The notes under the pieces are model-generated. The model was not told the DNA's origin. It made no database searches and saw nothing but the letters and a program-made list of their open reading frames with translations. A stretch of DNA of 24,671 nt, from the IMG/VR virus record IMGVR_UViG_3300009137_000006, positions 1 through 24,671 of that record; one strand, given 5' to 3'. Both the position numbers and the translations under genes were made by a program. Shown here piece after piece: positions 1 through 24,671 of the stretch. The number at the start of each line of letters is the position of its first letter. The first letter of the stretch is position 1. This DNA comes from a virus.

Positions 1-2
1 CG

Positions 3-317
3 ACGTTGCGTGCCAACGTGGATTGGCTGCGCAAAGAGGCCGGACACGTTGATGTCGAAAATAACTTCAATAACGATGACAGCATGGCTGGTGATGGATT
101 GCGCGGAATTGCGAATCGCATCGAAGATCTGCAACAGCAATATGCGACCTTACTTGCCAATCTGGCCGTGCTGGCAACTGAACTACGGGCGTTGCCAGTG
201 ATCGCTGGATCGTCTGGTAACGGCTATGTTGAACATTTCGTGTTGCAGGCTGATGTGTGGCGATTGGCTGAACGCTTCGATAGTGAACTGGCCAAGCATC
301 GAGGATTAATTGCCTGA
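3..317 (+). CDS. Small phage protein of unknown function, 5' end probably outside the window
   Basis: The reading frame is open from the window edge to a TGA at 315-317, so the true start may lie upstream; the first in-window start codon is TTG at 6. The visible product is about 103 residues, hydrophilic and mostly helical. A heptad-like stretch around residues 36-62 (IANRIEDLQQQYATLLANL) could form a coiled coil. There are no Cys pairs, signal peptide or membrane segment. The next gene starts almost directly at the stop codon, so the two are probably co-transcribed and translationally coupled. I do not recognise the family. Confidence 0.6.
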   Translation, partial: TLRANVDWLRKEAGHVDVENNFNNDDSMAGDGLRGIANRIEDLQQQYATLLANLAVLATELRALPVIAGSSGNGYVEHFVLQADVWRLAERFDSELAKHRGLIA

Positions 318-318
318 G

Positions 319-609
319 ATGCGTCGCGAGACTGCGCACATCGAACGCCGCAGCGGGACGGATCGCCGGACCTCGAATTGGCGCGATGCCACACGGCATC
401 TCCCACCATCTGCATTGGAAGCCGTCGCGTTGCGTGGCTGTGTGGAAACGATTCGCGTCCTCTTCGAGCGGGACGATTACGACTTCATGGACGAGTTGAC
501 GATGCGCGAGATGCTGGACGATATCGGCGTGACCATCTTCAGCCTCGATGAGAGCATCCGGCGATTGGCGACGACACGGGCGGAGACCAATGCCCCGCGA
601 TTTGACTGA
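319..609 (+). CDS. Small phage protein of unknown function
   Basis: ATG at 319 lies one base after the preceding stop; a TTG at 310 is an alternative start that would overlap the upstream gene. The product has 96 residues. The N-terminal third is strongly basic (several Arg-Arg pairs) and the C-terminal two thirds are acidic and helical (DELTMREMLDDIGVTIFSLD). It overlaps the next gene by 20 nt, which is typical of compact phage operons. No known motif is visible and no function is proposed. Confidence 0.65.
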   Translation: MRRETAHIERRSGTDRRTSNWRDATRHLPPSALEAVALRGCVETIRVLFERDDYDFMDELTMREMLDDIGVTIFSLDESIRRLATTRAETNAPRFD

Positions 610-868
610 TCTGATCGTCGTGCTCTCGCGCATTCAAGGCGATCTGCGGGCTATCAATGCCCATCATTTCGCCTATCCTGATGATCCGAAAGCAGAAGAG
701 ACCATCGTCACGTTGGTGATGGTGCTTCAGGCACGCGTGCAGGAGTGGATGCGCGGCCAAGTCGCGACGCCAGACGACGCGGATCGACGCCAGCAACCGA
801 CGCTACGCCATTACGACCGGCGGTGGGGCGAGCGACTGGATGACTTACCCCTGCCGTCGGTCTCCTAA
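590..868 (+). CDS. Small phage protein of unknown function
   Basis: I chose the ATG at 590 because a purine-rich cggag at 581-585 precedes it at suitable spacing; a longer frame from 548 would bury more of the upstream gene. The product has 92 residues: a helical N-terminal half (DLTDLIVVLSRIQGDLRAI and a second helix near residues 34-52) and a charged C-terminal tail. Its last 24 nt overlap, tail to tail, the end of the - strand gene ending at 845. It is the last of three tightly packed + strand genes. The family is not recognised. Confidence 0.65.
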   Translation: MPRDLTDLIVVLSRIQGDLRAINAHHFAYPDDPKAEETIVTLVMVLQARVQEWMRGQVATPDDADRRQQPTLRHYDRRWGERLDDLPLPSVS

Positions 869-1102
869 CCCGCTGCGTCGGGGATGCGGCCAGACCCGGC
901 GTTCGAGATGATCGCGCAGATACAGCTCATTCAAGGCATTCGTGTTCCGCAGTTCTCGTGCCGCGATATCATCGAGGAGTTCGTGCAGATGGGCGAGATG
1001 GTCCAGATCGAGCGGATCGACTTCAGCCGCGAGCTGCAAGCGGCGCAAGGCTTCGGCATTCATCCGCATGCGATGGAGAATTTCGCGGAGCGGTAACGTC
1101 AT
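845..1102 (-). CDS. Small helical protein of unknown function, translationally coupled to the membrane peptide upstream
   Basis: The ATG at 1102-1100 overlaps the TGA of the 33-residue membrane peptide as ATGA, which decides the start and strand. Several short + strand frames across the same bases look like shadows. The 85-residue product is leucine-rich and helical (REILHRMRMNAEALRRLQL, then DHLAHLHELLDDIAAREL), with a basic C-terminus. Position next to a holin-like peptide and a cell wall hydrolase suggests a lysis accessory, but there is no lipobox or second membrane segment to support a spanin. That role is inference only. Confidence 0.55.
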   Translation of the reverse strand: MTLPLREILHRMRMNAEALRRLQLAAEVDPLDLDHLAHLHELLDDIAARELRNTNALNELYLRDHLERRVWPHPRRSGLGDRRQG

Positions 1103-1200
1103 CGGCGATGAACGAAGTGACTGAGGACGATCACCGCGGTGAACAGGGCCAGCAAGACCAGAATCGGATCGACCCAAGGACGATCAAAGAGCCAGTTCAT
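1099..1200 (-). CDS. 33-residue single-span membrane peptide (holin-like candidate)
   Basis: The frame runs from an ATG (complement of 1198-1200) to a TGA (complement of 1099-1101). It has a short amphipathic start (MNWLFDRPWVDP), one hydrophobic span at about residues 13-27 (ILVLLALFTAVIVLS) and a basic end with HRR. The basic tail predicts C-terminus inside. It is coupled by a 4-nt ATGA overlap to the following gene and sits in the same orientation as the SleB-type hydrolase, from which an HNH gene now separates it. Holin or pinholin is a reasonable guess from size, topology and location. Its Shine-Dalgarno is weak. Confidence 0.55.
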   Translation of the reverse strand: MNWLFDRPWVDPILVLLALFTAVIVLSHFVHRR

Positions 1201-1217
1201 TGCTGGTGTAATCAGAT

Positions 1218-1246
1218 AGAATAGGCGGCGCGCAGCGAGCGCTCAA
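1218..1246 (-). promoter_or_regulatory. Possible sigma70-like promoter for the membrane peptide
   Basis: On the - strand TTGAGC (complement of 1241-1246) and TATTCT (complement of 1218-1223) are separated by exactly 17 nt. Each matches the consensus at four of six positions. The predicted start would fall about 10-15 nt before the ATG at 1200. The match is modest and could be chance. A local promoter would make sense because the HNH gene cuts this part of the lysis module off from the hydrolase. Confidence 0.3.
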
Positions 1247-1294
1247 CTCGTTGCGCACCTGACCACGTATCGATGCGACAAGGACGCATCCCGC

Positions 1295-1816
1295 ATGGCT
1301 CATCCCATTGTACTGCCCCAACTCATGGCCGGCCAGACGCACGGCCGCTTGACTGTGCTCAGCGTGTCCGGTGATTACACCGTATGCCAATGCATCTGCG
1401 GCCGAATCAAAACGTTTTACAAGTGGAGCGTGATGCGGAGATTGACGCAGAGTTGCGGTTGTCTCCAGAAAGAACGGGCCTCCGCAGCCAACACAGTGCA
1501 TGGACATTCACGGCATGATCAGCACGGTGCGCAAGTGCTCACCCCTGAATACCGGGCATGGCACCATGCGAAGGCTCGTTGTTTCAATCCGCGACATAAG
1601 CGATTCAAGGATTGGGGCGGACGAGGTATCACAATGTGCGAGGAATGGCGCGATGATTTTGCGGCTTTTTTGGCTCATATCGGCCCAAAACCTCACCGTT
1701 CAATGTTGCTAGATCGCATCGATAATAATGGCAACTATGAGCCAGGCAATGTGCGATGGGCGACGCCACTAGAATCGGGTCGTAACACACGACGTGCTCA
1801 GGCTACATTACGGTAG
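1295..1816 (+). CDS. HNH-type homing endonuclease with N-terminal Cys cluster
   Basis: The 173-residue product has the layout of free-standing phage HNH proteins. An N-terminal GRLTVL strand is followed by a Cys cluster (CxCxC at residues 31-35 and CGC at 54-56), then a linker. The C-terminal nuclease half runs from about residue 82, with TPEYRAWHHAKARCFNP, a KDWGGRGITMCEEW block and the signature LDRIDNNGNYEPGNVRWAT near residues 140-158. Such proteins cut DNA near their insertion site and spread by repair. The ATG at 1295 has AAGGA at 1280-1284. The gene is opposite in strand to the lysis genes on both sides and overlaps the hydrolase end by 19 nt, consistent with insertion into the lysis module. 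Confidence 0.9.
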   Translation: MAHPIVLPQLMAGQTHGRLTVLSVSGDYTVCQCICGRIKTFYKWSVMRRLTQSCGCLQKERASAANTVHGHSRHDQHGAQVLTPEYRAWHHAKARCFNPRHKRFKDWGGRGITMCEEWRDDFAAFLAHIGPKPHRSMLLDRIDNNGNYEPGNVRWATPLESGRNTRRAQATLR

Positions 1817-2286
1817 AACTGATGCGAATTGATCGTCGTCGTATGAATCGCGCCGGTCTCAGGCAGGGACCATGCCGGAATATGTGACACGGTGCGAGGA
1901 TTGAAGTAGTGGGTACTGTTCGATGTCGGATCGGGCACGGGCCACGGATACCGATGCACAATCTGCGCCGCGAGCGTGAGACAGGTGCTCAGCACAATCG
2001 CATCCGGCTGATGTTCGAGTGAATCATTCTTCCCCAAGAGCTCAGCCAAGCGCAGCCCGATGGTCTGCTGCGCGTCTCGGTCATTCCAGCAGGAGTATTG
2101 GGCGGGCCAGAGACAGCATTCCTGCACCGAGTGACCGCGATGCCCTTTTGCCATGCGATTGATGACCGTGAACATCACGGCGACAATGCCGAGAACGGGC
2201 TCGCTGCGCGCCTCGAGGAAGGCGGTGAGACCGAGCAGGACATGGTCCGGCAAGCGCTCCAGCTTCGCGCGGTCAGTCGGATTCAT
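1798..2286 (-). CDS. Cell wall hydrolase, SleB type (endolysin)
   Basis: The 162-residue product matches the SleB/Hydrolase_2 family of peptidoglycan-cleaving lytic enzymes. The LTAFLEARSEP segment holds the presumed catalytic Glu25, followed by a helix with VINRM at 41-45, YSCWN at 64-68, THYFNP at 125-130, PAWS at 137-140 and HQFYRN at 155-160. There is no signal peptide, so release would depend on a holin. The start at 2286 is chosen for GAGG just upstream; an in-frame extension to 2334 lacks this. As the phage lysin it would act on the host wall at the end of infection. Its orientation is opposite to the packaging genes. Confidence 0.88.
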   Translation of the reverse strand: MNPTDRAKLERLPDHVLLGLTAFLEARSEPVLGIVAVMFTVINRMAKGHRGHSVQECCLWPAQYSCWNDRDAQQTIGLRLAELLGKNDSLEHQPDAIVLSTCLTLAAQIVHRYPWPVPDPTSNSTHYFNPRTVSHIPAWSLPETGAIHTTTINSHQFYRNVA

Positions 2287-2452
2287 GTAGTCCTCGGTGA
2301 CGGGCCACCCATGCACAAATGGCGCATGCCTCAACTGGGCACACGTGTGGAAATTCAGGCAACGCCTTGAACGGCATCATCCGTTCGGATTTGATACCGA
2401 AATACTTCACGTGCTCGTGACGATGCGATGCATGCTCCAGCTTCGCGCGGTC
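2256..2452. repeat. 19-bp direct repeat at 2256-2274 and 2434-2452
   Basis: The same 19 bases, beginning gctccagcttcgc, occur at both positions. On the - strand each copy encodes the D-R-A-K-L-E segment at the N-terminus of one of the two adjacent ORFs. The flanks diverge quickly. This is a short duplicated gene start rather than an insertion sequence. Confidence 0.8.
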
Positions 2453-2464
2453 CGCAGGTAACAT
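2273..2464 (-). CDS. Short Cys-containing ORF whose N-terminus duplicates that of the hydrolase
   Basis: The frame of 63 residues starts MLPADRAKLEHA, almost identical to the hydrolase start MNPTDRAKLE, and this alignment is why I choose the ATG at 2464-2462 over a slightly longer one at 2482. The rest differs and ends with a Cys-rich segment (HVCPVEACAICAW) and a His/Arg tail. Its stop overlaps the hydrolase start by 14 nt, so it could be coupled. No strong Shine-Dalgarno is visible. It may be a real small gene or a remnant of a duplicated gene start. Function unknown. Confidence 0.4.
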   Translation of the reverse strand: MLPADRAKLEHASHRHEHVKYFGIKSERMMPFKALPEFPHVCPVEACAICAWVARHRGLHESD

Positions 2465-2517
2465 GCCGTGATCGTAACGCATGACACGGCTGGGCCTGTT
2501 GGCCGATACTCTCCCCA

Positions 2518-2961
2518 GTGCCTCTCCGTGACCCCCCACTCAGCCGGCGACGGCACGCGCCACGGGGACCACTCAAGCAGCGAGACCCGATAAGTACGGA
2601 ACACCCCATAAGTGATCGTCAATGCACGGCTCATGCGAAGCACAGCGGGGCGCGATGCAAGTACCCCGCGATTCCGGGTGGCCGTGTCTGTCGCTTTCAT
2701 GGTGGCAATGCTCCGCAGGTGCGCGAAGCGGCGGAAGAACGACTTCGCAAGCTACAGCATCCGGCCATTGATCGCATTGCGAAGCTGATTGATCAGGAAC
2801 AATTCCCCAGCGTATCGTATGCGGCCAGTAAGGATGTGCTGGATCGGACGATGGGTCGCGCAACCGAAGTGGTGGATGTAACGCACTCAGGCTCCATCGA
2901 TATGACGATTCTCGACCGATTGATGCGTGGTCGCCATCGCAATGCCGATCAACACGACTGA
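2518..2961 (+). CDS. Terminase small-subunit-like protein with HGG Cys/His motif
   Basis: The gene directly precedes and overlaps the large terminase, the usual place of TerS. The 147-residue product has a proline/arginine-rich N-terminus, then a Cys/His module typical of a phage TerS-like family: RQCTAHAKHSGARCKYPA and GRVCRFHGGNAPQV at about residues 34-68. A helical region follows, ending near LDRTMGRATEVVDV. TerS would recognise the packaging site and load TerL. The start is uncertain: GTG at 2518 is the only plausible in-frame start before the Cys motif, and it has no good Shine-Dalgarno. A - strand frame across 2407-2700 is treated as a shadow. Confidence 0.7.
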   Translation: MPLRDPPLSRRRHAPRGPLKQRDPISTEHPISDRQCTAHAKHSGARCKYPAIPGGRVCRFHGGNAPQVREAAEERLRKLQHPAIDRIAKLIDQEQFPSVSYAASKDVLDRTMGRATEVVDVTHSGSIDMTILDRLMRGRHRNADQHD

Positions 2962-4411
2962 ACCGGCTGACCTCCAACTGGCGGATGAAGTCGCCGAATG
3001 CTATGGCAATCCATTGCGCTTCGTGCGCGTCATGTATGACTGGCCGATTCACGATGAGCCCGGTCCTGATGTGTGGCAGCGTGAACTACTTGAGGAAGTT
3101 GGGCGACAAGTGCGTGACCGGAAGTTCACGGGCCGCGATCCTGTACCGCCGTTGCGTTTCGCGGTCAGTAAGGGTCATGGCGTGGGTGGCTCCACGGTGA
3201 TTGCATGGTTGATAAATTGGATCATGTCCACACGCCCTCATTGCCGTGGTACCGTTACCGCGAACACAAATTATCAGTTGGAGACTAAGACGTGGGCGGC
3301 GGTGCGTGAGTGGACGAAGCGCTGTTTAACGGCTCATTGGTTCGAGATCAACGCCAACGTGATGTATCGCAAAGGTGCTCGTGAATCATGGTTCTGTGCG
3401 CCAGCTTCTTGCGCAGAAGAGAACAGTGAAGCCTTCGCCGGTCAGCACGCCAAAGATTCCACGTCGTTTTATTTCAACGATGAAGATTCAGCCGTGCCCG
3501 ATAAGATTCACGAAGTGGAAGAGGGCGGCTTGACTGACGGCGAAGCCATGCAGTTCTTATTCGGGAATCCCACGCGCAACACCGGCGCGTTCTATCGCGC
3601 CTGCTTTGGCGCGCAGCGTGAGCGATACACGGTGCGTGTGATCGATTCGCGCACAACAAAGTTTGCCAACAAAGCACTACTGCAAGAGTGGATCGATGAT
3701 TACGGCGAAGATTCCGATTTCGTCCGCGTGCGGGTCCGAGGCTTGCCGCCAACTGCCGACGAACTCCAGTACATCGATGCCGGCCGCATCGTGCTCGCCC
3801 AGACGAACGTGCCCTATGTCATTGCGCAGGAACCGCTCATCGCCGGCGTGGATGTCAGTGGTGGCGGATCCGCATGGACGGTCTGTATGTTCCGGCAAGG
3901 CTTCGATGCACGCAGCATCAAACCGATCGTGCTGACAGGTGAGCAAACCATCAAGCATGATCGGCAGTTGGTGGTTGATCAGCTCGCCAATGCGTTGAAT
4001 GAACATCCGGTCACGGCGATGTTCATCGACAGCGCGTATGGCGCACCTGTGGCCGTGCGGCTCAAAGCGATGGGCTTTCGCAATGTCCATGAAGTGAACT
4101 TCGGTGGGGCGTCAAGTGATGTATATGCAGAAAATGCGCGAGCGGCGATGTGGAAGGCCATGAAGGAATGGTTGCCGAAAGGCGCGATTGACCAGCATGA
4201 TCACCGGCTGGCGACGGAGCTTGCAGGCCCAGGCTTTCATCTGTCGAAAAAGAATAAACTCGTGCTGGAGTCCAAAGCCGAGATGCAACGACGTGGTGTC
4301 GCATCACCCGACCGTGCGGACGCCCTCGCTTTGACCTTCGCGATGCCCGTCAGATTGCCACAGCGGCGAGGGGAGCGCTGGGCACCGGTCTCGCCGAGTG
4401 CGTGGGGTTGA
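2942..4411 (+). CDS. terL: Terminase large subunit (packaging ATPase and nuclease)
   Basis: The 489-residue protein drives DNA into the prohead and cuts concatemers. In the ATPase half the P-loop is at residues 77-84 (KGHGVGGS), Walker B around 176-182 (FYFNDED), and the family block GGLTDGEAMQFLFGNPTRN follows at 195-213. In the RNase H-like nuclease half the acidic residues are probably D304 (AGVDVSGGG), D363 (MFIDSAYG) and D457/D460 (SPDRADALAL). The usual lysine before Ser84 is Gly83, while a lysine stands at position 77, as in the lambda gpA P-loop. The ATG at 2942 overlaps the TerS gene by 20 nt; a GTG at 2927 is possible. Confidence 0.95.
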   Translation: MPINTTEPADLQLADEVAECYGNPLRFVRVMYDWPIHDEPGPDVWQRELLEEVGRQVRDRKFTGRDPVPPLRFAVSKGHGVGGSTVIAWLINWIMSTRPHCRGTVTANTNYQLETKTWAAVREWTKRCLTAHWFEINANVMYRKGARESWFCAPASCAEENSEAFAGQHAKDSTSFYFNDEDSAVPDKIHEVEEGGLTDGEAMQFLFGNPTRNTGAFYRACFGAQRERYTVRVIDSRTTKFANKALLQEWIDDYGEDSDFVRVRVRGLPPTADELQYIDAGRIVLAQTNVPYVIAQEPLIAGVDVSGGGSAWTVCMFRQGFDARSIKPIVLTGEQTIKHDRQLVVDQLANALNEHPVTAMFIDSAYGAPVAVRLKAMGFRNVHEVNFGGASSDVYAENARAAMWKAMKEWLPKGAIDQHDHRLATELAGPGFHLSKKNKLVLESKAEMQRRGVASPDRADALALTFAMPVRLPQRRGERWAPVSPSAWG

Positions 4412-4442
4412 AGTGCTACAATCCGCCGACAAGGAGTGACGC

Positions 4443-4688
4443 ATGCCCGCATTTCCCAATCTCGGCGGTAAAACAGCGGCGGAAGCCAATGATATTTTGG
4501 CGAGTGGAGGCTGGATTGGTGGCCATACCGGTGGTGGGGTCCGCTTTCAGTCGGGCGGGACTCATAAGATCGTATGGCAGGACCCAGCCGTCGGCGCCGA
4601 TGTCGCCCTCGACGTGACGGTAAATTGCTTCTTCGATTCCACCCCGAGCTATTACAGCAGCACTGACGGCGTTGTTTGGGGCACGTAG
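4443..4688 (+). CDS. Small PASTA-like domain protein
   Basis: ATG at 4443 has a strong AAGGAG at 4432-4437. The 81-residue product resembles one PASTA domain: FPNLGGKTAAEANDILASGG at residues 4-23, and a second half with VWQDPAVGADVALDVTVN. PASTA domains are known from bacterial penicillin-binding proteins and Ser/Thr kinases, where they bind cell wall or muropeptides. There is no signal peptide or anchor. Placed between terminase and portal, it could be a minor capsid or decoration protein, but that is inference. Confidence 0.75.
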   Translation: MPAFPNLGGKTAAEANDILASGGWIGGHTGGGVRFQSGGTHKIVWQDPAVGADVALDVTVNCFFDSTPSYYSSTDGVVWGT

Positions 4689-4690
4689 AG

Positions 4691-4876
4691 ATGCCGACGC
4701 TCGACAATCTCGCTGCGCAGACCATCGGCGAGCAGGAATGGCGCATTCTCCGGCTCGAAGAAGAGAATCGCCACTTACGGGATGAAGTGCAGGCATTGCG
4801 AGGAAGGATTGAATATGTCACCCGCCCGCTCGAAAGCCCAGAGGATCGCCACAGCGATTGCCGAGCACCATCCTGA
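4691..4876 (+). CDS. Small coiled-coil protein
   Basis: ATG at 4691, two bases after the preceding TAG. The 61-residue product has a clear coiled-coil stretch at residues 14-42 (EQEWRILRLEEENRHLRDEV) and a polar tail. The last 62 nt overlap the next gene in another frame, a large overlap, so the end of this frame may matter less than the helical part. The family is not recognised. Confidence 0.5.
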   Translation: MPTLDNLAAQTIGEQEWRILRLEEENRHLRDEVQALRGRIEYVTRPLESPEDRHSDCRAPS

Positions 4877-5012
4877 GCAGTTGTACGCGCGGAATGCGGG
4901 ACTCGCCAAAATGTCGAAACGCCAACTCCATGATTTCGCGGCGACGAAAGAGAAGGGCTTACCGCAGAAAGTGCGCAAGCCCAACCGCTATGGCCAAATC
5001 GGCAAGCGATGA
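4815..5012 (+). CDS. Small basic phage protein, conserved type, unknown function
   Basis: The ATG at 4815 is preceded by aggaagga at 4800-4807, which decides the start. The 65-residue product is basic and helical, with an NAGLAKMSKRQLHDFAATKE segment followed by GLPQKVRKP. This pattern is common in short phage proteins encoded near the head genes, whose role is unknown to me. Its stop overlaps the next start as ATGA (5009-5012), indicating translational coupling. Confidence 0.75.
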   Translation: MSPARSKAQRIATAIAEHHPEQLYARNAGLAKMSKRQLHDFAATKEKGLPQKVRKPNRYGQIGKR

Positions 5013-5257
5013 AGCATTCTCAGGCAGCAGTCGAACGGTTGCGCGGACGGCTGCTGGATGTGCTTCTCTCCGATCATCCCGATGGAGCCGAAGCGAGCTG
5101 GCGCATGGAGATCATCATTCGTTGGTGGCTGGATCAGATGAACATCGCGACGCACGGACGTACTGACATCATGATGGAGGTGTTGACGCAGGCGTTGAAT
5201 GACAGTGGCATTACCACGCATGCGGTCATGACTGAAATCGGACCGACGGTGCAGTGA
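5009..5257 (+). CDS. Small phage protein of unknown function
   Basis: ATG at 5009 overlaps the preceding TGA by 4 nt. The 82-residue product is helical with an aromatic patch (MEIIIRWWLDQMN at about residues 33-45). There is no convincing membrane segment, because charged residues interrupt the hydrophobic run. The next gene starts one base after the stop. Co-expression with terminase and portal is clear, function is not. Confidence 0.65.
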   Translation: MKHSQAAVERLRGRLLDVLLSDHPDGAEASWRMEIIIRWWLDQMNIATHGRTDIMMEVLTQALNDSGITTHAVMTEIGPTVQ

Positions 5258-5258
5258 A

Positions 5259-5474
5259 ATGACAACATGCCCCGTCTGTCATGTCACTAGTGAACCGACT
5301 GCGCGTATCGGGCCATTGGCCGTCTGCGCCAATTGCGGCGCGAGTATCGTCATCGAACAGAATGGGACCGTGCGTCGTGCCGTGGCGACCGATACCGAGC
5401 CGCTTTCCATGCAGGACTTGGCGCGGTTGACAGCGGCACGAGCCGCCATTGCGCGCCCAGTACGACGACGGTAA
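5259..5474 (+). CDS. Small zinc-ribbon protein
   Basis: The 71-residue product begins MTTCPVCHVTSEP and has a second pair in VCANCGASIV, giving CxxC-x(15)-CxxC, which is a classic four-cysteine zinc ribbon at residues 4-25. The rest is helical and arginine-rich at the end. Such ribbons bind nucleic acid or act as structural knobs in many small phage proteins. It ends three bases before the portal start. Confidence 0.7.
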   Translation: MTTCPVCHVTSEPTARIGPLAVCANCGASIVIEQNGTVRRAVATDTEPLSMQDLARLTAARAAIARPVRRR

Positions 5475-5477
5475 AAC

Positions 5478-7808
5478 ATGGCGCGCGAGAGTGAGGCGAA
5501 ATTCTTAGAGCTGGCTCGCAAGCGGTTTACACTTGCCTCTGAAGCCGACGAGAAGCAGCGGTCTCGTGAGCGTACGGATTTACGCAATTACGCGCTTGGT
5601 CCCTGGTCGGACGATGACCTGAAAGCGCGCCAAGCGCAACCCGCGACCAATAGCGGCCTCCCTCCGGTTCCTGCGCGTCCTACCCTCTCAATTCCGCTCG
5701 TCCAGGAACCGATCCGGCAAGTACTTAATGCCGAACGTGGCAGCGATTTGGGCATTGAATTGGTACCCGCTGATGATTTCGCCGCGCTGACCGGTCCCGG
5801 CGATGAAACGGAGATCGAGTTACGCGAAGGCTTGATCCGGCGTATTCAGCGCGAAAGCGAAGCGCAGGACGCACGCAGTTGGGCCTTTGCACGGGCGGTC
5901 ATCGCCGGACGCGGGTACTACGGGGTGATGACGCGCTACTTGCCGGGCAAGACATGGGACCAGGAGATTTACATTCAGCGGTACTACAACCAGGCGAGTG
6001 TGAGTCTGGACCCGGCGCATGAACAACCAGACGGTTCTGATGCGGAGTGGGGTTTTATCGGAGTCGATTTGCCTTGGGATGAATACAAAGCGCGGTACGG
6101 CAAGCGCGCCGACGATTCCCGCAATCGCGTCGTCTCCAGTGAGAGTGAGGACCAATTCCGAGCGCTGATGGATGAAGCGCCGGGCTGGTTCACGTCCGAA
6201 GGTGACGTGCGCATGTGCCGCGTCGTGGATTATTTCTACACGGAGCGCACCGCTCGCACACTTTGCCGGTTGGCGGATGGCTCAAGCGCATGGGAGGATG
6301 AACTTCCTTACTTCCACACCGGAGAGATACCGGCACAGGACAAGCGTCGCGTCATCGAGAAGTCAATCAAGTGGGCGCAGATCGACGGCGTACAGATTCT
6401 CGATGAGACCGATTGGCCCGGCCCTGATCTACCGATCGTGAAAGTGCTGGGCGAAGAGTTGCAGCCCTTCGATCAGGAGCGCCGCGCGCAAGGCATGGTG
6501 CGCCCTGCGCAGGATAGCGTCATGGGCTTCTGCGCGATGGTATCCAAGTGGGTCGAGATGATTGGCCTCTCGCCCATTCCGCCGTTCCAAGCGACACCGG
6601 ATCAAATTGAAGGCTATCAGGCGTGGTCTCAGCAGGCGAATACGCGGGCGCTGCCGTATCTGCCCTACAACCTCGTCTCAGACGGCGGGAAACCGCTGGG
6701 GCCGCCGACACGGACACCCGTCGATACGCCCATCCAAGCCATCGCGGCCTCGGTGCAACTCTTTCGGGATGCGATTCAATCCACCACGGGCGTGCATGAC
6801 CCGCAGCTCGGGAAAGTGGACCCGTCATTGCGAAGTGGCCGGGCGATTCAGGCATTGCAGCAACAGAGTCAGCATGGGACCAGCAACTTTCTCGACAATC
6901 TGCAACGCTCCCTGCGTTACGAAGGGCAAATCATTAACAATTTGCTGCCCCACATTTATGGCACGCCTGGGCGCATCGCGCGTATTCTGAGCGAACATGG
7001 CGAGCCGCAGACCGTGCAGATTGGCCCACCGACAGGCAATGGTAATGGCAATGCGCAAGCGCAGCCGAAGCAATATCAACTTACGAAAGACGCGAACTTC
7101 AATGTGATCGTCAAGATCGCGCCCAGCGTGGAAGCGCGTCGCGTGCAGGAAGCGGCGATGTTGGGTGACCTGTTGAGTGCGCAGCCGCAATTGATGACGA
7201 TTTTCGGGGACCTTTATTTCAAGAATCTCGATGGGCCAGGCCATTTAGAGATGGCTGAGCGCATCAAAGTCATCCTTGATCCCAAAGTGCAGCAGATGCT
7301 TGCGAGTAAGCAGCAGGGCGGGACGGTTCCGCCAGCCGTGCAAGCGCAACTCATGCAGCTTCAGCAGCAGATTCAGGAAGCTGAGAAAGTGATGCAGGCG
7401 CAACAACAGGAGTTACAGACCCGACAAGGCGAGCAACAGATCAAGTTACAAATTGCGCAAATGCAGGCCGATCAGGCCATCAAGTTACAAGCCATGAGAG
7501 ACGCCAGTGCGATCAGCGTGGCTAAAATCGCGGCAATGACGCGTGGAATTATCAGCGATAATGAGCGCCAAGTTGAAGAGATTGCACTGGCACAGGAAGC
7601 AGATCGTACAGCAGCCCAGATGCAACATGAAACACGAATGAAAGGGCACGATGTGGGCGCGGAGCATGCGCACGACATCGCATCGCAACAAGCCGATCAG
7701 CTTCATGAGATTGCAACAATGCATCTGGAACATCAACATGCCCTACAAGAGCAGCAACAAGCCGCAGATCTCGCGCCTGAACCGGAAGCGGAGACGGTAG
7801 AGGAATGA
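5478..7808 (+). CDS. Portal protein, P22 type
   Basis: The 776-residue protein has the length and order of P22-like portals, the dodecameric ring at the capsid vertex through which DNA enters and leaves and where terminase and tail proteins dock. Visible elements are an N-terminal helical region (residues 1-40), a wing/clip region with aromatic-rich segments such as ARAVIAGRGYYGVMTRYLPG and YIQRYYNQASVSLDP, and a core near GVHDPQLGKVDPSLRSGRAI. A very long Gln/Ala-rich helical tail from about residue 615 to the end corresponds to the P22 portal barrel. The tail is unusually rich in Gln, His and Met. The stop overlaps the next ATG as ATGA. Confidence 0.93.
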   Translation: MARESEAKFLELARKRFTLASEADEKQRSRERTDLRNYALGPWSDDDLKARQAQPATNSGLPPVPARPTLSIPLVQEPIRQVLNAERGSDLGIELVPADDFAALTGPGDETEIELREGLIRRIQRESEAQDARSWAFARAVIAGRGYYGVMTRYLPGKTWDQEIYIQRYYNQASVSLDPAHEQPDGSDAEWGFIGVDLPWDEYKARYGKRADDSRNRVVSSESEDQFRALMDEAPGWFTSEGDVRMCRVVDYFYTERTARTLCRLADGSSAWEDELPYFHTGEIPAQDKRRVIEKSIKWAQIDGVQILDETDWPGPDLPIVKVLGEELQPFDQERRAQGMVRPAQDSVMGFCAMVSKWVEMIGLSPIPPFQATPDQIEGYQAWSQQANTRALPYLPYNLVSDGGKPLGPPTRTPVDTPIQAIAASVQLFRDAIQSTTGVHDPQLGKVDPSLRSGRAIQALQQQSQHGTSNFLDNLQRSLRYEGQIINNLLPHIYGTPGRIARILSEHGEPQTVQIGPPTGNGNGNAQAQPKQYQLTKDANFNVIVKIAPSVEARRVQEAAMLGDLLSAQPQLMTIFGDLYFKNLDGPGHLEMAERIKVILDPKVQQMLASKQQGGTVPPAVQAQLMQLQQQIQEAEKVMQAQQQELQTRQGEQQIKLQIAQMQADQAIKLQAMRDASAISVAKIAAMTRGIISDNERQVEEIALAQEADRTAAQMQHETRMKGHDVGAEHAHDIASQQADQLHEIATMHLEHQHALQEQQQAADLAPEPEAETVEE

Positions 7809-8458
7809 AACGGATCAAATACGCTTTTATCGGTTCACGAAAAGCGCATACGGTTCGGGCTGAAAAGGCACTCGGTCATCGTTTGCCGCAGAAAGCTGTT
7901 GTTCATCATCCTGACGAAGATTCGCTGAATCCTAACGCGAGATTGGTCATCTGTCAGGACAATGCTCATCACCTGCTTTTGCACGTTCGTGCGCGTGTTC
8001 TGCGCGCTGGTGGTAATCCGAACACGGATGCGATGTGCGGTGGCTGTCAAATGCCGAAACCCATCACGGATTTTGCGCCATCAGCCACTCGATCGACCGG
8101 GCGCTCTCATTTATGTCATGCCTGCGATGCGTTGAAAGCAGCCAAGCGGCGAAGAACGCAGGCAATGAAAATCAACGCCCAGCGACGCGCACGCTGGATA
8201 AAGCGAAGAGATGAGGCGAATGCGGCTCGGCGTGCAGATCGTGCGGCTCGGCCTGAATGGTATCGACAAGAGAGTCGTCGGCAATTTGCGAATGACCGTG
8301 AAAACATTACAGCACGGAATCAAGCTTGGCTCGCCGAGCATAAGGACGTGATTAACGCACGTCGGCGAGAAAAGCGGCTGCAATTGGCGCTCGATCAGGT
8401 GGAAATCTGGGAAAAGGGCATTGACGTGTTAGCGGCTGAGTTAGAAGCTCCGAATTGA
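7805..8458 (+). CDS. HNH endonuclease with C-terminal zinc finger
   Basis: The 217-residue protein has an HNH module at residues 14-62: HTVRAEKALGHRLPQKAVVH, His34/His35, Asn42/Asn44, then LVICQDNAHHLLLH with His55, His56 and His60. A Cys4 motif follows (CGGC at 78-81, CHAC at 104-107), then a long arginine-rich helix that likely grips DNA. It is inserted between portal and scaffold, normally adjacent genes, and coupled to the portal stop by ATGA. A free-standing homing nuclease is the most likely role; packaging-associated HNH nucleases are usually beside terminase instead. Confidence 0.88.
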   Translation: MKRIKYAFIGSRKAHTVRAEKALGHRLPQKAVVHHPDEDSLNPNARLVICQDNAHHLLLHVRARVLRAGGNPNTDAMCGGCQMPKPITDFAPSATRSTGRSHLCHACDALKAAKRRRTQAMKINAQRRARWIKRRDEANAARRADRAARPEWYRQESRRQFANDRENITARNQAWLAEHKDVINARRREKRLQLALDQVEIWEKGIDVLAAELEAPN

Positions 8459-8502
8459 CAATCCGCCCCAACCGCGTGGACACTTAGCGGTCATTCTGTC
8501 GC

Positions 8503-9507
8503 ATGGCCGAACCTGAATTAGTTGCATCGGATTCTGCATCGCCTCCGTCACCGCCACCGGAGGACAATCTCTCGCTCGCGGACCACGAAGCGCGGTATGG
8601 CGAAGGCGCGCAGCACGCGCAGCCCGAAGCGGCGACCCCGCCCGCCGAACTCCCGCAGACGGAGCCTGATACCGCTGATACCGGCACACCAGAGACAGAA
8701 GACGCTGCTGGGCCACGCGATGAGCGTGGTCGATTTCTTCCCAAGAAGCGCCATCGAGCCGAATCAGCCATTGCGACCTCGGAGGATGTTCCACGGATTC
8801 AACAACTCACCGCGCGTTTACGAGCGGCGGAGGCGGAGCGAGATGCGCTGAAGGCGCGTACGAGTGAGTCGGTCGCCCCGATTCCACGTGCCGTTCCGCC
8901 TCCCCCGGTAGCCACAGCGCCAAAGCCGACACCCGATCAATTCACCGATTACAGCGAGTATGTGGAAGCGCTGAGTGACTGGAAAACGGACCAGAAGATT
9001 GCGGCGTGGGAAACCAAGCGCCAGGAAGCAGAGCAAGCACGCGCCGCAGAATTCGATCGGCAACGCCTGACGAAGAGTTGGACCGAGCGCGTCACCGCAG
9101 CCAAAGCCAAATATCCTGATTTCGAGGAAGTGGCGCTGCAATCGGACACATCTATTCCGCAAGGGTCACTCATTGATGCGTGGATTCTCGAGGATGAAAC
9201 CGGCGCGGACGTGCTCTATTACCTTCAGCAACATCCTGACGAAGTGCAGACCATTCTGAATCAGTCAGTTCTTCAACAAGCGAAGTCTCTTGCGCTGCTG
9301 GCGCAGCGATTCAATGGATCTTCTTCGCGCACGGCGGCCGTCGCTACCGGATCGGCCCCTGCGCCTCCATCCACTCCGACGCCTCGGCCGCCTAATCCGG
9401 TGCGGACAGGCCCCTTACGGACGGGTGATGAACCGCCCGACGAAGAAATTGCATCCTTGGCGGATCACGAGAAGTGGTACGCGATGCGACGACGACGCGG
9501 GGGCTAG
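8503..9507 (+). CDS. Scaffolding protein
   Basis: The gene lies directly before the coat gene, the standard scaffold position. The 334-residue protein is Pro/Ala/Glu-rich and apparently disordered at the start, with a helical middle (DVPRIQQLTARLRAAEAERD; SDWKTDQKIAAWETKRQEAE) and a Pro-rich linker near 280-305. A basic C-terminus ends in MRRRRGG; in P22 a basic C-terminal helix-turn-helix of the scaffold binds coat. The motif SLADHE occurs twice, at residues 24-29 and 318-323. The ATG has no strong Shine-Dalgarno. Scaffold would template prohead assembly and leave before packaging. Confidence 0.8.
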   Translation: MAEPELVASDSASPPSPPPEDNLSLADHEARYGEGAQHAQPEAATPPAELPQTEPDTADTGTPETEDAAGPRDERGRFLPKKRHRAESAIATSEDVPRIQQLTARLRAAEAERDALKARTSESVAPIPRAVPPPPVATAPKPTPDQFTDYSEYVEALSDWKTDQKIAAWETKRQEAEQARAAEFDRQRLTKSWTERVTAAKAKYPDFEEVALQSDTSIPQGSLIDAWILEDETGADVLYYLQQHPDEVQTILNQSVLQQAKSLALLAQRFNGSSSRTAAVATGSAPAPPSTPTPRPPNPVRTGPLRTGDEPPDEEIASLADHEKWYAMRRRRGG

Positions 9508-9534
9508 TGAATCACTCGCCAGAGAGGCGAGTCC

Positions 9535-10764
9535 GTGGCAAATACGATCATAACGCCCACTTGGGTATCCAAGGATGTGGCGGTCGCCTGGAAGAACAAC
9601 ATCAAGCTCATTGCGAACTTCGATCGCCAGTGGGATCGCACCTGGGAGAATCTCCCGCAAGGTGCGAAGATTGGCGATACCGCGCAAGTCCGGCTGCCGC
9701 AGCGCTTCGTTGTGACCGAAGGGCAGGCATTCGTGCAGCAGGCGATTCTGAATCAGACCGTGCCTGTCAGCGTGAATCATCAGTATCAGGTGGGCATGGG
9801 CTGGAGTTCGGCGGATAGCGCGCTCCGCGTCGAAGAAGTGCAAGAGCGCTACACCATGCCGGCCGGCCGTGCGTTGGCCTCGAAAGCCGATGTCCAAAGT
9901 GGCGCGGAAGTGTATTACACCGTCTACAACTCCGTCGGGACACCAGGCACCGCCATCACCGACGATGTGACCTACACCGATGGCGTGGCGAAGTTGCGCA
10001 ATCTCGGCGTACCCGAGGAACTCGTTGCGGTACTCGATCCGAAATCGCAGAGCAAACTGCTGGCGGCGAACTTCGCGCTGTTCAACCCGCAGGCGCAGAT
10101 CAGCAAATACTTCCGCAGCGGACAGTTCGCCGGCGCGGCGCTCGGCGTGGACGAATGGTTCTGGGATCCGTTGCTGCCGACGCATACGACGGGCACGTTC
10201 ACGACCGCGACACCGATTGTCTCAAGCGCGGGTCAGACGGGATCGACGCTGGCCATGAGCGGCCTCGGGACGTATGCCTTCAAAAAGGGCGACATCTTCA
10301 CGGTCGCGGGCGTCAATAGCGTGAATCCAGTGGGCTACACCGACACCGGCGACTTGCAGCAGTTCGTGATCACCGCCGATACGGCGGGCACGACAACAGG
10401 CACCCTGCCTATTTCGCGGCCGATCCTCACGAGCGGGCAACCCCAGACGGTTACCGCCTCACCCGCGAATAATGCTGTCGTGACGTTCCTCGGAGCGACG
10501 GGCACGGTAGCTGCGACGATGGCGGCGACGGCCAGCAAGCAATCGCTGGTGTTCAATCCCGGCGCGTTCGCGTTCGTGGCGGCGGATCTGCCGAAGAATC
10601 TCCCCGGTGCGAACAGCCGTCGCGTGAATGATGAGCAAGTGCGCATCTCACTGCGATGGACGGAGCAGTATCAGTTTATGTCCGATCAGTTGCCGAGCAA
10701 GGTAGAAATGCTCGTTGGTGTCGCGGCTATCGTGCCGCAGTTCGCGTTCCGCTGCTTCTCATAG
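9535..10764 (+). CDS. Major capsid (coat) protein, P22 type
   Basis: GTG at 9535 follows gagaggcgag at 9521-9530, giving a protein starting MANTIITPTWVSKDV. The 409 residues fit the P22 coat family (P22 gp5 is about 430). The N-terminal region reads NNIKLIANFDRQWD and the E-loop/spine region QVRLPQRFVVTEGQAFVQQA, followed by a Thr/Gly-rich beta domain at about residues 220-330 that may correspond to the inserted domain of P22 coat. The C-terminus is YQFMSDQLPSKVEMLVGVAA. It forms the HK97-fold icosahedral shell around the preceding scaffold. It ends 9 nt before the next gene. Confidence 0.93.
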   Translation: MANTIITPTWVSKDVAVAWKNNIKLIANFDRQWDRTWENLPQGAKIGDTAQVRLPQRFVVTEGQAFVQQAILNQTVPVSVNHQYQVGMGWSSADSALRVEEVQERYTMPAGRALASKADVQSGAEVYYTVYNSVGTPGTAITDDVTYTDGVAKLRNLGVPEELVAVLDPKSQSKLLAANFALFNPQAQISKYFRSGQFAGAALGVDEWFWDPLLPTHTTGTFTTATPIVSSAGQTGSTLAMSGLGTYAFKKGDIFTVAGVNSVNPVGYTDTGDLQQFVITADTAGTTTGTLPISRPILTSGQPQTVTASPANNAVVTFLGATGTVAATMAATASKQSLVFNPGAFAFVAADLPKNLPGANSRRVNDEQVRISLRWTEQYQFMSDQLPSKVEMLVGVAAIVPQFAFRCFS

Positions 10765-10773
10765 GAGATCATC

Positions 10774-11412
10774 ATGGCACTTGTGCATACAACCGTGAGT
10801 GCTGCGGTGACGACAGCGGACACGTCGATCACCGTGGCGTCAGCAACCGGCTTTTCGGCGGGGTACATCATTCGGATTGGCGACGAGATGATGCGCGTCG
10901 GCGGCGCGTATGTTTCCGGCACCTCTATTCCCGTCATTCGCGGACAGGATGGCACGCTCGTTAGCGCCCATGCCGTGACTTCGGGTGTGGTGTGCGGCAT
11001 CGCAAGCGATTGGGCGACGCCCGGCGCGCAGACCACGGCGCAGTATCCGCTCGCCGGACGCAATCGTACGGTGATGACGTACGGCGCAGCCGGGGCCATT
11101 AGCTTGCCAACGGCGGGCACCGACATGCTGGCGATCATCAATGGCACGTCGGCGCTGGCGATGACTGTGGCGGTCCCCACAAAGGATCTCGACGGGTCGC
11201 TGCTGTGGATTGCGAGCGACGGCGCCGGCGCGCACACGGTCACCTTTGCTGGTGGCCTCAGTGGCGCTGGAAGCAGTTACGATGTGGTGACGATCAATGC
11301 CACCGCACCTGTTCTGCTCGGCCCATTCATGGCGGTTAACTCGCTGTGGCAATGTGCGGTGGCCGTGCCGATGGCGGGAACAGTCACGAATCTGACCGCG
11401 ACGGTGGCGTAA
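10774..11412 (+). CDS. Head-associated beta-rich protein, possible decoration or head-tail protein
   Basis: ATG at 10774 has AGGAG at 10763-10767. The 212-residue product is Thr/Ala/Gly-rich and beta-predicted. The N-terminal half contains FSAGYIIRIGDEMMRVGGAY and RGQDGTLVSAHAV, an R-G-x-x-G-T-x-x-x-x-H pattern that I associate with small phage head or tail domains. The C-terminal half (SLPTAGTDMLAIINGTSALA) resembles phage fibre beta modules. The position right after coat suggests a structural virion protein, but the exact family is not recognised. Confidence 0.65.
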   Translation: MALVHTTVSAAVTTADTSITVASATGFSAGYIIRIGDEMMRVGGAYVSGTSIPVIRGQDGTLVSAHAVTSGVVCGIASDWATPGAQTTAQYPLAGRNRTVMTYGAAGAISLPTAGTDMLAIINGTSALAMTVAVPTKDLDGSLLWIASDGAGAHTVTFAGGLSGAGSSYDVVTINATAPVLLGPFMAVNSLWQCAVAVPMAGTVTNLTATVA

Positions 11413-11413
11413 C

Positions 11414-11872
11414 ATGGATCAAATTCTTTGGGGACCACAATCGGATTATGCTCGTGAGCGACGGAAGTGGGAAGCGTACCCGACGCAATATGGAGAACCG
11501 GAACGCCCGTTCGTCTTTCGCGAATATCCGTTGATGCTCTATCGCGCGAAGCGGAAACCGGAAGGCGGCAAAGATCCGATCCTTGAGCAGGTCATTGTCG
11601 AGGATGATCAGCAGGAGCGCAACATGCACAGTCGGGGCTGGGTGCGCGGCCCCGACCATGCGATCAAGGTGCTCGAGGAGAGCGAACGCGGGCTGGCGCA
11701 AGCGGCGGCCGAGCGCGCCTATCAGGATCGGTTGATGAGTGATCGCGCGAAAGCAGAAGCGGCCGCCATAGACGAAACAACCATCAGCCATTTAGGTGAA
11801 GTGCCAATTACGCCCATACACAAGAAGGGCTGGCCAAAAGGGAAACCAAGGAAGCAGGTGAATCGTGAGTAA
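11414..11872 (+). CDS. Small phage structural-operon protein, unknown function
   Basis: ATG at 11414, one base after the preceding stop. The 152-residue product has an aromatic, basic first half (FVFREYPLMLYRAKRKPEGG), then SRGWVRGPDHAIKVLEESER, an alanine/arginine-rich helix and a Lys/Pro-rich end (KKGWPKGKPRKQ). Short proteins of this layout occur in head gene clusters of environmental podoviruses. Its end overlaps the following GTG start by 8 nt. No function is proposed. Confidence 0.65.
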   Translation: MDQILWGPQSDYARERRKWEAYPTQYGEPERPFVFREYPLMLYRAKRKPEGGKDPILEQVIVEDDQQERNMHSRGWVRGPDHAIKVLEESERGLAQAAAERAYQDRLMSDRAKAEAAAIDETTISHLGEVPITPIHKKGWPKGKPRKQVNRE

Positions 11873-12518
11873 TCCGAGTGTTGGAGGGGCATTCAATCCA
11901 AACGCAGATTATTCGCCCACGGGGCTCTGGACGTTCACGCAAACGCCTGTGATCGGGAGCGGCGCGTATGTGACCACAGGCGCAACACAGACGCTCACAG
12001 CCAAAAGTTTGACTTCGCCCACGATTACGGGCACGGTGACGGGCGCAGCCACGCTGGCGGGCAACATCTATTCCGATTTCAAAGTACTGGCGGCGAGTGC
12101 GACCTTCAGCAATACCGCCACCTTGGCGACACTGACCGGTTTCTCCTGGTCGTTGATTGCGGGGGCGACCTATATCTTCGAGGTGAATCTCCCGACAACG
12201 ATGACGACGGTGGGTGGCTTGTCGGTCGCCTTCACGTTGACGACGGCCACCCTCACGTCGATGCAGATGCAGACGTATGCGGCCACGGCGGCCGATGCGA
12301 CGACGGCCGTCAGTACGCAGAGCACCACCACCACGTCGGGGACGAAATTCTTCGACAGTAAAACGGCGGCCTATACGCTCGTGACACTCAAGGGATCATT
12401 CGTCGTCAATGCAGCGGGAACCTTGGCGGTGCAGGCGGCCCAGAATACGGCGGCGGGCGGTGGGGATGCCAGCATCGTGCTGCTCGGGGCGTATGCGAAG
12501 CTGGAGCGCGTCCTGTAA
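11865..12518 (+). CDS. Beta-sandwich virion protein, paralogue of the C-terminal domain of the 865-residue tail protein
   Basis: GTG at 11865 has aggtga just upstream. The 217-residue product has a short Gly-rich start, a Thr-rich linker, and from about residue 75 a beta domain with ATFSNTATLATLTGFSW, YIFEVNLPTT, a TTATLTSM strand and the end GTLAVQAAQNTAAGGGD. The same succession occurs in residues 724-865 of the gene ending at 15660, including GTLAVQAAQN. The fold probably resembles the trimeric jelly-roll tips of phage fibres. Location suggests a head decoration or fibre-tip protein. Confidence 0.65.
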   Translation: MSNPSVGGAFNPNADYSPTGLWTFTQTPVIGSGAYVTTGATQTLTAKSLTSPTITGTVTGAATLAGNIYSDFKVLAASATFSNTATLATLTGFSWSLIAGATYIFEVNLPTTMTTVGGLSVAFTLTTATLTSMQMQTYAATAADATTAVSTQSTTTTSGTKFFDSKTAAYTLVTLKGSFVVNAAGTLAVQAAQNTAAGGGDASIVLLGAYAKLERVL

Positions 12519-12525
12519 CGCCTAA

Positions 12526-12924
12526 ATGGCGATCACGCTCAGCGCCGCAGCGGCCAGCACGGCAGCCGATGCTCTCTGCGCCTTGCTGAATGGCGGCAAG
12601 GTGCGCTTGTATGACGGGGCGCGACCGATCACCGCGGACACGGCCATTACCACGCAGGTGCTCCTCGCGTCACCCACCTTTGCGAATCCGGCCTTTGCGG
12701 CCGCGGTGAGCGGTGTGGCAACGGCGAATACGGTCGTCTCAGATAGCGACGCGGCTGCTAGTGGCACTGCGACCTTTTTCCGGGCGGTGACGAGTGGCGG
12801 GGCATCGGTGTGTGATGGATCAGTAGGTACCGCTGATGCGGATTGCATCTTGTCGAGCGTGAGCATTGTGGCGCATGGCACCGTGTCGATCACCTCTGTG
12901 ATTTATCGTCAACCGCTGGCGTAA
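12526..12924 (+). CDS. Small beta-rich virion protein, paralogue of the N-terminal domain of the 865-residue tail protein
   Basis: ATG at 12526, 7 nt after the preceding stop, with no clear Shine-Dalgarno. The 132-residue product contains DALCALLNGGKVRLYDG, TTQVLLASPTFANPAFAAAV and GTVSITSVIYRQP. Each block recurs in order at residues 34-155 of the protein encoded from 13063, for example VAALLNGGTIRIYTAP and TTQTLLASPTFGTPAFAAAV. A free-standing copy beside a fused copy indicates domain duplication. A role in the virion surface or tail is inferred from this link. Confidence 0.7.
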   Translation: MAITLSAAAASTAADALCALLNGGKVRLYDGARPITADTAITTQVLLASPTFANPAFAAAVSGVATANTVVSDSDAAASGTATFFRAVTSGGASVCDGSVGTADADCILSSVSIVAHGTVSITSVIYRQPLA

Positions 12925-12933
12925 ACTACGCTG

Positions 12934-13059
12934 ATGCGATTCCATTATCAGAATCTGCAAGAGACGGATCAGCCACGGAAAGGCGTTGAGATTGTCTTGT
13001 CCTCGCGTCGTCGCTACGGCATGCCATCCGAACACGCGATCCAACAAGCACTCACCTAA
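12934..13059 (+). CDS. 41-residue ORF between two tail genes
   Basis: An ATG at 12934 opens a frame ending at TAA 13057-13059, three bases before the next start. It fills the only gap in this stretch. The product is basic and polar (MRFHYQNLQETDQPRKGVEI, then SSRRRYGMPSEHA). There is no good Shine-Dalgarno and no recognised family. Tight packing on both sides is the main support. Confidence 0.4.
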   Translation: MRFHYQNLQETDQPRKGVEIVLSSRRRYGMPSEHAIQQALT

Positions 13060-13062
13060 GCG

Positions 13063-15660
13063 ATGCCCGGTGGCGCGACGAGTGCGACCGCGACGCTGAT
13101 CGCGAGTCTCCCGTATAGCGACAGTTCCACGTCGGCGATGACGGTGGGCACCGCTGGTGCGAATGCGTCGGCGGATGCTGTTGCTGCGCTCTTGAATGGC
13201 GGCACGATCAGAATTTACACGGCGCCGCAACCCGCGAGTGCGGATGTGGCAGTCACCACGCAGACCCTCTTAGCCTCTCCGACGTTTGGGACGCCTGCGT
13301 TTGCCGCGGCTGTGGCTGGCGTCTCCACCGCGAATGCCGTCATCGCGGATGGCAACGCGGCCGCCAGTGGAACCGCGAACTGGGCGCGCTTCGTCACCAG
13401 CGGCGGCGCGACAGTCTATGACGGCACCGTCGGGACAACGCCTGCAGCTCACTGTCGACTACCGAGCACAACGATCACCATTCACGGCACCGTGTCGGTG
13501 ACGAGTGCGCGCTATCAATCGCCGGTCATCGATCGCGGCCGATGGTACAAATATCTTGCTGCTACACCTGCCGTGCCGAACGAACTCGGAGTGTTCGTCT
13601 ACACGGCCGGCAGCAATAACTTAGACCTGCGGGTGTACACGCCGGATGCCGTCACGCCCTATCAGGCAGGGAACCTCTTTCCGTTCACAGCCATTCGCAA
13701 TAAGCCCATCCAGTTTCCCGTCAGTGCGGGCGTCGCCTATTATCTGAATGTCTTCGGCGCCGGGAACGCGGGCGATTACACCCTGTCAGTCCTTGCCGGC
13801 GCGACCGATCCGGCCCCCATTGGGTCGATCTTCGTCAATGATGATCATCTCGCGTGGCCCCTGGTCATCCTGTCCGCGATCGATGGCACGCCGCTGCGGT
13901 ATATCTCCCCGTTTCCCATTGGCGAAACCGCGGACATCCTCGCCACGGGCACCTATACCGGGCGCATCCTTGTGCATGACCGGACCAACACCGTTACCGA
14001 TGATCGACTGAAACTCTACTCGCCACATTTCGATCTGTTGGCCGATGTGCAATACCTGATGGCGACGGATAGTCAAGTCTGTCCGATCATGTCGAATAAA
14101 AGCATCCGCTTTTATATCGGCCGCGGCACAGATGCCGCGAATGCAAATCATGCCACCGTGACGACGGTTACGGCGACCGGAGCGTTTGGCGCGACGACGT
14201 GGAATCTGCCGGCGGCTGGCCTGCGCAGCCTCGCGCCATCGGTTGATGAGACGATCCTCTATGTGACTGGTCAGGGCGGGTTCCTCAACACGCCGGTCAA
14301 ACGGTGGGATCTCGTCAATGCCGTGTTTCTGTCGGATCTCGCGGCCGGCATTCCCAACTACTTCGTCACGTTTGCATGCGGGATGCTCGTCCTGAATGAC
14401 GATACGATTCTCGTCAGTTACGAAAACAATGTCAGCGAGAACAATCCCCCGATGGTGAAGCACTATGCCACCGATGGCAGCGTGCTCAACACCTACACCA
14501 TGACGGGGAGTCTCAGCAAAGATGTCCGATTGACGCATGCGCTGGACGATCCAGCGAGCTTTTGGATGTGGACGAAGGCCAATACCGGGATCAATCGCTT
14601 CACGAATCTCCGCGTCAGTGATGGCGCCACCCTCACGACGTTTGATGTCACGCAATTCGAGAATGGTACGTATGCGGGTGTCGTGTCCGCGACGCCTTCG
14701 GCGCGCTTTGGGGCCAGCGAGTCTTGTCCATTCCTGATTCTCCGCGTCGGCGTCGGGCTCCCACCCATCACGGGCACGATTGATGTGATCGCGCCACCGC
14801 CCAACAGTGGTACCGTACCGAATGCGCTGGCGCTCACTGGCTATCCGTTACCGCCTCGGCATCTCGAGGCGCTGTGCAGGACCATTATGACCATTGCTGC
14901 CTTGTCACCCGATGCCCGTCAGCAGATGTTCAACGCGCTCGGCGTCATGCTCAGCGGCGGGAAGCTGCTGACGCAGGAAGCTGGCACAACCACGAATCTC
15001 GCGACCTACAGCGACTCAGCGTTGACGGTCGCAAACAGCAATCCCGTGATCGCTGACGCATCGGGACTGCTCGGCCCGATTTACCTGCTACCGCAAGCGT
15101 ACAAATTCACGCTCTATGACAGCAACGATCTGCTCCAGTGGTCCCAAGACAACGTGTGGGATGTCGGGGAATTACTCCAGGCGACGATTACGACACTTCA
15201 AACGCAAGTCACGGCCAATCTGGCCTTGACCGAGACGAAATTCTGCACGACGCAACTCACGATGAATTCGACCGCGACGTTGGCCAACATTGTGGGCCTG
15301 ACCGGCTTCACGCTTGCGGCTAGCGGCGTTTATGCCTTCGAGATCAATCTCGCGGGGACCAGCACAGCGAATGGTGGGTTGAAAATTGCCTTCAAGTACA
15401 CAACCGCGACATTGACCAACCTCGAGGCGACGGCGCAAGGCTTCACGGCGAGTGCCGTGGCGGTGCAGCATACGACGACGACGACCGATCAGGCGACCTT
15501 GTTCGGGCAGACGGCCGCGGTGATCAGCATTCGCATCGTGGGCCGGTTGACGGTGAATGTGGCGGGCACGCTGGCCGTCCAAGCCGCGCAGAATGCTAGT
15601 CACAGCGATACCTCGGCGATCTACATTGGGAGTTCAGCGCGGTTCACGAAAGTGTCCTAA
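13063..15660 (+). CDS. Large mosaic tail or fibre protein with propeller-like core
   Basis: The 865-residue protein reads as five modules. (1) Residues about 26-155 are paralogous to the preceding 132-residue protein. (2) About 157-246 resembles a PPC-type beta domain (PVSAGVAYYLNVF; GDYTLSVLAG). (3) About 250-570 has propeller-like strands such as SLAPSVDETILYVTGQGG and MLVLNDDTILVSYEN. (4) About 600-706 has a phage-tail module with GGKLLTQEAGTTTNLATYSD, YKFTLYDSND and DNVWD. (5) 724-865 is paralogous to the 217-residue protein. A receptor-binding or capsid-fibre role is likely. ATG at 13063 is used; Met26 (13138) aligns with the start of the paralogue and is an alternative. Confidence 0.8.
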   Translation: MPGGATSATATLIASLPYSDSSTSAMTVGTAGANASADAVAALLNGGTIRIYTAPQPASADVAVTTQTLLASPTFGTPAFAAAVAGVSTANAVIADGNAAASGTANWARFVTSGGATVYDGTVGTTPAAHCRLPSTTITIHGTVSVTSARYQSPVIDRGRWYKYLAATPAVPNELGVFVYTAGSNNLDLRVYTPDAVTPYQAGNLFPFTAIRNKPIQFPVSAGVAYYLNVFGAGNAGDYTLSVLAGATDPAPIGSIFVNDDHLAWPLVILSAIDGTPLRYISPFPIGETADILATGTYTGRILVHDRTNTVTDDRLKLYSPHFDLLADVQYLMATDSQVCPIMSNKSIRFYIGRGTDAANANHATVTTVTATGAFGATTWNLPAAGLRSLAPSVDETILYVTGQGGFLNTPVKRWDLVNAVFLSDLAAGIPNYFVTFACGMLVLNDDTILVSYENNVSENNPPMVKHYATDGSVLNTYTMTGSLSKDVRLTHALDDPASFWMWTKANTGINRFTNLRVSDGATLTTFDVTQFENGTYAGVVSATPSARFGASESCPFLILRVGVGLPPITGTIDVIAPPPNSGTVPNALALTGYPLPPRHLEALCRTIMTIAALSPDARQQMFNALGVMLSGGKLLTQEAGTTTNLATYSDSALTVANSNPVIADASGLLGPIYLLPQAYKFTLYDSNDLLQWSQDNVWDVGELLQATITTLQTQVTANLALTETKFCTTQLTMNSTATLANIVGLTGFTLAASGVYAFEINLAGTSTANGGLKIAFKYTTATLTNLEATAQGFTASAVAVQHTTTTTDQATLFGQTAAVISIRIVGRLTVNVAGTLAVQAAQNASHSDTSAIYIGSSARFTKVS

Positions 15661-15672
15661 AACCACGGTGGA

Positions 15673-15701
15673 ATGGCATTTAGCCGTATCTGAGCTATAC
15701 T
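15673..15701 (+). promoter_or_regulatory. Sigma70-like promoter for the structured RNA and downstream genes
   Basis: ATGGCA at 15673-15678 (four of six against TTGACA) and TATACT at 15696-15701 (five of six against TATAAT) are separated by 17 nt. Initiation 6-8 nt after the -10 box would fall at 15707-15709, exactly where the first strand of the folded RNA begins. That agreement raises confidence above what the boxes alone would give. Confidence 0.5.
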
Positions 15702-15707
15702 GAGCGT

Positions 15708-15807
15708 GACGCCAGCCGAAGAGGGTGATCCGGGTTGGACGGCTTGACCCAATTGGGCAATAACCCTTCGGCCGCCGAGAAGATGTGAATCATCGTCGGT
15801 TGGCGTC
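15708..15807 (+). ncRNA. Structured RNA or leader closed by a long stem, about 100 nt
   Basis: GACGCCAGCC at 15708-15717 pairs with GGTTGGCGTC at 15798-15807 (ten pairs, one G-U), extendable by two pairs outward. Inside, CCGAA (15716-15720) plus GGGT (15723-15726) can pair with ACCC plus TTCGG at 15763-15771 around a GA bulge. GGGT at 15732-15735 can pair with ACCC at 15747-15750, next to the palindrome CCCAATTGGG (15748-15757). A 3' hairpin forms from CCGA/TCGG and GATG (15782-15785)/CATC (15791-15794). Some helices are mutually exclusive, as in a switching leader. I do not recognise a known riboswitch or ribozyme core. No long ORF covers it. Confidence 0.55.
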
Positions 15808-15818
15808 GCCGTCATGTT

Positions 15819-15830
15819 GAGGACATGTCC
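15819..15830 (+). promoter_or_regulatory. Shine-Dalgarno embedded in a 10-nt palindrome
   Basis: GAGGA at 15819-15823 is well spaced for the ATG at 15833, and its last three bases start the perfect palindrome GGACATGTCC at 15821-15830. Pairing of the palindrome, or with upstream leader sequence, could hide the ribosome binding site, which would fit a leader-RNA control role. Confidence 0.4.
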
Positions 15831-15832
15831 AA

Positions 15833-16168
15833 ATGCCCGTCGTGAATTGTCGCATCGTCAGCACACCACGGACCGGACATCATGAGATTTCCATTGACAA
15901 TGATGATGCTCCGATTCTGATCGGGAATGGCCCAACGAAGAAAGCGGCCTTGCAGGATGCGATGGATACCTTACAGGGGCTTCAATCGGATATTGCCCGG
16001 CGACTGGATGACATCGAACGAGAACAGCCAGGTTTCAAAGAAGAATGGAAAGAGCGAGCACGCCGTTGGATCAATCGTGAAAGCCACATCAATACGGATG
16101 GTCCGTTCACGGAGTTGATTGAAGAAGCGCGGCGAATCATTCGCACGGCATACCACCTTCCGCCGTAG
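15833..16168 (+). CDS. Small phage protein of unknown function
   Basis: ATG at 15833 has GAGGA ten bases upstream. The 111-residue product starts with beta strands (NCRIVSTPRTGHHEISIDND), then a GPTKKAALQDAMDTLQGLQS helix and a charged helical C-terminal half. The alternation of strands and an A-x-x-D-A helix resembles small double-stranded-RNA-binding or HicB-like folds, but I see no diagnostic motif, so I call it unknown. It is the first gene behind the structured leader. Confidence 0.65.
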   Translation: MPVVNCRIVSTPRTGHHEISIDNDDAPILIGNGPTKKAALQDAMDTLQGLQSDIARRLDDIEREQPGFKEEWKERARRWINRESHINTDGPFTELIEEARRIIRTAYHLPP

Positions 16169-16190
16169 ACACACACAGAACGGGATTCCA

Positions 16191-16469
16191 ATGACTGATG
16201 CCACTGAAGCCCGTGAAACTCACGAATACATCGATCATGGTTTCGGCGGCCATCTCGTCGGAATGTCTTGCTCGATTTGCAAGAGAACATTGCATCTTGC
16301 ACCGATAATTGAGCGGGTCATGAATCTATCGCCGTGGATTGAAGAGGGCGACAGCATTTGGTGTTTTTTCTGTGGCATCACCGCTGCCCGTTGCTATCTA
16401 TCATCGCCGCAGTCAGCCACCCATCAACAAGACTGTCTCTATCGACTGTGGCGCGAACATGCTGAATGA
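16191..16469 (+). CDS. Small Cys/His-rich phage protein
   Basis: I choose the ATG at 16191, 22 nt after the preceding stop; a longer frame from 16119 would overlap that gene. The 92-residue product has two Cys pairs, CSIC near residue 26 and CFFC near residue 58, and an end with HQQDCLYRLW, consistent with a zinc-binding fold. Its last bases overlap the next ATG. Function unknown. Confidence 0.6.
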   Translation: MTDATEARETHEYIDHGFGGHLVGMSCSICKRTLHLAPIIERVMNLSPWIEEGDSIWCFFCGITAARCYLSSPQSATHQQDCLYRLWREHAE

Positions 16470-16668
16470 TGACGCGCCTGACCCGCGCGATGTCTGTACC
16501 TGTGCGCGGTGTGGACGCACGATTCCGCTCAGTGCCAGCAGTGAAGCGAATCACGGCCAAGGGATTCTCTATGAGTTCTTCCACTGTGCGGATCGAGCCG
16601 CCTGTGATGTGGCTCGGCAACAGCAAAATACTTCCTTCTCGCCACATCCCTCGCAGACATCAGGATGA
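16459..16668 (+). CDS. Small zinc-finger-like phage protein
   Basis: ATG at 16459 lies inside the end of the preceding gene, an 11-nt overlap. The 69-residue product has CTCARCGRTI near residue 13 and FFHCADRAACD near residue 42, giving CxxC with HCx(5)C. The final 20 residues are polar and probably disordered. About 100 nt of its 3' end overlaps the - strand Cys-rich ORF that ends at 16569; both frames have sensible Cys spacing, so one may be a shadow. Confidence 0.5.
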   Translation: MLNDDAPDPRDVCTCARCGRTIPLSASSEANHGQGILYEFFHCADRAACDVARQQQNTSFSPHPSQTSG

Positions 16669-16811
16669 GGTTTCTGCTGATCGTCATTGCAATCGGCACA
16701 CGCGACCCAGATGAAATCGCGATGACGACCATCAGCACTCATCGGACGCCAGACATGCCAGCCGGAGCCATCGCCGCAATTAGGGCAGAGAATTGTCACG
16801 GAGTTTCGCAT
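16569..16811 (-). CDS. Small zinc-ribbon protein
   Basis: From the ATG at 16811 the 80-residue product begins MRNSVTILCPNCGDGSGW and contains CADC (about residue 41) and CEGC (about residue 55), then a CCC run. Regularly spaced CPNC/CADC/CEGC pairs are unlikely in a random frame. The + strand alternative across 16665-16961 shows no such pattern. The gene converges on the + strand cassette and has no strong Shine-Dalgarno; it overlaps the small ORF upstream. Nucleic-acid binding is possible, not shown. Confidence 0.55.
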   Translation of the reverse strand: MRNSVTILCPNCGDGSGWHVWRPMSADGRHRDFIWVACADCNDDQQKPHPDVCEGCGEKEVFCCCRATSQAARSAQWKNS

Positions 16812-16944
16812 CGTGCCATGCCAGAATCGCGACCATCGCCACCCAAATATCAGCAATCGGTTCACCGTAATCCGCAATCACTCTGGGCAATCTGCGTTGG
16901 GCCACGCGAACGCGGCAGAAACGGTCAATTGCCTGCAAATTCAC
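16780..16944 (-). CDS. 54-residue ORF, unknown function
   Basis: The frame runs from GTG (complement of 16942-16944) or TTG at 16950 down to TAA (complement of 16780-16782). The product reads like a folded helical peptide (AIDRFCRVRVAQRRLPRVIA; EPIADIWVAMVAILAWHDAK) with an amphipathic second helix. There is no ATG and no clear Shine-Dalgarno. It overlaps the start of the zinc-ribbon gene by 32 nt and would be its operon partner. Confidence 0.35.
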   Translation of the reverse strand: MNLQAIDRFCRVRVAQRRLPRVIADYGEPIADIWVAMVAILAWHDAKLRDNSLP

Positions 16945-17019
16945 GTACAAGCGGGTTTTAGCCGATTTAGCCTTGCGTCGGGCCTAGCTCATCTGTTAGG
17001 CTGATCGCAGGAGCAGACC

Positions 17020-17100
17020 ATGCTGATTCTGGAGATTGCGGCAGCCTTCTACATCGTGCAATGCCTCTTCGGCTTCATTGTGCTCTGGGTCGGTGATTGA
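17020..17100 (+). CDS. 26-residue membrane peptide with strong ribosome binding site
   Basis: ATG at 17020 is preceded by AGGAG at 17009-17013 with 6-nt spacing, one of the best Shine-Dalgarno sequences in the window. The peptide is almost entirely hydrophobic (EIAAAFYIVQCLFGFIVLWV) and ends GD before TGA at 17098-17100. It stands alone on the + strand, two bases from the end of the convergent - strand gene. It is too short for family assignment; small holin-like or regulatory membrane peptides are possible. Confidence 0.5.
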   Translation: MLILEIAAAFYIVQCLFGFIVLWVGD

Positions 17101-17102
17101 GG

Positions 17103-18239
17103 TTACGGTTGATCGTCGGGTGATTGCGCCGCAGCGAGCACGGCCGCCCGAATCAACTGCGGCGACACTTTGGCGACTGATCCCGCTGCTCCATACGCCC
17201 CGCGTGCGAGCAGGGATTTGAACATCGGGCTGCGGTCAGCCAAGGCCGTCAGAAACGTCATTGGATTGTGCGTCACCCAGGCAAAACCGATCGGGTCACG
17301 ATTGCCAGACATGGCCACGCGGCGTCCCACCACATCGGCGGCTTGCAGGAGTTTTCCTTCACGGGCATTCAGGGCCGACACGGCGGGCACTTCAGTGGCA
17401 ATTTCCTCTTTCAGCCCACGCGCCAAGCCTTTCTGCGCTTCAATCGTTGCTGATTTGAGCTCGCCGTACTTCCCCGCGAGCTGGCGATACGTGCCCGTTT
17501 TCAACGCTTGCGCCTGTTCAATCGGTAAGCGGCTCCCACCATACGCCTCGAGGAATTCGTTGCCGACATCAGCTACCGCTCCGAGGTCACTGGCCGGATT
17601 GACTTGCTGGCTGACGTGTTGGGCGACGGGCGTCAACCGGGTGACGACGGCGTGAGGGCTAATAGTAGCAGTCGATCCGGCGAGCGCGTCTTTGATTTGC
17701 TCATTCGTCGCATCGATCAATGCGCCCAACTTGGCTTGTCCCGCTTTCGTGATTGAAATGCCCTCATCAAGCAAGGTTTTGACCAGTTGCGGCGTGCCGC
17801 CCGTCGCGCGCTTCGCTGCGGCGAGTGTCGGTTTGACGGCTGACTGCATCAAGCGAGTGCCGCCTGCTCGCAGCGCTGCGCCAGTGCCAAGGCCCACGGC
17901 TTCAGGGACAGCGCCTTGCCAGACACCTTCCTTTGCCACCGCTTGCACCGCTTCAAGCGGCGTGCTGGGTGCTGGGCGTCCGCGCGCACGATTGATGAGT
18001 TGCTTGTAGGCTTCTGCGCCACCGGCGCCAAACAGCCCACCGACGACCGTGCCACCAGGACCGAGCACGGAGCCGGTGAGGCCGCCCACAATCCCGCCAG
18101 CGACCGGCAGCTTATTGATGGCCCAATCCGCCCAACTTTCCGGTGTTTTCGGTGTCGGTGAAGGCGTCGGACTGACATCTTCGGCGCGAAAGGTTGTCGG
18201 CGCGTCGATCTCGGCGGCCGTGAACTTGACGGTCTGCAC
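17103..18239 (-). CDS. Putative DNA-ejection or internal virion protein with glycine-zipper segment
   Basis: GTG start at 18239-18237 shares one base with the TAG of the upstream gene. The 378-residue product has a Thr/Pro-rich start, then a glycine-rich hydrophobic stretch at about residues 46-75 (VAGGIVGGLTGSVLGPGGTV) able to enter membranes, and a long Ala-rich helical body. This composition is typical of podovirus internal proteins ejected ahead of DNA. It is the last gene of the - strand virion operon. Direct family identity is not certain. Confidence 0.65.
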   Translation of the reverse strand: MQTVKFTAAEIDAPTTFRAEDVSPTPSPTPKTPESWADWAINKLPVAGGIVGGLTGSVLGPGGTVVGGLFGAGGAEAYKQLINRARGRPAPSTPLEAVQAVAKEGVWQGAVPEAVGLGTGAALRAGGTRLMQSAVKPTLAAAKRATGGTPQLVKTLLDEGISITKAGQAKLGALIDATNEQIKDALAGSTATISPHAVVTRLTPVAQHVSQQVNPASDLGAVADVGNEFLEAYGGSRLPIEQAQALKTGTYRQLAGKYGELKSATIEAQKGLARGLKEEIATEVPAVSALNAREGKLLQAADVVGRRVAMSGNRDPIGFAWVTHNPMTFLTALADRSPMFKSLLARGAYGAAGSVAKVSPQLIRAAVLAAAQSPDDQP

Positions 18240-19819
18240 TATTTCACTCCGACGCCTTCGTAGCTGCCATCGGGATTGATTTTCGTCACCCGCAAGCGAA
18301 CGCCTTTGACCGTCACAATCTCACCGAGTTTCGGCGCTGGTGTCGCGGTGACTGTTGGCGTCGGTATCGGCGCGGGTGTGCTCGACAGGCCCGCCGCGCC
18401 GATACTCTCGATGGAGTTCTGTCGAATCTTCAGATTCGTGCGGGCGAGTTGAATGGCGCTGAGCAGTTGATCCTTCGTCCAATCGGCCGACAGGTTCTTT
18501 TGTGCGAGGCCGAGCGCATGATCGGTCGGGGAGTTGCCGCCCATGTAGACGTTGCCGAGTTCGGAGGTCACGTCGGTGATCTGGGCCTGGAGATTGGTCG
18601 CAATTTGCTGAGCCTTCGGGCCGAGGGCACCATTCACGGCGGCGGCGAGTTGAACTTTGTTCAGGATTGGAAACTTGCCGGCATCCCACTGCTTTGCCAA
18701 GTCTTCAATGACGCCTAGTGAGTCGGATGCTGTACTGATCGCTTGTCGGAGTCGCGTTTGCTGCGCGCCGTTCAACGTCGCGACATGCTTTTGGGCGGCT
18801 TGCCAGTCGAGATTGGCTTTGGTCAGATCGTATCCACGCTTGGAGAGTTCGGCGCGGACTGGACCAGCCATCCGATACAGCCCTCTCACATCAGGCGGTT
18901 GCAAGCCTTGCTCAATGGCATCCGCGATCGAAGCAGCATCGGTGGTTGTTTGCTGAAGGGTGACGGCTGATGCCGGCGGAATAGCTTTGACTTGGCCGGT
19001 GACATCTTTCCCTTGATACATCCACTTGCCGCCCGAGCCGTCTTTGTTCGGCACGTAATCGACGGGCACATCGCCGACGCCGGGCAAGCGCATCGTGTGG
19101 GTTTGCGACGGTGACGGCTTCTCAGGCGCCGTATAGATCGGTTGATTCGTGGTCGGATCCACCAACGTGCCGCCCGCGGGCACTTCGCGCGGCTTGATAC
19201 GTTCGCTCGCCCCTTTCGACTGCTGGATGTAGCGTGCTTTGACGGCCGTTCGCGCCTCGGGCGGCATCGACAGATTCCGATTCGCTTCCTCGCGCGTGAT
19301 CCACTGATTACGCGCCGCGACACCGTTGAAGACTTGCCAATCGCCCTCGTTGGTCACATCCAGGCCCACGGCGCTATTGCCCAGGCTTTCTCGGTTCTGG
19401 TCGAGTAACCGCCCGCGCAACTCCTGCGTCTTCGCCGCTTCCTCATTCCATTTCGTGCCCTGCTCCAAAATCTTCGGCACGTAATGGCCCATCTTGTTGG
19501 CTTGTGCAACCTTCGTGGCCTTTTCGATGCTGAAGTGGCCTTCATCATCCCAAATCGGCTGGCTCCAGACGTAATCGAGCGCGTCCTGCTCGCCTTGGGC
19601 GCGCTGCTCGCCGCGGAGGCGCAGGTCGGTGAGCTGTTGCTCGGAGGCCGCTTGCTGGTTCAACCGCTGCTCGCGCGACTTCAGCAGATTCTGCTCGGCA
19701 ACCTGCTGCGGGATCGCGCCGATGTTCTGGATGGCCTCTCCCCAAATTCGGCCACGTTCGCGCGCCGCGGCGGCTTGGGATTGGCCGTAAGCGGTGAGAA
19801 TTGCAGCGACATCACTCAT
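18239..19819 (-). CDS. Putative internal virion or ejection protein
   Basis: The 526-residue protein opens with helical, Gln/Ala/Arg-rich sequence (AILTAYGQSQAAAARERGRI and QVAEQNLLKSREQRL), consistent with coiled coils. A middle segment has GDVPVDYVPNKDGSGGKWMY, later helices follow, and a Pro/Thr linker precedes a small C-terminal beta domain (KLGEIVTVKGVRLRVTKINP). Such size and layout fit ejection proteins that travel with phage DNA. The ATG at 19819 is the first gene start on the left of the pentamer-array region. It ends with TAG. Confidence 0.65.
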   Translation of the reverse strand: MSDVAAILTAYGQSQAAAARERGRIWGEAIQNIGAIPQQVAEQNLLKSREQRLNQQAASEQQLTDLRLRGEQRAQGEQDALDYVWSQPIWDDEGHFSIEKATKVAQANKMGHYVPKILEQGTKWNEEAAKTQELRGRLLDQNRESLGNSAVGLDVTNEGDWQVFNGVAARNQWITREEANRNLSMPPEARTAVKARYIQQSKGASERIKPREVPAGGTLVDPTTNQPIYTAPEKPSPSQTHTMRLPGVGDVPVDYVPNKDGSGGKWMYQGKDVTGQVKAIPPASAVTLQQTTTDAASIADAIEQGLQPPDVRGLYRMAGPVRAELSKRGYDLTKANLDWQAAQKHVATLNGAQQTRLRQAISTASDSLGVIEDLAKQWDAGKFPILNKVQLAAAVNGALGPKAQQIATNLQAQITDVTSELGNVYMGGNSPTDHALGLAQKNLSADWTKDQLLSAIQLARTNLKIRQNSIESIGAAGLSSTPAPIPTPTVTATPAPKLGEIVTVKGVRLRVTKINPDGSYEGVGVK

Positions 19820-19855
19820 TTAATGCTCAACCGTTCTATGGTAAAGTGAGCGACG

Positions 19856-19882
19856 ACGGTGAGCGTTTTCCGCGCTCACCGT
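19856..19882. promoter_or_regulatory. Perfect 10-bp stem-loop between the array and the virion gene
   Basis: ACGGTGAGCG at 19856-19865 is the exact complement of CGCTCACCGT at 19873-19882, with a 7-nt loop. No U-run follows on either strand, so it is not a standard intrinsic terminator. It sits in the 5' leader of the - strand gene starting at 19819 and could bind a protein, stabilise mRNA or shield the gene from read-through. The stretch 19883-19945 between it and the array shows no gene I can support. Confidence 0.55.
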
Positions 19883-19945
19883 GTCTAACCACATTCCCCG
19901 CAGTTGGAGGCTGCGCGGTCGATGGCTGTCGAATCTTAGCAAATT

Positions 19946-20190
19946 CAGGTCGAGTGGGCTCAGGTATGGCCCGGTTTGGTCAGGTATGGTCAGGCGAGAT
20001 CAGGCATGGCAAGGCTTGGTATGCCAGGGTAGGCCGGGATTGGGCGGTGTGCGGTATGGCGCGGCAAGGTACAGCGAGGTTGGGTGTGACAGGGTTGGGT
20101 CAGGTATGGCGAGGCAGGGTTCGGTTTGCTCGGGTCAGGCACGGCTAGACGAGGTTCGGCAGGGTTCGCTTCGATGTGGCATGGCGTGGC
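19946..20190 (+). repeat. Upstream NNGGY pentamer array, 49 units
   Basis: Read in register from 19946, the DNA is 49 successive 5-mers with no insertion or deletion. All 49 end in C or T and 36 match NNGGY exactly, for example caggt, atggc, ccggt, ttggt; the others mostly change one of the two G positions. The first two bases are highly variable. Runs of seven perfect units lie at 19961-19995 and 20091-20125. The G-rich strand is the coding strand of the gene that follows. The array ends 20 nt before that ATG. A few more units ending in a pyrimidine trail off to the left. Confidence 0.95.
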
Positions 20191-20210
20191 TTTATTTGGA
20201 GGGTAGAGCG

Positions 20211-20861
20211 ATGGCACAAAACCAAGAGACTGAAATTGGCCCCGTTGACAATTCAGCAAAAGGACTCATCGCATTCGGCGAGCCGTACATGGTACGCGCG
20301 ATATTGGTCGGCGTAGCTGACATCTTGTTTCACCGATGGTCCGTAGAAGGCGTGGAAGCGAAGGGTCGAGCGGCGAAAGGATCAAAGGCGAAGCGTTCCG
20401 ACGATTTAGAAAGTTACGTATGGAGGGACGATCTCGGCCGACTGTGCGTGCCCGGTGAGTACGTCAGGCAATCAGTCATCAATGCGGCCAAGTTCCGACA
20501 AGATCCGCGCAGCCCGCGTAAGTCTGCAATGGACCTATACAAAGCTGGCGTCGTGTCACTCACGCATCTTGCGCCAGTGAATGCGAACGGCACGCCACTC
20601 GATGCGAAGCCACAAGCGTGGGATTACGAGCATCGGTGCCGGGTCACGGTGCAACGCAATGGCATCACGCGGACGCGACCGGCGATGAAAGCAGGTTGGA
20701 CAATCACTTGTGATTTTTTGATCAATTTACCGGAGTATGTCGCACCCGATGCGCTTCATGATGTCCTGGTCAACGCTGGCCGTCTGATCGGTCTGGCTGA
20801 TTTCAGACCGAGCTATGGCCGATTTGCCGTCAAGTCTTTCGAAGGATTGATCCTCGAATAA
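20211..20861 (+). CDS. Unrecognised protein encoded between two pentamer arrays
   Basis: ATG at 20211 has GGAGGG at 20198-20203, which decides the start; the same frame is open back to a GTG at 19881 through the array. The 216-residue product begins with a polar tail, then GEPYMVRAILVGVADILFHR, a basic Lys/Arg patch (about 50-63), WRDDLGRLCVPGEYVRQSVI, a central basic segment, and a conserved-looking end with AGRLIGLADFRPSYGRFAV. The Gly-rich C-terminal loop and the P-G-x(2)-[VI]-R helix recall RAMP/Cas7-like RNA-binding folds, but this is weak. It is the only + strand gene inside the - strand virion operon and looks like an inserted cargo gene. Confidence 0.85.
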   Translation: MAQNQETEIGPVDNSAKGLIAFGEPYMVRAILVGVADILFHRWSVEGVEAKGRAAKGSKAKRSDDLESYVWRDDLGRLCVPGEYVRQSVINAAKFRQDPRSPRKSAMDLYKAGVVSLTHLAPVNANGTPLDAKPQAWDYEHRCRVTVQRNGITRTRPAMKAGWTITCDFLINLPEYVAPDALHDVLVNAGRLIGLADFRPSYGRFAVKSFEGLILE

Positions 20862-20870
20862 CGACCAATT

Positions 20871-21185
20871 GCGGCTCGGCGTGGTGCGGTCGGTCTGGGT
20901 ACGGTTCGGCGTGGTGGGGCATGGTTAGGCTCGCTGGGACAGGACTTGGCACGGCGGGGTAAGGCTAGGTGGGATAAGGCGAGGTACGGTGCGGCATGGC
21001 CAGGTGTGGCAAGGTCGGATTTGCTAAGGCGTGGTAAGGCGTGGCGCACTCAGGCGGGCTAGGATTTGGTCTGGTTCGGCGGGGTGGGGCACGGTCAGGC
21101 AAGCTGTGGCATGGTGCGGTCGGATTAGGCGAGGCAAGGCTAGCTGCGGTGAGTTACGGCAGGATTCGGTATGGCATGGTATGGC
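20871..21185 (+). repeat. Downstream NNGGY pentamer array, 63 units
   Basis: Starting 9 nt after the stop of the cargo gene, 63 successive 5-mers run without an indel. All 63 end in a pyrimidine, 62 have G at the third position and 48 match NNGGY exactly. The longest perfect run is eight units at 20976-21015. The array stops 2 nt before the stop codon (complement of 21188-21190) of the convergent ejection gene. Its phase equals that of the upstream array: the 680 nt between them is a multiple of five. Unlike the upstream array it is broken by many stop codons in all frames. Confidence 0.95.
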
Positions 21186-21187
21186 CC

Positions 21188-21952
21188 TTATCCTCCATAT
21201 AAGGGTACGCTGGTTTTTGTGCTTTGTCCGGCTGAAAGTCCACCGGCGTACAAGTCTCGATATCGGTTCCAGGGATCTTGTGATTGGGTCAAGAAGTTTT
21301 CTTGATACTTTCTGAACGCCCTGTCATATGCTGCGCCGTATTCGCCGGACGCGTAGTCTTGCGCGTACCGATTCAAACTTTTCTGCGTGCCACCACTCAA
21401 AAGTGAACCCTGTGCGGCTGCGCTCCGTTCGAGGGCCTGTTGCCCCATGGCCATACGAGCTTGATAACCGGGCTCGGCTTGTAAGTCTGAAAGCGATGGA
21501 GCTTGGAACGGTGGCGGGATCGCGCCTGGTCCCGTGTAAGGACCACCGCCTGCCCCGCCTGCTCCTGCGCCACCAGCGCCCCCTTGGGGAATCCAAACGG
21601 GATGCCCTTCACCAAAACCGACGCGCACCCACTGCCCATTCGGGAGCTGGATCTTCGTCTGATCACCGACGGCGTTCGGCGGCGTGATCTTGAAGCCGTA
21701 TTGCTGCAACGTCGGAGCGAGTTCGTTGAAGGTCTGTTGATTCCACGGCCGATTCCCGACCAACTGCATGAACCATTGCTGTTCGTTGCCGGGTGTGGGG
21801 CCACCGCCGCCTGTCAACGCGCCGGATTGCGAGCCGTAGACGTTCGGCATGGTCGGTGAACCGGGTGTACCAGCGGTCTGCGTCTGCATGCGGCCCGCTT
21901 GTTGGCTCCACCAATCACTGCCGCCGTCCGTCAACGCGAATTGGTTCGGCAT
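21188..21952 (-). CDS. Putative ejection or internal head protein
   Basis: The ATG at 21952 lies 3 nt after the stop of the upstream gene. The 254-residue product has a Gly/Ser/Pro-rich first half with a strand segment (KIQLPNGQWVRVGFGEGHPV), a Gly/Ala linker near 123-140, and a C-terminal helical module with ARMAMGQQALERSAAAQGSL, SGGTQKSLNRYAQDYASGEY and DPWNRYRDLYAGG. This C-terminal pattern recurs in podovirus proteins that I associate with DNA ejection. The gene ends directly at the border of the pentamer array. Confidence 0.7.
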   Translation of the reverse strand: MPNQFALTDGGSDWWSQQAGRMQTQTAGTPGSPTMPNVYGSQSGALTGGGGPTPGNEQQWFMQLVGNRPWNQQTFNELAPTLQQYGFKITPPNAVGDQTKIQLPNGQWVRVGFGEGHPVWIPQGGAGGAGAGGAGGGPYTGPGAIPPPFQAPSLSDLQAEPGYQARMAMGQQALERSAAAQGSLLSGGTQKSLNRYAQDYASGEYGAAYDRAFRKYQENFLTQSQDPWNRYRDLYAGGLSAGQSTKTSVPLYGG

Positions 21953-21955
21953 GGT

Positions 21956-23071
21956 CTATCCCACCACTTGCGCGCCCGCCTGCTGATAAAATGACACATG
22001 CTCTTGCGGCACGGCTTTGGTGCTCCCATCGGGCGCTCGCATTGTGATCATCTGTCCAACTGAAGCCGGACGCGGCACCGCGGTGCCTTCGGCTGGTCCG
22101 CCTGGTGTCGCGGGTCCGCGCTGACGGATATCCGGCTGCACGGCTCCGGTTTCCGATCCCGTGACGCCGGGCCAGGTCTGCGCGGGAGCAAACTGGCTCG
22201 GATCGAGGCCGAGAATCTGGGCCATCCGTGCCCCAGCGCTCTGACCGAGGTTCATGTAGGGCTGCATCCGAGCATTGAACTGCCCATAGCGTTGCGCTTC
22301 GAGATTCTGGAGGTACTGATCACGTTGCTTGGCGTAGGCCAAGGCTTCGCGGGCGGTCTGGGCTTGAATTTCGGCAGCTTTACTGATCCCGCGAGACTGG
22401 ATGCCCGCCCCGATCAGATTACCCGCCGTGCCGATCACCGCTCCACCTGCGGTACTGCCGAGAAACTTGCCGACGCCGCCCAGCCAGCTACTCGCACCGG
22501 TTCCCGCCGTACCGCCGCTCATTCCAGCAGCCGCTTCGGTCGCGACATCGGCTCCGAGCGCTCCTGTCGCCCCAGTCGTGCCTGCTGCACCGGCCGTGAT
22601 CGGGGCCGTGGCGGCTGGCGCGGCACCGGAGGCCACGCCGGTGCCCGCGCCAGCCTCTCCAGCCCCAGCGGCTCCACCGCCGCCCGTGAGCGCTTGGACG
22701 GCATATGGGGCGACCACGGGGGCCGCCATCAAGGCAATCGTCGTTTTCGGATGCTTTGCGGCCCAGACCAAGGGCGAGAGCGCACTATGGCCCCCTTGCT
22801 CCATACTGACGACCCGGCCGTTCTCAAGCCGATAATCGGTGTCCCCTACGCGAACGGTGGTCGATTGACCGCTCCGCAGCGCCGTTTGAATGCGCGGATC
22901 TTGCAGCTCGGCGCGCACCTCTGGCGAGAGGTTCGGATTGCTCGGGTCGGTGGCCGCATACCGATGGGCCGCTTGATAGAGGCGCGCTTCGGCCAACGTC
23001 ATGGCGACGGGGCCATTCGGGGTAGGGACCCAAATCTTGCCGGCCGGGGGTGAGGCGTAACGGTTCGCCAT
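21956..23071 (-). CDS. Putative ejection protein with Ala/Gly-rich membrane-active segment
   Basis: The 371-residue protein starts MANRYASPPAGKIWVPTPNG and has a hydrophobic stretch near residues 110-130 (TTIALMAAPVVAPYAVQALT). A long Gly/Ala-rich region and a second glycine zipper (GSTAGGAVIGTAGNLIGAGI) follow, then a helix with AREALAYAKQRDQYLQNLEA and an end with MITMRAPDGSTKAV. The combination of Ala/Gly membrane segments and the A-Y-x-x-x-R-D helix is typical of proteins next to P22-like tail genes that may form the ejection channel. No good Shine-Dalgarno precedes the ATG; a small hairpin does. Confidence 0.7.
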   Translation of the reverse strand: MANRYASPPAGKIWVPTPNGPVAMTLAEARLYQAAHRYAATDPSNPNLSPEVRAELQDPRIQTALRSGQSTTVRVGDTDYRLENGRVVSMEQGGHSALSPLVWAAKHPKTTIALMAAPVVAPYAVQALTGGGGAAGAGEAGAGTGVASGAAPAATAPITAGAAGTTGATGALGADVATEAAAGMSGGTAGTGASSWLGGVGKFLGSTAGGAVIGTAGNLIGAGIQSRGISKAAEIQAQTAREALAYAKQRDQYLQNLEAQRYGQFNARMQPYMNLGQSAGARMAQILGLDPSQFAPAQTWPGVTGSETGAVQPDIRQRGPATPGGPAEGTAVPRPASVGQMITMRAPDGSTKAVPQEHVSFYQQAGAQVVG

Positions 23072-23075
23072 GTGT

Positions 23076-23124
23076 TCGGTTTTCCCGAAATCGTGTCAGA
23101 TCGCGCGATTATGTGCTGATTTCG
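23076..23124. promoter_or_regulatory. Nested inverted repeats in the tail fibre / ejection gene gap
   Basis: The 92-nt gap 23072-23163 holds three symmetries. TTCGG (from 23075) with CCGAA (to 23089) can form a hairpin just before the ATG at 23071. CGAAATC (23086-23092) and GATTTCG (23118-23124) are inverted and 25 nt apart. Between them lies the palindrome ATCGCGCGAT (23100-23109). An operator, processing site or attenuator is possible. I see no well-spaced promoter on the - strand. Confidence 0.35.
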
Positions 23125-23163
23125 ATGTAAAGTATCCTGTTTTTCTGTCGATTCGAACACTTC

Positions 23164-23904
23164 TCATATTCGCGCCAGCGCCCAAAATGTCGTCCCGTCC
23201 CCTTGCATAAGCACGCTGTTGTACTGGGCCGCGAGTGTTGGATTGACGACGCCATCGATGGTGCCCGTCAACGTGACGGCATTGGCTGAAGCGTCTGTTT
23301 TTTTAACACACAGAATCCGCCCGCTTGTGGGCGTTGGCAGCGTGATCGTTACGGCTCCGGCTGTGGCATTCACCAGAATCGTCCAATCCGTCGAGAGGAC
23401 GGTATACGGCGAGTCCGCGAAGACCTTCGTGACAACTTGATGGGTCACGTTCGTGCCGGTGACGGCCGTCAGCGCCGCAGCATTCAAGGCCGGGAGGGTG
23501 CCACTCAGCACCGCCGCATTCAGCGCCGTGAGGGCTGCCCCAGAGATCGCTGGCAGAGCACCCACCAAATTGCTGGATGTGAGCGATGTCAGCGCCGAGC
23601 CATCGAGGGCTGGCAAGGCTCCGGTCAGATCCGCGCTCGGAATCGTGGCGGAACTCTGCACCGCTGCCACGGCTCCAGCCACCGTCATGCTCAAATGCCC
23701 GGCGGTCAAGGTGCCGAGCGAAAACTCGTCGGTCAGACTCGGATTACTGGTCAGAACTAGATACCGAGCGTTAGCCGGCGCAACTGCATATGTGACAGTC
23801 TGCTGGAGATCGACGTAAAAACGATTCCACAGCGCATTGACCTGCCCGCTTTGGTCCGCGAGCGGAGTGTTGACGGGTGGTGGCGCAATCGCCGTGCTGC
23901 TCAT
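23164..23904 (-). CDS. Tail fibre-like protein
   Basis: The 246-residue protein begins with a short domain (NALWNRFYVDLQQTVTYA), passes through degenerate repeats rich in G-x-L-P-A-L and A-A-L-T (residues about 90-155, for example DLTGALPALDGSALTSL), and ends with a beta domain (AVTITLPTPTSGRILCVKKT) and a GDGTTFWALA tail. Such repeats build the extended trimeric beta shafts of phage fibres. Its ATG directly follows the TAG of the gp10-like gene, so it is in the same operon. Host receptor binding is the likely role. Confidence 0.8.
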   Translation of the reverse strand: MSSTAIAPPPVNTPLADQSGQVNALWNRFYVDLQQTVTYAVAPANARYLVLTSNPSLTDEFSLGTLTAGHLSMTVAGAVAAVQSSATIPSADLTGALPALDGSALTSLTSSNLVGALPAISGAALTALNAAVLSGTLPALNAAALTAVTGTNVTHQVVTKVFADSPYTVLSTDWTILVNATAGAVTITLPTPTSGRILCVKKTDASANAVTLTGTIDGVVNPTLAAQYNSVLMQGDGTTFWALARI

Positions 23905-24603
23905 CTAAAGTGCGCCGCTCCCCTGCGTGATTTTCAACCACAGGCCCGGCCCAAACCGCACGGGCACGGGATCACTTCCGCTGATCTCAAACACGAAGCG
24001 ATCCATCCGCACGCGCCCCAGTCGATGCCACACACATCGGGTGAAGTACTCCCCCATGCGCCCGAGTCGTGCGGAGATCGCGGGCGTCCACGTCTGCCCT
24101 GCATCACGACTCACACGCGCGAGCACGGTGGGATTGACGCCTTGCCCTGTTGACGTGCCGATGCCGACTTGGACTCCAAGCTCCACTTGATCCAAAAAGC
24201 CGATGTCCGCTTCGGCGGAAAGATACGGCGCTCGGCGCAGCCAGCGCATCATCGCTCCGTTTTCCGTGAACAGGCTCAAATCAAGGACATAAATGTCCCC
24301 GGTTTCGTAGTCACCGCAAATCAATCCCGCCGATGTGCTCGCCAATCCACGCACACGCCAGCGCAGGAAGATGGCCAGCGTTTCATCCCACGTCCCGCGT
24401 TGGTGCCAGAGTTGTTCTTTCGTGTCATACACCCAGGTTTGCCCGCACGTACCAGCACACGGCACGGTCCACGCGATGAAGGTATGGCCTTCAGCGGAAT
24501 AACAGAGCGCTTCCACGTCATCGAGATTTGTGGCTTGGGCGACGGCAAAGTCAATCGCATCGGTGCTGATCGGCTGCGCTTGCCCTTCCGTCGCGCGGAC
24601 CAT
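23905..24603 (-). CDS. P22 gp10-like tail/DNA-stabilisation protein, C-terminal part
   Basis: From the first ATG after an in-frame TAG the frame gives 232 residues. The sequence resembles the C-terminal half of the P22 gp10 family of packaged-DNA stabilisation proteins, which plug the portal: GQAQPISTDAIDFAVAQ, an AEGHTFIAW strand, CGQTWVYDTKEQLWHQRGTW and later GLICGDYETGDIYVLDL. Homologues are about twice as long, so the true gene should start beyond the window. The protein would sit at the head-tail junction. It ends with TAG immediately before the tail fibre start. The break by TAG is treated separately. Confidence 0.75.
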   Translation of the reverse strand: MVRATEGQAQPISTDAIDFAVAQATNLDDVEALCYSAEGHTFIAWTVPCAGTCGQTWVYDTKEQLWHQRGTWDETLAIFLRWRVRGLASTSAGLICGDYETGDIYVLDLSLFTENGAMMRWLRRAPYLSAEADIGFLDQVELGVQVGIGTSTGQGVNPTVLARVSRDAGQTWTPAISARLGRMGEYFTRCVWHRLGRVRMDRFVFEISGSDPVPVRFGPGLWLKITQGSGAL

Positions 24604-24671
24604 ATAGGCCCGGCCTTGCTAATTCTGCGAGACGAAGTAGAGGGCGTGACCAGCAGTCGCCCAAGCATCCG
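24604..24671 (-). pseudogene. Upstream continuation of the gp10-like frame, interrupted by an amber codon
   Basis: The same reading frame continues upstream as DAWATAGHALYFVSQN, then TAG (complement of 24619-24621), then QGRAYM into the annotated protein. The peptide before the TAG has the strand pattern expected of this family, so the stop appears to cut a real gene. CAG (Gln) to TAG is a one-base change. The gene may be broken, misread, or suppressed. Confidence 0.5.

Follow-up and report, generated by a model that had tools for sequence, protein, structure and literature searches.

The window analysed here, the whole 24,671-nucleotide stretch of IMG/VR virus record IMGVR_UViG_3300009137_000006, belongs to a podovirus-like phage with P22-type portal and coat proteins. 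It carries a lone plus-strand open reading frame flanked by two minus-strand frames, with an array of NNGGY pentamers on either side of the lone gene (Table 1). The arrays are free of indels and hold exact register over all 112 pentamers (49 + 63); every fifth base is C or T and 84 pentamers match NNGGY exactly, so that a recount returned the figures of the original prediction. The arrays score 171.9 and 227.8, whereas the best of 200 base-shuffled versions of the whole window scored 25.3. The tight packing noted at the outset was also borne out by measurement: 20 nt lie between array 1 and the start of the gene, array 2 begins 9 nt after its stop, and 2 nt separate the end of array 2 from the stop of the neighbouring gene.

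Table 1. Features of the locus, in window positions.
Feature	Position	Strand	Details
Neighbour gene beside array 1	18239..19819	-	526 aa; no family match
Array 1 (W1)	19946..20190	+	49 NNGGY pentamers, 36 exact; upstream of vipr
Possible guide, 8 pentamers (weak)	19956..19995	+	against homologues of the minus-strand neighbour 18239-19819; 14/16 NN in the L177 homologue
Guide W1, 12 pentamers	20121..20180	+	rival vipr genes, motif TDDLESYVWRND, antisense; 24/24 NN in L019
vipr	20211..20861	+	Cas7/Csm3-like RAMP protein, 216 aa, PHROG 4652
Own vipr copy of W1 footprint	20397..20432	+	18/24 match; guide CT, TC and CG stand against own Leu TTA, Ser AGT and Arg AGG
Own vipr copy of W2a footprint	20721..20753	+	16/22 match
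Array 2 (W2)	20871..21185	+	63 NNGGY pentamers, 48 exact; downstream of vipr
Guide W2a, 11 pentamers	20901..20955	+	rival vipr genes, motif VNLPEYIPPDV, antisense; 21/22 NN in L005, L006 and L069-L071
Guide W2b, 17 pentamers	21046..21130	+	ejection-like gene of L177, sense, decodes AQGSLLSGGTQK-x-IARY; 33/34 NN
Hairpin (CCCTTAT...ATAAGGG) directly 3' of array 2	21184..21206	+	possible 3' end or tail; fold z -0.36, no better than shuffles
Neighbour gene, DNA-ejection-like	21188..21952	-	PHROG 598; the carrier's homologue of the W2b target, predicted to resist the guide
Own copy of W2b footprint, in 21188..21952	21365..21415	-	23/34 match; SLLS peptide kept

What does the lone gene encode? An AlphaFold model of the 216-residue product (28 homologues in the input) reached a mean pLDDT of 87, and its best matches among solved structures were Cas7/Csm3 RAMP subunits (Foldseek E 6e-7; VIA against Cas7/Csm3, Z 12.3, 171 residues, rmsd 3.8). 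The protein is thus modelled as a single-domain RAMP homologue with the Csm3/Cas7 fold, and it had no matching model in Pfam, NCBIfam or PADLOC. Its family, PHROG 4652, to which PHROG assigns no function, also contains AVU07_agp039 of Escherichia phage SUSP1; a profile match (E 2e-13) supports the same kinship, and AVU07_agp039 has GGY arrays on either side. From position and arrays, we identify AVU07_agp039 ourselves as the SUSP1 Vipr described in PMC13142463. The window gene is a vipr.

VIPR (Viral Interference Programmable Repeat) is an RNA-guided phage-against-phage system outlined in a 2026 preprint (PMC13142463), and a proposed ancestral cousin of CRISPR. As outlined there, a Cas7-like RAMP protein, Vipr, of about 20 kDa and a single domain acts with vrRNAs of 9–16 YNNGG repeats, whose NN dinucleotides read target DNA with one skipped base. 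The preprint has seven types, of which type II as characterised has vrRNAs of 9–16 repeats and a structured 3' tail, and a vap (vipr-accessory) gene is typical but not universal (PMC13142463). The view that no named element has this structure therefore gives way, since VIPR as described in that source combines GGY/NN repeats with a RAMP protein. In the window, no vap gene was recognised, vipr being the sole plus-strand gene between its two neighbours; one may lie elsewhere.

Array and gene are linked well beyond the window. Starting from the gene side, we found NNGGY arrays at 125 of 129 de-duplicated loci with a vipr homologue (SUSP1 left out), as expected if homologues of the 216-residue protein are enriched beside arrays; 98% of the pentamers lie on the vipr strand, and the longest uninterrupted array has 119 of them. 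In the relative L177, the same neighbouring genes are separated by 495 bp that contain neither array nor vipr, which agrees with the proposal that arrays and gene form one module. Over 6968 pentamers, position 3 is G in 96%, position 4 is G in 83% and position 5 is a pyrimidine in 94%, whereas positions 1 and 2 are nearly flat, a pattern that upholds the suggested selection on GGY and its spacing. Short-unit repeats do exist, and the arrays might in principle be a decaying microsatellite or a sequencing artefact. We give this a negligible probability because conservation is specific to columns and the window arrays are without indels, as the original prediction had argued, and because one gene family is associated with the arrays across many phages and, as set out below, the targets can be decoded.

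No sigma-70 promoter was found near the window arrays, and no Rfam RNA, hammerhead included, had a credible match within the module (in 13 related loci the only Rfam matches were tRNAs). Imperfect pentamers, inspected by eye as possible unit boundaries, are not regularly spaced. A strong hairpin, CGGTGAGCG...CGCTCACCG, lies at 19855–19885 between the start of the minus-strand neighbour and array 1 (fold z −4.5 for 19840–19900).

What do the NN bases read? For each of 323 arrays, we moved the NN bases stepwise along 130 loci, on both strands, and compared skips of 0, 1 and 2 nt. At a score of at least 16, a 1-nt skip gave 345 target matches, against 8 for skip 0 and 10 for skip 2. On these matches the NN positions form the guide and pair with target DNA at a skip of 1 nt, which corrects the idea that the first two bases vary almost freely, though their composition is nearly flat. 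The guides decoded in the window, W1, W2a and W2b, have rival vipr genes and a rival ejection-like gene as their targets (Table 1). W1 also matches L032 at 22/22 NN bases over 11 units, and W2b, whose best target lies in L177, a close relative without arrays, scores 21.5 in L178. When the order of units in the window arrays was shuffled, scores did not exceed 17, compared to 24 for W1, 19.5 for W2a and 31.5 for W2b. All three guides are in codon frame 0, so that the skipped base is the wobble position. Since W1 and W2a are antisense and W2b is sense to their targets, DNA fits better than mRNA as the target. In the perfectly matching guide W1, the second G of GGY is missing in 4 of 12 pentamers (20126, 20146, 20166 and 20171), so the NN bases appear to be held more strictly than position 4.

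These matches also bear on whether the arrays are simply DNA or RNA binding sites for a structural or attenuation role of Vipr, following a TRAP-like NNGAG logic with the NN bases as mere spacers. The conserved phase of GGY and the nearly flat NN composition would suit such sites, but the order of the NN bases matches rival genes at one skip only and the match fails once that order is shuffled, and we regard this explanation as very improbable. For about two thirds of the window pentamers we found no target in a search made mainly in VIPR loci and in relatives of this phage, so that targets elsewhere would be missed. When viral contigs were scanned for exact 9-NN patterns from three other array stretches, two had no match and the third matched L208, but not beyond the searched units; a 3-mismatch search of 16 rival records with another array stretch gave none.

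The carrier has its own copies of the targeted genes, and these match less well (Table 1). In the ejection gene of the window, the peptide AQGSLLSGGTQK is retained while all four S-L-L-S positions use the other codon family, and vipr shows codon-family switches at L, S and R of the W1 footprint. More generally, the own copy matched worse than the rival copy in 21 of 21 guides compared, as a rule at 60–78% of NN bases; this comparison favours the rival, for which the top value out of many was set against a single own value. Among conserved Leu/Ser/Arg codons, 15 of 33 were switched inside footprints and 101 of 502 outside (Fisher p 0.0014). The excess comes mostly from the window phage (8/9), the remainder (7/24) being unremarkable, and because the loci are in addition partly related, it is suggestive but not settled. 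The window copies are thus predicted to escape their guides, in part by Ser/Leu/Arg codon-family switches that keep the protein.

Alternatively, the arrays could be autoregulatory, targeting the carrier's own neighbouring gene with an imperfect match that tunes repression. The arrays do adjoin their own target homologue, and as a rule match it at 60–78% of NN bases; this residual match, however, follows from the homology of own and rival genes. The rival copy was the better one in every comparison, with differences as large as 24/24 versus 18/24 and 33/34 versus 23/34, and codon switches in the own footprints exceed the background. Autoregulation is therefore unlikely.

Are guides placed at random with respect to the genes that they target? 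At scores of at least 18.5, the own target homologue lay within 60 bp of the guide's array in 20 of 20 blocks of this clade, and at scores of 16–18.4 within 250 bp in 14 of 15; the blocks are not all independent, several being drawn from related loci. Skip-0 and skip-2 controls at scores of at least 16 gave no block beside an own homologue. Besides vipr, the targets include genes whose translations we read as helicase-like, DUF669-like, ATPase and ParB-like. A prediction of this adjacency rule was set beforehand, namely that the far end of array 1 reads homologues of the minus-strand neighbour: eight units there match the L177 homologue in codon frame, a result equalled by 4 of 400 order shuffles. 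Homologues of the 526-aa gene were found only in the near-identical contig L209 and one distant relative, L210, and because they are so few the prediction was tried mainly on L177.

We lean towards the view that each guide of this clade sits in physical linkage with a target homologue of the carrier that resists it. Resistance would arise partly by Ser/Leu/Arg codon-family switching, the chief synonymous way to evade a code in which the wobble base is skipped. Arrays of this kind would be cassettes that link attack to a resistant allele and drive allele replacement among co-infecting phages. The linkage, which is absent from the main text of PMC13142463, suggests an organising rule that may be new. 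If true, the rule would explain how guides can be directed against conserved genes without self-silencing, make array targets predictable from neighbouring genes and tie VIPR to phage marker exclusion.

Taken with the structural model, these results make it very probable that the window contains a VIPR system on a podovirus-like phage: a Cas7-like Vipr and arrays with guides against rival phage DNA, the carrier's own copies matching worse. The features that define VIPR at the sequence level (RAMP protein, GGY/NN arrays, 1-nt skip code, rival targets) were all found in the module. As far as the preprint describes SUSP1, the two systems have in common a RAMP protein from one and the same PHROG, a gene flanked on both sides by GGY/NN repeats, a 1-nt skip at the codon wobble position and targets in competing phages. 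They differ in that SUSP1 has units of 9–16 repeats with a 3' tail, whereas the window guides are packed in 49 and 63 uninterrupted pentamers and target homologues of array-adjacent genes; the lack of a recognised vap gene in the window is a further difference. The decoded guides of 11, 12 and 17 pentamers are embedded in these long arrays, seemingly without separate SUSP1-like 3' tails, which is a point against the VIPR reading; array 2 is followed only by a weak hairpin. Staggered arrays whose vrRNAs overlap are also mentioned in the preprint (PMC13142463), and the window arrays may be of that type. Based on metagenomic phages, the decoding independently confirms a code first reported in 2026 and makes an otherwise anonymous array readable.

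How might the module act? By analogy with SUSP1, transcripts of the arrays would yield vrRNAs, to which Vipr would bind, presumably with a single subunit on each pentamer; the resulting complex would bind rival DNA and block transcription. The effect is likely repression rather than cutting. Guide and resistant allele would be passed on as a unit, and in mixed infections the carrier could silence the vipr and ejection genes of the rival without impairing its own. Attack linked to resistance has a counterpart in phage marker exclusion, where free-standing homing endonucleases (SegF-type intronless homing) are coupled to a resistant version of the gene that they attack in a co-infecting relative. 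The window module is not a member of that class: it is RNA-guided, with several guides per locus, and a nuclease was not seen. With Cas7/Csm3 of Class 1 CRISPR-Cas it shares the RAMP fold, a glycine-rich loop motif near the C terminus and a guide RNA with periodic unpaired bases, but it has a pentamer code guide and a single small protein. Membership of Class 1 CRISPR-Cas was rejected, as the module consists of pentamer arrays and one RAMP gene, without CRISPR repeats or other cas genes.

Several other loci have arrangements of their own. On contig 3300009012_000009 (L176), past the right end of the window, a third array of 22 pentamers (323–432) lies on the strand opposite vipr, closely preceded by TATAAT and directly followed by a strong intrinsic terminator (fold z −4.9); by its sequence it looks like a stand-alone vrRNA gene. 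In Phage DSL-LC04 (L037, 7710–7962), three short arrays precede vipr; the inverted repeat CTTAGTGGGGC...GCCCCACTAAG encloses the middle one, and a terminator-like hairpin comes after the last. The downstream arrays of L030 (1158–1686) lie on the strand opposite vipr, unlike those of nearly all other loci. Finally, a single cyanobacterial contig of a Stenomitos rutilans MAG carries two vipr genes about 100 kb apart (L118 and L119), which have the same identity to the query.
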